Assembly: GCF_907163135.1 (NCBI RefSeq)
Contig: NZ_CAJQUA010000001.1
Location: 139,001 to 203,000, forward strand
DNA length: 64,000 nucleotides
Direction: 5' to 3'
Source of the DNA: Brachymonas denitrificans
GTDB lineage: Bacteria; Pseudomonadota; Gammaproteobacteria; Burkholderiales; Burkholderiaceae_C
Shown: positions 1 through 64,000 of the stretch, one piece after another
How positions within the stretch are numbered: the stretch's first letter is position 1
Layout: every line of letters starts with the position of its first letter
Made by a program: the position numbers and the translations under genes
The notes under the pieces: generated by a model
The model's input: only the letters and a program-made list of their open reading frames with translations
Databases searched by the model: none
Told to the model about the DNA's origin: nothing

Positions 1-76
1 GCAGGGCATCAAGCTTGCTGGCGCAGGCAAGCTTGCGCACAGCGTCCTGATAGTCGTCCAGAATCACAATATTCAT
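1..76 (-). CDS. D-2-hydroxyacid dehydrogenase, N-terminal fragment
   Basis: Only the first 25 codons lie in the window; the gene runs off the left edge. The peptide begins MNIVILDDYQDAVRKLACA, which resembles the N-terminus of D-2-hydroxyacid (phosphoglycerate-type) NAD-dependent dehydrogenases common in Comamonadaceae. The start ATG is at 76. No catalytic or NAD-binding residues can be seen in so short a piece, so the family call rests on the N-terminal pattern alone and the substrate cannot be named. Confidence 0.6.
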   Translation of the reverse strand, partial: MNIVILDDYQDAVRKLACASKLDAL

Positions 77-200
77 GCGCGCAATTGTGCACTGCCGCGC
101 GGCGAAATTACAGCCCCATGCAGCATATTGCAAAGGGCAGCAACTGCTTACATCTGGATGCAAGGAGGATCGGCTGCTCGTGTGTCTACAACGTCGTCAG

Positions 201-227
201 GGACGGGGAGGTGCGCTGTCCCCGTCC
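201..227 (-). terminator. GC-rich hairpin behind the 138-residue gene, possible terminator
   Basis: Perfect 9-bp inverted repeat GGACGGGGA / TCCCCGTCC with a 9-base loop, just past the stop codon at 240 of the leftward gene. There is no T-run after it, so it may be a weak or Rho-assisted terminator. Confidence 0.4.
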
Positions 228-239
228 GGATGGCGGGGG

Positions 240-656
240 TCAGCCCGCATGCAGGTAGCGTTCTTCCTGGGCGACCAGCCGTTCAAGTTCGCCACACACC
301 TCGGAAAAAGTGCCGGAAAGCACCAGCCTGCCCGAGGGGCGGGAGCGGTTGGGCAGCCGCCGCGGAGCGGGCGTCAGGGCCGTTGCGGAAAATGCGCGAA
401 AAAAAAGGAAATGCCCCGGTGCGGCCGCCGCCGGCAGGGCGGGCGGTGCGGAAGCGGCGGGTGCTGTGGCGGCATGCAGGATTGCAACTGGCCTGTCCGC
501 AGCCTTTTCCGGTTTGAATGCCTGTTCCGCGTCGCACAGCACGGCCATCGGGCGAAAGCCGATGAGCTCGCCACGCGCACGGCCCGAGAGCGGGACAAGG
601 ACCGGACGGACGGGGCCAAGCAGATTGCGCAAAATGGGCAGGGAAGTGTGGCTCAT
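240..656 (-). CDS. Hypothetical protein downstream of lexA
   Basis: A 138-residue protein I do not recognise. It has a plausible ribosome site (TAGGAG, about 6 bases before ATG 656). The N-terminal 50 residues look ordered (LGPVRPVLVPLSGRARGELI), the middle is Ala/Pro-rich low complexity, and the C-terminus (LSGTFSEVCGELERLVAQEE) forms a likely helix. It lies on the same strand as lexA, 138 bp behind it, and may be read from the LexA-controlled promoter. In Pseudomonas a cell-division inhibitor (SulA) follows lexA, but I see no SulA-type motif here, so no function is proposed. Confidence 0.6.
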   Translation of the reverse strand: MSHTSLPILRNLLGPVRPVLVPLSGRARGELIGFRPMAVLCDAEQAFKPEKAADRPVAILHAATAPAASAPPALPAAAAPGHFLFFRAFSATALTPAPRRLPNRSRPSGRLVLSGTFSEVCGELERLVAQEERYLHAG

Positions 657-794
657 GAAAGTCTCCTATGTACACAAGGTGTTGCACAGGCAGGATTCAG
701 CAGGGACAGCACACCCCAGGGGTTGCCGCTGGACCAGCCAGTCCGGCAACGCCCGCCACCCTGTGGGGCTGTACGAAAAGGGAGAATGCGTGCG

Positions 795-1445
795 CTACAT
801 CAGCACGCTGTTGCGGATCAGGCCGACGGCCAGCCCCTCGATGGCGAAGGGCTCACCCGGCTGTACCACGATGGTGGGGTAGTCGGGGTTTTCGGGGTGC
901 AGCTCGATATGGTTCGGCAGGCGCTGGTAGCGCTTGACGGTGACTTCATCGCCCACGCGTGCCACGACGATCTGGCCGTTGCGCACGTTCTGCGTGCTTT
1001 GCACGGCGAGCAGGTCGCCATCGAGAATGCCGACATCGCGCATGGACATGCCGCGCACCTTGAGCAGATAGTCTGGCTTGCTGGCGAACAGCGAGGGAGC
1101 GACGTGGTAGACCGTATCGACATGCTCTTCGGCCAGCACCGGCGAGCCGGCGGCCACGCGGCCGATGAGCGGCAGAGCGAGCTGGGCAAAGGCCTCGAGC
1201 GTGCTCTGGTGGGCAGGGTGCACCGGCTGGCGCAGGCGAATGCCGCGCGAGGTGCCACTGACAAGTTCGATCACGCCCTTGCGCGCCAGCGCCTGCAGGT
1301 GTTCTTCGGCAGCGTTGGCGGAGCGGAAGCCGAGCTCTGCGGCAATTTCGGCACGGGTAGGCGGAGCGCCCGTCTGGGCGATGGCCTGCTGGATCAGTTC
1401 CAGGATCTGTTGCTGGCGTGCGGTGAGTTTGACGGGTGGGTTCAT
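795..1445 (-). CDS. lexA: LexA repressor, SOS regulator
   Basis: 216 residues, normal LexA length. The N-terminal winged-helix domain (about 1-70, starting [20 protein letters not shown]) binds SOS operators. The C-terminal S24 domain holds the self-cleavage site Ala99-Gly100 (RVAAGSP), the nucleophile Ser134 (VRGMSM) and the general base Lys171 (EVTVKRY). In response to RecA-ssDNA filaments LexA cuts itself and derepresses DNA-repair genes. Two CTG-N10-CAG operators sit 51 to 85 bp upstream, consistent with autoregulation. Divergent from the asparaginase gene. Confidence 0.97.
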
Positions 1446-1495
1446 GGTCTACACTGCCGAAATCGGGTTGGAAGAAGGCTGAATGTGCATCCATA

Positions 1496-1511
1496 CTGTG
1501 TGCGCATCCAG
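1496..1511 (-). promoter_or_regulatory. LexA (SOS) box 1
   Basis: On the lexA strand this reads CTGG-N8-ACAG, fitting CTG-N10-CAG; one base off the CTGT-N8-ACAG consensus. It lies 51 bp upstream of the lexA start. Its centre is 19 bp from that of the second box. Confidence 0.75.
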
Positions 1512-1514
1512 TTA

Positions 1515-1530
1515 CTGTATTTTTAACCAG
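1515..1530 (-). promoter_or_regulatory. LexA (SOS) box 2
   Basis: Read on the lexA strand: CTGGTTAAAAATACAG, with the AT-rich core typical of strong SOS boxes. It is also 35 bp upstream of the divergent asparaginase start, so LexA bound here could affect both genes. Confidence 0.8.
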
Positions 1531-1564
1531 TTTTTCCGGTTTTGCAAGCAAGGGCGCGGCAGGT

Positions 1565-2626
1565 ATGAAAAAAATCGTGGTTTTGGCGACAGGGGGCACC
1601 ATTGCCGGAGCATCGGCCAGTGCGGCGGATGGCGTTGCGTATCGGGCGGGCGAAGTGCCGGTTGGGGCACTGCTTGAACAGGTGCCGGGTTTGCAGCAAC
1701 TGCTGGGTGACTGTGCGCTGGCCGCAGAGCAGGTGGCCCAGGTCAACAGCAAGGACATGGACTACGCGCTGTGGCAACGACTGGCCCTGCGCTGCACGCA
1801 CTGGCTGGCGCAGGACGATGTGCAGGGACTGGTGATCACGCACGGCACCGATACGCTGGAAGAGACTGCCTGGTTCCTGCAGCGCATGCTGGATGTGGCC
1901 GCGTCGGCGGGGGTGTTGCGTGCGGAGCAGGCGCGCAAACCGGTGGTGCTGTCCAGCGCCATGCGCCCGTCCACGGCGCGCCTGTCGGATGGTCCGCAGA
2001 ATCTGGCGGACGCGGTTTCGGTGTTGCTGGATTCGCGTGCCAGCGGCGTGCTTGCAGTGGCGGCCGGCCATGTGCATGCCGCGTGCGATGTGCACAAGGT
2101 GCAGCCCTATCGGGTGGATGCCTTTTCCAGCGGCGATGCCGGTGTGCTGGCGCATGTGGAAGAGGGCGCGGTGCGCTGGCTGCGTGATCCCGCGGCGCGC
2201 GTGGGTGAGGCCGATGATCTGGCAACCGCAGCGCCTGCGCAAGCCCTGTGGACTGCCGTGCAGGATGAGGAAACACAATGGCCGTGGGTGGAAATCCTCG
2301 TCAGCCATGCCGGCAACGACGGCCGCAGCCTGGGTGCCTGCCGGCAGGCCGGCGTTCAGGGCGTGGTGCTGGCGGGAAGCGGCAATGCCACGCTGCATGA
2401 GCAGGTGGAGCAGGCGGCTTGCGCACTGATGCAGCAGGGCGTTCCGGTGTGGCGCAGCAGCCGCTGTCTGGAAGGCCGTGCCGTACCTGGTGCCGAATCG
2501 CCGGTGCCGCTGGCGGTGTGCCGCGGGCAGGTGCTGCGTCCGGTGCAGGCGCGGACGGAAATGGTGCTGCAGTTGCTGGCCGGCGTGTTGCCCGCAGAGG
2601 CTGCCACAGCGAAAACCAGTGCCTGA
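1565..2626 (+). CDS. L-asparaginase family protein
   Basis: 353 residues from ATG 1565. Hydrolyses L-asparagine to aspartate and ammonia. The first catalytic threonine is Thr12 in VLATGGTIAG and the second catalytic motif is ITHGTDTLEET near residue 100, both diagnostic of the asparaginase/glutaminase family. No signal peptide is evident, so a cytoplasmic enzyme is likelier than a periplasmic type II form, although the sequence layout is that of bacterial type II proteins. An upstream in-frame extension to 1436 overlaps the LexA boxes and is rejected as coding. Convergent with adk; a hairpin separates them. Confidence 0.88.
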   Translation: MKKIVVLATGGTIAGASASAADGVAYRAGEVPVGALLEQVPGLQQLLGDCALAAEQVAQVNSKDMDYALWQRLALRCTHWLAQDDVQGLVITHGTDTLEETAWFLQRMLDVAASAGVLRAEQARKPVVLSSAMRPSTARLSDGPQNLADAVSVLLDSRASGVLAVAAGHVHAACDVHKVQPYRVDAFSSGDAGVLAHVEEGAVRWLRDPAARVGEADDLATAAPAQALWTAVQDEETQWPWVEILVSHAGNDGRSLGACRQAGVQGVVLAGSGNATLHEQVEQAACALMQQGVPVWRSSRCLEGRAVPGAESPVPLAVCRGQVLRPVQARTEMVLQLLAGVLPAEAATAKTSA

Positions 2627-2633
2627 AAACAGG

Positions 2634-2656
2634 CAGGGCGCCGCAAGGGCGCCCTG
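2634..2656. terminator. Hairpin between convergent asparaginase and adk
   Basis: Perfect 9-bp stem CAGGGCGCC / GGCGCCCTG with a 5-base loop, 8 bp after the asparaginase stop. On the minus strand a short TTTT run follows some bases later. Position between converging genes suggests a two-way terminator. Confidence 0.6.
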
Positions 2657-2694
2657 ACCAACCATGCCCGCTGCAGAAGGCAGGCCTGCCGGAA

Positions 2695-3444
<750 letters not shown>

Positions 3445-3599
3445 TCACCAGCGATGGGACTTTGTTAACGGGCAACCTGGAAAGAATAACACGGCTTACC
3501 CTCGCTTACCTGACGCGGTGCTTGCGTTGGACCTACAGGGTTTTTACCGATGTTGTGCTGCAAAAAGATGCAAACAGGACGTGATGGATGCAGATCACC

Positions 3600-3630
3600 G
3601 CAGTTCGGGTGGCCGTGGCGGCCGAACTGC
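3600..3630 (-). terminator. Hairpin behind malonyl-CoA decarboxylase gene
   Basis: Inverted repeat GCAGTTCGG / CCGAACTGC (9 bp, 13-base loop) beginning 10 bp past the decarboxylase stop. No T-run. The right arm repeats a CCGAACTGCC sequence also found at the end of the coding region. Confidence 0.4.
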
Positions 3631-3639
3631 CAGGGTGGG

Positions 3640-5130
3640 TCAGCCGAACTGCCTGAGCTTGCTCACCTCGCGCGACATGGCGACCTTGCCGGCCGCCAGC
3701 ATGGCGCGGTGCCGGTCCAGCTTGTCCAGGTCGTACAAGTAGTTCACCATCAGCCCGTAAGACTGGCGCACGCCCTTGGCAGAGGGGTCGGCGCCCCAGT
3801 GGATGTGTTCGAGCCGCGCACCGTTGCCCAGATGGAAGCGCGCCACGGCGTCGAGCGGGCGGCCGCTGTCGTCCAGACTGCCCAGGTACATGGCGGCGGC
3901 GCCGCGCAGCATCTGCTGCGGGAGCGCATCGTTGTCGCGCGGCTGGGCCGGATCCAGCGTGTCGGGCCAGCCGGTGTTCCAGGCATCGTCGTCCAGGTTG
4001 TCATCCACACGGTATTGTTCACGCGTCTTGGCCGGAAGCGCGGCGGCAACGTCTGCCGCGTGTTTGGCCAGCCATTTGCGAAAGCCGGGAATCGGTGACA
4101 GGGTGGCGAAATTCCTGATCTGCGGCAGTTCCTGCTGCAGGGCCTCGACCACGCGCTTGATCAGCGAGTCGCCAAAGCCGACGCCGCGCAGGCCGGTCTG
4201 GGTGTTGCTGATGGAGTAGAAGATGGCCGTGTTGGCTTTCTTCACATCGGCGTCGCTGGCCGTGATGTCGAGCAGCGGTACCATGCTGTCGGCAAGGGCG
4301 CGCGTGAGGGCCACCTCGACGAAGATCAGCGGCTCGTTCGGCAGACGCGGATGGAAGAAGGCGAAGCAGCGTCTGTCGTGGTCGAGCCGGTTCTTGGCGT
4401 CGTCCCAACTGACGATGTCGTGCACCGCTTCATACTTGATGAGCTTTTCGATCAGCGAGGCGGGTGAGTCCCAGGTAATGGTGCGCAGTTCGAGAAAGCC
4501 GATATCGAACCAGCCGGTAAACAGGTGTTCGAGTTCGGCGTCCAGCGGCAGCAGGGCCGGCTCGGTCTTGAGTTGCTGCAGCAGTTCGGTGCGCAGGTCG
4601 AGCAGGAAGCGCATGCCGCCGGGCGTGGCGCCCAGGCGTTGCAGCAGGCGCGTGCGCGGAGAGTGGAAGGCCTTGCGCAGCTTGATTTCGGCCTGGGCCT
4701 CGTCATCGGTGCCCAGGGCTGCTTCGTACTGGTCCTTGGCCAGCTTGACCTTCTTGGGGTCGGGCGAGAACTGCTCGGTCATCAGGCGCCAGGCGTCGGC
4801 GCGCGCGTCATGGTCGGCAGCCTGGTACCAGTCGACGAAAGGTTGCGCACGCCGCACACTCTCGACTTCGCTCACCTTGGTATCGACAACGGCCTGCAGT
4901 TCGGCCAACAGCTTTTTCAGGCTGCGCGGCGTGAGCGTTTCGGGCTCCTGGCGCAGATAGGTGTCGAGGCGCGCATGCGTGTTGCGTGTGGGGACGCGCG
5001 GATCCTTCTGGCCGCTCTGGCGCGGGGCGTTGACCAGGCCGGTCATGCCGATCGAGGCCAGGGCTGGCGGCAGCAGGCGGGCCAGCTGTTTGCTGAAGGT
5101 TCCTCCCATCAGGGACGCGGTCTGGGACAC
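3640..5130 (-). CDS. Malonyl-CoA decarboxylase
   Basis: About 496 residues. Converts malonyl-CoA to acetyl-CoA and CO2. The C-terminal catalytic domain shows the expected serine in FYSISNTQTGLRGVGFG and histidine in ARFHLGNGARLEHI, matching the Ser/His pair of the human enzyme MLYCD; an N-terminal helical domain precedes it. I chose GTG 5130 because GAGGA sits 5 bases upstream; the GTG at 5142 has its ribosome site too close. In many bacteria the gene lies with matB and matC (malonate use), but here neighbours are adk and trmB, so its role may be clearing excess malonyl-CoA. Sometimes called matA or mcd. Confidence 0.92.
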   Translation of the reverse strand: MSQTASLMGGTFSKQLARLLPPALASIGMTGLVNAPRQSGQKDPRVPTRNTHARLDTYLRQEPETLTPRSLKKLLAELQAVVDTKVSEVESVRRAQPFVDWYQAADHDARADAWRLMTEQFSPDPKKVKLAKDQYEAALGTDDEAQAEIKLRKAFHSPRTRLLQRLGATPGGMRFLLDLRTELLQQLKTEPALLPLDAELEHLFTGWFDIGFLELRTITWDSPASLIEKLIKYEAVHDIVSWDDAKNRLDHDRRCFAFFHPRLPNEPLIFVEVALTRALADSMVPLLDITASDADVKKANTAIFYSISNTQTGLRGVGFGDSLIKRVVEALQQELPQIRNFATLSPIPGFRKWLAKHAADVAAALPAKTREQYRVDDNLDDDAWNTGWPDTLDPAQPRDNDALPQQMLRGAAAMYLGSLDDSGRPLDAVARFHLGNGARLEHIHWGADPSAKGVRQSYGLMVNYLYDLDKLDRHRAMLAAGKVAMSREVSKLRQFG

Positions 5131-5288
5131 GGTTTTCCTCACTTTCCTGATCGATGAAAGTCAAGCGTAGCGGATTTTCGAGTCATTTGCGGTGAAAAGA
5201 CGTTGCGATGCAGCAAAAAAACGGTAAATGGGTTTATTGCGCGCGCAGGACAGTCGATCCGGGTGGGCCGGCAACACGCGGCAGTTCA

Positions 5289-5308
5289 GCGCGGTAACGG
5301 TACCGCGC
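5289..5308 (-). terminator. Hairpin behind trmB
   Basis: Perfect 8-bp stem GCGCGGTA / TACCGCGC with ACGG loop, starting 21 bp past the trmB stop. No T-run follows on the minus strand, so termination is only suggested. Confidence 0.45.
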
Positions 5309-5329
5309 GCATTTGGCGGCGGAACAGCT

Positions 5330-6112
5330 TCAGTCCAGCGGCTTGCGCACGAACACCAGATCCCACACACCGTGGCCCAGGCGCAGGCCGCGGTTTTCGA
5401 ATTTGGTCAGCGGCCGGTAGTGCGGCTTGTCGGCGTAGCCGTGATCATGGCCGCTGCTGTTGCCCAGCAGGATTTCGCCCTGCAGCACCTCGAGCATCTG
5501 CTCGGCATAGGGCTGCCAGTCGGTGGCGCAGTGGAGGTAGCCGCCGGGCACCAGATGCTCGGCCAGCTTGCGCACCAGCGGGGGCTGGATCAGGCGGCGC
5601 TTGTGGTGGCGCTTCTTGTGCCAGGGGTCGGGGAAGAAGATATGGATGCCGTTCAGACTGCCGTGCGGCAGCATGTTGTCCAGCACTTCCACGGCGTCGT
5701 GGGCGCAGATGCGGATGTTGTTCAGGCCCTGCTCGCCGATGCGCTTGAGCAGGGCGCCCACGCCGGGCTCGTGCACCTCGCAGCACAGGAAGTTGGTATC
5801 GGGCATCACCCCGGCAATATGGGCGGTTGCTTCACCCATGCCGAAACCGATTTCCAGCACCGTGGGTGCCTCGCGGCCGAAGGTGGCGGCAAAGTCGAGC
5901 GGTGCTGCGGTATAGGGCACCAGAAACTGGTCGCCCCATTGCGCGTAGGCCTTGGCCTGCCCGGTGGTGACGCGGCCGGCGCGGCGCACGAAGCTGCGGA
6001 TGGCGCGCGGGTGGGCGATGTCGGCGGGGGCTCCGGACGCGGGTTTTGCGTCTGAGGATGCAGCGCAAGATTCGGACGGCTCAGGCAGGGAAGAGGGGGC
6101 AGGCAGGCTCAT
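5330..6112 (-). CDS. trmB: tRNA (guanine-N7-)-methyltransferase
   Basis: 260 residues from ATG 6112. Methylates G46 of tRNA using S-adenosylmethionine. The SAM-binding motif is [16 protein letters not shown] near residue 95, and the family signature [16 protein letters not shown] lies near 170. The first 55 residues are Ala/Pro/Ser-rich, a variable extension common in beta-proteobacterial TrmB. A longer in-frame start at 6271 would run through the terminator hairpin at 6151-6185 and is rejected. Confidence 0.95.
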
Positions 6113-6150
6113 AGGCGGGATGGTACCGCAAGCGGGAAGGTTGCAGGCAC

Positions 6151-6185
6151 AAAAAACCGCGCCAGCGGATGCCCGTGGCGCGGTT
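6151..6185 (-). terminator. Rho-independent terminator
   Basis: 10-bp stem AACCGCGCCA / TGGCGCGGTT with an 11-base loop, followed on the minus strand by six T. Ends the transcript of the small acidic protein gene at 6204-6467, so trmB probably has its own promoter just after it. Confidence 0.85.
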
Positions 6186-6203
6186 GGCAGGAAGAGCGCG
6201 TGC

Positions 6204-6467
6204 TCAGTTCTCGTCTTCTTCGTCGTCTTCTTCGTCGTCCTCGTCGTCGCCCATGTCGGCGGAGAAGTCATTCGGCAGAGGCTGCTCCTGCAGCTGCTCG
6301 ATCAGGGTCTGGCGGTACAGGGCCAGGCGCTCGGCCTGGTGCACGATTTCCTCGGCGTCGGCGTCAGACAGGTCGGCCACCAGCAGCTCGGGCTGGGTGG
6401 ACAGGATGAGTTCGATGTAGTGATCGGCCAGTTCGGCCGCAGCCAGGGTGGTGGAAGAGTGGTCCAT
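6204..6467 (-). CDS. Small acidic hypothetical protein
   Basis: 87 residues from ATG 6467, with AAGGAG 7 bases upstream. The first 70 residues are predicted helical ([34 protein letters not shown]), and the last 15 are almost all Asp/Glu ([15 protein letters not shown]). Such tails often bind basic proteins or RNA-associated partners, but that is inference. It has its own strong terminator, so it looks like a single-gene unit. I do not recognise the family. Confidence 0.75.
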
Positions 6468-6586
6468 GGTGCGCTCCTTGCAATGACGGTCGTCGGAAAT
6501 CGCAGGCCGGGTGGCGTGCAGGGAATACCGTAGCAAGGCTGCGTGACTGTGCCGTGAAAGTGCCTGGCCGGCAGCGGGAGCAGCGC

Positions 6587-7507
6587 TCAGGCGGCGCCAT
6601 GGCGCTGTTGCCAGTGCGCAATCCACTGTTGCAGGGCCGCCTCGGGCGTTTCTGCGCTTGCGGCGGGCAGGCCCAGTGCTGCGGCTGCGGCCTGCAGGTT
6701 GGCCGTGCGTTGGGCCGCATCGCCTTCGGGCAGCGGTTGCGCCGCATTCTGCTTGGACAGCTTCTCGCCATTGGGGCCGAGCACCAGCGGCGTATGCAGA
6801 TAGCGTGGTGTGGGCAGGCCGAGGGCACGCTGCAGCACGATCTGGCGCGCGGTGTTGTCGGTCAGGTCTTCGCCGCGTACCACATCGGTGATGCCTTGCG
6901 CGGCATCATCGACCACGACCGCAAGCTGATAGGCCCACAGGCCGTCGGCACGACGCAGCACGAAGTCGCCGACGGCTTCGGCCACCTGCTGGCTTTGCGG
7001 GCCGAGGCGGCGATCCTGCCAGTGCGTGGGGGCGTCGGCGGGGAGTCCGTCCTGCTGCAGGCAGGCGGCTACGTGCAGGCGCCAGGCGCGGGCATGTCGG
7101 CCGTGCAGGCCGCCATTTTCCGGGCGGCAGGTACCGGGGTAGACCAGTTCGCCGTGCCGCTGCTGGCCTTGTCCCAGGCTCGCCAGTGCCTGGGCGATTT
7201 CCTTGCGCGAACAGGCGCAGGGGTAGGCCAGGCCGGCCGCCAATAACTGGTCCAGCGCCTGCTGGTACAGGGCATCGCGTTCCGACTGGAAGACCGGCAG
7301 TGCATCCGGCACCAGACCGTGTGCCTGCAGTTGCGCGAGGATGGTGCGCGCAGCTTGCGGGCTGCAACGGGGGGTGTCGACATCCTCGATGCGTACCAGC
7401 CAGCGCCCTTGATGGGCACGTGCATCCAGCCAGCTCGCCAGGGCTGCGACCAGCGAGCCTGCGTGCAGGGGGCCGGTGGGAGAGGGAGCGAATCGACCGA
7501 TGTACAT
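6587..7507 (-). CDS. gluQ: Glutamyl-Q tRNA(Asp) synthetase
   Basis: 306 residues, the short GluRS-like form without the anticodon-binding domain. It attaches glutamate to the queuosine base of tRNA-Asp. The class I HIGH-type motif is [14 protein letters not shown] at residues 5-18, the KMSKS-type motif is GEKLSKQN near 235, and the zinc-site region CACSRKEI ... YPGTCR is present. The start at 7507 gives the canonical N-terminus MYIGRFAPS; a longer frame to 7702 has no such support. Also known as yadB. Confidence 0.95.
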
Positions 7508-7566
7508 GGGGCTGCAGTGTAGCGAAACGCGTGTGCCCGTCCGGCCTCGCGCGTGGCAGCAGACCT

Positions 7567-8586
7567 TCAGGCGGGGCGGGCAGCTGGCGGCATGCCGGCC
7601 GGTTCGGCATCCGTCGCACGCACAGGCAGAGCCGCCTCCAGCGTTCGCCCCTGCAGCAGCGCCTGGCGTGTGACGGGGCTCTGGAGTTGCCGCAGCCACC
7701 ATTGCAGTGCCTGACCGTGCCGCTGCTTGCCGCGATGCCAGGCGTAGTGGCTGTTGAAATGCGTGTCGCGCCGGGGCTGGGCCAGGGCCTTCTGCACCAG
7801 CAGGCCGCTCTGCAGCTGGGCCTGCACGCGCGTGACGGGCACGTAGCCCACACCCAGACCACGCACCTGCGCCTCGATTTTGGCGCCCATGTCGGGAACG
7901 GTCAGTACATCCTGTCCCGCGATCAGGCCGACGGTGCGGCTGTTGTTGCGGTGCACGGTGTCGGCCACGGCAACGGCGCGGTAGGGCTGCATGTCCTGTG
8001 GCGTCAGCGGCGTGGTGATGTCAGCGAGCGGGTGATGGGGGGCCACCGCGTAGATGAAGTCGATATGCCCGAGCGGGCGGTGTTCGATCAGGCGGTCGGT
8101 CCAGCCGCTGTCGAGCAGCACGCCCAGGGCCAGGTCGGCCTGGCCGCTGGTGAGTGCTTCGAAAGTGCCGGTCATCACTTCGGAGCGCAGCTTGAGTCGG
8201 GTGGGTGCGCCCAGGGTGTAGAACGCCTCGCACAACTCGAACACCGTCCCCATGTCCAGCAAGTCCTCGATCACGATGGTGAGTTGCGGCTCCCAGCCGG
8301 TGGCGACGCGCTGCACGCGGTGGGCAATGCGGTCCACCTCGGCGAGCAGCAGGCGGCTTTCGTGCAGCAACTCGCAGGCCGCTGCGGTGGGGGTGGCCTG
8401 GCGCCCCTGCCGGTCGAACAGCAGCACGTCGAGTGCCTCTTCCATCTGGCGGATGCGGTAACTCAGGGCGCTGGGCACCAGATCCAGGGCACGCGCAGCC
8501 GCAGCAAAACTGCCGTGTTCGGCCACCGCCTGCAGCATGCGCAGGTTGGAAGGGCTGAGGCTGTCCTGAATGGCGGATTGCGGCAT
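7567..8586 (-). CDS. LysR-type regulator, YhaJ-like, divergent from pirin
   Basis: 339 residues. The N-terminal helix-turn-helix (residues about 10-70, [20 protein letters not shown]) binds DNA, followed by the two-lobed effector domain. The C-terminal 20 residues are Ala/Pro-rich. It faces the pirin gene across a 114-bp gap. In Escherichia coli the LysR protein YhaJ regulates the pirin gene yhaK next to it, so control of the pirin here is likely. The effector is unknown. Confidence 0.88.
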
Positions 8587-8598
8587 GGTTCAAAAAAT

Positions 8599-8615
8599 TT
8601 GATGAAGAACGTCAA
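8599..8615. promoter_or_regulatory. Candidate LysR-type operator
   Basis: Inverted repeat TTGA-N9-TCAA in the gap between the LysR gene and pirin, close to the LysR start. LysR sites are usually interrupted dyads of this sort (T-N11-A core). Tentative. Confidence 0.35.
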
Positions 8616-8700
8616 TATCATGCGCTGTTTTTGGAGGGTGCGCAACCTACAGTAGAGGCATTGGCAGGGCGCTACCTGCCTCCTTGTTCAGGAGATGACC

Positions 8701-9408
8701 ATGTTTACTATCCGACGTGCCCATGAACGCGGCCATGCCCAACACGGCTGGCTCGACAGCTGGCACTTGTTTTCCTTTGCCGAATACTACGACCCGCGCT
8801 GGATGGGCTGGGGCAATCTGCGCGTGATCAACGAAGACCGCATCGATCCCGGTACCGGCTTTGGCCGCCACGGCCACCGCGACATGGAGATCGTGAGCTA
8901 TGTGCTGGAAGGTGCGCTGACGCACGCCGACAGCATGGGCAATACCACCACCATCGTGCCGGGGCAGATCCAGCGCATGACGGCCGGCACCGGCGTGCTG
9001 CACAGCGAACATAACGCCAACCGCCAGGGCCAGACGCATTTCCTGCAGATCTGGATCGAGCCGGCTGCGCAGCAGCTGCCTCCTGGCTACGCCCAGCGCG
9101 ATACCGGTCTGGAAGCGGCACGCGGCCAATTGAAGCTGCTCGCGGCCCCGGCCTCGCGCAATCTGCCCGAAGTGATGCCGCTGCACGCCGACGCAGCCAT
9201 CCATGCCGGCCTGCTGGACGGTGCCGATACGGCCGAACTCGTTCTGGCCGAGGGGCGCAAGGCTGCGGTATTCGTGGCGCGCGGCTCGCTGCAAGTCAAT
9301 GGCCAGCAGTTGCACACCGGCGATACCGCTTTCCTTGCCGATGAAACCCACATCCAGCTCGATGGCGCACGCGCTGCCGAGGTGCTGGTCTTCGATCTGG
9401 CCGCGTGA
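8701..9408 (+). CDS. Pirin family protein
   Basis: 235 residues. A bicupin; the N-terminal cupin keeps the metal-binding histidines in GRHGHRDMEI (about 57 and 59) and the His/Glu pair in VLHSEHNA (about 101 and 104). Some bacterial pirins oxidise quercetin or act as redox-sensing regulators; which applies here cannot be told. AGGAG at 8690-8694 directly abuts an ATG at 8695, so the second ATG, 8701, with a 6-base gap is the better start. Divergent from its probable LysR regulator. Confidence 0.93.
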   Translation: MFTIRRAHERGHAQHGWLDSWHLFSFAEYYDPRWMGWGNLRVINEDRIDPGTGFGRHGHRDMEIVSYVLEGALTHADSMGNTTTIVPGQIQRMTAGTGVLHSEHNANRQGQTHFLQIWIEPAAQQLPPGYAQRDTGLEAARGQLKLLAAPASRNLPEVMPLHADAAIHAGLLDGADTAELVLAEGRKAAVFVARGSLQVNGQQLHTGDTAFLADETHIQLDGARAAEVLVFDLAA

Positions 9409-9595
9409 TTTTTCCCTTTCTGGCCGCATTGGGCGCCGGTTGCCTGAGCCTGGATGCTCGCCTTGCCTGACGCGTGGGTGAGGCATTGGTTTGAACCCCT
9501 GCCTAGGCACTGAGGGAATGGTCCACCCGATTGGTGAGGCCATCAGGCCTTCACGCATTCTTGCTATGCTTGCCGGTTGATCAGGAGCAAAAAAC

Positions 9596-10159
9596 ATGAG
9601 TCACCCCAACGTTGTTGTTGTCTACCATTCCGGCTACGGCCACACCCAGCGCATGGCGCATGCCGTGGCCGATGGCGCGCAGGCGCGCGTCCTTGCCATC
9701 GATGCCGACGGCAACCTGCCGCCGCCCGCCTGGGAAGAACTGAATCAGGCCGATGCCATCATCTTCGGTGCCCCGACCTATATGGGCGGCCCGAGCTGGC
9801 AGTTCAAGAAGTTTGCCGACGCCACCTCCAAGCAGTGGTTTGCGGGCTTGTGGAAAGACAAGCTGTTCGGCGGCTTCACCAACAGCGCCACCATGAACGG
9901 CGACAAGGGCGAGACCATCGGCTATTTCATGACGCTGGCGGCGCAGCACGGCGGCCTGTGGGTCAGCCTGGGCATCATGCCGTCCAACAGCAAGGCTGCC
10001 GGCCGCAACGATCCCAACTACGTCGGCGGCTATGCCGGTGCGCTGGCCACCACCCCGTCGGATGCGGGCGTGGGCGAAATGGCGCAGGGCGACCTGGACA
10101 CGGCGCGGATGTACGGCGAGCGTGTGCTGGCTGCTGCGGTGCGCTGGAAGCAAGGGTAA
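9596..10159 (+). CDS. WrbA-like flavodoxin / NAD(P)H:quinone oxidoreductase
   Basis: 187 residues. The FMN phosphate loop is VVVYHSGYGHTQRMA at residues 6-20, and GAPTYMGGPSWQFKKF near 58-73 binds the flavin ring, as in WrbA and related flavodoxin-fold quinone reductases, which reduce quinones by two electrons and limit oxidative stress. CAGGAG lies 9 bases before ATG 9596. Shorter than E. coli WrbA (198 aa) and sequence-divergent in the C-terminal half, so I leave the symbol open. Confidence 0.9.
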   Translation: MSHPNVVVVYHSGYGHTQRMAHAVADGAQARVLAIDADGNLPPPAWEELNQADAIIFGAPTYMGGPSWQFKKFADATSKQWFAGLWKDKLFGGFTNSATMNGDKGETIGYFMTLAAQHGGLWVSLGIMPSNSKAAGRNDPNYVGGYAGALATTPSDAGVGEMAQGDLDTARMYGERVLAAAVRWKQG

Positions 10160-10385
10160 CAGCCTCGCACGGAGGTGAGGGCAGTTTCGCCTGCTGCCCA
10201 CTTCCTGCCACTGCTGCGCAGGGCAATGGGCACCCGCAGCAAGCTGTCGAGTCGCCTGAAGATTCCCGCCCCATCCTTGCGGAACGATGCCACCGCTCGC
10301 ACTAGGTGCATTGGGCGACGGCGCAGCGCATGCGGGGTACCATGGCCTTCACCTGTCAGCAAATACTGCGTGCAAGGAGATTCCC

Positions 10386-10613
10386 ATGGACAACTGGCTC
10401 GACTCCCTGATCACCGAAACCCCGCAACAGGGGTTTGAACTCGCCATCACCCTCAGCCGTCGTGGTGTGAAATACACTCAGCCCGACCCCGAGGTGCTGA
10501 AGGAGCTGCGGGCGCATTACGCCAATTCGGCGGAAGGCCTGACGGCGGCATCGCACGTGGTGGCGCTCAACTTCCAGACGGTGGCGGCGGCCAACAATTA
10601 CTGGCGCAAGTGA
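10386..10613 (+). CDS. Small hypothetical protein upstream of dnaE
   Basis: 75 residues, starting MDNWLDSLITETPQQ, with AAGGAG 6 bases before ATG 10386. Composition is that of a soluble, mostly helical protein; no membrane segment or cysteine. It ends 49 bp before dnaE on the same strand. I do not recognise a domain. Real coding is supported by the ribosome site, the codon usage like that of neighbours and the clean start. Confidence 0.72.
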   Translation: MDNWLDSLITETPQQGFELAITLSRRGVKYTQPDPEVLKELRAHYANSAEGLTAASHVVALNFQTVAAANNYWRK

Positions 10614-10662
10614 CATTCGGTACGGGGCGCCCCTGACCGACCCCGGCGGCTAAAATGCCCCG

Positions 10663-13600
10663 ATGTTTGTCCACCTGCGCCTCCATTCCGAATTCTCCGT
10701 TGTTGACGGCACTGTCCGTGTGGACGATGCCGTCGCGGCGGCTGCGAAGGATGGCCAGCCCGCGCTGGCGCTGACCGACCTGAACAATCTGTTCGGCGCT
10801 GTCAAGTTCTACAAGGCAGCGCAGAAGAAGGGCGTGCAGCCGATTCTGGGCGCCGAGGTCATGATCGAGGACCTGGTGCCGTCCGCCAAGGACAGGCCGC
10901 TGCCGCGCATGCTGCTGCTCACGCAGAACACGCAGGGCTATCTCAACCTGTGCGAACTGCTCTCGCGCGGCTGGCGCAGCGTGGGCAACAAGGCGCAGGC
11001 CACGTTGCGCTGGGAATGGGTGCAGGAGCTGGCCGAGGGCCTGATCCTGCTGTCGGGCGCGCAGGCCGGCCCGCTGGGCGCGCCGCTGCTGGCGGGCGAC
11101 GTGGCGCAGGCGCATGCGATTGCCATGCAATGCGTGGCCGCTTTCCCCAACCGTTTCTATCTGGAGCTGCAACGCGCCGGCCGCAGCACCGACGAGCCGC
11201 ACGTGGTGGCCGCCGTGCAACTGGCGCAGCGCATGCAGCTGCCGGTGGTGGCCACGCACCCGGTGCAATACCTCACCGCCGAGGAGTTCGAAGCGCACGA
11301 GGCGCGTGTCTGCATCGCCGAAGGCGAAATCCTCGGCAACCAGCGGCGCAAGCGCCGCTTCACGCACCAGCAGTATTTCTACAGCTCCGAACAGATGCAG
11401 GCGCTGTTTGCCGATATTCCCTCGGCCATTGCCAACACGCTGGAAATCGCCAAGCGCAGCCATCTGACGCTGACGCTTGGAAAACCCCAGCTGCCGCTGT
11501 ATCCGATCCCGGACGGGATGACCACGGAAGAATACTTCCGCCACCTGTCGTTCGAGGGGCTGGAGCAGCGTCTGCAGCACCTGTACCCGGATCCGGCCAA
11601 GCGCGAGGCGGCGCGTCCGCGCTACGTGGAGCGGCTGGAGTTCGAGATCGGCACCATCCTGAAGATGGGCTTTCCCGGCTACTTCCTGATCGTGCAGGAC
11701 TTCATCGTCTGGGCCAAGCAAAATGGCTGCCCGGTGGGGCCGGGCCGTGGCTCCGGTGCCGGCTCGCTGGTGGCCTACGCACTAAAAATCACGGACCTGG
11801 ATCCGCTCGAATACAACCTGCTGTTCGAGCGTTTCCTGAACCCGGAGCGGGTGTCCATGCCCGACTTCGACATCGACTTCTGCCAGACCAACCGCGATCG
11901 CGTGATCGACTACGTGAAGGACAAGTACGGCCGTGACGCCGTGAGCCAGATTGCCACCTTCGGCACCATGGCCGCGCGCGCCGCCATCCGAGACGTGGGC
12001 CGCGTGCTGGACCTGAGCTACACCTTCTGCGACGGCATCAGCAAGCTGATTCCGAACAAGCCCGGCAAGCCGGTCACCATCCAGTATCCGCCGCCGGATC
12101 TGTCGGACGACGACAAGGAAAAATACGCCATTGCCGCTGAGCCGCAACTGGCCGAGCGCATCGAGAACGACGACGAAGTCAAGACCCTGATTGAGCTGGC
12201 GCAGAAGCTCGAAGGCATGACGCGCAATATCGGCATGCACGCGGGCGGCGTGCTGATCGCTCCGGGCAAGCTGACCGATTTCTGCCCGCTGTACCAGCAG
12301 CCTGGCAGCGATTCGGCCGTGAGTCAGTATGACAAGGACGACGTGGAAGCCGTCGGCCTGGTCAAGTTCGACTTTCTGGGGTTGGCCACGCTCACCATCA
12401 TGGAACTGGCGCGCGAGTTCATCCAGAAGCGCCACAAGGGGCGCGAAAACTTCAGCTTCGACGACATTCCGCTGGACGACAAGCCGACCTACCAGCTATT
12501 CCAGGATGGCAAGACCGAAGCCGTGTTCCAGTTTGAAAGCCGCGGCATGCAGGGCATGTTGCGCGACGCGCGTCCGACGCGGCTGGAAGACCTGATCGCG
12601 CTGAACGCGCTGTACCGTCCCGGCCCGATGGACCTGATTCCCAGCTTCGTGGCGCGCAAGCACGGGCGCGAGGAGGTCGAATATCCGCATCCGCTGGTGG
12701 CCGACATGCTAAGCGAGACCTACGGCATCATGGTGTATCAGGAACAGGTGATGCTGACGGCGCAGATCCTCGGCGGCTACACGCTGGGCGGCGCCGACCT
12801 GCTGCGCCGCGCCATGGGCAAGAAGAAGGCCGAGGAGATGGCCGAACACCGCCTGATCTTCCGCAAGGGTGCGGCCGAGAACGGCATCAGCGAGCAGAAG
12901 GCCGACGAGATCTTCGACCTGATGGAGAAGTTCGCAGGCTACGGCTTCAACAAGTCGCACGCCGCCGCCTACTCGCTGCTGGCCTACCAGACCGGCTGGC
13001 TCAAGGTGCATTACACGGCCGAATTCTTCTGCGCCAACATGACCGTGGAAATGGACAACACCGACAAGCTCAAGGTGCTGTTCGAGGATGCGCAGAAGAT
13101 GGGCCTGAGCTTCGAGCTGCCCGACGTCAACCGCAGCAACTACCGCTTCGAGCCGGTGACCGACAAGGTGATCCGCTACGGCCTGGGCGCCATCAAGGGC
13201 ACCGGCGAGAACGCCATTAACGCCATCGTCACGGCGCGCGAGGAGGGCGGTGCCTTCACCAGCCTGTTCGACTTCTGCAACCGGGTGGATCGCACGCGCC
13301 TGAACAAGCGCACGGTGGAGGCGCTGATCAAGGGCGGTGCTTTTGACAACCTGCACCTGAACCGCGCCGCGCTGATCGCCAGCATTGACCTGGCCTTCGA
13401 ATTTGCCGCCACCCAGGCCGCCAACGCCAACCAGGGCGGCCTGTTCGACATGCTGGACGGCCCCGGCAGCAGCACCGATGAGCCGCCGCTGGTGCAGGCC
13501 ACGCCCTGGGGCATCAAGGACCGGCTGGTGCAGGAAAAGACCGCCATCGGCTTTTACCTGTCCGGCCACCTGTTCGACGAGAACGAAACCGAGGTGCGCC

Positions 13601-14208
13601 GCTTTGCGCGCCTGAAGATCGACGACCTGATCGACAGCCGCGATCCGCAACTGCTGGCCGGCATCGTGAGCGACTTCCGCGTCATCAACGGGCGCAGCGG
13701 CAAGCTGGCGCTGTTCAAGCTGGATGACAAGTCGGGCGTGATCGAGGCCAGTGCGGACGAGGGCATCTGGGCGGGGCAGCCGGGTTTGCTCAAGGACGAT
13801 GCGCTGGTGATTCTGCAGGCGGTGCCTCGCTTCGACCGTTTCAGTGGCGGGATGCGGCTGAATGTGCAGCAGGTCTGGGATCTGCCGGCGGCGCGCTGCC
13901 GCTTTGGCAAGTATCTGCTGGCGCAGGTGGCGTTGAATGGCAGTGGCGATGGGCCGCAACTGCAGGCCGTGCTGCAGCAGCATCCGCCCAAGCGGCAGGT
14001 GCTGGATGACGGGGATGAGATCAGTCGCGGGTTGCCGGTGCGATTGCAGTTGAGCGTGAGCGGGGCGGAAGACATGCAGCCTGACGAGCGATTGCAGGGG
14101 CAACTGAAGCTGGGGGAAGCCTCGCGTTTCTATCCGAGCGATGCGGCGCTCTCCGCCTGGACGGCATTGTTCCCGGAAGGGAAGGTGCAGGTGGTCTACG
14201 AAGCGTAA
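10663..14208 (+). CDS. dnaE: DNA polymerase III alpha subunit
   Basis: 1181 residues, normal length for the replicative alpha subunit. The PHP domain opens with VHLRLHSEFSVVDGTVRV. The palm shows GPGRGSGAGSLVAYALK and the catalytic aspartates in PDFDIDFCQTNR near residue 400. A clamp-binding motif QGGLF starts at Gln924, and an OB-fold region follows (RVINGRSGKLALFKLDDKSG). It carries out leading- and lagging-strand synthesis within the holoenzyme. The C-terminus is conserved down to VQVVYEA. Confidence 0.98.
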   Translation: MFVHLRLHSEFSVVDGTVRVDDAVAAAAKDGQPALALTDLNNLFGAVKFYKAAQKKGVQPILGAEVMIEDLVPSAKDRPLPRMLLLTQNTQGYLNLCELLSRGWRSVGNKAQATLRWEWVQELAEGLILLSGAQAGPLGAPLLAGDVAQAHAIAMQCVAAFPNRFYLELQRAGRSTDEPHVVAAVQLAQRMQLPVVATHPVQYLTAEEFEAHEARVCIAEGEILGNQRRKRRFTHQQYFYSSEQMQALFADIPSAIANTLEIAKRSHLTLTLGKPQLPLYPIPDGMTTEEYFRHLSFEGLEQRLQHLYPDPAKREAARPRYVERLEFEIGTILKMGFPGYFLIVQDFIVWAKQNGCPVGPGRGSGAGSLVAYALKITDLDPLEYNLLFERFLNPERVSMPDFDIDFCQTNRDRVIDYVKDKYGRDAVSQIATFGTMAARAAIRDVGRVLDLSYTFCDGISKLIPNKPGKPVTIQYPPPDLSDDDKEKYAIAAEPQLAERIENDDEVKTLIELAQKLEGMTRNIGMHAGGVLIAPGKLTDFCPLYQQPGSDSAVSQYDKDDVEAVGLVKFDFLGLATLTIMELAREFIQKRHKGRENFSFDDIPLDDKPTYQLFQDGKTEAVFQFESRGMQGMLRDARPTRLEDLIALNALYRPGPMDLIPSFVARKHGREEVEYPHPLVADMLSETYGIMVYQEQVMLTAQILGGYTLGGADLLRRAMGKKKAEEMAEHRLIFRKGAAENGISEQKADEIFDLMEKFAGYGFNKSHAAAYSLLAYQTGWLKVHYTAEFFCANMTVEMDNTDKLKVLFEDAQKMGLSFELPDVNRSNYRFEPVTDKVIRYGLGAIKGTGENAINAIVTAREEGGAFTSLFDFCNRVDRTRLNKRTVEALIKGGAFDNLHLNRAALIASIDLAFEFAATQAANANQGGLFDMLDGPGSSTDEPPLVQATPWGIKDRLVQEKTAIGFYLSGHLFDENETEVRRFARLKIDDLIDSRDPQLLAGIVSDFRVINGRSGKLALFKLDDKSGVIEASADEGIWAGQPGLLKDDALVILQAVPRFDRFSGGMRLNVQQVWDLPAARCRFGKYLLAQVALNGSGDGPQLQAVLQQHPPKRQVLDDGDEISRGLPVRLQLSVSGAEDMQPDERLQGQLKLGEASRFYPSDAALSAWTALFPEGKVQVVYEA

Positions 14209-14253
14209 AACGCCCCGGGGCAGGACGCCGCAGGCGAGCTGGTCGAGTGCCGA

Positions 14254-14274
14254 TAGCCGACAGCCGACAGCCGG
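14254..14274. repeat. Three heptamer direct repeats
   Basis: TAGCCGA, CAGCCGA, CAGCCGG in tandem, in the 68-bp gap between the ends of dnaE and the convergent permease gene. No terminator-like hairpin is obvious in this gap. Confidence 0.5.
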
Positions 14275-14276
14275 CT

Positions 14277-15488
14277 TCAGCCCATCTGCCCGATAGTCCG
14301 GCGCAAACGGGCGCTCGCCACCCAGAAGAACACCGAGCCGGTCACCGCAATCGCCAGCAGCGTGGGCCACATCGTGGCCAGCCCGGCGCCGCGGAACAGC
14401 ACCCCTTGCGCAAACGCCACGAAGTGGATGGTGGGCGCCAGAGACATCACGTAGCGCACCAGTTCCGGCATGCTTTCGGTCGGCGTGATGGCGCCGGAAA
14501 GCACGATCAGCGGCAGCAGCACCAGAATCACCAGCAGGCCGAACTGCGGCATGCTGCGCGCGATGGTGCCCAGGAAAATGCCGAGCGAGGTGGTGGAAAA
14601 CAGGTACAGCAGGGTGCCCGCCGCAAACAGCAGAATCGAGCCGCTCACATGCACCCCCAGCACGCCGCGCACCATCACCAGCAGCGCAAACAGACCGCCG
14701 CAGAGCACCACTACGCTCATGCTCCACACCTTGCTGAGCATGATTTCCAGCGGCGTCACCGGCATCACCAGCAGGTGCTCGATGGTGCCGTGTTCGCGCT
14801 CGCGAATCAGGGCGGCACCGGCCAGCACGATGGACAGCACCGTCAGGTTGTTGATGATGCTGGTAATGCCGCCAAACCACGAGGCATACAGGTTCGGGTT
14901 GAACTTGACGTGGGTGACGAGGCGCGCCGGCAGTGGCAGGTCATTGCTGCGGTGGCCGCTCATCCAGGCCAGCACCTCCGAGGCCAGGATGTTCTCGATG
15001 TAGGTCGAACCCACCAGCGCCTGGCTCTGGCGCGTGGCATCCACGTTGAGCTGGATGGACGGACTGCGGCCATTGACCACGTCGCGCTGGAAGTTCGGGG
15101 GAATGTTCAGCACGAAGGTGTCCAGCCCCATGTCCATGCCGCGGTCGATGTCGGCACGGCTGATCAGGCGCGGTGGCGAGAAGTAGGGCGGCTGCAGGGC
15201 GTCGATCAGGCGCTGCGAGAGCGCGGACTGGTCTTCGTCCACCACCGCGATGGCCGCGTTGCTCAGGCTGTCCGGCTTGGCACGGGCATCGGCCAGCACC
15301 GCTCCCGTGAACATGAACACGATCACGAACAGCAGGGCGTAGTCGCGCAGCAGGCTGTAGAACTCCTTGATGCCGAGAAAGTACACGTTCCTGAGGCCCT
15401 CGCCCACGCCGTGGCGGCCGGCGGTCCGGGGCTGGCCTGAAGACGCAGCGGGTGGCGTGGGGGCAGGAGCGGAATTCGGGCGGGGCAT
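14277..15488 (-). CDS. yhhJ: ABC-2 type permease, YhhJ-like
   Basis: 403 residues from ATG 15488. One N-terminal membrane helix (YALLFVIVFMFTGAVLAD), a large periplasmic loop (about residues 70-210), then five C-terminal helices, the usual ABC2-membrane layout. The sequence REREHGTIEHLLVMP is the family signature. The start follows the upstream rbbA stop by 2 bp with AGGAGG overlapping it, so the two are translationally coupled. Partner of the RbbA-like protein and the HlyD-type adaptor in a tripartite exporter. Confidence 0.92.
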   Translation of the reverse strand: MPRPNSAPAPTPPAASSGQPRTAGRHGVGEGLRNVYFLGIKEFYSLLRDYALLFVIVFMFTGAVLADARAKPDSLSNAAIAVVDEDQSALSQRLIDALQPPYFSPPRLISRADIDRGMDMGLDTFVLNIPPNFQRDVVNGRSPSIQLNVDATRQSQALVGSTYIENILASEVLAWMSGHRSNDLPLPARLVTHVKFNPNLYASWFGGITSIINNLTVLSIVLAGAALIREREHGTIEHLLVMPVTPLEIMLSKVWSMSVVVLCGGLFALLVMVRGVLGVHVSGSILLFAAGTLLYLFSTTSLGIFLGTIARSMPQFGLLVILVLLPLIVLSGAITPTESMPELVRYVMSLAPTIHFVAFAQGVLFRGAGLATMWPTLLAIAVTGSVFFWVASARLRRTIGQMG

Positions 15489-15490
15489 GG

Positions 15491-18271
15491 TCAGGCCTCC
15501 TGTTTCTTCAGCAGCAGCCACGACAGCAGCGTGAGCACCGGCACGGCCAGCAGCAGGGGCCAGAAGGCGCCGAGCAGGTCACCGAAGTCCAGCGCCTTGG
15601 CAAAGGTGCCGCGGCTGATGGTGAGATAGTGCGTCGTGGGGTATACGCTGCCGATCAGCTTGCCCAGGCCGTGCAGTGACGAAACTGGGTCGATCACGCC
15701 GGAGTACTGGATGGCCGGAATCATGGTGGCAATGGCAGTGCCGGCAATGGCCGCGACCTGGCTGCGCGTGAGCGTGGAGGCCAGCAGGCCGAGGCTGGTG
15801 GTGGCCATCACGTAGATCACGGTGCCGGCCAGATAGGCCAGTAGGCCGCCCTTGAACGGGATGCGGAACTGCACCAGCGCCTGCAGGAACAGCAGCACGA
15901 AGCTCATCAGCGCCAGACCGATGTAGGGCAGCTGCTTGCCGAGCAGGAATTCCAGCTTGGTGACCGGCGTGGTGTACATGTTGATGATGGAGCCCAGTTC
16001 CTTTTCGCGCACCACCCCGAGGGCCATCAGCATGGCCGGGATGAAGATCAGCAGCATCGGAATGACGGCTGGAACCATCGCGACCATGCTCTTGAGGTCG
16101 GGGTTGTAGCGGTAGCGCACCGCCACGTTGGCCGGCAGGGCCAGCGTGTGGCCGCTGAACTGCTGCATCCACTGCGACAGCGTATGCAGGTGCATGCCGG
16201 TGGCGTAGCCGCGGATGGTTTCGCCGCGCAGCGGCATGGCGCCGTCGACCCAGGCGCCGATTTCGGGCCGGGCGCCGCGCATCAGGTCCCGCCCGAAGCC
16301 GGGCGGAATCTCGATCGCCAGCGCCAGTTCACCCGACTGCATGCGCGCATCGAGCTCCTGCGGGCTGCTGATGGGCGGGCGCTCGTTGAAATAGCGCGAG
16401 CCCGCCAGCTGCAGCGTGTAATCCTGGCTCAGGCGGCTCTGGTCCTGGTCGTAGACCGCGTAATTGAGGTGCTCCACGTCCATGGTGATGCCGTAGCCCA
16501 TCACCAGCATCAGCAGCACGCTGCCCAGCAGGGCCATGGCGAGCCGGATCGGGTCGCGCCGCAGTTCCAGCATTTCGCGGAAGCTGTAGCTCAGCAGGCG
16601 CTGCAGGCTGAAGCGTGGCGGTCTGGCCGGAGGGGCCGGTGCTGCAGCAGACGGCTGCGTGGGAGGCGCCTCGGGAGCCGGCGCGGCCGGTGCGGATGCG
16701 GGTGCCCCGGCCTGTTCCTGCTCCGCAATCGCATCTTCCAGATAGCCGATGAAGGCTTCTTCCAGCGTGGCGGCACCGCGGGCGCGGGTGAGCGCTTCGG
16801 GGGTGTCGCTGGCGAGGATGCGGCCCGCATGCATCAACGACATGCGGTCGCAACGCTGGGCCTCGTTCATGAAGTGGGTGGAGATGAAAATGGTGACGCC
16901 ATCGCGGCGCGACAGGTCGACCATCAGGGCCCAGAACGCATCCCGCGCCACCGGGTCCACGCCCGAGGTCGGCTCGTCCAGAATCAGCACGTCCGGGTGG
17001 TGCAGTACCGCCACTGCCAGCTGCAGCCGCTGACGGATGCCCAGCGGCAGCCGGTCCGGCTGCTGGTCCAGCACTTCGGTCAGCGCGAAACGGCGGGCCA
17101 GTTCGTCAATCCGTGCCGGCACCGTGTCGGCAGGGAGGTGGAACAGGCGCGCATGCAATTGCAGGTTCTGCCGCACCGACAGCTCGGTGTAGAGCGAAAA
17201 CGCCTGCGACATGTAGCCGACGCGGCGGCGCGTGGCCATATTGCTGGCATCCATGCGCTGGCCCAGCAGCAGGGCCTCGCCGGCGCTGGGTTCGAGCAGG
17301 CCGGTCAGCATTTTCATGGTGGTGGACTTGCCGCAGCCATTGCTGCCCAGGAAGCCGAAGATTTCGCCGCGCCCCACCTGCAAGGTCACATCGTCCACCG
17401 CCACGAAATCGCCGAACTGCATGCGCAGCCCGCGGGCGTCGATCACCACCTCCTGTTCGCCCTGCGGCAGCGGCGGAATCACCAGCGCCTGATGGCCCTG
17501 CAGCCGCTCGGGCGGCAACAGCCGCAGGAAGGCCTGCTCCAGATCCTGGCTGCCGGTGCGCTGCAGCAGCTCCTGCGGTGTGCCTGTGGCGAGAATCCGG
17601 CCGGCATCCATGGCCACCAGCCAGTCGTATTGCTCGGCCTCTTCCATGTAGGCCGTGGCGACGATGACGCTCATCTGCGGACGCTCGCTGCGAATGCGCG
17701 CGATCAGCTCCCAGAACTGGCGACGCGAGAGCGGGTCGACGCCGGTGGTCGGCTCGTCCAGGATCAGCAGGTCGGGGTCGTGAATCAGCGCGCAACACAG
17801 GCCCAGCTTCTGCTTCATGCCGCCAGACAGCTTCTGCGCCGGCCGGCCGGCAAAAGCGGACATGCCGGTGCTGGCGAGCAGGGCAGCGGTGCGCTGTTTG
17901 CGCTCGCCGGCACTCAGGCCGAACAGGCGGCCGAAAAAGTCGATGTTCTCGAACACCGACAGCGTCGGATACAGGTTGCGCCCCAGGCCCTGCGGCATGT
18001 AGGCAATGCGGCTGCAGCTGACGCGCCGGTGTTCGGCCTCGGCCATGTCCCCGTCCAGTACCATGACCTGGCCCTGCTGGATCTTGCGCGCCCCCGCAAC
18101 CAGCCCGAGCAGGGTGGACTTGCCCACGCCATCGGGACCGATCAGGCCGACCATGCAGCCAGCGGGAATGTCCAGGTCGATGCCGTTGTTGGCCAGCGTG
18201 CTGCCGTAGCGGTGGGTCAGCTGGCGCAGGCGCGCGACCACTGCAGGGGGATGTGCCTGGAGTGCTGTCAT
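15491..18271 (-). CDS. rbbA: RbbA/YhiH-like ABC transporter: two ATPases fused to a permease
   Basis: 926 residues. First ATPase at about 10-240 (Walker [10 protein letters not shown], signature LSGGMKQK, Walker [11 protein letters not shown]). Second ATPase at about 275-500 (Walker [10 protein letters not shown], Walker [11 protein letters not shown]) whose signature reads LPLGIRQR instead of LSGGQ, so the two sites are unequal. An Ala/Pro-rich linker follows, then an ABC2 permease domain (about 570-926, signature [15 protein letters not shown]). E. coli RbbA was reported as a ribosome-associated ATPase, but gene context here (adaptor, second permease, outer-membrane factor) favours export. 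The substrate is unknown. Confidence 0.93.
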
Positions 18272-18286
18272 GCCCTCGGTTCCGCC

Positions 18287-19306
18287 TTAGTGGCTGGCAG
18301 CCGCCTGGGCGGCCGTGGCGGGCGGCAGCTTCACCTGCAGCTGTTGCGGCCACTCATGTTGCGCGCTCAGGCGCACATGGGCCACGCCGGGCAAGCCGGA
18401 CTTGACGCTCTGCTGGTAGTTCTGCAGCAAGGCCGGATCGATGCGCGCCTTGACGCGGAACATCAGCTTCTGGCGCTCGTTGTGCGTTTCCACCGATTTG
18501 GGAGTGAACTGCGCCACGCTGGCCACATAGCTGATCCGGGCCGGAATCACGAACTGCGGAGCGGCATCGAGCACGATGCGCACTTCGCTGCCCAGGCCGA
18601 CCTGCCCCGCGAGTTGCTCGGGCAGGAAAAAGCCCATGTAGACATCGTTGAGGTCGAGCATGCTGAGCACCTTGCCGCCGGCGCCCACCACTTCGCCCGG
18701 CTGCACCACCCGGTACTGGATGCGGCCGTCGCGCGGCGCGCGCAGTTCGGTGTCATTGAGTTCGCTCTGCAGCCGCACGACGCCGGCTTCGGAGGCGGCG
18801 ATGCCGGCCTGCGCCTGCTTCACCTGCGAGCGTGCGACGGTCAAAGCCGCGTCCATGCTGTTCACGCGGGTGCGGTCCTCGTCGACCTGCTGCTGCGAGA
18901 TGGCGCGATCGGCCAGCAGCGACTGCGTGCGCTCCAGCGTTTTGCGCGCCATCGCGCGTTCGCTTTCACGCTGTCGCACCACGGCCTGGGCCGTGACCAG
19001 ATCGGCACGCGCCTTGTGCAGCTGGGCCTGGGCCTGATCCAGTTGCGCCTGCATGGCGCTGGCATCGATATGGGCCACCACCTGCTCGCTCTTGACCAAA
19101 TCGCCCTCGTTCACCAGGATGTCCTTGACGCGCCCCGGCATCTTCGCCGAGATGTCCACCTCGGTGGCCTCGATGCGCCCGTTGCCGGAGGCAAAGCCCT
19201 CGGTTTCCTTGCCGGCCTGCTGTTGCTGCCAGTACCACCAGCCGCCTCCGGCCAGCAGCGCCACGACGGCGGAGGCGATCGACCATTGCTTGATTCTCGG
19301 GCTCAT
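18287..19306 (-). CDS. yhiI: HlyD-family periplasmic adaptor, YhiI-like
   Basis: 339 residues. An N-terminal signal anchor (SIASAVVALLAGGGWWYW) is followed by a biotinyl-lipoyl half-motif (EVDISAKMPGRVKDI), a long coiled-coil hairpin (about 75-190, rich in Gln/Ala/Arg) and the second lipoyl half and beta-barrel (APRDGRIQYRVVQPGEVVG). It bridges the inner-membrane ABC proteins to the outer-membrane factor. Its ATG overlaps the stop of the outer-membrane gene by ATGA, which shows a single operon. Confidence 0.92.
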   Translation of the reverse strand: MSPRIKQWSIASAVVALLAGGGWWYWQQQQAGKETEGFASGNGRIEATEVDISAKMPGRVKDILVNEGDLVKSEQVVAHIDASAMQAQLDQAQAQLHKARADLVTAQAVVRQRESERAMARKTLERTQSLLADRAISQQQVDEDRTRVNSMDAALTVARSQVKQAQAGIAASEAGVVRLQSELNDTELRAPRDGRIQYRVVQPGEVVGAGGKVLSMLDLNDVYMGFFLPEQLAGQVGLGSEVRIVLDAAPQFVIPARISYVASVAQFTPKSVETHNERQKLMFRVKARIDPALLQNYQQSVKSGLPGVAHVRLSAQHEWPQQLQVKLPPATAAQAAASH

Positions 19307-20865
19307 GACGGGGTTCCTTCCTGGGTGGGGGGAGAAGAGGGGCTGGAGGGCCGGGCCAGAGGCTGCGTCTGCGCGCCGCCAAGCGCCTTGTACAGGCCCA
19401 CCAGGCTGCTCAGGCGGGCGCGGCGCAGCTGCACCAGACTCTGCTCGGTGGCAAAGCGCGAGCGTTCGGCATCGAGCACTTCAAAGTAGCTGCTGTAGCC
19501 ACGTTCGTAGCGCCGCCGGGCCAGAAAGGCGCGGTCGGTCTGCGCGGCCAGCAGCTGGCGCACGTCGCGCTCCTGCACGGCCAGCCAGTGGCGGGCGGCA
19601 AGCAGTTCGGATACTTCGCGGAAGGCATTGCGGATCACGCTTTCGTACTGCGCCACCGCCTGGTGCTTGCGTGCCTCGGCCAGATCCAGATTGGCCTGCC
19701 GGCGGCCGCCATCGAAAATCGGCAGGCTGATGCGCGGCATGAACAGCCAGGTGCCGTAGTTGTTGCTGAACAGGCTCTCCAGCGCGTTGCTGGCGATGCC
19801 GCCGCCGGCGGTGAGGGTGATGCTGGGCAGGAAGGCCTTGCGTGCAGCCGTGACATTGCCGCGTGCGGCCTGCAGCTGCAGTTCTGCTGCCCGGATGTCG
19901 GGCCGGCGCGTGAGCAGTTCGGACGGCAGGCCGGCCGGCAGATTGCGGTCCTCGATCCGGCTCAGCGGGCGAGTCGTGCGGGCACGCGGCACCTCGATGA
20001 CATGGGTGAGCTGGGTCAGCAAAGCACGGTTGGCGGCAACCTGGCGCTCCAGCGTCGCCAGGTCGCTGCGCGTGGAGGCAACCAGCGTTTCCGTCTGGCG
20101 CAGTTCCATGTCGGAGATCAGGCCCACCTCCTTGCGTCGCCGCATGATGCGGTGGCTTTCCTCGCTGTTGGCCAGGGTCTGGCGCGCCAGCTGCAGGCGT
20201 TCCTGCAGTTCCAGCCCCTGCAGCCAGCTGTCGGTCACCAGCGCCAGCAGGGCGGTGCGGAAGGATTGCTGTGCCTCGGCGCTGGCCAGATAGCGGTCGC
20301 GCGCGGCCTGATTCATGGCGCGCACCTTGCCCCAGAAGTCGATCTCGTAACTGGGCATGATGACGCCGGCCGAATAGGTCGAGAGGATGCGTTCGCGCTC
20401 GGCCTGGTGCAGGGCGTTTTCCAGCGGCACCGCCAGCTGGGGTGGCAGACCGGCATTGGAGAGGTCGATCTGGTCCAGCGGCAATTCGGTGCGCGCGCGC
20501 ACGCCCTGGGCGGACAGGCCGATCATCGGCAGGGTGGTGGCGCGCTGCAGGCCGGCGGCCGCGCGCGCCTCCTCCACGCGCATGGCGGCCACGCGCAAGT
20601 CGCTGTTGTAGGCCAGGGCGGCCTGTTGCAGGCGCTGCAAATCGGGGTCGGCGATCAGCTCGGTCCAGTCCAGGGTGGGCAACGCGGCCGCAGCGGACAG
20701 CCCGGATCCCGGCAGCTCCGGATACCGGTCCGGCAGCGGTATCAGGGCTTGTTCGGGTTGGGCGGGGGCGGCACAGCCGGCAATACCGCCGACCAGCGCC
20801 AGCGATGTGAGTGCGGCCAGCAGCAGACGATTCGGCGGGGGGCAGGAACGCAAGGGCAAGTTCAT
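19303..20865 (-). CDS. Outer-membrane efflux lipoprotein, NodT/OprM type
   Basis: 520 residues from ATG 20865. Signal peptide with lipobox GGIAGCAAP puts the lipid-bearing cysteine near residue 31. Two outer-membrane-efflux repeats follow, with the RPDIRAAELQLQAARGNV motif typical of the second. It forms the trimeric channel that completes the ABC exporter. It is the first gene of the leftward operon, and is read divergently from the TetR regulator. In E. coli the yhiI-rbbA-yhhJ operon lacks such a gene, so here the exporter is self-contained. Confidence 0.93.
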   Translation of the reverse strand: MNLPLRSCPPPNRLLLAALTSLALVGGIAGCAAPAQPEQALIPLPDRYPELPGSGLSAAAALPTLDWTELIADPDLQRLQQAALAYNSDLRVAAMRVEEARAAAGLQRATTLPMIGLSAQGVRARTELPLDQIDLSNAGLPPQLAVPLENALHQAERERILSTYSAGVIMPSYEIDFWGKVRAMNQAARDRYLASAEAQQSFRTALLALVTDSWLQGLELQERLQLARQTLANSEESHRIMRRRKEVGLISDMELRQTETLVASTRSDLATLERQVAANRALLTQLTHVIEVPRARTTRPLSRIEDRNLPAGLPSELLTRRPDIRAAELQLQAARGNVTAARKAFLPSITLTAGGGIASNALESLFSNNYGTWLFMPRISLPIFDGGRRQANLDLAEARKHQAVAQYESVIRNAFREVSELLAARHWLAVQERDVRQLLAAQTDRAFLARRRYERGYSSYFEVLDAERSRFATEQSLVQLRRARLSSLVGLYKALGGAQTQPLARPSSPSSPPTQEGTPS

Positions 20866-20970
20866 GACATCTCTTGATCTTGGGGAAACCCGGTTGCCGA
20901 CACTGTGCAACAGCACGGCGGGAACGGGAGCCTGAAGCGCGACAGAAAAAAGCTGTGCACCCCAGACACC

Positions 20971-20988
20971 TTGCTACCAAAATGGCAA
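20971..20988. promoter_or_regulatory. Candidate TetR operator
   Basis: Near-perfect inverted repeat TTGCTACCAAAATGGCAA (arms TTGCYA / TRGCAA, one mismatch, 6-bp spacer) in the 195-bp gap between the outer-membrane gene and the TetR gene. A likely binding site for the local repressor acting on both directions. Confidence 0.5.
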
Positions 20989-21060
20989 CTATCGATGCAT
21001 ATCATAATCCATTTATGCGGCCTAATTCAACGACCATTGAATATCTCAGAAGGAGAGACC

Positions 21061-21729
21061 GTGTCTGCTGCTCCTGCCCGTGATACCCCTTCCGTCCATC
21101 GTCGGCCCGGCCGACCGGCCAGTTCTGCCGGCGAGGACGGGCGCCAGCGCCTGCTGCAGGCTGCAGAGGAAGTATTTGGCTTCCAGGGCTTCGAGCCCGC
21201 CAGCCTGCGCGCCATCGCGGAGTTGGCAGGGCTGGATCCGGCGCTGGTCTCGCACCATTTCGGTTCCAAGCAGCGACTGTGGCATGCGGCTGTGGATGCG
21301 GTGGCAGAGCGCCAGAAACCTCTGCTTCCGGTGTTGCAGGGGATCGTGGATGCGCCATCCCCCCTGCTGCAGCGGGTGCATGATGCGGTTGACTTCTTCA
21401 TCGATCTGGCTGATCAGCAGCGCGCGCTGTTCCGCTTCATCCATCGGGAACTGGGGCACTCGGGGCCGCGTCTGCAGTATCTGACCGAACGGCTGGTGCA
21501 ACCTTGCTATGCGATCTGTGCGCCGCTATGGCAGCAGGCCATCGAGCAGCGCGTGCTGCTCAGTCCGCATCCGGCGGTGTTCCATTTTCTGCTGCTGGGG
21601 GCGCTCAGTACCACGCTGGGGGCGGTGCCGATGATTGCGCAACTGGCCGGGGAAGAGGTGGATCGCCAGGCGATCCTGCACTCGCTGCGATTGATCCTGC
21701 AGGGGCATTTTCCGGATGCGCTGCCATAG
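21061..21729 (+). CDS. TetR-family regulator, CecR-like
   Basis: 222 residues from GTG 21061, chosen because AAGGAG lies 5 bases upstream; in-frame starts further left would cover the promoter region. N-terminal helix-turn-helix at about 25-75 (AAEEVFGFQGFEPASLRAIA, LDPALVSHHFGSK). The C-terminal region resembles CecR/YbiH-type regulators that control YbhFSR-like ABC exporters. Divergent from the exporter operon, so it most likely represses it and itself. The inducer is unknown. Confidence 0.88.
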   Translation: MSAAPARDTPSVHRRPGRPASSAGEDGRQRLLQAAEEVFGFQGFEPASLRAIAELAGLDPALVSHHFGSKQRLWHAAVDAVAERQKPLLPVLQGIVDAPSPLLQRVHDAVDFFIDLADQQRALFRFIHRELGHSGPRLQYLTERLVQPCYAICAPLWQQAIEQRVLLSPHPAVFHFLLLGALSTTLGAVPMIAQLAGEEVDRQAILHSLRLILQGHFPDALP

Positions 21730-21781
21730 GCACGCCAGCGCGGCATGGTCGCGGCTACCCGCAACGGGAGGGCAACCCGAA

Positions 21782-22936
21782 TTACCGCAAGCGGAACTCG
21801 ATCACGATGGGTGACGGCACGCTGCCATCGATATCCTTGGGCAGCGTGTCGGTCTTGTCGATGGCACGCAGCACGGCCTGGTCCCAGCTGCGGTTGCCGC
21901 TGGAACGGATGATGCGACGCGCGGTGATGGTGCCGTCGGGCGCGGCACGCACTTCCACGTCGGTGCGCGGACTGTCGCCTTCGTCATCGTTGTAAGTGAT
22001 GTTGGGGCGCACCTTGGCGCGGACCTTGGCCGCGTAGCCAGAGGAGGGGCCGCCGCGCGACTTGGCGTCCTTGCCGCCGCCGGTGGCGCCTTTGGCGGAG
22101 TTCGAGCCGCCACCGCCGGCAGCGCCGGCCAGCTTCTGCAGGCGATCCAGTTGGGCTGCGCGTGCCGCGTCAGCCTCCCGTTTGGCGGCGGCCTCCTTGG
22201 CAGCTTGCGCCTTTGCGGCTGCGTCGGCCTTTGCTTTCGCAGCGGCATCCGCCTTGGCCTGCGCTGCGGCCCTGGCATCCTGTTGCGCCCTGGCTTGTGC
22301 CGCAGCCCTCGCCTCCTGCTGGGCTTTCACGCGCGCTTCCGCCTGCGCTCTCGCCTGATCCTTCACCGCCTGCTGGCGGGCCTGGCGCTCGGCTTCCTGC
22401 TTGCGCCGTTCCGCCTGCACTTGTTCCTGCTGCTTCTGCGCGTCGCGCTTGCGCTGGGCAATTTCCGCTTCCTGTTCGCGCTGACGCGCGTCACGGGCCT
22501 GTTCGGCGCGCTGCTGCGCCTGGCGCTGGCGTTCTTCCGCCTGTTGCTGCTGTTCGGCCAGACGGCGCTCCGCTTCCTGCTGGCGTTGGGCGGCTTGCTC
22601 GGCACGCCGTGCCATGGCTTGCTCGGCCGCCTGGCGCGCCTGCTGCTCGCGGGCCACGCGGATTGCCTCGTCGGCATTGGCCGTGTCCCCCTCGCTCCGC
22701 GCTTCCGGCTCTTTGGCGGGTACTGCAGGGCCCTTGGGCCCGCCTTCCTGCGAAGGCGTCATGTCCCAGATTTCGGCGTCATACACGGCCGTCTGCGGAT
22801 CCGACTTCCAGTTCACCCCCAGCGCCAGCAGCCCGACCAGACCCACATGCACCAGCAGCGCAAGCGCCACTGCCTTGCCAACGCCACGCGGGCGCGGCGG
22901 AGCAAATTCATCGCGGAGGGCAGTGGTATCCAGCAT
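21782..22936 (-). CDS. tolA: TolA, envelope-spanning protein of the Tol-Pal system
   Basis: 384 residues. An N-terminal transmembrane anchor (AVALALLVHVGLVGLLALGV, about 20-40) carries the SHLS-like motif region that meets TolQR. A long Ala/Lys/Gln/Arg/Glu-rich helix spans the periplasm (about 80-270), and the C-terminal domain (about 290-384, AKVRAKVRPNITYNDDEGD) contacts TolB and Pal. It transmits proton-motive energy to the outer membrane during division. 18 bp behind tolR; last gene seen of the tol operon, with tolB and pal not following, because a TetR gene converges on it. Confidence 0.93.
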   Translation of the reverse strand: MLDTTALRDEFAPPRPRGVGKAVALALLVHVGLVGLLALGVNWKSDPQTAVYDAEIWDMTPSQEGGPKGPAVPAKEPEARSEGDTANADEAIRVAREQQARQAAEQAMARRAEQAAQRQQEAERRLAEQQQQAEERQRQAQQRAEQARDARQREQEAEIAQRKRDAQKQQEQVQAERRKQEAERQARQQAVKDQARAQAEARVKAQQEARAAAQARAQQDARAAAQAKADAAAKAKADAAAKAQAAKEAAAKREADAARAAQLDRLQKLAGAAGGGGSNSAKGATGGGKDAKSRGGPSSGYAAKVRAKVRPNITYNDDEGDSPRTDVEVRAAPDGTITARRIIRSSGNRSWDQAVLRAIDKTDTLPKDIDGSVPSPIVIEFRLR

Positions 22937-22954
22937 CAGCGCAAATCACCCGCC

Positions 22955-23374
<420 letters not shown>

Positions 23375-23389
23375 GGCAGGCTCCTCGTT

Positions 23390-24094
23390 TCAGTGGCCCG
23401 AGGCCGTGCCGGCAGCAGCGTGCTCGCCGGTGTTGCGCTGCAGGATGTTGGAAAACTCCTCGATGAAGGTTTCCTGCGATACGGCCACGCGGTCGATGTC
23501 ACGCGCGAAGTAGTTGTAGGCCACCACTGCCGGAATGGCGGCAAACAGGCCCAGCGCCGTGGCCACCAGCGCTTCGGCAATGCCGGGCGCCACCGTGGCC
23601 AGCGTGACCTGCTCCATGGCGGAGAGGCCGGTGAAGGCGTGCATGATGCCCCACACCGTGCCGAACAGGCCGACGTAGGGGGAGATGGAGCCGACCGAGG
23701 CCAGGAAGGACATGCCGCTTTCGATGCTGTCCACCTCGCGCTGGTAGCTGGCGCGCATGGCGCGGCGGGCACCGTCCAGCAGCGTGGCGTCGGACACATG
23801 GCGCTCGCGCAGCTTGAGGAATTCACGCATGCCGCTGGCAAAGATGCGTTCGGTCGGGCCTGCCAGCTTGGCGTTCTGGCTGGCGCCGGCGTACAGCTCG
23901 GTCAGGTTGCTGCCCGACCAGAAGTTGCGCTCGAAGGCATCGTTGAGCCTGCGCGTGCGCTTGAGAGCACCGATCTTGCTGAAAATCGCCGCCCAGCTGG
24001 CGATGGACACCGCCAGCAACAGCAGCATCACTGCCTGTACCACCCAGCTGGCGTTGAGCACCAGCTGCACGATGTTCATGTCCTGAGCGTTCAT
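23390..24094 (-). CDS. tolQ: TolQ, proton-channel subunit
   Basis: 234 residues from ATG 24094. Three membrane helices: near residue 10-35 (VVQAVMLLLLAVSIASW), near 130-155 (ISPYVGLFGTVWGIMHAF) and near 165-195 (EALVATALGLFAAIPAVVAYN). The latter two are the conserved ExbB/TolQ channel helices. Forms a pentamer around the TolR dimer. Follows ybgC by 56 bp. Confidence 0.95.
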   Translation of the reverse strand: MNAQDMNIVQLVLNASWVVQAVMLLLLAVSIASWAAIFSKIGALKRTRRLNDAFERNFWSGSNLTELYAGASQNAKLAGPTERIFASGMREFLKLRERHVSDATLLDGARRAMRASYQREVDSIESGMSFLASVGSISPYVGLFGTVWGIMHAFTGLSAMEQVTLATVAPGIAEALVATALGLFAAIPAVVAYNYFARDIDRVAVSQETFIEEFSNILQRNTGEHAAAGTASGH

Positions 24095-24150
24095 GCGATT
24101 CCTGTTGTCGTTGTGTGCGGCAGGCACGGCACGGCCTGCCACGAAGGGGT

Positions 24151-24558
24151 TCAGTGCCCGGCCACCATGATGGCGTGAAGCTCTGCCGGCATGCGCGCCG
24201 GCTGCATCGTCGCGGTATCGACCCAGCCGATACGGATGCTGCCTTCGGCCAGCAGCGGCCCCTCCGGGCCACCGAGGCGGGCGGTTTGCGCGATCACGCA
24301 GGAGGCCTTGCCGATCTGCACAGGGTCGGCCGTGACATGGAGCACGTCATCCAGCCGGGCCGGACGATGGTACTTCATCTCGGTGGCGCTCACCACGAAC
24401 ATGCCGCCGCTGCGCTCGCGCAGTTCCTGCTGCTGCACCCCGAGCGCACGCAGCCACTCGGTGCGGGCGCGCTCGAAGAACTTCAGATAGTTAGCATAGA
24501 AGACAATGCCGCCGGCATCGGTGTCTTCCCAGTAAACGCGGATGTCAAAGTGAAACAT
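24151..24558 (-). CDS. ybgC: YbgC-type acyl-CoA thioesterase
   Basis: 135 residues, hot-dog fold. The family pattern YWEDTDAGGIVFYANYLKFFERARTEW with catalytic aspartate (here in DTDAGG) is clear. YbgC hydrolyses short acyl-CoA thioesters and interacts with phospholipid synthesis enzymes. First gene of the classical ybgC-tolQRA order. The start at 24558 gives the standard MFHFDIRVYWEDTD N-terminus. Confidence 0.95.
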   Translation of the reverse strand: MFHFDIRVYWEDTDAGGIVFYANYLKFFERARTEWLRALGVQQQELRERSGGMFVVSATEMKYHRPARLDDVLHVTADPVQIGKASCVIAQTARLGGPEGPLLAEGSIRIGWVDTATMQPARMPAELHAIMVAGH

Positions 24559-24582
24559 GATGTTGCGGTGCAGCAAAGTGTC

Positions 24583-25782
24583 TCAGAGCAGGCGCTTGAG
24601 CCGTTCCACCGCCTCCTGCAACTGCGGCAGCGCATTGGCCGTGGAGAAGCGGATGAAGCGGCTGGTGTCAGCCACGCCGAAGTCGCGGCCCGGCGTGACC
24701 ACCAGCTGCGCCTTTTCCATCAGCGCGAAAGTGGCATCCCAGCTATTGTCCACGCTCAGACGCTCGAACCAGCTGCTGCAGTCGGCCCAGGCGTAGAAGG
24801 CGCCGTCGGGCATCACCGGCACCTGCAGGCCGAGTGCGTTGAGCTGCGGCACGAACCAGTCGCGCCGGGCCTGGAATTCGGCACGGCGCTGCTCGTACAG
24901 CGCGATGCTTTCCGGCTCGAAGCAGGCCACGGCCGCATGCTGCGCCACCGTGCTCGGGCAGATGAACAGGTGTTGCGACAGCAATTCCACCGTCTTGGCC
25001 AGCACCGGCGGCAGCACCACCCAGCCCAGGCGCCAGCCGGTCATGCTGAAATACTTGCTGAAGCTGTTGATGCTGATCACGTCCTCGCCCAGCGCCAGCG
25101 CGCTGTGGCTGTAGGCTTCGTCGTAGCTCAGGCCGAGGTAGATTTCGTCGACGATGGTGACGCCGCCCTTGCTGCGCACGAACTGGTGGATGGCGCGCAG
25201 TTCCTCCGGCGCAATCGAGGTGCCGGTCGGGTTGGACGGGGTGGCCAGCATCACGCCGCGCGTATGCTCGCCCCAGTGTTCTGCCACCTTGGCGGCACTG
25301 AGCTGGAAGCGCTCGGCGGCGCCGGACGGTATCAGTTTGGGCGTGCCCTCGGCCAGACTGACGAAATGGCGGTTGCTCGGATAGCTCGGATCCGGCATCA
25401 GGATCTCGTCGCCCTGCTGGATCAGCGCGAGGCAGGCCACCTGCAGCGCCGCCGAGGCGCCGGCGGTGATCACGATGCGGCCCGGATCCATGTCCACGCC
25501 GAAGCGCTGCGCATACCACTGGCTGATGCGTTCGCGCAGCAGCGGCAGGCCGTTGGACTGGGTGTATTGCGTGTTGCCGTCGCGGATGCAGCGCGCCGCG
25601 GCTTCGGCCACCAGCGGCGGTGCGGTGAAGTCGGGCTCGCCGATATTCAGGTAGATCAGCGGATCGGCGCCGGCCGGCAGGCGTGCCTGCAATTGTTGCG
25701 CCGCCTTGAAGATCTCCATCACGTAGAACGGCTCGATGCGTTCGGCGCGGCGGGCCAGGCGAAGAGGGGGGGCTTGCGTCAT
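24583..25782 (-). CDS. Class I/II pyridoxal-phosphate aminotransferase
   Basis: 399 residues, fold type I. The PLP lysine is in SFSKYFSMTGWRLGW near residue 238, the SNPTG motif (TPSNPTGTS) is near 183, and the phosphate-binding Arg follows in the same stretch. NIGEPDFTAPP near 47 is typical of aspartate/alanine-type enzymes. The substrate pair cannot be fixed; tyrosine, aspartate or valine-pyruvate transaminases all belong here. It sits 24 bp upstream of ybgC on the same strand and could lead the tol operon. Confidence 0.9.
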   Translation of the reverse strand: MTQAPPLRLARRAERIEPFYVMEIFKAAQQLQARLPAGADPLIYLNIGEPDFTAPPLVAEAAARCIRDGNTQYTQSNGLPLLRERISQWYAQRFGVDMDPGRIVITAGASAALQVACLALIQQGDEILMPDPSYPSNRHFVSLAEGTPKLIPSGAAERFQLSAAKVAEHWGEHTRGVMLATPSNPTGTSIAPEELRAIHQFVRSKGGVTIVDEIYLGLSYDEAYSHSALALGEDVISINSFSKYFSMTGWRLGWVVLPPVLAKTVELLSQHLFICPSTVAQHAAVACFEPESIALYEQRRAEFQARRDWFVPQLNALGLQVPVMPDGAFYAWADCSSWFERLSVDNSWDATFALMEKAQLVVTPGRDFGVADTSRFIRFSTANALPQLQEAVERLKRLL

Positions 25783-25872
25783 TGCGGTCTCATCAGGCAG
25801 GACGGGCCGCGTGCGAGCCCGGCTGAACGGAACAGGCCGGGCGCCGCTTGTGGCAGCGCCGGCCGCGAGGCG

Positions 25873-26460
25873 TCACTTCTTGCTGCGGTCGTGCTCGACT
25901 TCGGTGGCACGCAGGCGCGGCGCCAGGGCGTGCAGCACGCCGTTCACATACTTGTGGCCGTCGGTGCCGCCGAAGGACTTGGCCAGCTCGATGCACTCGT
26001 TCAGCACCACGCGCCAGGGCACGTCGGGGCAGAACTTGAATTCGTACACGCCGATCCACATGCAGGCATGCTCGATCGGAGAAATTTCTTTCCAGCCGCG
26101 GTCGAGCAGGGGCTCGATCAGCGTGTCCAGTTCCTTGCCATGCTCCACGCAGCCGTGGAAGACAGCGTCGAAATGGGCCGAATCGCCCTTGTGGAAACCG
26201 GTGAGTTCGCGCGTGAACTGGTCGATGGCCGTGGCGTCGTTGTGGCCGACCAGATGCTGGTACAGGGCCTGCACGATGAACTCGCGGGCGCGCGAGCGGC
26301 CGGTCTTGCTGGAGGGCTTGCGCGCGCGGGGCGCAGCAGGTTTTTTCGCGGCAGCAGCCTTGTCGGCGGCAGCATGGTCCTGCTGTACAGCCTGCTGCAG
26401 CGCCTGTTCGGGCGTCAGGGCGCCATCTTCGGCGCCGGACTTGGGAGTGGTCGCCGTCAT
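25873..26460 (-). CDS. nusB: NusB transcription antitermination factor
   Basis: 195 residues. The NusB fold begins near residue 57 ([18 protein letters not shown]), preceded by an unusually long Ala/Lys-rich extension. The C-terminus has the conserved [19 protein letters not shown]. With NusE it binds boxA RNA and supports rRNA antitermination. The ATG lies 2 bp after the ribH stop, as in the common ribH-nusB operon. Confidence 0.95.
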
Positions 26461-26462
26461 GC

Positions 26463-26945
26463 TCAGGCCCCGGCCATGGTTTCGAGCAGCAGTGCCATTT
26501 CCACCGCCACGCGGGCGGCGTCCACGCCTTTTTCCACCTGGCGGGCTTCGGCCTGCTGCTGGTTTTCGACGGTGAGGATGGCGTTGGCGATCGGCAGGCC
26601 ATGGTCCAGCGAGATGCGGGTGACGCCCGCACCGGATTCGTTGGCTACAAGCTCGAAGTGGTAGGTTTCGCCGCGGATGATGCAACCCAGCGCGATCAGC
26701 GCGTCGTAGTCGGCACGGTCGGCCAGGGCCTGCAGCGCCAGCGGCACTTCCAGCGCGCCGGGCACCTGCACCAGCGTCACGTTCTTGGCCTTGACGCCGA
26801 GCTGCATCAGCTCGCCCAGGCAGGCTTCGGCCAGGGAGTCGGTCACGCCGGCGTTCCAGCGCGCCTGCACGATGCCGATGCGCAGCTTCTTGCCGTTGAG
26901 TTGACTGGTGATGGCGTCCAGATCGCCCTTGTCAGCGTTTTTCAT
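26463..26945 (-). CDS. ribH: 6,7-dimethyl-8-ribityllumazine synthase
   Basis: 160 residues. Condenses 5-amino-6-ribitylaminouracil with 3,4-dihydroxy-2-butanone 4-phosphate, the penultimate riboflavin step. The motifs [25 protein letters not shown] and [18 protein letters not shown] are all present, including the catalytic His in the last. Lies between ribBX (24 bp upstream) and nusB. Confidence 0.97.
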
Positions 26946-26969
26946 GATGTGTATAGGTAATGCATTAAA

Positions 26970-28109
26970 TCAGGCTTGAGGCGGGGCCGGAATGAAGCCG
27001 GTCACTTCCAGGTCGTAGCCGGCCATGCTGGGCATGCGGCGCGGCGTGCCGAGGATGTTGAGCTTGCGTACGCCGCATTCGCGCAGGATCTGCGCGCCGA
27101 TGCCGTAGCTGCGCAGGTCCAGACCCTTGCCGGGGGCGTGCGAGGATTCAGCCGTGCCGTCGAACTGGGCCAGCAGTTGCTGGGCGGTTTCGCCGCAGTT
27201 GAGCAGCACCACCACGCCGCGTTGTTGTGCGTGGATGTAGCGCAGGCTGTCTTCCAGGCTCCAGCTGTGCATCTGGCGGCCCGTTTCGAGCGCATCCAGC
27301 ACGGACAGCGGCTCGTGCACGCGGGTGGGCACTTCGTCGTCTTCGTTCCAGACGCCCTTGACCAGCGCCAGATGCAGGTTGTGGCCGTGCATGTCCTGGT
27401 AGGCGTGGGCCATGAATTCGCCATGCGCCGTCATCAGTGTGCGGCTGGCGACCTTGCGGATCAGCGATTCGTGGCGGGCGCGGTGCTCGATCAGGTCGGC
27501 GATGGTGCCGATCTTCAGGCCATGCTCGGCTGCGAAAAGTTGCAGATCGGGCAGGCGGGCCATGGTGCCATCGTCCTTCATGATCTCGCAGATCACGGCG
27601 GTGGGGCTGCAGCCGGCCATGGCGGCCAGGTCGCAACCGGCTTCGGTATGGCCGGCGCGCATCAGCACGCCGCCATCCACCGCCTGCAGCGGGAAGATGT
27701 GGCCGGGCTGGACCAGGTCGGACGGCACGGCATTGGGCGCCACGGCGGCCTGCACGGTGCGGGCACGGTCGGCCGCAGAGATGCCGGTGGTGACGCCTTG
27801 TGCAGCTTCGATTGATACCGTGAAGGCGGTGCCATGCTGGGCGCCGTTGCGCTGCGTCATGGGCGGCAGGCCCAGATGCAGGCAGCGCTCGCGCGTGAGC
27901 GTGAGGCAGATCAGGCCGCGGCCGTAGCGCGCCATGAAGTTGATGGCCTCGGGCGTGACATGGTCGGCGGCGAGTACCAGGTCGCCTTCGTTCTCGCGGT
28001 CTTCCTCGTCCACGAGGATCACCATCTTGCCGGCACGCATGTCGGCCACGATGTCTTCGACGGGAGAAATGGAAACAGGGGAAAGAGAGACAGTAGCTTG
28101 GTCTGTCAT
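26970..28109 (-). CDS. ribBA: RibBX: DHBP synthase fused to a degenerate GTP cyclohydrolase II
   Basis: 379 residues from ATG 28109. The N-terminal domain (about 10-215) is an intact 3,4-dihydroxy-2-butanone 4-phosphate synthase with [15 protein letters not shown] and [10 protein letters not shown]. The C-terminal domain resembles GTP cyclohydrolase II but the zinc cysteines are gone: where RibA has a C-x10-C-x-C pattern this protein reads [20 protein letters not shown]. So it very probably cannot open GTP, fitting the RibBX class; a true ribA must lie elsewhere. Heads ribBX-ribH-nusB. I found no FMN riboswitch in the 160-bp leader; GATAAT at about 28159 (minus) could be its -10 box. Confidence 0.92.
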
Positions 28110-28269
28110 GGGGCAATTGCTTTCGAAACAGTGCCTGCGGGATGGCAGGGGTTGTCTATTATCGCCGATGCATGGCAAACAGGGGGCGCTAGGGTTGCCT
28201 GCAGGGCTGCTGGTCACTGCCGGGTGAGGCGCGGGCTGCCCCGTGGCACATGGGCGCAAGCCACCGTGT

Positions 28270-28806
28270 TCAGCGCGCGACGGCAGGCTGCAGGGGTTTT
28301 TTCATCAGGACCGCGCTGCTGCCATAGGTTTCCAGCGAGGCGGACAGACCGACGGCACGGGCATTGACGGGCTGGAAGCCTTCCCTTTCCCATACCACTT
28401 CGGCACCCTGAACCGCCACCAGAAACACGTCTTTCAATGCCTGGTTCTGCCGTGCAGTGCGGTAGATGGCGGCAAGAAAGGCCTGCCGGAGGCCGCGGCC
28501 CCGGGCGGAAGCGGACAGGGCCATGTCATGCAGATACAGGATGTCCGGATCGCCGGGGCACTGGAAGTCATCCGCATGCAGGCAGGGAAACCGCTCGACA
28601 CTCGCCAGCAGGCACATGAAGTAGCCCAGCACGGTGCCTTGCGCACACTCCGCCACCAGGCAATAGTCCGGCGCCTGCCGGATCTTGTTGGCAAACGCGT
28701 CCTGCCCTTCATGAAAGTCCGCACCATAGCATTCGTGCTGGATCCTCTCGATGGCAGCAAGGTCGTGCAGGCTCGCGCGGCGGATGTGGAAAAAATGGGC
28801 AGGCAT
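28270..28806 (-). CDS. GNAT-family N-acetyltransferase
   Basis: 178 residues. The acetyl-CoA motif A is visible as LHDMALSASARGRGLRQAFL near residues 92-111; the N-terminal IRRASLHDLAAIERIQHECY is the usual GNAT opening. The substrate is unknown. It lies 3 bp behind the exporter gene, so the two are cotranscribed; an acetyltransferase next to a Bcr-type exporter suggests a detoxification pair, but this is inference. Confidence 0.85.
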   Translation of the reverse strand: MPAHFFHIRRASLHDLAAIERIQHECYGADFHEGQDAFANKIRQAPDYCLVAECAQGTVLGYFMCLLASVERFPCLHADDFQCPGDPDILYLHDMALSASARGRGLRQAFLAAIYRTARQNQALKDVFLVAVQGAEVVWEREGFQPVNARAVGLSASLETYGSSAVLMKKPLQPAVAR

Positions 28807-28809
28807 GGC

Positions 28810-30030
28810 TCAGCGGGGCGGGGGTGCAGCCTCCGGCCCCACAGCGCGCGCATGCAGCAGCCGGAACAGGAAGTAGAACAGCAGGCTCAGGCTGGCCATG
28901 ATCGCCATGCCCAGCGCCAGATACAGCCCGCTGCCGAACAGCAGCGGAACCACCACGCCGGCCATGGTGGCAAACACCACCATCTGCGTGAACGATTGCA
29001 GCGACGAGGCCAGGCCCTGGTTGTGCGGGAAGAAATCCATCGCGCCCATCGTCACCGCCGGCGTCAGGAAGGACAGGCCGAAGTTGTAGATGAACAGCGG
29101 CAGCACCGCCCAGGGAAGGCGCAGCTGGTCGCCCTGCAGCAGGTTGTAGCTCACGTTGAAGATGGCTGCCGTGGCCATGATGCCGAAGGCGGTCTGCACA
29201 AAGGTGCGGCGCGACAGCCGGTGCGCCAGCCGTCCGGCGATGGCCGAACCGGTGATCAGGCCGCCCACCAGCGGAATGAACATCCAGCCGAAATCGGTCT
29301 CCTCGAGGTGCAGGATGTCCATGATGAAATGCGAGGCCGAGCCGATGTAGAGCGAGAAACCGGCAAAGGCCATGGCCAGCACCAGAATCAGCAGCACGAA
29401 ACGCGGGTGGCGCAGACAGTTGATGTACTGCGTGACGATGGCGCCCGGATGGAAAGGCTGGCGTTTTTCCGGCGGCAGGCTCTCGGGCAGATGGCGCCAG
29501 ACCAGCACCAGCATCAGCAGCCCGAACAGCACCGAGAAGCCGAACACCCAGCGCCAGCCCAGCAGCACCTGCAGCCAGCCGCCCAGAATGGGCGCAATGG
29601 CCGGTGCCAGGCCGAACACCATGGTCATGTGCGACATCATGCGCTGTGCCTCGGCGCCCTTGAACAGGTCGCGCACGATGGCACGGCTGACCACGGTGCC
29701 GCCGCCGGAGCCCAGGCCCTGCAGCACGCGGAAGAACAGCAGCCATTCGATGCTCGGGCTGAGCGCGGCGCCGAGCGAAGCCAGTGTATAGACCGCCAGC
29801 GACACCAGAATCACCTTGCGCCGCCCGAAGGCATCGGACAGCGTGCCGTAGAACAGCATCATGCCGGCAAAGGCAAACAGGAACAGGCCCAGCGTCTGCT
29901 GGACCATCACTTCATCGGTTTTCAGGTCCTGCCGGATGGCGCTGAACGACGGCAGGTAGGCGTCGATCGCCAGCGGGCCGACCATGGTGAGGGCGGACAG
30001 CAGCAGGAGCAGTCGGAAATAGGAAGACAT
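28810..30030 (-). CDS. MFS multidrug exporter, Bcr/CflA family
   Basis: 406 residues, 12 predicted membrane helices. The drug/proton antiporter motifs are present: DAYLPSFSAIRQDL after helix 1, GTLSDAFGRRKVI between helices 2 and 3, and GLGSGGGTVVSRAIVRDLF (motif B/C region). Bcr-type proteins expel bicyclomycin, cysteine or sulfonamides; the substrate here is not known. First gene of a pair with the GNAT protein. Confidence 0.92.
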   Translation of the reverse strand: MSSYFRLLLLLSALTMVGPLAIDAYLPSFSAIRQDLKTDEVMVQQTLGLFLFAFAGMMLFYGTLSDAFGRRKVILVSLAVYTLASLGAALSPSIEWLLFFRVLQGLGSGGGTVVSRAIVRDLFKGAEAQRMMSHMTMVFGLAPAIAPILGGWLQVLLGWRWVFGFSVLFGLLMLVLVWRHLPESLPPEKRQPFHPGAIVTQYINCLRHPRFVLLILVLAMAFAGFSLYIGSASHFIMDILHLEETDFGWMFIPLVGGLITGSAIAGRLAHRLSRRTFVQTAFGIMATAAIFNVSYNLLQGDQLRLPWAVLPLFIYNFGLSFLTPAVTMGAMDFFPHNQGLASSLQSFTQMVVFATMAGVVVPLLFGSGLYLALGMAIMASLSLLFYFLFRLLHARAVGPEAAPPPR

Positions 30031-30078
30031 GGCCGGTGAGGATACGGGGATTTGGACGGTCGCGGCGGCCGCACAACG

Positions 30079-30107
30079 AAAAAAGCCGCCTGTTGTACAC
30101 AGACGGC
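30079..30107 (-). terminator. Rho-independent terminator of bdhA
   Basis: 9-bp stem (GCCGCCTGT / ACAGACGGC, one G-T pair) followed by six T on the minus strand. It lies between the bdhA stop at 30178 and the exporter gene, so the latter has a separate promoter. Confidence 0.85.
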
Positions 30108-30177
30108 ATGGTCGGTGGCGTTGCGTGAGGAGGGCGAGGGTCCGTGACCGTTCCGCTCCTCCGTGGCCGGGCGGGTA

Positions 30178-30960
30178 TTACTGCGCCGTCCAACCCCCGT
30201 CCATGTTCCACGCCACGCCGCGCACGTTGTTGCCGGCGGGCGAGCAGAAGAACACGGCCAGTGCGCCGAGCTCTTCAGGCGTGGTGAACTGCAGGGAGGG
30301 TTCCTTTTCGCGCAGCAGGTTCTTCTGCGCTTCTTCCACGCTGATGTTGCCCTCGAGCGCGCGCGCGTCGATCTGCTTTTGCACCAGCGGCGTCAGCACC
30401 CAGCCCGGGCAGATGGCGTTGCAGGTGACGCCGGTGGTGGCGTTCTCGAGTGCGGTGACCTTGGTCAGACCGATCACGCCGTGCTTGGCCGCCACGTAGG
30501 CGGACTTTTCGACGGATGCCACCAGGCCGTGGATGGACGCTACATTGATGATGCGGCCCCAGTTGGCTTCGCGCATGGCGGGGATGGCCAGGCGCGTGGC
30601 GTGGAAGGCGCTGCTCAGGTTGATGGCCATGATCGCATCCCACTTCTCGACCGGGAAATCCTCCACGCGCGCCACATGCTGGATGCCGGCGTTGTTAACC
30701 AGAATGTCGACGCGGCCGAACTTCTCGGCGGCAAAGGCCATCATGGCCTCGATCTCGGCGGGCTTGCTCATGTCGGCGCCGTGGTAGGCGGTGGCGATGC
30801 CGTGGGCAGCGCCGGCCTGCTCGACTTCGCGCTGCGGGCCTTCGTGGTCACCAAAGCCGTTCAGCACCACGTTGGCGCCCTGGGCTGCCAGTGCCTTGGC
30901 GATTCCCAGACCGATGCCGCTGGTCGATCCGGTGACCAGCGCGGTTTTTCCCTTGAGCAT
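30178..30960 (-). CDS. bdhA: 3-hydroxybutyrate dehydrogenase
   Basis: 260 residues, short-chain dehydrogenase. NAD-binding TGSTSGIGLGIA at 9-20, NNAG near 90, catalytic Ser in NVASIHG and Tyr/Lys in YVAAK near 155. The C-terminal GVTCNAICPGWVLTPLVQKQ and FFCSPAGNNVRGVAWNMDGG match BdhA, which oxidises (R)-3-hydroxybutyrate to acetoacetate in polyhydroxybutyrate breakdown. AAGGAG precedes ATG 30960. Confidence 0.94.
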   Translation of the reverse strand: MLKGKTALVTGSTSGIGLGIAKALAAQGANVVLNGFGDHEGPQREVEQAGAAHGIATAYHGADMSKPAEIEAMMAFAAEKFGRVDILVNNAGIQHVARVEDFPVEKWDAIMAINLSSAFHATRLAIPAMREANWGRIINVASIHGLVASVEKSAYVAAKHGVIGLTKVTALENATTGVTCNAICPGWVLTPLVQKQIDARALEGNISVEEAQKNLLREKEPSLQFTTPEELGALAVFFCSPAGNNVRGVAWNMDGGWTAQ

Positions 30961-31067
30961 GTAGTTTCTCCTTGCGTCTCTGCGGGGATTATTCAGGTAC
31001 GATGAATCCGTATGGGGCGCGCCGCCCTGCCAGCCTGTTATCCACGTTGACTTGCGGATGTCCGACC

Positions 31068-32000
31068 ATGACACAGCCCACACTCCAGCACATTGTATGC
31101 ACCTCTGGTGACCACGCTTTCCGCATGGCCTGGTGGCAGTGGGGCGACCCGAATGCCTCGCACGTGGTGCTGTGCGTGCACGGCCTGACGCGCCAGGGAC
31201 GCGACTTCGACGTGCTGGCGCGTGCGCTGCTGGCCGATGCCGAGCAGCGCGGCCTGCCGCCGATGCGCATCATCTGTCCGGATGTTCCCGGTCGCGGTCA
31301 AAGCGAGTGGCTGCGCAATCCTGCGCTGTACCAGGTGCCAACCTACGTGGGCGCCATGCTGCAGCTGCTGGCGCACCTGCACCAGCAGGCGCCGATCGGG
31401 CGTCTCGACTGGGTCGGCACCAGCATGGGCGGCCTGATTGCCATGGGCATCCATGCCGTAATGGCCACCGCGGCCTGGCCGCTGCCATCGCCGATCCACA
31501 AGCTGGTGTTGAACGACGTGGGCCCGGTGATCGCCTGGGAGTCGATCCAGCGCATCGGCAGCTACGTGATGGATACCGGCCATTTTGCCGACGAGGCCGA
31601 GGCGCTGGCGGCGCTGGAACTGCGCTTTGCCAATTTCGGCCCGCACACGCCCGAGCAGTGGGCCGAAATCAACCGCCCCATGCTGCGCCCGCACCACGAA
31701 GGCGGCCTGCAGCTGCACTACGACCCGCTGCTCGGCCTGGCCTTCCGCCATGTGCCGCGCGAAACCTTTGTGCAGGGCGAGGCGCTGCTGTGGAAACTGT
31801 ACGAGGCCATCCGCACCCCCACGCTGCTGCTGCGCGGGGCCGAATCCGATCTGCTGACGGCTCCCGCGGCCAAGGCGATGACCGAGCATGGGCCCAAACC
31901 GCGCCTGGTCGAGTTTGCCGGCGTGGGCCATGCGCCTGCGCTGGTGCAGCCGGAGCAGGTGGAGGCGATACGGCATTTCCTGCTGGATGCAGACAGCTGA
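31068..32000 (+). CDS. Alpha/beta hydrolase
   Basis: 310 residues from ATG 31068. Oxyanion motif CVHGLTRQGRDF near 32, nucleophile elbow GTSMGG near 115, a cap region, and the catalytic His in GVGHAPAL near 290. The acid is probably in RGAESDLL. The protein is a soluble esterase/hydrolase of unknown substrate. 82 bp before relA on the same strand, possibly cotranscribed. Confidence 0.88.
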   Translation: MTQPTLQHIVCTSGDHAFRMAWWQWGDPNASHVVLCVHGLTRQGRDFDVLARALLADAEQRGLPPMRIICPDVPGRGQSEWLRNPALYQVPTYVGAMLQLLAHLHQQAPIGRLDWVGTSMGGLIAMGIHAVMATAAWPLPSPIHKLVLNDVGPVIAWESIQRIGSYVMDTGHFADEAEALAALELRFANFGPHTPEQWAEINRPMLRPHHEGGLQLHYDPLLGLAFRHVPRETFVQGEALLWKLYEAIRTPTLLLRGAESDLLTAPAAKAMTEHGPKPRLVEFAGVGHAPALVQPEQVEAIRHFLLDADS

Positions 32001-32082
32001 TTGAGCATGGCATGGCTGCCGGCAGGCAGCGTGCCAACGAGAATGACGAGAGACCGGCCCGAGAGCCGGCACAGGTTGAACC

Positions 32083-34344
32083 ATGAATCCCGCAAGTGCC
32101 CCCGCAGGCAAGCATTCCCCCGATGACGAAGTGGCCGGCATCGTCCAGGCCAGTTCCGACACCCTGCCAACCCAGGCCGACGTGCTGACGCGCGCGCGCC
32201 AGTTTGCCGGCCCGCTGCTGGTCAACTGCAGCCTGCCGAGCGGCGAGAACGAGCTGGAGCATGCCGACGGCGTGGCCAAAATCCTGGAGCAGATGGGTGG
32301 CGCCGTCTCGCTGCAGGCCGTGCCCTATCTGGTGTATGCGGCCGACCATCTGAGCCGCCCGCAGGAGATGATCGAGCAGGCCTTTGGCGACGAATATGCG
32401 CAGCTGGCGCTGCAGGCCACGCGCCTGATGCGGCTGCAGCAGAGCCAACGCGTGCAGCCGGGCAGCAGCGGCCTGGGCAGCCCCGCCGAGCAGGTGGAGG
32501 CGGTGCGCAAGATGTTGCTGGCCTTCTCGCGCGACCTGCGCGTGATCCTGCTGCGCCTGGCCTCGCGCCTGCAGACCCTGCGCCACTATGCCGCCACCAA
32601 GCTGCCGGTGCCGCATGCGCTGGCCTACGAGGCGCTGCACGTGCTGGCGCCGCTGGCCAACCGGCTGGGCATCTGGCAGATCAAGTGGGAAATGGAAGAC
32701 TTGGCGTTCCGCTTTCTGGAGCCGGACACCTACCGTTCCGTAGCGCGCCTGCTCGACGAAAAGCGCACCGAGCGCGAGCAGCGCGCCGAGGAATTGCGCC
32801 GGCAGGTGCGCGAGGGGCTGGCCGCGCAGGGCATCACGGCCAGCGTGCAGGCGCGGCCCAAGCACATCTTCAGCATCGTCAAGAAGATGCGTGGCAAGGG
32901 GCTGGATTTCGAGCAGATCTACGACCGCATGGCGCTGCGCGTGATCGTGCCCGAGGTGAAGGACTGCTATGCGGCGCTGAGCTGGGTGCACAGCCAGCAC
33001 GAGCCCATCCCCTCGGAGTTTGACGACTACATCGCCAAGCCCAAGGCCAACGGCTACCAGTCGCTGCATACGGTGATCCGGCAGCTGGGAGAGGACGGGC
33101 GGGTGCGCCCGGTCGAGATCCAGATCCGCACGCAGGACATGCACGATCACGCCGAGAGCGGGGTGGCGGCGCACTGGGCCTACAAGGAGGCCGGCGCCAA
33201 GGGCTATGCGGGCCACAGCGCCAACAGCGCCTATGACGCGAAGATTGCGGTACTGCGCCAGCTGCTGGCCTGGGAGCGCGAGTTTGCCGCGGGGGGCGAG
33301 CAGGCGCCCGAGCCCGAGCAGCCGAATGTGGTGCTGGACGACAAGATCTATGTGCTGACGCCGGAAGCGGCCATCGTCGAACTGCCACAGGGCGCCACGC
33401 CGGTGGACTTTGCCTACAGCGTGCACACCACCCTGGGCCACCGTTGCCGCGGCGCCAAGGTGGACGGGGCCATGGTGCCGCTGAACACGCCGCTGCGCAA
33501 CGGGCAGACCGTGTCGATCACGGCGGCCAAGGAGGGTGGCCCCTCGCGCGACTGGCTGAACGTGGAACAGGGCTATCTGGTGAGCAACCGCGCCCGTGCC
33601 AAGGTGCGCGCCTGGTTCAATGCGCTGGCCTTGCAGGACGCGATTGCCCGCGGTCGCGATGCGGTGGAGAAGCTGCTGCAGCGCGAAGGCAAGACGGCGG
33701 TCAAGCTCGATGATCTGGCCGGGCAGCTCGGGTTTTCGGATGCGGATGCGCTGTTCGAGGTGGTGGGCAAGGACGAATTTTCGCTGCGCAACATCGAGGC
33801 GGTGCTCAAGCCGCAGGCACCGCAGCTGTCGCAGGATGAGATCCTGCTGCAGAAGCAGGCGGCCAAGGGCGACCGCAAGTCGCACCGGCCGGCACCCAAG
33901 GGGGGGGTGCTGGTGGTGGGCATGGGCTCGTTGATGACGCAACTGGCCAAGTGCTGCAAGCCGGCACCGCCGGATGCCATCGGTGGCTTCGTCACGCGCG
34001 GCAAGGGCGTAAGCGTGCATCGGGCCGACTGTCCCAACTACCGCAGCATGGTGCGCGACAATCCCGAGCGCGCCATCGAGGTGCAGTGGCAGGGGCTGGA
34101 GGGCGGGACTGCCGCCTACCCGGTCGACATTCTGGTGCAGGCGACGGACCGCGCCGGCCTGTTGCGCGACATCAGCGAACTGTTTGCGCGCGAGAAGATG
34201 CCGGTGGTGGGCCTGCACAGCGATGCCGGCAAGGAAATCAGCCACATGATGCTGACCGTGCAGGTGAGCGACACGCACCGGCTCAACAAGGTGCTCGGCG
34301 AGCTGTCGGTGCTGGACGGCATTCTGGGGACGCGGCGGCGCTGA
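32083..34344 (+). CDS. relA: RelA, (p)ppGpp synthetase
   Basis: 753 residues. Makes pppGpp when uncharged tRNA stalls ribosomes. The N-terminal HD-type hydrolase region is degenerate (reads YLVYAADHL where SpoT has the HD pair), so this is the synthetase-only RelA. The synthetase domain holds GKGLDFEQIYDRMALRVIV and AKPKANGYQSLHTVI near residues 265-340. TGS (about 430-490), a zinc-finger/CHC region (QLAKCCKPAPPDAIGGF) and a C-terminal ACT domain follow. A separate SpoT must supply the hydrolase. Confidence 0.96.
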   Translation: MNPASAPAGKHSPDDEVAGIVQASSDTLPTQADVLTRARQFAGPLLVNCSLPSGENELEHADGVAKILEQMGGAVSLQAVPYLVYAADHLSRPQEMIEQAFGDEYAQLALQATRLMRLQQSQRVQPGSSGLGSPAEQVEAVRKMLLAFSRDLRVILLRLASRLQTLRHYAATKLPVPHALAYEALHVLAPLANRLGIWQIKWEMEDLAFRFLEPDTYRSVARLLDEKRTEREQRAEELRRQVREGLAAQGITASVQARPKHIFSIVKKMRGKGLDFEQIYDRMALRVIVPEVKDCYAALSWVHSQHEPIPSEFDDYIAKPKANGYQSLHTVIRQLGEDGRVRPVEIQIRTQDMHDHAESGVAAHWAYKEAGAKGYAGHSANSAYDAKIAVLRQLLAWEREFAAGGEQAPEPEQPNVVLDDKIYVLTPEAAIVELPQGATPVDFAYSVHTTLGHRCRGAKVDGAMVPLNTPLRNGQTVSITAAKEGGPSRDWLNVEQGYLVSNRARAKVRAWFNALALQDAIARGRDAVEKLLQREGKTAVKLDDLAGQLGFSDADALFEVVGKDEFSLRNIEAVLKPQAPQLSQDEILLQKQAAKGDRKSHRPAPKGGVLVVGMGSLMTQLAKCCKPAPPDAIGGFVTRGKGVSVHRADCPNYRSMVRDNPERAIEVQWQGLEGGTAAYPVDILVQATDRAGLLRDISELFAREKMPVVGLHSDAGKEISHMMLTVQVSDTHRLNKVLGELSVLDGILGTRRR

Positions 34345-34350
34345 GGGCGT

Positions 34351-34914
34351 TCAGCGTTTCGGGTTGAGAAAGCCGCGCATCCAGCGCGTCAGGCGCGGGG
34401 CCACCAGCCAGGTCATGGTGGCCACGATCAGGCCGGTGATCAGCGCGGTGCGCAGCAGGAAGGGCCAGTGCGTGACCAGCGGCGCCACGAACCAGAGGAA
34501 GAAGGCCGCCGTCGGGAAAATGCCGAGCCAGGTGACGAAGGCCATGCGTGAGCGGGGCGGGTGCATGGTGGCGGGCACCACGGCGGGAGCGAACCAGGCT
34601 TCCAGGCCGGTCAGGACGCGGTACTCGGGTTCGTCTTCGGCCACGGCGCGCATGCGGGCGTGGATGTCGGCGCGTTTGGGGGAGGCGTTCCAGGCCTGCA
34701 GTGCCGCTTCGGAGTCGAATTGCGAAATCACATGGTAGAGCCCGCCGGCCTGCTCGGGTGGCACCAGCTGCCCGTGGCGGAAGCCCGGTGTCTGGCGCAT
34801 CTGCTCGAACATCTCGCGCACCAGCGCCTCGTAGGCGGCCTCCTGTCCTGCGCGGGCGCGGCGGCTGGCGATTCGGGTGACTGCAGCTGCAGGGGCGGCG
34901 GGCTGGGTATTCAT
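34351..34914 (-). CDS. Antibiotic-biosynthesis-monooxygenase-like protein with two membrane helices
   Basis: 187 residues from ATG 34914 with GGAGG upstream. Residues about 12-105 form an ABM ferredoxin-like domain (RARAGQEAAYEALVREMFEQ, YHVISQFDSEAALQAW), usually a dimeric barrel that handles small aromatic or quinone-type molecules. Two hydrophobic segments follow (GIFPTAAFFLWFVAPL and LRTALITGLIVATMTWLVAP), so the domain is membrane-tethered. A longer in-frame reading to 35157 is the antisense of the tRNA gene and is not coding. Convergent with relA, 6 bp apart. Confidence 0.82.
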   Translation of the reverse strand: MNTQPAAPAAAVTRIASRRARAGQEAAYEALVREMFEQMRQTPGFRHGQLVPPEQAGGLYHVISQFDSEAALQAWNASPKRADIHARMRAVAEDEPEYRVLTGLEAWFAPAVVPATMHPPRSRMAFVTWLGIFPTAAFFLWFVAPLVTHWPFLLRTALITGLIVATMTWLVAPRLTRWMRGFLNPKR

Positions 34915-35033
34915 CGTGTTTTCCTCCGTGGGTGGCGTCTGGCGGCGCTTCGTATGCTGTTGCTGATTCTGCATGCGGCCGACGGGGTGGTCGGGGAGGA
35001 TGGTGCAGAAATCCGACGAAAAGTGTCGCGGTC

Positions 35034-35063
35034 TTGAAAACCGTGAAAAACGCGTGCTATACT
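35034..35063 (+). promoter_or_regulatory. Promoter of tRNA-Val
   Basis: TTGAAA (35034-35039) and TATACT (35058-35063) with an 18-bp spacer, 16 bp before the mature tRNA end. A GC-containing discriminator follows, as in stringently controlled promoters. Confidence 0.75.
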
Positions 35064-35079
35064 CTCGCTTCTGAATTAC

Positions 35080-35156
35080 AGGCGCGTAGCTCAGCTGGTT
35101 AGAGCACCACCTTGACATGGTGGGGGTCGGAGGTTCGAGTCCTCTCGCGCCTACCA
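35080..35156 (+). tRNA. tRNA-Val (anticodon GAC)
   Basis: 77 bases including encoded CCA. The acceptor stem AGGCGCG pairs with CGCGCCT, the D-arm is GCTCAGCTGGTTAGAGC, the anticodon stem-loop CCACCTTGACATGGTGG carries GAC, and the T-arm is GAGGTTCGAGTCCTC. Reads valine codons GUC/GUU. The antisense of this gene creates the false ARGLEPPTPTMSRW peptide often mis-annotated as protein. Confidence 0.97.
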
Positions 35157-35171
35157 ACTTTTTGTTGGTAG
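35151..35171 (+). other. Hairpin overlapping the tRNA 3' end
   Basis: Perfect 8-bp inverted repeat CTACCAAC / GTTGGTAG with a five-T loop. The left arm contains the tRNA discriminator and CCA. It could guide 3' processing or compete with the acceptor stem in the precursor. Confidence 0.6.
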
Positions 35172-35186
35172 ATCAAATACTTGGAA

Positions 35187-35219
35187 GCACCTAGGCTGAC
35201 GGCTAAGGTGCTTTTTTCT
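35187..35219 (+). terminator. Rho-independent terminator of tRNA-Val
   Basis: Stem AAGCACCT / AGGTGCTT with inner pairing, followed by a T-run, 30 bp past the tRNA. Confidence 0.85.
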
Positions 35220-35245
35220 TGCCTGAATGGTCGGCCCGTGCGAGC

Positions 35246-35446
35246 TCAGATGCCCGCTTCGTGGGCGTGATCCACCCGCTGCAGGGCAGCGGCGCCGGCC
35301 TTCAGTGCCTCTTCGTAGCTGGGGTACACGGGGCCCTGGCTGTGGGCCTCCAGGCCGCACATGTTGCCGACCATGGGATTGTCCTTCCAGATCCAGTAGA
35401 TCCAGCCTTCGGAGTCTTCGTGATAGGCGACGGATAGCAGGTGCAT
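35246..35446 (-). CDS. Small Trp-rich hypothetical protein
   Basis: 66 residues from ATG 35446 with AAGGAA 6 bases upstream. Aromatic N-terminal half (WIYWIWKDN), then YPSYEEALKAGAAALQRVDH, a helix. The pattern is that of a small single-domain protein with a beta-sheet followed by a helix. I do not recognise the family. It lies alone between the tRNA terminator and the toxin-antitoxin pair. Confidence 0.7.
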   Translation of the reverse strand: MHLLSVAYHEDSEGWIYWIWKDNPMVGNMCGLEAHSQGPVYPSYEEALKAGAAALQRVDHAHEAGI

Positions 35447-35653
35447 AGGATTCCTTTCCTGATGAGAGGGGAGCGGTCAGGCTAGCAATGCATGCCTGTG
35501 GGAGCAAGGCAAGACGTAACCTGACGTTGGTGCCATCCAGGAAAGACCTGCAACTGGAAACGTTTGCTCAAGGCTAAAGGCAGACTTCTTCGAGCCCGTA
35601 GGCATCGGTGGGAATGCCGGTTGAAAGGGCGCGCGCGTTTCCTGAACAACAAC

Positions 35654-36145
35654 TCAGCGAGCGAAAACGGGGGTGGTGCTTGCACAGGTCTGGTGCAGGT
35701 AGTCGGCGCTCTGTTCCTGCAACGTCCATTTTCCCCAAGGGTTCAGCAACGGCACGCCAGTAGCTTCAAAGTCAGCGGCGTTGCGCGTCACGACAGTGAG
35801 TCCATGTACCAAAGCGGTGGCGGCGATCATGGCGTCCCGTTCGGAACGGGGATCAGGCACATGCAACCGGGCACACTGTCGGGCAGTGGCAAGATCAAAG
35901 GACAGGATGCGCTGGGAGAAAGCAGGTAACACATGCTGCTCCAGCCACTGTCTGAGTATGGCGCCCTGCATGGCGTCGCGCCTTTCCATCCGGAGGATGC
36001 CGATTTCCAGCTCCATGACAGTAGTGGTAGCTATGAAACAGTGGCTTGGATCGACTTGAGCCTGCCAAGCGACAACGCGTGGATCGGCACGCCCGTGCAT
36101 GGCCTTGCGCAGTTCGGAAACCACATTGGTATCGAGCAAATACAT
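35654..36145 (-). CDS. PIN-domain toxin, VapC/FitB-like
   Basis: 163 residues. PIN nuclease with the acidic residues in LLDTNVVSELRK (Asp5), MELEIGIL (Glu near 46) and RDAMIAATA (Asp near 103) and the last in TRNAADFEATGV. Such toxins cut RNA, often initiator or other tRNAs. ATG 36145 starts the canonical MYLLDTN; an in-frame start at 36187 would overlap the antitoxin gene. The gene follows the antitoxin by 13 bp. Length and SELRKAMHGR resemble the FitB-type plasmid/chromosome stability toxins. Confidence 0.9.
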   Translation of the reverse strand: MYLLDTNVVSELRKAMHGRADPRVVAWQAQVDPSHCFIATTTVMELEIGILRMERRDAMQGAILRQWLEQHVLPAFSQRILSFDLATARQCARLHVPDPRSERDAMIAATALVHGLTVVTRNAADFEATGVPLLNPWGKWTLQEQSADYLHQTCASTTPVFAR

Positions 36146-36158
36146 GGGCAGTGGACTG

Positions 36159-36413
36159 TCAGTCGAAATCGGGGATGCGAAGGCCAATATTCAGCCGTGG
36201 CGGGTCAAACGGAATATCGGCGGCGCCAGGCATGGCGAGAGCTTCGGCCAGTGTGCGTGGAGCGGTGGTAAGCCGACGGTATTCCTCAATGTTTAACAGC
36301 ACATGCGCTGGCTTGCCTCTGTCGGTGATGATGACCGGGCCTTCCAGGGCAGCGCGCTTGGCGCGGCTGAGATCCTGGTTGAATTCGCGGCTGGTGAGAG
36401 TGGTCACGGTCAT
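36159..36413 (-). CDS. Antitoxin, Phd/YefM type
   Basis: 84 residues from ATG 36413 with AGGAGG 7 bases upstream. The N-terminal DNA-binding Phd fold shows LTSREFNQDLSRAKRAA and GPVIITDRGKPAHVLLNIEEY; the C-terminal part (PFDPPRLNIGLRIPDFD) is the likely toxin-neutralising tail. It should repress the operon with the toxin through the palindrome at 36439-36460. Confidence 0.9.
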   Translation of the reverse strand: MTVTTLTSREFNQDLSRAKRAALEGPVIITDRGKPAHVLLNIEEYRRLTTAPRTLAEALAMPGAADIPFDPPRLNIGLRIPDFD

Positions 36414-36438
36414 GAGTCCCTCCTGATGTCCGTGGATG

Positions 36439-36460
36439 AATGTAGTCATGTTACTACATT
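36439..36460. promoter_or_regulatory. Palindromic operator of the toxin-antitoxin pair
   Basis: Perfect 8-bp arms AATGTAGT / ACTACATT around a 6-bp spacer, 26 bp upstream of the antitoxin start. Typical autoregulatory site of Phd/YefM antitoxins. Confidence 0.7.
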
Positions 36461-36577
36461 GTTGGATTGGCGACAAGGAAGTCATGCGCTTGTGACGCGC
36501 TCCGGCAATACGGATGGCGGGTTGTCGCAGGAAGGTTGACAGCATGCGCCGATTGACCGGCTCACGAATGGCAACAA

Positions 36578-37993
36578 TCAGGTCGCCACCGCATACGGCG
36601 CAAACCGGCTGTCGTTTTCATTCACATCCAGCGGCCGCCCGGTGAAGGGGAATGCGCGCTGCGGGCAGGCGGCGCGTTCGCACACCTTGCAGCCCATGCC
36701 GATCGGGGTGGCGACGTCGGGGTCTTTCAGGTCCAGCCCTTTGGCATAGACGAGGCGGCCGGCGTGGCGCACGTCGCAGCCGAGGCCGATGGAGAAGGTC
36801 TTGCTGGGAGCGCCGAAGCCGCCTTCGCTGTGGGTGACGGTGCGGGCAATCCAGAGGTAGGTGCGGCCGTCGGGCATGCGGGCAAGTTGGCGCTGTATCT
36901 CGCCCGGCTTGGCAAAGGCTTCGTACACGTTCCACAGCGGGCAGGTGCCGCCGGTTTTGGAGAAGTGGAAGTGCGTGGCGGACTGGCGCTTGGAGATGTT
37001 GCCGGCACGGTCCACGCGGATGAAGAAGAAGGGCACGCCCGGCATCTGCGGACGCTGCAGTGTGGACAGGCGGTGGCACACGGTTTCGAAGCCCACGCCG
37101 AAGCGCTGCGCCAGCAGGTCGATGTCGTAGCGCAGGGCTTCGGCACTCTGCAGGAACAGGCGGTAGGGCAGCAGCAGCGCGCCCGCCAGGTAGTTGGCCA
37201 GGCCCAGGCGCAGCAGCAGGGATGCATCGTGGTCCAGCGCGGCGGCGCAGACGATGGTGTCGATGTCGGCGGTGTGTTCCAGCAGGGCGAGCTGGGTGGC
37301 CAGCTGGAAGGCGCGCTGCGCCGGGGCGAGCTGGCCAGAGAGCTGCAGCACATGTGCCTGCGCATCGAAGTGGCGCAGCGAGCCTTGCGTGGCGGCGCTG
37401 GTGAGCGTGACATGCACGCCATGCCGCTCGCGCAGACGGGTGGCAAGCCAGTCGGCCAGGGCGCCGCCATGGGCACGGGCTTCGTCGGCCAGGGTTTCGG
37501 CGGCGATATCCAGTGTGTGGAAGTAGTTGCGGTGCGTGAAGAACACGTCGCGCACCGCTTCGTAGGGCATGGGGCGGGTGGCCGGGGAGGGGCCGCGCAC
37601 GTCGCCCAGGCCGGCGGCGAGTGCCTCTTGCCGCTGCAGGTCTTCCAGGTGGCGGCGCTGTAGGGCGAGCAGGATGCGGCCGATTTTCGGCAGCTTGGCG
37701 GCGACTTCGCGCAGCTCGGCCTGGTCGACGGTTTCGCCAGCGGGGTTTTCGGCCAGGGCATCCTGCAGCTGGGCGACGAAGCGCGCCTCTTCATCCTCGG
37801 AGAACTGCTGGATGTCCACATCGAGCACGCGGTGGATCTTGAGCAGCACGGAGGCGGTGAGCGGGCGCTGGTCCTGCTCGAGCTGGTTGAGGTAGCTGGG
37901 CGACAGGCCGAGCGCCTGTGCCATGGCGACCTGCGTCATGCCGCGTTCGGCGCGCAGGCTGCGCAGGCGCACGCCCATGAAAGTCTTTCGCAT
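36578..37993 (-). CDS. ScfR/RamB-like regulator of short-chain acyl metabolism
   Basis: 471 residues from ATG 37993 (AAGGAA upstream; an in-frame TTG at 38050 is less likely). An XRE helix-turn-helix at residues about 5-60 (VRLRSLRAERGMTQVAMAQA, LSPSYLNQLEQDQRPL) is followed by an IrrE/ImmA-like region and a C-terminal domain with cysteines (GCKVCERAACPQRAFPF) seen in the short-chain fatty acyl regulator family, which includes actinobacterial RamB and controls acetate or propionate genes. It is divergent from the methylcitrate operon, so regulation of propionate use is a strong inference. Confidence 0.9.
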   Translation of the reverse strand: MRKTFMGVRLRSLRAERGMTQVAMAQALGLSPSYLNQLEQDQRPLTASVLLKIHRVLDVDIQQFSEDEEARFVAQLQDALAENPAGETVDQAELREVAAKLPKIGRILLALQRRHLEDLQRQEALAAGLGDVRGPSPATRPMPYEAVRDVFFTHRNYFHTLDIAAETLADEARAHGGALADWLATRLRERHGVHVTLTSAATQGSLRHFDAQAHVLQLSGQLAPAQRAFQLATQLALLEHTADIDTIVCAAALDHDASLLLRLGLANYLAGALLLPYRLFLQSAEALRYDIDLLAQRFGVGFETVCHRLSTLQRPQMPGVPFFFIRVDRAGNISKRQSATHFHFSKTGGTCPLWNVYEAFAKPGEIQRQLARMPDGRTYLWIARTVTHSEGGFGAPSKTFSIGLGCDVRHAGRLVYAKGLDLKDPDVATPIGMGCKVCERAACPQRAFPFTGRPLDVNENDSRFAPYAVAT

Positions 37994-38015
37994 CGGGGTT
38001 CCTTGCAAGCGGATT

Positions 38016-38030
38016 CGCAAAATTTGCAAA
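38016..38030. promoter_or_regulatory. Candidate ScfR/RamB-like site
   Basis: CGCAAAATTTGCAAA contains TTTGCAAA, the core of the RamB consensus known from Corynebacterium, in the gap just upstream of the regulator gene. Tentative assignment by similarity. Confidence 0.4.
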
Positions 38031-38033
38031 ACA

Positions 38034-38059
38034 GGCGAATTTATTGGCAACCATTCGCC
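38034..38059. promoter_or_regulatory. Inverted repeat in scfR-prp intergenic region
   Basis: Perfect 7-bp arms GGCGAAT / ATTCGCC with a 12-bp spacer, centred in the 112-bp gap between the divergent regulator and the thioesterase gene. Placement suits an operator serving both directions. Confidence 0.5.
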
Positions 38060-38105
38060 AATTCAGGGCTTATTTTGCAGCAGAGGATTGCGTACATTGC
38101 GAATT

Positions 38106-38501
38106 ATGCGACATCCCCAAGCCACTACCGAAATGACCGAAATCGTGTTCCCCGAGCACGCCAACCACTACGGCACGCTGTTCGGCGGCAATGCCCTGCA
38201 GATGCTGGCCAAGGCGGCCTTCGTCGCGGCACGGCAATGCGCGCAGGCCAATGTCGTGATGGCGGCGGTAAGCGGCGTGGAGTTCCTGGCGCCCGTGCCG
38301 CAGGGCAGCGTGCTGCATCTGCGTGCCTGGGTCAGCCGCATGGGGCGCAGTTCGCTCACCGTGTGCGTGCATGGCGTGATCAGCCGGCCCGCCCTGGCTG
38401 AGGAACTGGCGCTCAAGGGGGTGTTCGAGATGGTGGCGGTGGACGGCAAGGGTCGTCCGCAGCCCATGGCAACGCGTTACATCAATCAGGAGACAACATG
38501 A
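38106..38501 (+). CDS. Hot-dog acyl-CoA thioesterase, YciA-like
   Basis: 131 residues from ATG 38106; a later ATG at 38133 is possible. YciA/BFIT-type signature [19 protein letters not shown] with the catalytic Asp position replaced by Asn (GGNALQ), as is common in this family. Hydrolyses acyl-CoAs, possibly propionyl-CoA or a methylcitrate intermediate ester to recover CoA. Its stop overlaps prpC (ATGA), so it is the first gene of the methylcitrate operon. Confidence 0.88.
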
Positions 38502-39673
38502 GAACTGACGCAACGATCGCCGCACCGGCAACGGTGGCTGCGCCCAAGGCCAAGAAATCCGTGGCGCTGTCGGGAGTGGCGGCCGGCAATACGGCGCTGT
38601 GCACGGTCGGCCGCAGCGGCAACGATCTGCACTATCGCGGCTACGACATTCTGGACATGGCCGAGGTGTGCGAGTTCGAGGAGGTCGCGCATCTGCTGGT
38701 GCATGGCAAGCTGCCGACGCGGGCCGAACTGAAGGCCTACAAGGCCAAGCTCAAGGCCATGCGCGGGCTGCCGGCCAGCGTGAAGGAGGCACTGGAAAAG
38801 CTGCCGGCAAGTGCGCATCCGATGGATGTGATGCGCACCGGCGTGTCGGCGCTGGGCTGCGTGCTGCCGGAGAAGGATGACCACAATATTCCCGGCGCCC
38901 GCGATATTGCCGACCGCCTGATGGCATCGCTCGGCTCCATGCTGCTGTACTGGTACCACTGGAGCACGCAGGGCAAGCGCATCGAGGTGGAGACGGATGA
39001 CGACTCCATTGGCGGCCACTTCCTGCATCTGCTGCATGGCGAAGCTCCGCCGGAAAGCTGGGTGCGTGCCATGCACACCTCGCTCAACCTGTACGCCGAG
39101 CACGAGTTCAACGCCAGCACCTTCACGGCACGCGTGATTGCCGGTACCGGCAGCGACATGTACTCGTCGATTGCCGGCGCCATTGGTGCGCTGCGCGGTC
39201 CGAAGCATGGCGGCGCCAACGAGGTGGCGTTCGAGATCCAGAAGCGCTACGACAATCCGGATCAGGCCGAGGCCGATATCCGCGCCCGCGTGGAGCGCAA
39301 GGAAGTGGTGATCGGTTTTGGTCACCCGGTCTACACCCTCAGCGATCCACGCAATGTGGTGATCAAGGGCGTGGCCAGGGCGCTGTCGGAAGAGGCCGGC
39401 TCGACCAAGATGTATGACATTGCCGAGCGCCTGGAGTCGGTGATGTGGGAAGTCAAGAAGATGTTTCCCAACCTGGACTGGTTCAGCGCGGTGAGCTACC
39501 ACATGATGGGCGTGCCCACCGCCATGTTCACGCCGCTGTTCGTGATCGCGCGCACCAGCGGCTGGGCGGCGCACGTGATCGAGCAGCGCGTGGACAACAA
39601 GATCATCCGCCCCAGTGCCAACTACACGGGCCCGGAAGACCAGCGCTTTGTGCCGATCGAGGCGCGGGGCTGA
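38498..39673 (+). CDS. prpC: 2-methylcitrate synthase
   Basis: 391 residues, citrate-synthase fold. Joins propionyl-CoA and oxaloacetate. Catalytic residues in [16 protein letters not shown] (His) and [15 protein letters not shown] (His/Arg) and the Asp in [14 protein letters not shown] are conserved. The start context ([20 protein letters not shown]) matches PrpC rather than GltA. Coupled by overlap with the thioesterase gene. Confidence 0.96.
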
Positions 39674-39716
39674 GGTTCTTGCCGAACCCTGTCGCGTAGT
39701 TTTGTTTTGATCCACC

Positions 39717-39743
39717 GGCAAGGCGCTGTGTGCAGGCCTTGCC
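39717..39743 (+). other. Hairpin between prpC and acnD
   Basis: 8-bp perfect stem GGCAAGGC / GCCTTGCC with an 11-base loop in the 146-bp gap. No T-run, so it may be a processing or stability element tuning expression within the operon. Confidence 0.4.
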
Positions 39744-39819
39744 CGGTATGCTGCCTGCTTCTGCTGCCGGCCTCGCCCAGGCTGGTGGATGGCGCAAGGC
39801 GGCGAACCTGCATCCTCCC

Positions 39820-42450
39820 ATGAATACTGAATACAAAAAACCCCTTCCCGGTACGGCGCTGAGCTACTTTGATGCGCGTGCCGCCGTGGAGCAATTGCAG
39901 CCTGGCGCCTGGGACACTCTGCCGTACACCGCACGCGTGCATGCGGAAAACATCGTGCGCAAGGCGGATCCGGCCATCGTGGACGACAGCCTGCGCCAGC
40001 TGATCGAGCGCCGCCGCGACCGGGATTTTCCGTGGTACCCGGTGCGCGTGGTGTGTCACGACATTCTGGGCCAGACCGCGCTGGTGGATTTGGCCGGTCT
40101 GCGCGATGCCATTGCCAAGGAGGGAGGCGATCCGGCCGCCGTCAACCCGGTGGTGCCGGTGCAGCTGATCGTGGACCATTCGCTGGCGGTGGAGTGTGGC
40201 GGCCATGTGCCGGACGCATTCGCCAAAAACCGCGCCATCGAGGATCGCCGCAACGAAGACCGCTTTCACTTCATTGATTGGACGAAAAAGGCATTTGCCA
40301 ATGTCGATGTGATCCCGGCCGGGAACGGTATCATGCACCAGATCAATCTGGAAAAGATGTCGCCCGTGGTGTATGTGCAGGACGGGGTGGCTTTTCCCGA
40401 TACCTGCGTCGGTACCGACAGCCACACGCCGCACGTGGACGCGCTGGGCGTGATTGCAGTGGGCGTGGGCGGACTGGAGGCCGAGAACGTGATGCTGGGC
40501 CGCGCTTCCTGGATGCGCCTGCCCGATATCGTCGGCGTGGAGCTGACCGGCCGCCGCCAGCCGGGCATTACCGCGACCGATGTGGTGCTGGCGCTGACCG
40601 AATTCCTGCGCCAGGAAAAAGTGGTGGGTGCCTACCTCGAATTCTACGGCGAGGGTGCGCGCAGTCTGACGATTGGCGACCGCGCCACCATTTCCAATAT
40701 GTGCCCCGAATACGGTGCCACCGCTGCGCTGTTTGCCATCGACGAACAGACGCTGGACTATCTGCGCCTGACCGGCCGCGAGCCCGAGCAGGTGCAGCTG
40801 GTGGAAACGTATGCGCGCCAGGCCGGCTTCTGGGCCGATACGCTGGCCAATGTGCAATACGAACGCGTACTGCGCTTCGATCTCTCCACCGTGGTGCGCA
40901 ACATGGCCGGCCCGAGCAACCCGCACCGCCGCCTGCCGACCAGCGAACTGGTCAAGCGCGGCATTGCCGGGCCGATCAAGCTGGAGATGGCGCGGGCCGA
41001 AGAGGCCGAAGGCCTGCTGCCGGATGGCGCGGTCATCATTGCCGCGATTACCAGCTGTACCAATACCAGCAACCCGCGCAACGTGATTGCGGCGGCGCTG
41101 CTGGCACGCAATGCACATCGCCTCGGCCTGACGCGCAAGCCCTGGGTCAAGACCTCCCTCGCACCGGGTTCCAAAGCGGTCGAGCTATATCTGCAGGAAG
41201 CAGACCTGCTGGGGGACCTGGAGGCACTGGGCTTCGGCATTGTCGCGTTTGCCTGTACCACCTGCAATGGCATGAGCGGTGCGCTGGATCCCGAGATTCA
41301 GCAGGAAATCATCGATCGCGACCTCTACGCCACGGCGGTGCTGTCGGGCAACCGCAACTTTGATGGCCGCATCCATCCTTATGCCAGGCAGGCATTCCTG
41401 GCATCGCCGCCGCTGGTGGTGGCCTACGCAATTGCCGGCACCGTGCGCTTCGATATCGAGAACGACGTACTGGGTAGCGTGGATGGCAAGGACATTCGCC
41501 TGAAGGACATCTGGCCCAGCGATGCGGAGATCGACGCCGTGGTGGCGCAGGCCGTCAAGCCGGAGCAGTACCGCAAGGTCTATGAGCCGATGTTCGCCCT
41601 GCGCCAGGACGATGGTGAAACCGTGTCCCCGCAGTATGACTGGCGCCCACAATCGACCTACATCCGCCGCCCGCCCTACTGGGATGCGGAGGGCGTGGGC
41701 GCGCTGGCGGCCTACCCGCGCACGCTGGCCGGCATGCGCGCCCTGGCCGTGTTGCCGGACAACATCACTACCGACCATCTGTCGCCCTCCAACGCCATTC
41801 TGGCCGATTCGGCGGCGGGCCAATACCTGGCGAATATGGGTCTGCCCGAAGAGGACTTCAACAGCTACGCCACGCACCGCGGCGATCACCTGACCGCCAT
41901 GCGCGCCACTTTTGCCAACCCGACGCTCAAGAACGAGATGGTGCGCAATGCCGATGGCAGCGTGCGTGCCGGTTCGCTGGCGCGTATCGAGCCGGAAGGG
42001 CGGGTGGTGCGCATGTGGGAGGCGATCGAGACCTATCTGAACCGCCGCCAGCCGCTGATCATTGTTGCAGGGGCCGATTACGGCCAGGGCTCCAGCCGTG
42101 ACTGGGCCGCCAAGGGCGTGCGTCTGGCCGGAGTGGAAGTGGTGGTGGCCGAAGGCTTCGAGCGCATCCATCGCACCAACCTGATCGGCATGGGCGTGCT
42201 GCCGCTGGAATTCCAGCCCGGCACCACGCGCCTGACGCTGAAGCTGGACGGCAGCGAGCAGTACGATGTGCTGGGCGAGCGCACGCCGCGCGCTACGCTG
42301 ACGCTGCGCATCACGCGCCGCAACGGCGATGTGCTGGAGGTGCCGGTCATCTGCCGTCTGGATACGGCCGAGGAAGTGTCGGTGTACGAGGCGGGCGGCG
42401 TGCTGCAGCGCTTTGCGCAGGACTTTCTTGCGCAGCAACAGGAGGCTTGA
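39820..42450 (+). CDS. acnD: Fe/S-dependent 2-methylcitrate dehydratase AcnD
   Basis: 876 residues from ATG 39820. Aconitase superfamily; iron-sulfur cysteines lie in ITSCTNTSNPR near residue 410 and in ACTTCNGMSG near 475-478. The swivel domain includes ADYGQGSSRDWAAKGVRL near residue 755. AcnD makes 2-methylaconitate isomer from 2-methylcitrate and needs PrpF, whose gene follows at once; this pair replaces the PrpD enzyme. Genuine aconitases share the fold, but the adjacent prpF and prpC fix the role. Confidence 0.95.
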   Translation: MNTEYKKPLPGTALSYFDARAAVEQLQPGAWDTLPYTARVHAENIVRKADPAIVDDSLRQLIERRRDRDFPWYPVRVVCHDILGQTALVDLAGLRDAIAKEGGDPAAVNPVVPVQLIVDHSLAVECGGHVPDAFAKNRAIEDRRNEDRFHFIDWTKKAFANVDVIPAGNGIMHQINLEKMSPVVYVQDGVAFPDTCVGTDSHTPHVDALGVIAVGVGGLEAENVMLGRASWMRLPDIVGVELTGRRQPGITATDVVLALTEFLRQEKVVGAYLEFYGEGARSLTIGDRATISNMCPEYGATAALFAIDEQTLDYLRLTGREPEQVQLVETYARQAGFWADTLANVQYERVLRFDLSTVVRNMAGPSNPHRRLPTSELVKRGIAGPIKLEMARAEEAEGLLPDGAVIIAAITSCTNTSNPRNVIAAALLARNAHRLGLTRKPWVKTSLAPGSKAVELYLQEADLLGDLEALGFGIVAFACTTCNGMSGALDPEIQQEIIDRDLYATAVLSGNRNFDGRIHPYARQAFLASPPLVVAYAIAGTVRFDIENDVLGSVDGKDIRLKDIWPSDAEIDAVVAQAVKPEQYRKVYEPMFALRQDDGETVSPQYDWRPQSTYIRRPPYWDAEGVGALAAYPRTLAGMRALAVLPDNITTDHLSPSNAILADSAAGQYLANMGLPEEDFNSYATHRGDHLTAMRATFANPTLKNEMVRNADGSVRAGSLARIEPEGRVVRMWEAIETYLNRRQPLIIVAGADYGQGSSRDWAAKGVRLAGVEVVVAEGFERIHRTNLIGMGVLPLEFQPGTTRLTLKLDGSEQYDVLGERTPRATLTLRITRRNGDVLEVPVICRLDTAEEVSVYEAGGVLQRFAQDFLAQQQEA

Positions 42451-42451
42451 G

Positions 42452-43636
42452 ATGGCATTCGCACCCCAGATCCGCATTCCCGGCACCTATATGCGCGGCG
42501 GTACCAGCAAGGGCGTATTCTTTCGCCTGCAGGACCTGCCGGCTGCTGCGCAGCAGCCCGGCGCGGCGCGTGACAAGCTGCTGCTGCGCGTGATCGGCAG
42601 TCCCGATCCGTACGGCAAGCAGATCGACGGCATGGGAGGCGCCACTTCGTCCACCTCCAAGACCGTGATTGTCAGCCGCAGCAGTCGTGCCGACCATGAT
42701 GTGGACTATCTGTTCGGCCAGGTGGCGATCGACCAGCCCTTTGTGGACTGGAGCGGCAACTGCGGCAATCTCTCCGCAGCAGTCGGGCCATTTGCCATTG
42801 CCAACGGACTGCTGGATGCGCAGCGGGTGCCGATGGACGGTATCTGCACGGTGCGCATCTGGCAGGCCAATATCGGCAAGACCATCGTCGCGCAGGTGCC
42901 CATGGCCAGCGGCCAGGTGCAGGAAACCGGCGATTTCGAGCTGGACGGCGTGACCTTTCCGGCGGCGGAGGTACGGCTGGAATTCGTCGATCCGGCCGAG
43001 GAGGGCGAGGGCGCCGCCATGTTCCCCACCGGCCATCTGGTCGATACGCTGGACGTGCCCGATATCGGCAGCCTGCCGGCCACGCTGATCAACGCCGGCA
43101 TTCCGACCGTATTCGTGAATGCGGCGGATATCGGCTACACCGGTACCGAGCTGCAGGAAGCCATCAATGGCGATGCGCAGGCGCTGGCCCGATTCGAGGC
43201 CATTCGTGCCGCGGGCGCGCTGCGCATGGGGCTGATCCGCAGCGTGGACGAAGCCGCGCAGCGCCAGCACACGCCCAAGGTGGCCTTTGTGGCTCCGCCG
43301 GCGGAGTACACCGCATCCAGCGGCAAGCCGGTGCAGGCGGGCGAGATCGACCTGCTGGTGCGGGCGCTGTCCATGGGCAAGCTGCACCACGCGATGATGG
43401 GCACGGCTGCCGTGGCCATTGGCACCGCCGCAGCGATCCCCGGCACGCTGGTCAACCAGGCCGCGGGTGGCGGCACGCGCCAGGCAGTGCGCTTTGGCCA
43501 TCCTTCCGGCACGCTGCGCGTGGGCGCAGAAGCCATCGAGGAGCAAGGGCAGTGGCGCGTGTCCAAGGCGCTGATGAGCCGCAGTGCCCGCGTGTTGATG
43601 GAAGGCATGGTGTATGTGCCGGCCGACAGTTTTTAA
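42452..43636 (+). CDS. prpF: 2-methylaconitate cis-trans isomerase PrpF
   Basis: 394 residues, diaminopimelate-epimerase-like fold. The N-terminus IPGTYMRGGTSKGVFFRLQDLP and DWSGNCGNLSAAVGPFAI are typical PrpF motifs. Isomerises the AcnD product to the form that aconitase hydrates to 2-methylisocitrate. Starts 1 bp past the acnD stop. Confidence 0.95.
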   Translation: MAFAPQIRIPGTYMRGGTSKGVFFRLQDLPAAAQQPGAARDKLLLRVIGSPDPYGKQIDGMGGATSSTSKTVIVSRSSRADHDVDYLFGQVAIDQPFVDWSGNCGNLSAAVGPFAIANGLLDAQRVPMDGICTVRIWQANIGKTIVAQVPMASGQVQETGDFELDGVTFPAAEVRLEFVDPAEEGEGAAMFPTGHLVDTLDVPDIGSLPATLINAGIPTVFVNAADIGYTGTELQEAINGDAQALARFEAIRAAGALRMGLIRSVDEAAQRQHTPKVAFVAPPAEYTASSGKPVQAGEIDLLVRALSMGKLHHAMMGTAAVAIGTAAAIPGTLVNQAAGGGTRQAVRFGHPSGTLRVGAEAIEEQGQWRVSKALMSRSARVLMEGMVYVPADSF

Positions 43637-43666
43637 GTCGAAGAAAAGAATCAGGAGAACAGCCCT

Positions 43667-44527
43667 ATGACCCCCCGTCAGCAACTCAAGGCCCTGGCCG
43701 AAGCGCGCCGTGGCGTGCTTGTGCCCGGCGCATTCAACGCCCTTTCTGCCAAGGTGATCGAGGATCTGGGCTTCGAGGCCATCTACATCACCGGCGCCGG
43801 CGTGACCAACATGTGGTTTGCCATGCCCGATCAGGGGTTCATGGGCCTGCATGAAATCGCCGACCATACCGCGCGCATTCGCGATGCCGTCAACCTGCCG
43901 TTGATCGTCGATGCCGATACCGGCTTTGGCAATGCGTTGAATGTGTACCACACGGTGCGCACGCTGGAACGGGCCGGTGCCGACTGCATCCAGCTGGAAG
44001 ACCAGGTGGCACCCAAGCGCTGCGGCCATTTTTCCGGCAAGGAGGTGATCTCCACCGAAGAGGCCGTGAGCAAGATCAAGGCCGCTGCCGATGCGCGCCG
44101 CGACAGTGATCTGCTCATCATGGCGCGTACCGATGCGGCGGCCGTGCATGGCTTCGAAGCGGCCGTGGAGCGGGCGCAGCGCTTTGCCGAAGCCGGTGCC
44201 GACATCCTGTTCGTCGAAGCCGTGACCACGGCCGACGAGATCCGCGCGCTGCCGCAGCGCCTGGACAAGCCCCAGCTGATGAACATGGTGATCGGCGGCA
44301 AGACGCCGATCTTCAACGCCACCGAGCTGGGCGAGCTCGGCTATGGCCTGGTGCTGTATGCCAACGCCGCGCTGCAGGGTGCTGTGGCCGGCATGCAGAA
44401 GGCGCTTGTGGTGCTGCGCGACGAGAAGGAAGTGCAGGAGTCCAGCGGCCTGGTGGCGCCGTTTGCCGAGCGTCAGCGCCTGGTGGGCAAGCCGGAATGG
44501 GACGCCCTGGAACAGCGCTACCGCTGA
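43667..44527 (+). CDS. prpB: 2-methylisocitrate lyase
   Basis: 286 residues, isocitrate-lyase superfamily. Splits 2-methylisocitrate to pyruvate and succinate. The catalytic loop PKRCGHFSGKE contains Cys-Gly-His near residue 123; metal ligands are in VDADTGFGNALNV and LEDQVAPK. Overlaps family-wide with carboxyphosphonoenolpyruvate mutases, but KRCGH and the prp context settle it. Last enzyme in the operon. Confidence 0.95.
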   Translation: MTPRQQLKALAEARRGVLVPGAFNALSAKVIEDLGFEAIYITGAGVTNMWFAMPDQGFMGLHEIADHTARIRDAVNLPLIVDADTGFGNALNVYHTVRTLERAGADCIQLEDQVAPKRCGHFSGKEVISTEEAVSKIKAAADARRDSDLLIMARTDAAAVHGFEAAVERAQRFAEAGADILFVEAVTTADEIRALPQRLDKPQLMNMVIGGKTPIFNATELGELGYGLVLYANAALQGAVAGMQKALVVLRDEKEVQESSGLVAPFAERQRLVGKPEWDALEQRYR

Positions 44528-44548
44528 GGCCGGGAGGGAGGCGGTAGC

Positions 44549-45016
44549 GTGTTGCAAGTGCCGGAAACCCTGCGGCTGGATGGCGCGGCGCGTGGCATGC
44601 TGCCACCCGCTCGGGCCCTGTGCGATCGCCTGGTGGACGACCTGCGCCAGCGCGTGCTCCGCCACGAGTTTGCGCCCGGCCAGGCCATGGATGAACGCTC
44701 GCTGGTGGAGGAGTACGGCATCAGCCGCACACCGGTGCGCGAAGCGCTGAAGCGTCTGCAGTACGAGGGCCTGCTGGTTGCGCGGCCGCATTACGGCATG
44801 CATGTGGCGGTGATCAGCGCCGAGGAACGACGCGAGGCGGAGCGGCTGTATCGCCTGTTGCATACGCAGGCACGGCGTACCCCGCCTGCGCAACGGGAGG
44901 CTTCCCTGTTGGGACATATGCTGGCCCTGGCGGAGGGACGTCTGCGCCTGGCCTACGGCCCCGCCTTCGAGCAGCGCATGGCGGCTAAAGCAGGCGCACG
45001 CCAGCGAGCTGCATGA
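44549..45016 (+). CDS. Short GntR-family regulator
   Basis: 155 residues from GTG 44549 (GGGAGGGAGG upstream). The winged helix at about 25-90 (SLVEEYGISRTPVREALKRL, EGLLVARPHYGMHV) is complete. The usual 150-residue FCD effector domain is mostly missing; only about 65 residues of helix remain (AERLYRLLHTQARRT onward). It follows prpB by 21 bp and so is probably the last gene of the prp operon. Its 3' end overlaps the convergent metR gene by 32 bp. It may act as a helper or as a remnant. Confidence 0.82.
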   Translation: MLQVPETLRLDGAARGMLPPARALCDRLVDDLRQRVLRHEFAPGQAMDERSLVEEYGISRTPVREALKRLQYEGLLVARPHYGMHVAVISAEERREAERLYRLLHTQARRTPPAQREASLLGHMLALAEGRLRLAYGPAFEQRMAAKAGARQRAA

Positions 45017-45920
45017 AACAGGTCTCGCGCGTGGTGTGTACGAAATCCGGCAGCCAGGCCTGTCCGGCCAGATCGGCGCGGCAGGCGAGGAACAGCTGGC
45101 CCGTCAGTCCTTGCGCGCCGATGGGACGTGCGGTGACGTAGCCGCGATCCAAGTAGGACTGCACGGCCCAGCGCGGCAGGGCTGCAATGCCGCGGCCGCT
45201 TGCCACCAGTTGCAGCATGGCGGCGGTCAGTTCGGTGGTGCGCCGCTGCGCCGGCTGGATGCCGGCCGGCAGCAGCACCTGTCGCATCAGGTCCAGCATG
45301 TCATCGGGCACCGGATAGGAGATCAGTGTCTGGTCGGCAAAGTCTTCAGCCTGCAGAAAGGGCCTGGCTGCCAGTGGATGGGTGTTGGCCAGCAGCGCGA
45401 CGATGTCATAGGAAAACAGCGGGTGGAACTGCACGCCGCTGTCGGCATCCTGCGCATCCATCTCCGACACCACGGCCACTTCGGCGCGCTCCTGCAGCAG
45501 CAGCGCCACCGGGTCGGGATGAAAGCCCGAGACGATATCCAGTTCCACTTCGGGCCAGGCGGTGCGGAAGGCGTCCATCACCGGCATCAGCCAGTCGAAG
45601 CAGGTATGGCATTCGACCACGATGCGCAACTGCCCGGCACCGCCGCACACCAGGCGCGCCACATCGCGCTCGGCGGCGTCGATTTGCGGCAGCACGGCAT
45701 CCGCCAGTTGCAGCAGGCGCTGCCCGGTAGCGGAAAAGCGCGGCGGCACCGATTTGCGCTCGAACAGCGGTGTGCCATAGCGGTCTTCCAGCAGCTTGAT
45801 CTGGTGCGACAGGGCTGACTGGGTCAGGTGCAGCCACTGGGCGGCGCGCACCAGGCTGCCCGCATCCCGCAGGGCGGACAGGGTGCGCAGGTGACGAATC
45901 TCGAGCGGGGACTGGATCAT
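44985..45920 (-). CDS. metR: MetR, LysR-type regulator of methionine synthesis
   Basis: 311 residues. Helix-turn-helix at about 7-65 (LRTLSALRDAGSLVRAAQWL); the effector domain contains VVECHTCFDWLMPVMDAF, typical of MetR which senses homocysteine. Divergent from metE across a 106-bp gap, the classical metR-metE arrangement. A partial MetR site TGAA-N5-TGCA is at 45999-46011. Confidence 0.94.
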   Translation of the reverse strand: MIQSPLEIRHLRTLSALRDAGSLVRAAQWLHLTQSALSHQIKLLEDRYGTPLFERKSVPPRFSATGQRLLQLADAVLPQIDAAERDVARLVCGGAGQLRIVVECHTCFDWLMPVMDAFRTAWPEVELDIVSGFHPDPVALLLQERAEVAVVSEMDAQDADSGVQFHPLFSYDIVALLANTHPLAARPFLQAEDFADQTLISYPVPDDMLDLMRQVLLPAGIQPAQRRTTELTAAMLQLVASGRGIAALPRWAVQSYLDRGYVTARPIGAQGLTGQLFLACRADLAGQAWLPDFVHTTRETCFMQLAGVRLL

Positions 45921-45998
45921 GAGAATGACTAATAGTGAGGGGCAAAAAGTTTCGTTTGATTCATTTATTAATAAAACTCATCATAGCGCATCTGATTT

Positions 45999-46011
45999 TG
46001 AAATTTGTGCA
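45999..46011. promoter_or_regulatory. Possible MetR half-site
   Basis: TGAAATTTGTGCA matches TGAA-N5-TTCA at seven of eight positions, 16 bp before the metE start. Weak; a second, better site may exist elsewhere in the gap. Confidence 0.3.
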
Positions 46012-46026
46012 TACAAGGAGTGAGCA

Positions 46027-48384
46027 ATGCCAAGCACCATCCATACCCTGGGATTTCCGCGCATCGGCGCGCAGCGCGAACTGAAATTCGCGCTGGAACA
46101 ATACTGGCGCAAGGAGATCAGCCTGCAAGCCCTGGAGGCGACCGGCGCCGAGCTGCGCCAGCGCCACTGGCAGGCCCAGCGAGACGCCGGACTTGATCTG
46201 GTGACCGTTGGCGACTTTGCCTTTTACGACCATATGCTCAACCACATCCAGTGGCTGGGGTGCGAGCCGGCGCGTTTCGGCTTTGACGGCGCGGAGGCCG
46301 ACCTGCTGCGCGCGTTCGCCATGGCGCGCGGCGTGGCGCAGGAAGACGGAGCGGCCGAAGAGGGCGGCACCTTCGCGCTGGAGATGACCAAGTGGTTCGA
46401 TACCAACTACCACTATCTGGTGCCCGAATTCCATCCCGACACGCGCTTTGCCGGGCAGGCCGACCGCCTGCTGGCGGAAGTGGAGCAGGCGCAGGCGCTG
46501 GGCCACAAGGTGAAGGTGGTGCTGGTGGGCCCGCTGAGCTTCCTCTGGCTGGGCAAGGAAAAGCAAGCCGGATTCGACCGCTTCAAGCTGCTCGACGATT
46601 TGCTGGGTGCCTACGAGCGCATCCTGGCGCGGCTGGCTGAGCGCGGCGTGGAATGGGTGCAGCTGGATGAGCCCATCCTCGGCCTGGATCTGCCTGATGC
46701 CTGGCGCCATGCTTTCGAGCGCGCGTACTGGCAGCTGGCCCGCAGCGCACCGCGCATCCTGCTGGCCAGCTATTTCTCGCCGCTGGATGACAACCTGCGC
46801 ATGGCCTGCCAGCTGCCCGTGGCCGGCCTGCATGTGGATGCCGTGCGCGCACCGGCCGAGCTGCTTCGCGTGGCCGACTGGCTGGCGGCGCCACACAAGG
46901 TGCTGTCGGTCGGCATTGTCGACGGGCGCAATGTGTGGCGCACCGATCTGGACGCTGCGCTGGCACGCCTGCGCGAAGTGGCAGCCAAGCACAAGGGCGA
47001 GCTGTGGCTGGCGCCGTCCTGCTCGCTGCTGCACGTGCCGATCAGCCTCGAGTCGGAAGAGCGGCTTGATCCCGAGCTGCGTTCCTGGCTGGCCTTCGCA
47101 CAGGAAAAACTGGCGGAACTGGGCTTGCTGCGTGCGGCGCTGGATCTGGGCGGTCAACTGCCGGCGGCGCAGCAATCCGCGTGGGACAGCGCCCGCGCGG
47201 CCCTGCAGAGCCGCCGCAGCAGCACCCGGGTCCACCGCGAGGAAGTGGCGCGGCGTATCGTCAGCAGCGTACCCGGTGACGACCAGCGGGCATCTGCCTT
47301 TGCCGTGCGGCAGGCGGCACAGCGCGCGCATCTGAAACTGCCGCTGCTTCCCAGCACCACCATCGGCTCGTTCCCGCAGACCCCCGCCATCCGCGCCGCG
47401 CGCGCGGCATTGCGCAAGAGAGCGCTGACCGAAGAAGCCTACCGCACGCGCATGCAGGAGGAAATCCGCGATGTCGTTCGCCGTCAGGAGGCGCTGGGGC
47501 TGGACGTGCTGGTGCATGGCGAGGCCGAGCGCAACGACATGGTGGAATACTTCGGCGAGCAGCTCGACGGCTATGCCTTTACCGCCAATGGCTGGGTGCA
47601 GAGCTATGGTTCGCGCTGCGTCAAGCCTCCGGTCATCTACGGCGACGTGCTCCGCCGCGCGCCCATGACAGTTGCGTGGACGCAGTATGCGCAAAGCCTC
47701 ACGCCGCGCTGGATGAAGGGCATGCTTACCGGCCCCGTCACCATGCTGCAATGGTCCTTTGTGCGCGATGATCAGCCGCGCGCACTCACCTGCGAGCAGA
47801 TTGCCTGGGCCATCCGCGACGAGGTGGTGGATCTGGAAAAAGCGGGCATCGCCATCATCCAGATCGACGAACCGGCTTTCCGCGAAGGGCTGCCGCTGCG
47901 CCGTGCCGGCTGGCGCAGCTACCTCGACCAAGCGGCACGCGCCTTCCGCATCAGCGCCAGCGGCGTGCGTGACGAAACGCAGATCCACACCCACATGTGC
48001 TACAGCGAGTTCAACGACATCCTGCCGGATATCGCCGCGCTGGATGCCGACGTGATCACCATCGAAACCAGCCGCTCGGACATGGAGTTGCTGCGCGGCT
48101 TCGGCGACTTCCATTACCCGAACGAGATTGGTCCCGGTGTGTACGACATCCACTCGCCGCGCGTCCCGGAGGCGCAGGAGATGGAGCGCCTGCTGCGCAA
48201 GGCGGCAACGGTGGTGCCGGTCGAGCGCCTGTGGGTCAACCCGGATTGCGGCCTGAAAACCCGCGGCTGGCCGGAGACCGAGGCGGCGCTGTCCCGCATG
48301 GTGCAGGCAGCGCAGCGGTTGCGGACGGAACTGGGCGGTGCGGCTGCCGGGGAGCGCGAGCGGGAGCCAGCCCTGATCGCCTGA
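46027..48384 (+). CDS. metE: Cobalamin-independent methionine synthase
   Basis: 785 residues. Transfers methyl from 5-methyltetrahydropteroyltriglutamate to homocysteine. Two TIM barrels; the zinc ligands are His656 and Cys658 (HTHMCYSEF), Glu680 ([11 protein letters not shown]) and Cys741 ([11 protein letters not shown]), each 15 higher than in E. coli because of small insertions. AAGGAG lies 8 bases before ATG 46027. Under MetR control by divergent placement. Confidence 0.97.
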
Positions 48385-48427
48385 TCGCCCCGGGGCCATT
48401 GTGGCCGGGAGCCTGCAACCGGCCCGT

Positions 48428-50050
48428 TCAGGCCTTCGTCCTGCGCAGTTGCTCCAGCCGTGCAATCACCGCTTCATCCGGTTCGCGCACCGTGGCAATC
48501 AGCCCCGGATAAACCAGCCCGGCGTTGCCGTCCAGCGTGATGGTATCGCCTTCGCGCAGCGCCAGTTCGCCCAGCTGGATGCTGCGGTCGCCGATATCGA
48601 TGCGCAGCGTTTCGCAGCCCACCAGGCACACCTTGCCCAGCTGGCGTGCCACCACCGCCGCGTGCGAGGTGCGCGCACCGTTGCGCGTCAGCAGGCCGAC
48701 GGACTGCTCCAGCGCCCCGATGTCATTGGTCTCCGCATCATTGCGCACCAGAATCACGGGGTGGCCCTTGGCCGCACGCTTGGCTGCGCGTTCCGCATCG
48801 AGCGCGATCTCGCCACTGCTCACCCCCGAGCAGGCGCTGGCTGCCTGCGCCACGGGGCTGGCCGGGGCACCGCAGTCGCTGGCCAGATGGGCGGTGCACA
48901 AGTCGTCCTCCGCCAGCGTATCGGTGCGCTGCAGTGCCGTGGTGCGGTCGATCAGACCCTCTTCATGCAGGTCCAGCGCAATGCGCGCCGCCGCCAGCGG
49001 CGTGCGCTTGCCGGAACGCGCCTGCAGCAGGAACAGCTCGCTGTCCTCCACCGTAAACTCGAAATCCTGCATGTCGCCGAACAGGCGCTCCAGCGTGCGC
49101 GTGGCTTCCGACAGCTCGTTCCAGGCATCCGGTGCCAGATCGGCCAGCGCCTCGTGCCCGTGCGCATTGCGGCGGCCGGACACCACGTCCTCGCCCTGGG
49201 CATTGGCCAGAAAGTCGATCCACAGCGTCGGCTCGCCATTGCTCGGATTGCGCGTGAAACCCACGCCGGCGCCACTGCGCCCCCCTGCGTTGCCGAACAC
49301 CATGCGCTGGATGGTCACGGCCGTGCCCATGGCGCTGTCGATGCCATTGAGCTTGCGGTACTCACGCGCCTTGGCCGAATCCCAGGAGGCAAACACCGCC
49401 AGCACGGCACGCGCGAGCTGCTGGCGCACATCCTGCGGGAACGGGTGGCCGGCATGCTCGGCATACAGGGCCAGATAGGTCTGCGTCAGCTGGCGCAGTT
49501 CGCTGAAATCGAGCAGACGCTCGTCGCGGCCCTGGGTCAGGTCCTGCAACGCATTTTCGAACAGGCTGGCCGGCAGGCCTTCGACCACTTCGCCATAGCT
49601 CGCCACCAGGCGGCGATAGGCATCCCACACCAGTCGCGGGTTGCCGGTCTGGCGCAGCAGGCCGGGCAGCGTGGCATCGCACAGTCCGATGTTGAGCAGG
49701 GTTTCCATCATGCCGGGCATGGAGATGGGCGCACCCGAGCGCACCGACACCACCAGCGGCTTGCGGATATCGCCAAAGCCATAGCCGGAGCTTTGTTCCA
49801 GCGCCGGAATGCCGGTGTCGAACAGCGGGTGGATGCACTGCTTGCGGTGGTGGGCGTAGTGCGTGCCCAGCACCAGTGCGGGCGGTACCGGCAGGCCCGC
49901 CTCGGCCATGCGCAGCAGGTTGTGCGCCTTCGACCCCATGGTTTCGCGGCTGGGCGACAGGCCGTTGCGCACGTAGGCAGCATGCTGCCTGTCGGGATGA
50001 TCGACCAGATACAGGTGGTCGGGCCAGGGGAAGGGGTGGTGGTGGCTCAT
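48428..50050 (-). CDS. Pyruvate-phosphate-dikinase-like protein without the PEP/pyruvate barrel
   Basis: 540 residues from ATG 50050. The N-terminal ATP-grasp region matches pyruvate phosphate dikinase: [36 protein letters not shown] and [13 protein letters not shown] ... [10 protein letters not shown] carry the ATP-site residues. The swivelling domain holds the phosphohistidine, His463, in [16 protein letters not shown]. The protein ends about 77 residues after it, where the dikinase would continue with a 350-residue PEP/pyruvate TIM barrel. So it can probably self-phosphorylate from ATP but must hand the phosphate to something else. It overlaps the upstream PhoU-like gene by ATGA, tying the two together. 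The final reaction is unknown. Confidence 0.85.
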
Positions 50051-51996
50051 GCCGGGACTCCTGTCTTGAGGAAGGCCATCTGGCGCAACGCGTAACCAGT
50101 GGCCACCAGCGCGTCGGAAGCGCCTTCGATGGTGGTGGCGAGTTCGGTGGCCAGCAGCATGGCCGCCGGCTGCGCATGCAGCGTCTGCACGATGTGCTGG
50201 CGGGCCGTGCGCAGCAGATCGTCGCATTGGCGCTCGGCACGCAGCATGCGCCACAGAATCTGCAGGAAGGCATCACTGTCGGTGGTGTCGATGCCGGCAT
50301 CGAGCAGGCGCGCGATCTCGATCGCCTTCACCAGATCCTGGATCGCCACCAGCGTGGTATCGGCCAGCTTGCCCAGCACCTCCATCACCGAGGGCGGCAG
50401 GCCGTTGATGGGTTCGGCCAGCGTCAGCGTATAGACAAAGGTGGATTCTTCCAGCGCATCGGCCACGTTGTCGGCCTGCACCAGCAGATCGACCACGGCG
50501 CGCCAGTGCGGCTGGCGCTCGGCCCGCTGGCGCGCGGTGGTGAGCAGATGGTCGGCGCGGTGCTCCCAGTTCTTGGCGCGCAGCACCACCTGTTCGCAAT
50601 GGCCGTTGCAGCCCTGCGTCAGCACATCGCTCAGCGTCTGCGCCAGCGCATGGCAGAAGGCGGCGTGCTCGGCCAGCAGGTCGAACTCGACATGGCGTTG
50701 CTGCAGCACGCGGCCCAGCAGCAGGCGCGCCTTGTCCTGCACCAGCGTGAGCGGCTGCTGCTGTTGCAGCAGCTCGCTGCAGTTGCGCAGCAGCTCGATC
50801 AGGAAGGCGCGTGCGCCGTTTTCGCCCAGCACGGCATCGAGTCGCTCGCCGATGCGGAAAGTGTCGCTGCCCACGGCTTCCATGGTGTCGTACACCAGGA
50901 ACTCACCACCGGCCAGCAGCCAGCCCATATGGCCCCAGCGGTGCTCCGAGGTGTGCTGCAGGATGGCCACCGCCTGCGCCTTGCTCACGAACAGCTGCAG
51001 GCGCTTGCGCGCACGGTTCCAGTCGATCACGAACACGATGCAAGAAGCGATGTCTTCCAGGCCCTGTTCCAGTGCAGCCTGGTCGGCGGCCTCCAGCGTG
51101 GCGATGCCCACGGTATAGGGCTTGCCCTCGTTCAGGTCGCGCGAGATGACGGGCTCGGACACTTTCCAGACAAAGCCGGCGTTCTCCAGCAGGCCCTGGA
51201 AGAACTTGAAGCGCGGCGGGTGCAGGTCGGAGTAGGTCAGGCGGATGGTCTGGCCTTCCACTTCGATCACCAGCACGTGCGCATCGTTGGTGCCGATGTC
51301 GTTCTGGATCAGCAGGCGCTTGCCATCACGCGTGACGGCGGTGTCCAAGCCGGGGTGGCTGAATTTGAGTGGCGCCGTGCTGTGCAGGCCGCGCATGAAG
51401 GCGCGCACCAGTGCGCGGTCGTCCTTCTGGATGTTCCAGACATGGGCGCCGTCGAGATTCTCGGTGGCGACGCTGCTGGCCAGGGCGTTGATCTGCTTGT
51501 GCAAATCCATCACCAGCAAGTGGAAGCTGTCACCGGCCTTGCGTTCGCCGTGGGTGAGGGAGGTGAGGGCGTCCTGCTCCAGACCTTCTGCATCATTCAA
51601 TGCCTGCAGCACGTGCAGCCAGTGGTCGCGCCGCTGCACGAAGTCGGGGGCGTTTTTCACCATGCCGCCATCGACCACCGGGCGCGCCATCACCTGCAGG
51701 TCGTCGCCCAAGGCCTGCAGCAGTTGCGGCATGTGCGAGAGCACCAGCGTGTTTTCATCGTAATAGGCATGGCGCACCAGATCCTGCGTCCAGCCGGCAT
51801 CGCGCAGGCCGGCGCGGGCCAGTTCCTGGCTCCAGTTGCCAATGCTGTCCTCGGGCTTGCGCGCATGCTGCGCGGCGGCCTGGGTCAGCGAGAGATAGAG
51901 CTTGAGTCGGTCATTGGCCGCCAGGGCGGCGGTGATCCAGGCCGGCATCAGCAGCGTCTGCTGGCCGAGCGAGGCCACGGCTTTGTCTTTGAGCAA
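50047..51996 (-). CDS. Large protein with PhoU/DUF47-like C-terminus, partner of the dikinase-like protein
   Basis: About 650 residues. I chose TTG 51996 because AAGGAC lies 7 bases upstream; ATG 52029 is an alternative without a ribosome site. No membrane segment. The N-terminal 400 residues are not recognised; charged, with motifs such as KFSHPGLDTAVTRDGKRLL. The C-terminal 200 residues are all-helical with PhoU/DUF47-type acidic repeats (VDLLVQADNVADALEESTF, LRAERQCDDLLRTARQHIV), which bind metal or phosphate in related proteins. It is first in a two-gene operon with the dikinase-like gene. A role in phosphate or phosphoryl regulation is inference. Confidence 0.75.
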   Translation of the reverse strand: MLKDKAVASLGQQTLLMPAWITAALAANDRLKLYLSLTQAAAQHARKPEDSIGNWSQELARAGLRDAGWTQDLVRHAYYDENTLVLSHMPQLLQALGDDLQVMARPVVDGGMVKNAPDFVQRRDHWLHVLQALNDAEGLEQDALTSLTHGERKAGDSFHLLVMDLHKQINALASSVATENLDGAHVWNIQKDDRALVRAFMRGLHSTAPLKFSHPGLDTAVTRDGKRLLIQNDIGTNDAHVLVIEVEGQTIRLTYSDLHPPRFKFFQGLLENAGFVWKVSEPVISRDLNEGKPYTVGIATLEAADQAALEQGLEDIASCIVFVIDWNRARKRLQLFVSKAQAVAILQHTSEHRWGHMGWLLAGGEFLVYDTMEAVGSDTFRIGERLDAVLGENGARAFLIELLRNCSELLQQQQPLTLVQDKARLLLGRVLQQRHVEFDLLAEHAAFCHALAQTLSDVLTQGCNGHCEQVVLRAKNWEHRADHLLTTARQRAERQPHWRAVVDLLVQADNVADALEESTFVYTLTLAEPINGLPPSVMEVLGKLADTTLVAIQDLVKAIEIARLLDAGIDTTDSDAFLQILWRMLRAERQCDDLLRTARQHIVQTLHAQPAAMLLATELATTIEGASDALVATGYALRQMAFLKTGVPA

Positions 51997-52199
51997 GGCT
52001 TTGTCCTTTCCATGCTGCGAGGGCAGCATTAAAAAGACAATTTTGCGAACGTTATGTGAAAGCCCTATGTCTTCTGCACGGCCGTGCACCCTGAAGATGC
52101 GGGTTGCTTGCGCGCGCAGCGATCATGACCGCTGTCGCTGTTCACCAGCGAACCCTGTGGCTGCCCGCAGCCGGGCACAGGCTGCGGCGCCAACTGGCC

Positions 52200-52775
52200 T
52201 TACTGCCTGAACGCCTCAATCTGCGCAATGATGCGCACCTTCTTCGGCATGCCCATCTTGACGCCCCAGTCCATGCCCCATTGCGTGCGGTCGATCTCGG
52301 CCACGAAGTCGCCGCCGCAGGCTTCGGTCTTGGCGATGGGGTTGGGGTAACAGGTGAACTGGTTTGCCTTGAAAGTGATTGGGTGCGTCTTGCCCAGCAG
52401 GGTCAGCTTGCCTGTCACCTCCTTGAGGGTGTCGCCCTCGTAGACGAACCTGTCGGAGACGAAGCGGATGCTGGGGTGCTTCTCCACGTTGAAGAAGTCC
52501 GCGCCCATCAGGTGCTTGTCGAAATCCGGAGTGCCGCTGTTGATGGAGCGGGCGTCGAACTCCAGCGTGACCTTGCCGGTCTTCTTCAGCTTGTCGAACT
52601 CGACCGTGCCGCTCTTCCTGTCGAAACGGCCACGGTTGACCGAGGCGCCGAAGTGGTCGATCTCGAAAGTGGCGAAAGTGTGGGCCGGATCAATCTTGTA
52701 GCTTGCGGCCTGCGCGGGCAGGGCGGCCAGCAAGGGCAGAGCAGCAACGACGGAAACGAGGGTGGTTTTGCGCAT
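52200..52775 (-). CDS. yceI: YceI-family periplasmic lipid-binding protein
   Basis: 191 residues with an N-terminal signal peptide (LVSVVAALPLLAALPAQAAS, cut after AQA). The lipocalin-like fold begins YKIDPAHTFATFEIDHFGAS, the YceI hallmark, and ends MGMPKKVRIIAQIEA. Relatives bind isoprenoid chains such as those of ubiquinones and some are base- or stress-induced. Monocistronic; the 247-bp gap to surE holds an AT-rich block near 52845-52860 that probably includes its promoter. Confidence 0.93.
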   Translation of the reverse strand: MRKTTLVSVVAALPLLAALPAQAASYKIDPAHTFATFEIDHFGASVNRGRFDRKSGTVEFDKLKKTGKVTLEFDARSINSGTPDFDKHLMGADFFNVEKHPSIRFVSDRFVYEGDTLKEVTGKLTLLGKTHPITFKANQFTCYPNPIAKTEACGGDFVAEIDRTQWGMDWGVKMGMPKKVRIIAQIEAFRQ

Positions 52776-53022
52776 GGGGCGTCCTTTCGGCAGGGAAACT
52801 CCGGTTTATGGGAGGGGCAGTCAATGCAAATGACTCGCAACGAATAATATAGCATTGCGCCCGATCGCCTAAGAAGATGCAAGGTCTTTGCCGGTGTGCA
52901 CACAAAGGGTTGCCAGTGCCTGCCGGTGCGGGAAGGGGGTATGTGCTGCTGTCACTGAAAGGCGCTGGCAAGCCACTACAATCGGTTGCAAACCTGCTGT
53001 TCTCCACCCAATTTCCCGGGCC

Positions 53023-53811
53023 ATGAAAATCCTTATCTGCAACGACGATGGCTACCAGGCCACCGGCATCGAGGCGCTCTACCAGGCGCTGCGCGGCGTG
53101 GCCGACGTCGAGGTGATCGCACCCGAATACAACAACAGCGCCAAGTCCAACGCACTCACGCTGCACTCGCCGCTCTACCTGCAGCAGGCTGCCAACGGCT
53201 TCCGCTACATCAATGGCACCCCAGCCGATTGTGTGCACATCGCGCTCACCGGCCTGCTGGACAATCCGCCCGATCTGGTGGTCTCCGGCATCAACAACGG
53301 CGCCAACATGGGGGACGACACCATCTATTCCGGCACCGTGGGCGCCGCCATGGAAGGCTATCTGTTTGGCATTCCGGCCATCGCCTTCTCGCAGGTAGAA
53401 AAGGGCTGGGAGCATATCGAGGCCGCGGCCGAAACGGCCAAACGCCTGGTGCTGCACATGGCGCGCTTCCTGCCGGAGCAGCCCGGCATGGCGCCGCCCT
53501 GGTTGCTGAACGTGAACATTCCCAACCTGCCGCTGGAGCAGCTCAAGCCCATGCGCCTGTGCCGCCTGGGCCGTCGGCATTCGGCCGAACGCGTCATCAC
53601 GCAGCAGAACCCGCGCGGCGAAACCATGTACTGGATCGGCAATGCCGGTGCCGTCAAGGACGATGCCGAGGGCACGGACTTCCACGCCACCGCCAACGGC
53701 CATGTCTCGGTCACGCCGCTCAAGATCGACCTGACCGACCACGAAGCGCTGGGCTACTGGGCGCAGGCCTTTGCCGCCCATGCGCCGGATGCGGGAAGCG
53801 GAGGAGTCTGA
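53023..53811 (+). CDS. surE: 5'/3'-nucleotidase SurE
   Basis: 262 residues. Metal-dependent nucleotidase important in stationary phase and after stress. Metal ligands in [13 protein letters not shown] (Asp8, Asp9) and in [11 protein letters not shown] (Ser/Asn), with [19 protein letters not shown] near 90. Starts surE-pcm-nlpD-rlmD; pcm begins 3 bp after its stop. Confidence 0.96.
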
Positions 53812-53814
53812 GTC

Positions 53815-54720
53815 ATGGGGCGTCCCACCTTTCCGGCGCGCAACCAGTGGAGCGCGGATACGTTACAGCCGGCGCGCCCGCCGGCGCCGCGTGCCGTGCC
53901 CCGGGTGCCGCCGGGCAGCGGCCCGCTGGTGCCCACGCTGCCGCTGGACGCCAGCCAGTACGACCGCATGACGGCCATGCAGCAATCGCGCCCCGCACCG
54001 GTACGCCCGCATGTGGTGCCGGTCCAGACGCGCAGTACCGTGGGCAACACAGGCCTGGGCAATGCTGCGGCCATGCGCGCCCGCATGGTGCAGCAGCTGC
54101 AGGCCGAGGGCCTGCAGGACCCGCGCGTGGTGCAGGCCATGCTGGCGGTGGAGCGTCACTGCTTTGTCGACAGCGCCTTGCTGAGCCAGGCCTATCTCGA
54201 CACCAGCCTGCCGATCGGCCTGCAGCAGACCATCTCCAAGCCCAGCGTGGTGGCGCGCATGATCGAACTGCTGCTGTCCAGCCCGGCCATGCAGCGCCAA
54301 GCGCGCGATGCCAAACTGGGCCGCGTGCTCGAAGTGGGCACCGGCTGCGGCTACCAGGCCAGCGTGCTGAGCCAGGTGGCGAGCGAGGTCTACAGCATCG
54401 AGCGGCTCAAGGGCCTGCACGAAAAGGCACGCGACAACCTGCGCCCGTTCCGCATCCCCAACATCCACCTGCTGCTGGGCGACGGCATGCAGGGATTCGA
54501 GTCCGGTGCGCCCTACGCCGGCATCATTGCCGCGGCCGGCGGGCAGGCCATTCCGCAGGCCTGGGTCGACCAGCTGGCCATGGGCGGGCGCATCGTGGCG
54601 CCGATGGCCACCGGCCCGCAAAGCCAGGTGCTGGTGGTGCTCGACAAGACGGCGAACGGTTTGCAACAAACTGTGCTCGAGCCAGTGTTTTTTGTTCCCT
54701 TAAAATCCGGACTGGCATAG
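53815..54720 (+). CDS. pcm: Protein-L-isoaspartate O-methyltransferase
   Basis: 301 residues, longer than the usual 210 because of an N-terminal Pro/Arg-rich extension of about 80 residues. The SAM motif is VLEVGTGCGYQASVLSQ near residue 165 and the substrate loop QTISKPSVVARMIELL precedes it. It methylates isoaspartyl residues in aged proteins to start their repair. The pairing with surE is widespread. Confidence 0.95.
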   Translation: MGRPTFPARNQWSADTLQPARPPAPRAVPRVPPGSGPLVPTLPLDASQYDRMTAMQQSRPAPVRPHVVPVQTRSTVGNTGLGNAAAMRARMVQQLQAEGLQDPRVVQAMLAVERHCFVDSALLSQAYLDTSLPIGLQQTISKPSVVARMIELLLSSPAMQRQARDAKLGRVLEVGTGCGYQASVLSQVASEVYSIERLKGLHEKARDNLRPFRIPNIHLLLGDGMQGFESGAPYAGIIAAAGGQAIPQAWVDQLAMGGRIVAPMATGPQSQVLVVLDKTANGLQQTVLEPVFFVPLKSGLA

Positions 54721-54802
54721 CCCGTACCCCTGCTGCCAGCCCTCGGGCTGGCCTGACTTTATCCGGGGTACTGTTCCAGGTTGCACAACAAGGATGGATT
54801 GC

Positions 54803-55615
54803 ATGACTTTGAAACAAAGCCCTGGCCTCGGCGGACGCCTGTTCCGCGTGGCCGTGTGTGCAGGTATTGCTGCAGTACTGGCAGCCTGCGGCTCTTCCCC
54901 GCGTGCTCCGGTCGAGAACCGTTCCACGGGCGGTGTTAGCGTTCCCCGCGTCGATCCGGCCACGCTGCCGGGCTACGAATTCCGCAACAAGCCGGGCTAC
55001 TACTCGGTGCAGCCGGGTGAAACCATCCGCAGCATCGCCCGCAACAACAATCTCGACTGGCGCGACATCGTGCGCTGGAACAGCCAGTGGGTGCCCAACC
55101 CCGACCAGATCGAAGTAGGCCAGGTGCTGCGCATCGAGCCGCCGGCCGGCTCTGTGGCCCGCGCCGCGCCGGTGGCCCCGCGCGTCACGCCGCCCGCCAG
55201 CACCACGCCGGCGCCGCGCGTCACGCCGCCGTCCGACGCCGGCGCTGCCAGCATCGCGCTGGCCTGGCCGACGCAGAGCCGCACCATCGTCACCCCGTTC
55301 GACGACGTGAAGAACAAGGGCATCGGCATTGGTGGCCGCGAGGGTGATCCCGTCACCGCGGCAGCCGACGGCACCGTGATGTACGCCGGCTCCGGCCTGC
55401 GTGGCTACGGCAATCTGGTGATCCTGAAGCACAACACCACCTTCCTCACGGTGTACGCCCATAACAGCAAGCTGCTGGTGAAAGAGAACCAGAACGTGAA
55501 GAAGGGCCAGACCATTGCCGAAATGGGCAAGACCGACGCCGACCGCGTGAAGCTGCACTTTGAAGTGCGCCGCAACGGCAAAACGGTGAATCCGCTGAGC
55601 TACCTGCCGCGCTGA
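54803..55615 (+). CDS. nlpD: NlpD-like M23 lipoprotein, activator of cell-wall amidase
   Basis: 270 residues. Lipobox AVLAACGSS gives lipid-bearing Cys near residue 30. A LysM domain follows (YYSVQPGETIRSIARNNNLD), then a Pro/Ala linker and a C-terminal M23 (LytM) domain. The zinc-binding His/Asp pattern is incomplete (GGREGDPVTAAADGTVMYAG), as in NlpD and EnvC, which activate amidases rather than cut peptidoglycan. ATG 54803 is favoured by AAGGA 8 bases before it over ATG 54794. Downstream there is rlmD and not rpoS. Confidence 0.93.
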   Translation: MTLKQSPGLGGRLFRVAVCAGIAAVLAACGSSPRAPVENRSTGGVSVPRVDPATLPGYEFRNKPGYYSVQPGETIRSIARNNNLDWRDIVRWNSQWVPNPDQIEVGQVLRIEPPAGSVARAAPVAPRVTPPASTTPAPRVTPPSDAGAASIALAWPTQSRTIVTPFDDVKNKGIGIGGREGDPVTAAADGTVMYAGSGLRGYGNLVILKHNTTFLTVYAHNSKLLVKENQNVKKGQTIAEMGKTDADRVKLHFEVRRNGKTVNPLSYLPR

Positions 55616-55642
55616 TCCGCATTACGCCTGCAGGCTGCCAGC

Positions 55643-55686
55643 CCGCTTCCCGTGCCTTGTGATGCGGGAAGCGGTTTTTGTTTTTT
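55643..55686 (+). terminator. Rho-independent terminator after nlpD
   Basis: Perfect 10-bp stem CCGCTTCCCG / CGGGAAGCGG, 12-base loop, then a nearly continuous T-run. It ends surE-pcm-nlpD; rlmD follows 15 bp later and needs read-through or a promoter inside this hairpin region. Confidence 0.9.
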
Positions 55687-55700
55687 GAGTGATAGATGCC

Positions 55701-57335
55701 ATGAGTAGCACCCAGTCCGACCGTCTTTCTGAATCTGCTGTTGCTGGCGCCGAGGCTGCCTGTATGCCTGCGTCCGGGGCTACGCCGGTGCCTCCCGTTG
55801 GTGCCGGGGCGGGCGCAGCTCCTGCCGGATCGGACCTTGGCTCCGCCCAAGCCGGTGGAACCGGCGACAAGCTGGCCGCCTTGCTGCCGCATTTCGGCAA
55901 ACGCCCGCCGCACGCGCAGGACGACTGGCTGCTGGTGCACGCCCTGGATCTGGACGCCAAGGGCGTCGCACGGCGTGCCGACGGCAAGGTCATCTTCATC
56001 GAGGGCGCCTTGCCCTACGAATGGGTCAGCGCCACCAGCCACCGCAAGAAGGACGCCTGGGAAGCAGCCACGGTCACCGCCGTGCACAAGGAGTCCTCCC
56101 AGCGCGTCACGCCGCGTTGTCCGCATTTCGGGCTGCATGCCGGGGCTTGCGGCGGCTGCAAGATGCAGCATCTGCACCCGGCTGCCCAGGTGGCGATGAA
56201 GCAGCGCGTGCTGGAAGACAACCTCTGGCATCTGGGCAAGTGCAAGGCCGGCCATCTGCTGCGCCCCATCCACGGGCCGGACTGGGGCTACCGCTGGCGC
56301 GCGCGCCTGTCGGTGCGCCATGTGATCAAGAAGGGCGAGGTGCTGATCGGCTTCCACGAGCGCAAGAGCCGCTACATCGCCGACATGCAGAGCTGCGCCA
56401 TCCTGCCGCCGCACGTCAGCGATCTGCTGCTGCCGCTGCGCGCGCTGATCGCCGGCATGGATGCACGCGACACCTGCCCGCAGATCGAACTGGCCTGCGG
56501 CGACCATGTGACCGCGCTGGTGCTGCGCCATCTGGAGCCGCTCAGCGAGGGCGACCTGGGCAAGCTGCACGCATTTGCGGCCGCACACCCGGGCGTGCAG
56601 TGGTGGCTGCAGCCCAAGGGGCCGGATACGGTGCATTGCATCAGCGAGAACACGCCGCAACTCAGCTACAGCCTGCCCGAGTTCGGTATCACCATGCCGT
56701 TCCGCCCGACCGATTTCACGCAGGTCAACCCGCACATCAACCGCGTGCTGGTGAGCCGTGCACTGCAGCGCCTGCAAGTGCAGCCGCAGGAACGCGTGAT
56801 CGACTGGTTCTGCGGCCTGGGCAATTTCACGCTGCCGCTGGCGACGCAGGCGCGCGAGGTGCTGGGCATCGAAGGCAGCGAGACGCTGGTGGCGCGCTCG
56901 CGCGAGAACTACGCGGCCAACAACCCGAACGTCTACGGCCGCACGCTGGCGCCCACGCAGTTCGTGGCGCGCAACCTGTTCGAGATGACGCCGGAGATGC
57001 TGGTGCAGGACGGTATGGCCGACAAGTGGCTGGTCGATCCGCCGCGCGAGGGTGCGTTTGCGCTGTCCAAGGCGCTGGCAGACATCCACCAGCAACGCAT
57101 CGGCCTGGGCGCGGAAGGCGCCTTCGTGGCCCCGGCCGACTGGCAGCCGCCCAAACGCATCGTCTACGTCAGCTGCAACCCCGCCACGCTGGCGCGCGAT
57201 GCCGGCCTGCTGGTGCATCAGGCGGGCTACAAACTGGCTGCAGCCGGCGTGGTCAACATGTTCCCGCACACGGCGCATGTGGAGAGCATGGCGGTGTTCG
57301 AGCGGCACGATGGGGCGTGGGGGCTGACTGGCTGA
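55701..57335 (+). CDS. rlmD: 23S rRNA (uracil-1939-C5)-methyltransferase
   Basis: 544 residues. A TRAM-like region is followed by the [4Fe-4S] cysteines in [14 protein letters not shown] near residues 140-155. The SAM site is [16 protein letters not shown] near 370, and the catalytic cysteine is in [12 protein letters not shown] near 490. The first 55 residues are a low-complexity Ala/Gly/Pro stretch. Also called rumA. The terminator upstream places its start very close to the end of the nlpD transcript. Confidence 0.94.
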
Positions 57336-57480
57336 CTGGCAGGGCGCATGATGTGCGTTGCACGGGAGCAGCGCTGAACCGAAGCGGCTACACAGGATCA
57401 GGAGCGAAGCGGGCGGCGATGATGCGCCGTGCATTCAGGCGCTTGCAGCTGGTAGCCTGCTTGCCTCGTCAACTGGTACG

Positions 57481-57515
57481 AAAAAGCCCCTTGGCCATCC
57501 GGCGCAAGGGGCTTT
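57481..57515 (-). terminator. Terminator of the Bax-inhibitor-like gene
   Basis: 11-bp stem AAAGCCCCTTG / CAAGGGGCTTT with an 11-base loop and a T-run on the minus strand. It may also stop rlmD transcripts from the other side. Confidence 0.85.
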
Positions 57516-57534
57516 GTCTTGAGTGCGTCAGCGC

Positions 57535-58248
57535 TTAGTCGCTGCTGCCACCAATGCCGAAGATGGCCAGGAAGCCCTGGAACACGTTGTAGATGTCCAG
57601 ATACAGCGCCAGCGTGGCGCTGATGTAGTTGGTCTCGCCGCCGTCGACGATGCGCTTGAGGTCGTACAGCATGTACAGGCTGAACACGCCGATCAGCAGC
57701 ACGGACAGCGCCATCATGCCGGCGGTGGAGCCGACGAAGACGTTGACGATGGCGCCGAAGAACACCACCAGGGCGCCCACGAACAGCCACTTGCCCATGC
57801 CGGACAGGTCACGCTTGATGACGGAGGACAGCACGGCCATTACGCCGAACACACCGGCGGTGGCGGCAAACGCCGTCATGACGATCTGTTCGCCATTGCC
57901 CATGCCGAGCACGACGGACAGCATGCGCGAGAGCATCAGGCCCATGAAGAAGGTGAAACCCAGCAGCACGGCCACGCCGGTCCCGGAGTTTTTGGTCTTC
58001 TCGATGGCGTACATGAAGCCGAAGGCGCCGCCCAGGAACAGCACCAGACCCAGGCCGCCGCCGAGGCGGGCCGTGATGCCGGTGGTGACGCCGATCCAGG
58101 CGCCCAGGACGGTGGGCAGCATGCTCAGGGCGAGCAGCCAGTAGGTGTTGCGCAATACCTGGTTGCGCTGGGCGGCCGTGCTGACGGCATTGCCACGGCC
58201 CCAGCTGTGACCGAGGGGGCTGTTGCCGGTTTGCAGACGGTTGTCCAT
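57535..58248 (-). CDS. Bax inhibitor-1 family membrane protein, YccA/YbhL-like
   Basis: 237 residues from ATG 58248. Seven predicted membrane helices, beginning LRNTYWLLALSMLPTVLGAW and ending AIFGIGG. The family motif region EKTKNSGTGVAVLL and SLYMLYDLKRIVDGGETNYI contains the conserved acidic pair near the C-terminus linked to pH-gated calcium leak in bacterial homologues. YccA in E. coli modulates FtsH proteolysis. The role here is not determined. Confidence 0.92.
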   Translation of the reverse strand: MDNRLQTGNSPLGHSWGRGNAVSTAAQRNQVLRNTYWLLALSMLPTVLGAWIGVTTGITARLGGGLGLVLFLGGAFGFMYAIEKTKNSGTGVAVLLGFTFFMGLMLSRMLSVVLGMGNGEQIVMTAFAATAGVFGVMAVLSSVIKRDLSGMGKWLFVGALVVFFGAIVNVFVGSTAGMMALSVLLIGVFSLYMLYDLKRIVDGGETNYISATLALYLDIYNVFQGFLAIFGIGGSSD

Positions 58249-58361
58249 AAGGTCAATCTCCATTCAATTGATGTGCTTGCCGGAGCGGGACCATCCCGCA
58301 ACGGCAGACCGCATCATACATGCGGATTTTTTCACGGAATTCAAGCGCTTGCGCGCCGGTT

Positions 58362-58619
58362 TCAGCGCAGGCCGGACGAGGTGGTGGTGCGGCCGTTGAC
58401 CGTGGTGCGGGTAGTGCCCACCCCGACGTCGACCACGCCGTACATCTGCACGCCGCTGTCACTGGAGCCGCTGATGCCGATCCCGCTGGAGCCCAGGGGC
58501 GGAGTGGTCTGGCCTACCGGTTGTGAATGGCCTGCACAGGCCGTCAGGCTCGTCAGCACCAGGGCGACGCCAGTTGCTGCAAGCCACCGGGATACTGCGC
58601 GGTGGGAGGGTGGTGTCAT
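58362..58619 (-). CDS. Small lipoprotein with a porin-like sequence
   Basis: 85 residues from ATG 58619 (AAGGAG about 10 bases upstream). Signal peptide and lipobox LTACAGHS give lipidated Cys near residue 28. The mature part is Gly/Ser/Thr-rich and contains VQMYGVVDVGVGTTRT, close to the first strand of beta-proteobacterial porins (VTLYGVVDAGVG). This may be a single-strand remnant or a small lipoprotein that borrows a porin motif. Function unknown. Confidence 0.7.
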   Translation of the reverse strand: MTPPSHRAVSRWLAATGVALVLTSLTACAGHSQPVGQTTPPLGSSGIGISGSSDSGVQMYGVVDVGVGTTRTTVNGRTTTSSGLR

Positions 58620-58728
58620 GTAGTGATACTCCTTTGTATCGCAAAGAGTAACGTAAAACATGGCCAATAGTGGACAAAACGGCCATGCGCAATGGTTTCC
58701 ATTGGTAAGCGCGACCTTGCCGGGACCC

Positions 58729-58980
58729 CTATTTGGTCAGGATCAGTTTGCCCTGGCGCGTCGCCTGCAGGCGGTAGGTGATGCCATTGTGCCGGATGGC
58801 GATGGTGCGGTGACCTCGCATGAGTTCGCTGCTGGCGAAGCAGGGCGGGGTGTCTGTGTCCGGCCCGGCCTGGGCAGACAGCGAGGCACGCACCTCGCGC
58901 ATAGCCGGCACCGGAAGCGTTGCCTGTGTTGCCGGCTCGGGATGCTGCCTGTGTTCCGGCCAGGCGGGGAGTTCGCTCAT
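58729..58980 (-). CDS. hemP: HemP hemin-uptake protein
   Basis: 83 residues. The conserved HemP core is at the end: RGHRTIAIRHNGITYRLQAT and RQGKLILTK. HemP proteins are Fur-regulated and needed for haem use in Burkholderia. The first 45 residues are variable. The ATG overlaps the exbD stop (ATGA), so it is translated as the last gene of tonB-exbB-exbD-hemP; usually hemP lies before a haem receptor. Confidence 0.9.
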   Translation of the reverse strand: MSELPAWPEHRQHPEPATQATLPVPAMREVRASLSAQAGPDTDTPPCFASSELMRGHRTIAIRHNGITYRLQATRQGKLILTK

Positions 58981-59393
58981 CGCACCGGCTCCGTCACGAA
59001 GCCGATCCGGGTCAATCCGGCCTGCTGCGCGGCGGCCAGCGTGCGCGCCACGGCGTCGTAGCGCACATTGCGGTCGGCGCGCAGTTGTACCGCCGGCTGC
59101 GGCTGCTTGCCCGATTCGGCACGCATGCGTGCCGGCAGTGCGTCGGCGGAGACCGGCTGGCCGTTCCAGAACATCCCGCCCTGCGCGTCGATGGCGATCT
59201 GGATATGGTCGGGCTTGAGTTGCTCGGGGGTGCTGTTGGCGCTGGGAAGTGAAAGCGGCACCGCATGCTGCAGCACCGGCACGGTGATGATGAAGACGAT
59301 CAGCAACACCAACATCACGTCCACCAACGGGGTCATGTTGATTTCGCCCATCACGGCATCTTCATTTGGATGATGGAAGGACTGCATGGCCAT
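58977..59393 (-). CDS. exbD: ExbD, TonB-system motor subunit
   Basis: 138 residues, one N-terminal membrane helix (MTPLVDVMLVLLIVFIITVP) with the proton-relay Asp25 in LVDVMLVL, then a periplasmic domain. It energises TonB with ExbB. Starts 4 bp from the exbB stop. Confidence 0.95.
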   Translation of the reverse strand: MAMQSFHHPNEDAVMGEINMTPLVDVMLVLLIVFIITVPVLQHAVPLSLPSANSTPEQLKPDHIQIAIDAQGGMFWNGQPVSADALPARMRAESGKQPQPAVQLRADRNVRYDAVARTLAAAQQAGLTRIGFVTEPVR

Positions 59394-59397
59394 GTGC

Positions 59398-60093
59398 TCA
59401 CCCCTTGCTGGCGACGCGTGCGCCGGTAATCAGGTAGGCGTGCAGATCGTGCGCGAAACGCTGCAGCTGGAGCAGCACGCGGCGGTTGCCGCGCAGCAGC
59501 GCGTTGTAGGCCAGCACGGCAGGAATGGCGACGGCCAGGCCCAGCGCGGTCATGATGAGGGCTTCGCCGATCGGGCCGGCCACCTTGTCGATGGTGGCAG
59601 CGCCGCTGGCACTGATGCCCATGAGTGCGTGATAGATGCCCCAGACCGTGCCGAACAGGCCGACGAAGGGGGCGGTGGAGCCAATCGAGGCGAGGATGGA
59701 CAGGCCGGACTGCAGGCGCGCCTGACTGCCGTCCATGCTGTTGCGCAGGCACATGCTGATCCAGTCGCTGGCGCTCAGGCTGCCGTGCAGTTCGTTGGCA
59801 TTCTGGCGGTGATGGGCGAGGGCTTCCTGGCCCTGGGTGGCCAGCTGGTGGAAGGGGCTGTCGCTCGCGCCCAGGTGGCGCATACCTTCGGGCAGGCTGG
59901 CGCTGTGCCAGAACTGCTCGGCGCCTGCGGCCTGGCGGCGCGCACGCCACAAATCCCAGCTCTTGAGGGCAATCACGCTCCAGGTGGCAATGGACATGGC
60001 CAGCAGCAGCAGGGCGACGCTGCGGGTGACCCAGTCGCCCTGCGTCCAGAGCAGGGACAGGTCCATGGCGGCTACGGGGGAGGGGCTTGTCAT
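59398..60093 (-). CDS. exbB: ExbB, TonB-system motor subunit
   Basis: 231 residues. Three helices: near residue 22-45 (VTRSVALLLLAMSIATWSVI), near 130-150 (APFVGLFGTVWGIYHAL) and near 170-195 (EALIMTALGLAVAIPAVLAY). Forms the pentameric proton channel. Follows tonB by 44 bp. Confidence 0.95.
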   Translation of the reverse strand: MTSPSPVAAMDLSLLWTQGDWVTRSVALLLLAMSIATWSVIALKSWDLWRARRQAAGAEQFWHSASLPEGMRHLGASDSPFHQLATQGQEALAHHRQNANELHGSLSASDWISMCLRNSMDGSQARLQSGLSILASIGSTAPFVGLFGTVWGIYHALMGISASGAATIDKVAGPIGEALIMTALGLAVAIPAVLAYNALLRGNRRVLLQLQRFAHDLHAYLITGARVASKG

Positions 60094-60137
60094 TCGAAAC
60101 GACCTTTCGGAAAACGCTTGGGGAAATGGAAGGGGGG

Positions 60138-60902
60138 TTATTCCAGACGGAAGGCGATGGGGACCGTGTATTCCATGGCAACGGGTAGTCCGTTGCGCTT
60201 GCCAGGCACGAAGCGCCAGCGGCGCACGGTGTCCAGCGCGGAGGAATCCAGGGCGTCGAAACCGCTCGACTTCTTCAGGGCAACGCGCTCCGCACTGCCG
60301 TCGGCACCCACCAGCACGCGCAGCAGCACGGTGCCGGTTTCGCCCAGACGCTTGCTGGAGGCAGGATAGGGCGGCTTGGGGTTGTTGAGGTAGCTGGCAC
60401 GGGTGCTGGGCAGTTCGACTGCGGGGGCCGCAGGCACATCGTCTTTGGCCTGATCCAGCCCGGTGCTGGCTGCGCCCGCGCGGGCGGTGGCAGGCGGAGC
60501 AGGGTCCGCGCGGCCATCGGCGGGTGCGGGCCGGACCGGGGGCTCTGTGACGGCTCCAGGTTCGGGCGCCGGGACTTCCCGGGCCGGTGTTCGGGGACGT
60601 GGAGCGGGGTCGGGTTTGCGCTCCGGGTTGGCGGCGGGCTTGGGCAGAGCGGGACGTTTGGGTGCTTGTGTGCGCTGCTGCGCTCCGGGTAGGGCTGGCG
60701 CCGCTGCGGGCTCAGGCGCGAGTGCGACAGGTGTGGGCTCCGGTGCCAGGGCGATCAGTTGCACCGGAGTGACTTCCGGCAGGGTGGCAGGCGTGGTGGC
60801 ACGGGCTGCCAGTAGCCCGAATACGACGAGGTGCAGCAGCGTGATGCCGGTGCTGACGAGGACGTGTCGGGAAGATCCGGAAAAAGACAGAGGCAAGGAC
60901 AT
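60138..60902 (-). CDS. tonB: TonB, energy transducer
   Basis: 254 residues. An N-terminal anchor (STGITLLHLVVFGLLAARAT, including the SHLS-like His) leads into a long Pro/Ala/Arg-rich linker (about 40-160) and the C-terminal TonB domain (YLNNPKPPYPASSKRLGETG, SGFDALDSSALDTVRRWRF). It physically couples ExbBD to outer-membrane receptors. First large gene after the Fur box, 125 bp downstream of it. Confidence 0.95.
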   Translation of the reverse strand: MSLPLSFSGSSRHVLVSTGITLLHLVVFGLLAARATTPATLPEVTPVQLIALAPEPTPVALAPEPAAAPALPGAQQRTQAPKRPALPKPAANPERKPDPAPRPRTPAREVPAPEPGAVTEPPVRPAPADGRADPAPPATARAGAASTGLDQAKDDVPAAPAVELPSTRASYLNNPKPPYPASSKRLGETGTVLLRVLVGADGSAERVALKKSSGFDALDSSALDTVRRWRFVPGKRNGLPVAMEYTVPIAFRLE

Positions 60903-60920
60903 GCGGAGGCGGGAGAAACA

Positions 60921-60989
60921 TCAAGGACGCAGGATGAGCCAGCAGGCGGGGGCAACAATCAGTGCGGCAATCAACAGGCTGTAGGCCAT
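60921..60989 (-). CDS. Putative 22-residue hydrophobic small protein between Fur box and tonB
   Basis: Reads MAYSLLIAAL ... CWLILRP then TGA. A strong ribosome site (GAGGAG) lies 7 bases before ATG 60989, a match as good as those of the large genes nearby. The whole peptide is one possible membrane helix with a Pro/Cys/Trp in its second half. It ends 18 bp before tonB. It is too short to be trusted from sequence alone, but position behind the iron promoter makes it worth recording. Confidence 0.5.
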   Translation of the reverse strand: MAYSLLIAALIVAPACWLILRP

Positions 60990-61025
60990 GGTGGAACTCC
61001 TCAGGCTTGGAAAGCGATGCACGAA

Positions 61026-62192
61026 TTATAAATGAGAATCATTAGCAATGATAGGAGGGGCCGAAGTATAAAGGTGACGGAGACCGATGTCGTCGACAGA
61101 AGCGCAGCCGCAGAGCGTCATGCAGGCTTCGAACTCGTCGCGCAACTGGCGCAGCATGCTGGTGACGCCGACGGCTCCGGCCGCTGCCAGGCCATGGATT
61201 TGCGGCCGTCCGATCAGGACTGCCTTGGCGCCCAGGGCCAGCGCCTTGAAGACATCTGTGCCGCGGCGGATGCCGCCATCCACCAGAACGGGGTAGCCGG
61301 AGCCGACGGCGGTGCGTATGGCTGGCAGCAGGGTGGCCGTGGCAGGCAGGGTGTCCAGCGTGCGTCCGCCATGGTTGCTGACGACGATGCCGGTGGCTCC
61401 CAGCTCGCGGGCCAGTTGCGCGTCCTCGGGGTGGGTAATGCCCTTGAGCCAGACGGGCAGCTGTGTTTGCTGCAACAGCCACTGCACATCGTCCCAGTCG
61501 GGGGCCAGCGCGGCCAGGCCATGGCACAGGCCGCCGGGGGGACGGTCTGCTGCGGTTGCCGGCAGAGCAAGCAGATCATGCAAATGGGGGGCGGGAAACT
61601 GCGCCGGCACGCGAAAACCGGTGCGCCGCTCCAGATCGCGTACGCCTTGCACCGGTGCATCGACGGTCAGCACCAGAGCTTCACAACCGGCCGCTTCGGC
61701 GCGCCGGACCAGGGCCCGGGTGTGTGCGCGACCGTGCTGCCAATAGAGCTGGAACCAGAGCGGCGGTGCGCTGGCAGTGCCTTCCGAGTGAAGAATGGCG
61801 CGGATGTCTTCCACCGTGACGCTGGACTGGGTGCTCAGCACCATGCCGGTGGCACAGGCGAGCGCGGCGTGGGCCGTCGCGATTTCTCCATCCGGGTGCG
61901 CGAGACACTGGTGTGCGACGGGTGCCAGCAGCACCGGCCAGTCGATCGTGCGGCCGGACAACACGGTCCGGGTATGGCTGCCGGCCAAAGTGCGCAGCAC
62001 GCGTGGCTGCAATGGCAGATCGCTCCAGGCGCGATGGTTGGCGCGCAGGGTGTGCTGGTCAGCCGCTCCGCCCAGAAAATAGGCAGCGACCGCGGGATCG
62101 AGCGTGGCGAGCGCGTGGCGCTCGAAGTCGGCAGGAGTCACCAGATCCGGCGGCAATGCGTCGATGCGGGGCAGCGGAATGGAGCCAGTCAT
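61026..62192 (-). CDS. FMN-dependent alpha-hydroxy acid dehydrogenase
   Basis: 388 residues from ATG 62192, family of lactate dehydrogenase LldD, glycolate oxidase and mandelate dehydrogenase. The catalytic His and FMN loop are in GIVVSNHGGRTLD near residue 275; Lys in WLKGITHPED near 250; the C-terminal FMN-phosphate motif is VLVDGGIRRGTDVFKALALG. The substrate is not clear from sequence. Its start overlaps the stop of the upstream dioxygenase gene (TGATG), so it belongs to the iron-receptor operon. Confidence 0.88.
   Translation of the reverse strand: MTGSIPLPRIDALPPDLVTPADFERHALATLDPAVAAYFLGGAADQHTLRANHRAWSDLPLQPRVLRTLAGSHTRTVLSGRTIDWPVLLAPVAHQCLAHPDGEIATAHAALACATGMVLSTQSSVTVEDIRAILHSEGTASAPPLWFQLYWQHGRAHTRALVRRAEAAGCEALVLTVDAPVQGVRDLERRTGFRVPAQFPAPHLHDLLALPATAADRPPGGLCHGLAALAPDWDDVQWLLQQTQLPVWLKGITHPEDAQLARELGATGIVVSNHGGRTLDTLPATATLLPAIRTAVGSGYPVLVDGGIRRGTDVFKALALGAKAVLIGRPQIHGLAAAGAVGVTSMLRQLRDEFEACMTLCGCASVDDIGLRHLYTSAPPIIANDSHL
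61028..61046 (-). promoter_or_regulatory. Fur box for the tonB operon
   Basis: GCTAATGATTCTCATTTAT on the minus strand matches 13 of 19 positions of the Fur consensus. A TATAAT at 61025-61030 overlaps its edge, so Fur-Fe would block the promoter. It lies over the last codons of the FMN-dependent dehydrogenase gene. Confidence 0.75.
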
Positions 62193-62869
62193 CAGGTGTC
62201 CGCCCACATGCGCAGCAGGTTGTGATAAGTGCCGGTCAGCGTGTGCGTTTGCGGCGTTTCGCCGTGCTGCGCGCGCAGGCTGGTGATCGCCATGTCCAGC
62301 TCGTGCAGCAGTGCGCGTTGGGGGTCGCTGCGGACCATGCTTTCGATCCAGAAGAAGCAGGCCAGGCGCTGCCCTTGCGTGACCGGTCGCACCTCGTGCA
62401 GGCTGGTGCCGGGATACAGGACCGCACTGCCGGCAGCAAGCTTCACGCGCTGCTCGCCGTAGGTGTCGTGAATCACCAGTTCGCCACCTTCGTATTCGTC
62501 CGGCTCGTTCAGGAACACCGTGCAGGAAACGTCGGAGCGCACCTGCTGCCCGTCGGCGCGGCGCAGGACGGCATTGTCGTAATGCATGCCGTAGTGCCCG
62601 CTCCCCTGATAGCGGTTGATGCGCGGGGTGAACACCTTTTTCGGCAGTGCGGCGCTGAAGAAGCGCGCATGACAGTCCAGCGCTTGCAGCACGGCCTGGC
62701 GCACGGCCGCGGCGGTTTCACAATCGGAAGGCAGCTGGTCATTGTGCTTGACGTGACGTGCCTGGCTTCCGGCGGTGCGCTGTCCGTCTGTCCAGGGGGC
62801 GGCGTCCAGCAGCGGACGCAGGCGGGCGATGTCGGTAGCAGACAGCACGGAATCGAGGGTGACGAGCAT
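62192..62869 (-). CDS. piuC: PKHD-type Fe(II)/2-oxoglutarate dioxygenase, PiuC/YbiX-like
   Basis: 225 residues. Double-stranded beta-helix with the iron ligands His-x-Asp in GMHYDNAV near residue 97-99 and the distal His in [10 protein letters not shown] near 158, and the oxoglutarate Arg in GQRLACFFW. PiuC and YbiX genes are nearly always next to a siderophore receptor (PiuA/Fiu), as here; the physiological substrate is unknown. Read with the receptor and the FMN enzyme. Confidence 0.92.
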
Positions 62870-62921
62870 GGCGGTACAGGAACAAAAGCCACCGCTCCGA
62901 AACGAAGCGGCGGCAGGGGGG

Positions 62922-64000
62922 TCAGAACTTCAGCGTGGCGGTCAGCGCGTAGCTGCGGCCGGCACCTGGTACGTAGAAGCCGCGATACAGCTCCGCGGCA
63001 TGGTGCTTGTTGGTCAGGTTGCTGACGTTGGCCCTGAAGCTCAGGGCATCGCTGTGGCGGTATTCGGCCATCAGGTCATAGGTGGCGTAACCCGGCACCT
63101 TGATGTCCGACAGCACCGGCTTCTGGCTGCTGCGGAAGTTCACGCCGGCGCCGGCGCGCCATTTCGGATGGAACTGGTAGGTCGTCCATACCGTGCCGCT
63201 GTGCTTGGGCGTCAGACCCGGGCGCTCGCCCACGCGCTCGCCGGGCTGGTTCTGGCTGCAGCTGCCGGTGGCGGGGCAGGGCGCGGCCTTGTCCACCTTG
63301 GCGACCGGCAGGTACATGTAGGAAGCGTAGATTTCCCACTTCGGCGTGATGCGCCCGGTGATGTCCATTTCCAGACCGGCGGTGTGGCGCTGGCCGCTCA
63401 GGTTGGCCACGGGCAGGTCGGGATCGGTGTTACGCTCGTTGTACTTGGTCGAGTGAAACAGCGCCACGCGCGTGCTGAACTGCTTGTTCGGGCTGTCGAA
63501 GCGCGCCCCCAGTTCGATGTTGCGGCTTTTTTCCGGGGCGATGCCGGCATTGCTGGCGTTGAGGGAATAGGTATCGCCCGAGGTGTTGAATGAGGTGCCG
63601 TAGGACAGATGGTAGGACTGGCTTTCCGTCGGCTGGTACAGCACCCCCAGGCGATGGCTCCACTCGGACACCTTCATCTGGTAGCGACTGGTGTTGCCGG
63701 TGGCGGTGTAGGTTTCGTAGTCGCCCTTGAGATGGTCATAGCGCAGGCCGCCCACCAGTTTCCAGTGTGGCGCCACCTGGGCCACGTCCTGCACATAGGC
63801 GCCAAAGGCATTGGAGCGATAGTGGCTGGAGCGGTACAGCGGGCGCGCGTCCTCGTTGATCCATGCGCCATCCGCCGGCGTGCCGATGGTGGTGCCGGGC
63901 TTGTCGCCCGTGCTCAGCGGTGAGTAGACATCCTTTTCCTCGCGCCCGAAATCGACGCCGGCCGTGATGCTGTGCTCGACGCTGCCGGTACGGAACTTGT
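62922..64000 (-). CDS. TonB-dependent siderophore receptor, C-terminal part
   Basis: The frame is open to the right edge; 359 C-terminal residues are visible. The beta-barrel strands and the ending [12 protein letters not shown] (C-terminal aromatic Phe) are those of TonB-dependent receptors. Strand motifs [20 protein letters not shown] and [20 protein letters not shown] resemble the Fiu/PiuA catecholate receptors that accompany PiuC. 52 bp upstream of piuC. The plug domain and TonB box are outside the window. Confidence 0.92.

Follow-up and report, generated by a model that had tools for sequence, protein, structure and literature searches.

What does a dikinase half pass its phosphate to when the half that normally receives it is missing? 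An ordinary dikinase closes with an acceptor part of known kind; here an intact phosphohistidine donor is instead tied to a conserved partner family. The window, i.e. the whole 64,000-nucleotide stretch of Brachymonas denitrificans DNA analysed here, carries the donor, P0001, and the partner, P0002, as two overlapping genes:

48428..50050, minus strand: P0001, a barrel-free half of pyruvate phosphate dikinase (PPDK; PPDK_N ATP-grasp plus PEP-utilizers phosphohistidine domain), 540 aa, from profile searches and alignment with PPDK
48662..48664, minus strand: codon of His463, the predicted phosphorylation site, in TSHAAVVA (coordinates computed from the P0001 start at 50050)
50047..50050, minus strand: ATGA overlap of the P0001 start and the P0002 stop, from the sequence (the plus strand reads tcat)
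50047..51996, minus strand: P0002, the partner protein, 649 aa from TTG at 51996 or 660 aa from ATG at 52029
50056..50694, minus strand: PhoU/DUF47 domain of P0002, residues about 446-658, from Pfam, fold match and conservation
50710..51996, minus strand: N-terminal part of P0002, residues 12-440, without a notable family match

The coordinates, stop codons and ATGA overlap of the original prediction were all borne out by the sequence, and the TTG start of P0002 matches the M-L-K-E-K start site of several relatives.

The profile search that had been suggested for P0001 matched PPDK_N and the PEP-utilizers phosphohistidine domain (E 8.4e-18) only, with neither PEP-utilizers_C nor any other trace of the PEP/pyruvate barrel found by Pfam at E up to 1. 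The protein aligns to the PPDK structure 1kbl over chain residues 10-512 (E 2.7e-108), with His463 at position 454 of the chain, which we take to be His455 of PPDK if the chain is numbered without Met1. Arg104, Asp329, Glu331, Gln343 and Arg345 presumably correspond to PPDK Arg92, Asp321, Glu323, Gln335 and Arg337, which we take to be ATP/Pi-site residues, and these five residues and His463 are invariant in 34/34 aligned pair members. P0001 ends 77 residues past His463, and its counterparts stop 73-97 residues after the histidine in 33 of the 34, the remaining one (L031) having 200. Pfam, the 1kbl alignment and conservation thus agree with the earlier claim of a kept ATP site and phosphohistidine without a barrel. 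Compared with PPDK itself (TIGR01828), P0001 shares the first ~510 residues and the active site but lacks the barrel and reaches only 493.3 bits where the model's cut-off is 843.45.

The C-terminus of P0002 proved PhoU/DUF47-like, as predicted, with a match to PhoU_div (DUF47, PF01865) at 449-649 that lies above the gathering score (E 6e-7, 29.5 vs 24.4) and a predicted structure resembling the PhoU proteins 3l39 (Z 23.7) and 2olt (Z 21.1); the best Foldseek E for this fold was 3.8e-3. PhoU_div was matched in 24 of 29 family members (Pfam, E up to 0.1). Also in common with 3l39 and 2olt are the E/DxxxD motifs, presumably of metal type, at E489/D493, D520/D524, E599/D603 and E635/D639 (D520 is E in 3/34 sequences), and 15 of the 220 positions of this part are invariant in 34 sequences, 11 of them polar. 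Unlike those proteins, P0002 carries its PhoU part behind an unnamed N-terminal part of ~440 residues and is paired with a dikinase half. The original prediction could not place this N-terminus, and Pfam, NCBIfam and fold searches likewise gave no family of note: neither Pfam nor NCBIfam matched it at E up to 1, Pfam over 29 relatives gave, beyond PhoU_div, sporadic weak hits, each confined to one or two of the proteins (best E 0.008), and PDB searches with P0002 brought up no significant sequence relative (best E 1.4 and 0.22). A second fold model, of residues 14-440 (A5, pLDDT 90.2), found no confident structural match, the likenesses of residues about 199-334 to the MotA C-terminal domain (Z 8.8, rmsd 3.3, 106 aligned) and to a YbjN family member (Z 4.3) included. 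Of its 440 positions 65 are invariant in 34 sequences, among them H170, H177, H225, H251, H270 and H367, Q242, N243, D244 and D249, and D336, W337, N338, R341 and K342, and by manual count 28 of the 65 are polar or charged; the histidines may be structural or metal-binding. A defence system was rejected, no PADLOC match being obtained for either protein (E up to 0.1). The 34-row alignments exclude L023 and L030 (P0001 cut), L051 and L052 (ending inside P0002), L053 (P0002 split over two frames) and L056 (a short form of L091); the 29-row alignments A3 and A4 also exclude L025, L049 and, except through L056, the far relatives L091-L094.

Of 399 family genomes, 32 carry P0002 and the very same 32 carry a close P0001 orthologue (at least 55% identity), adjacent in each, so that the two genes keep company wherever a contig allowed a look and the failure to co-occur that would have told against the original prediction was not seen. 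They adjoin in 32 of 34 loci, the other two being cut by contig ends, and far relatives in G305, G721, G881 and G1008 also occur as pairs; one locus survey used two peptide patterns and missed remote relatives. Since the two-gene unit turns up in different genera, families and classes, it is not a product of chance.

Acetate kinase, MaoC/phosphate acetyltransferase (PTA), a FabI-like reductase and polyhydroxybutyrate (PHB) synthase are recurrent neighbours, and in many species this acetate/PHB gene set lies near a protein whose main part belongs to no family named in Pfam or NCBIfam. Within 10 kb of the pair, acetate kinase or PHB synthase is present in 14/36 pair genomes and 10/20 genera, the genus count being the safer figure since the genomes are not independent. 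Individually, acetate kinase was found within this distance in 9/36 genomes (expected 0.18) and PHB synthase in 7/36 (expected 0.44), under Poisson expectations that treat related genomes as independent; loci L021-L054 overlap the genome set (e.g. L032 and G367), and locus-based and genome-based counts are likewise not independent. Same-strand runs of the pair with acetate/PHB genes occur at L104, L107, L113 and L115. Neither gene lies within 10 kb in 22/36 genomes, short contigs hiding some; the window's own genome is among them and has a PhaC-MaoC/PTA-AckA run ~116 kb from the pair. No neighbour is common to all loci, the maximum being 7 loci per family under a crude clustering in which some clusters are antisense frames.

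Since an enzyme half predicted to load itself is joined by a co-travelling partner, often near acetate or storage-polymer genes, the two genes probably make up a little-known device for relaying phosphate. Our main reading, to which we give a probability of roughly one half, is that they encode a split dikinase in which P0002 provides the acceptor side and which serves acetyl-CoA, acetyl-phosphate or PHB metabolism. From the residues kept, we infer that P0001 phosphorylates itself as in the first half-reaction of PPDK, moving a phosphate of ATP onto His463, with Pi, and releasing AMP and PPi. In a complex of the two proteins, the swivelling histidine domain would then hand this phosphate on to P0002, with the conserved N-terminal domain taking the place of the PEP/pyruvate barrel; P0002 would either be phosphorylated itself or hold a small-molecule acceptor. 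The PhoU-type C-terminus, with its metal-type motifs kept, probably gates or tethers the complex. In split dikinases such as phenylphosphate synthase, which derive from PEP synthase, donor and acceptor stand on separate proteins and the acceptor is not pyruvate; the division proposed here resembles that arrangement, with the difference that P0002 has no PEP-utilizers domain by Pfam. More tentatively, and with far more doubt than belief, the N-terminal part of P0002 may be a new dikinase acceptor module replacing the barrel, by which the pair couples ATP/AMP + PPi to acetyl phosphate or some other PTA-AckA-PHB metabolite, possibly in the direction of ATP at low oxygen. Were P0002 the acceptor, it would be a new end-point for a classic enzyme superfamily, and the two genes a tractable system in which to probe what barrel-free PPDKs do.

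One such PPDK is VadK (Mycobacterium Rv1127c), for which the published work describes self-phosphorylation, a donor step shown in vitro, interaction with methylcitrate-cycle enzymes and an operonic partner, Rv1126c (PMC13400623). The idea of a new phosphotransfer system is therefore supported as regards a full-length, barrel-free donor with a fixed partner and not as regards novelty in kind, given the publication of VadK (PMC13400623). A search of the open-access literature found no paper that names DUF47 alongside dikinase or pyruvate phosphate dikinase, and none that combines PhoU with both phosphohistidine and pyruvate phosphate dikinase. P0001 has the same ATP-grasp and phosphohistidine domains, without a barrel, as VadK and the short PPDKs of NF004531 (PRK05878), but scores 425.7 against the cut-off of 456 (other pair members 455.7, 419.8 and 401.3), a threshold exceeded by L095 (663.9) and L097 (699.1). 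The P0001 proteins form a clade apart from three short PRK05878-related PPDKs at 100/99 in a midpoint-rooted 42-row tree that holds no mycobacterial VadK, and P0002 showed no BLAST likeness to two proteins encoded upstream in the PRK05878-type operon L095, a comparison confined to those two. Both the score and the tree speak against a regulatory kinase like VadK, in which phosphorylated P0001 would act on metabolic enzymes (e.g. MaoC/PTA, AckA, FabI or PhaC) and P0002 would be a mere adaptor or sensor, as do the presence of P0002 with P0001 in every checkable genome and its many invariant polar residues; the VadK precedent itself argues for it, as does the common pathway to which the recurrent neighbours belong, and we regard it as unlikely, although the strongest of the alternatives. 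Somewhat less likely still is a phosphate sensor, with the PhoU-like domain reading Pi or polyphosphate and P0001 setting the output. The PhoU fold with its E/DxxxD motifs is consistent with this, as are the use of Pi in the PPDK half-reaction, a CHAD/CYTH gene next to the L044 pair and a CHAD relative at L035 (CHAD being linked to polyphosphate), and, in Methylocella, a gene of the alkaline phosphatase family 2 kb beyond the pair. However, no Pst, Pit or phoBR was found among 20 scanned flanking proteins or in the annotated flanking stretches, the ordinary DUF47 gene of the window's genome adjoins a Pit-like gene (Pit read from sequence) away from the pair, and the recurrent neighbours are acetate/PHB genes, so that the phosphate-sensing role originally put forward gained little beyond the PhoU fold.

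A barrel supplied from elsewhere fares worse. PEP-utilizers_C is present in 36/36 pair genomes, with at least two genes in each, and a donor would therefore always be at hand for a P0001 that borrowed in trans the barrel of PEP synthase or of PTS enzyme I and made PEP or took phosphate from it. The domain is, however, also present in 14/14 control genomes and so does not mark out the pair-bearing ones; the window's genome has it in two other genes only, far from the pair, and such borrowing, which leaves P0002 unexplained, is very improbable. As for the barrel as a separate gene accompanying the pair, a finding that would have counted against the original prediction, no such orphan was found across the 36 pair genomes, and the idea was rejected, 79 of the 80 matches lying in open frames of at least 540 aa (judged by frame size). 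The sole short frame, of 286 aa in G596, stands beside a 367-aa frame matched by P0001, and we read the two as probably one broken or misassembled PPDK. That P0001 is a decaying PPDK remnant, for which the missing barrel is the sole argument, is scarcely credible: the gene is full-length with a clean stop, its catalytic residues and C-terminal length are as steady as described above, and the unit is spread over classes.

Besides the proximity to acetate kinase and PHB synthase, what is new here is a set of FNR-like boxes upstream of the pair, the window's own copy having neither. No such box lies upstream of the window's pair, where the best site has 3 mismatches, and the upstream region of L094 likewise lacks one. 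The scan covered 34 regions, of which two fell short of 410 bases, with L051-L053, L092 and L093 outside it. The control genes had been called by a crude GC3-based method, and divergent genes that share an upstream region with the pair were kept among them. An FNR-like site with at most one mismatch was found in 9/34 pair upstream regions against 13/246 of the other called genes and 1.9% of random windows, and an exact site in 4/34 against 1/246 and 0.5%, respectively; FNR-type oxygen control of the pair is probable in part of the species.

Two overlapping minus-strand genes, sharing ATGA and read from the sequence, make up the feature.

Start 51996 (TTG) or 52029 (ATG), stop 50047, minus strand: P0002, the partner protein with a C-terminal PhoU/DUF47 domain
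50050-48428, minus strand: P0001, a pyruvate phosphate dikinase (PPDK) half

P0001 matched the Pfam profiles PPDK_N (3.9e-34) and PEP-utilizers (8.4e-18), with no further Pfam domain at E values up to 1, and its profile match covers positions 12-508 of the 865 in the PPDK model. Its C-terminus lies 77 residues after His463, bearing out the original prediction that the protein stops about 77 residues past this histidine, where the PEP/pyruvate barrel should begin. Six residues (Arg104, Asp329, Glu331, Gln343, Arg345 and His463) did not vary among the 34 pair members aligned, and in an alignment of P0001 with the solved PPDK 1kbl they fall on Arg92, Asp321, Glu323, Gln335, Arg337 and His455 of the PPDK active site. 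One P0001 (L031:7929-9905) carries approximately 127 extra C-terminal residues, giving 200 after the histidine, which look polar, of low complexity and unlike the barrel.

In P0002 the Pfam domain PhoU_div spans residues 449-649, and in the full-length AlphaFold model (pLDDT 86.5, pTM 0.62) residues ~446-658 aligned with the PhoU/DUF47 structures 3l39 (Z 23.7, rmsd 2.6, 205 aligned) and 2olt (Z 21.1), the best Foldseek E value against such structures being 3.8e-3. The N-terminal 427-residue piece, modelled alone (pLDDT 90.2, pTM 0.77), best matched the MotA C-terminal domain with a Z of 8.8 (rmsd 3.3, 106 aligned), near the level reached by models without clear relatives. Invariant positions numbered 65 in the first 440 residues of P0002 vs 15 in the last 220; those identical in 34/34 include the histidines H170, H177, H225, H251, H270 and H367, as well as Q242, N243, D244, D249, D336, W337, N338, R341 and K342, and the PhoU part keeps E489/D493, D524, E527, E599/D603, R607 and E635/D639.

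The two genes travel together. A five-row P0002 alignment, scanned against GTDB species genomes, picked out 34 loci, which by their titles all belong to Betaproteobacteria. P0001 lies downstream of P0002 in the same orientation in 32 of them, two of which (L023 and L030) have P0001 truncated where the contig stops; in the remaining two loci the contig breaks off within P0002. In L053, P0002 is split over two frames. Within the window's family, P0002 was present in 32 of 399 genomes and P0001 (at least 55% identity) adjoined it in exactly the same 32, the co-occurrence on which the original prediction had staked itself. In a further 23 family genomes the PPDK relatives were all more distant (46% identity or less), in frames of at least 855 aa in 19 and shorter frames in four. 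Beyond the family the pair becomes rare: 2/274 genomes of the class and 4/398 of the phylum contain P0002, the window's own counted in each. The far copies (G305, G721, G881 and G1008) are also pairs with a barrel-free P0001, at 33-36% (P0002) and 43-51% (P0001) identity. A plasmid of the alphaproteobacterium Methylocella tundrae carries the pair, annotated as a DUF47 family protein and a PEP/pyruvate-binding protein; it is whole in one record and in several small frames in another (L103), likely through assembly errors.

A separate co-travelling barrel gene, which would have told against a new acceptor, was not found among the 36 pair genomes: every one carries two or more PEP-utilizers_C genes, with 79 of the 80 matches falling in frames at least 540 aa long. 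The window's genome has two only, an 801-aa frame that also contains PPDK_N and a 600-aa frame with a phosphohistidine-like match, which we read as PEP synthase and PTS enzyme I. Window positions 43667-44527, some 4 kb away from the pair, encode a protein that looks like a member of the isocitrate lyase/PEP mutase family, a barrel whose fold is related to the part of PPDK that P0001 lacks.

We favour reading the pair as a split dikinase in which P0002 would form the acceptor side, phosphate passing to it from the donor P0001. The chief rival is a regulatory kinase resembling VadK, for which P0002 would serve as adaptor. VadK is a PPDK lacking the barrel; it autophosphorylates on His422, has methylcitrate-cycle enzymes as interaction partners and is reported from mycobacteria, other actinobacteria and Burkholderia ambifaria (PMC13400623), so the donor half is already known in kind. 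In a midpoint-rooted tree of 42 sequences (one of the pair rows is long, and four full-length rows have an unusual composition; short PPDKs L095, L096 and L097, no mycobacterial VadK) the 34 pair P0001 members grouped together (100/99), apart from the three short and five full-length PPDKs. The pair members scanned also fell below the cut-off of PRK05878, the NCBIfam family of short PPDKs, whereas L095 and L097 passed it. The latter two (L095:3424-8133, L097:3236-8033) each belong to a run of four genes that also encodes a ~200-aa protein immediately upstream and a second protein with a PEP-utilizers phosphohistidine domain of its own; this may be a split dikinase with two histidines.

The phosphate-sensing role originally guessed for the pair seems unlikely, with little in its favour besides the PhoU fold of P0002. 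A CHAD/CYTH gene near the pair in L044 and an alkaline phosphatase family gene 2 kb beyond it in M. tundrae (L102) make it slightly more likely. The window's genome also has an ordinary DUF47 gene adjoining a Pit-like transporter, as read from sequence (L100; G000:C1:948739-949371).

Of the 36 pair genomes, 9 (7 genera) have acetate kinase and 7 (5 genera) have PhaC no more than 10 kb from the pair, with one or the other in 14/36 (10/20 genera). Stretches were fetched for 12 of these 14, neighbours being labelled by BLAST to genes with known Pfam domains and the FabI-like label being read from the gene's sequence. Same-strand runs include AckA-FabI-P0002-P0001-MaoC/PTA (L104), P0002-P0001-FabI-MaoC/PTA-AckA (L107), P0002-P0001-PhaC-FabI-MaoC/PTA (L113, MaoC/PTA called in part) and Xfp-AckA-P0002-P0001 (L115); several other stretches have part of the acetate/PHB set on the opposite strand. 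The window's genome has a PhaC-MaoC/PTA-AckA run beyond the window, ~116 kb away from the pair (L116:9146-13847; G000:C1:67145-71846). The remaining neighbours differ between loci, YceI being one in Brachymonas. Fatty-acid oxidation genes are near the pair in Methylocella, with thiolase, 3-hydroxyacyl-CoA dehydrogenase, acyl-CoA dehydrogenase and enoyl-CoA hydratase upstream on the same strand in M. tundrae (L102:2630-8959). A starch-synthase-like gene and an 857-aa frame lie directly upstream in a Cupriavidus MAG (L046:1211-5855).

FNR-like sites with at most one mismatch occurred in 9/34 pair upstream regions vs 13/246 of other called genes, and exact sites in 4/34 vs 1/246; random windows of the same loci gave 1.9% and 0.5% respectively, and shuffles 0.8% at up to one mismatch. 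None was found within the region tested upstream of the window's own pair. The low-oxygen locus lxa of Burkholderia cenocepacia, a different locus from the pair, includes phosphate acetyl/butyryl transferase and acetoacetyl-CoA reductase genes (PMC6127331).
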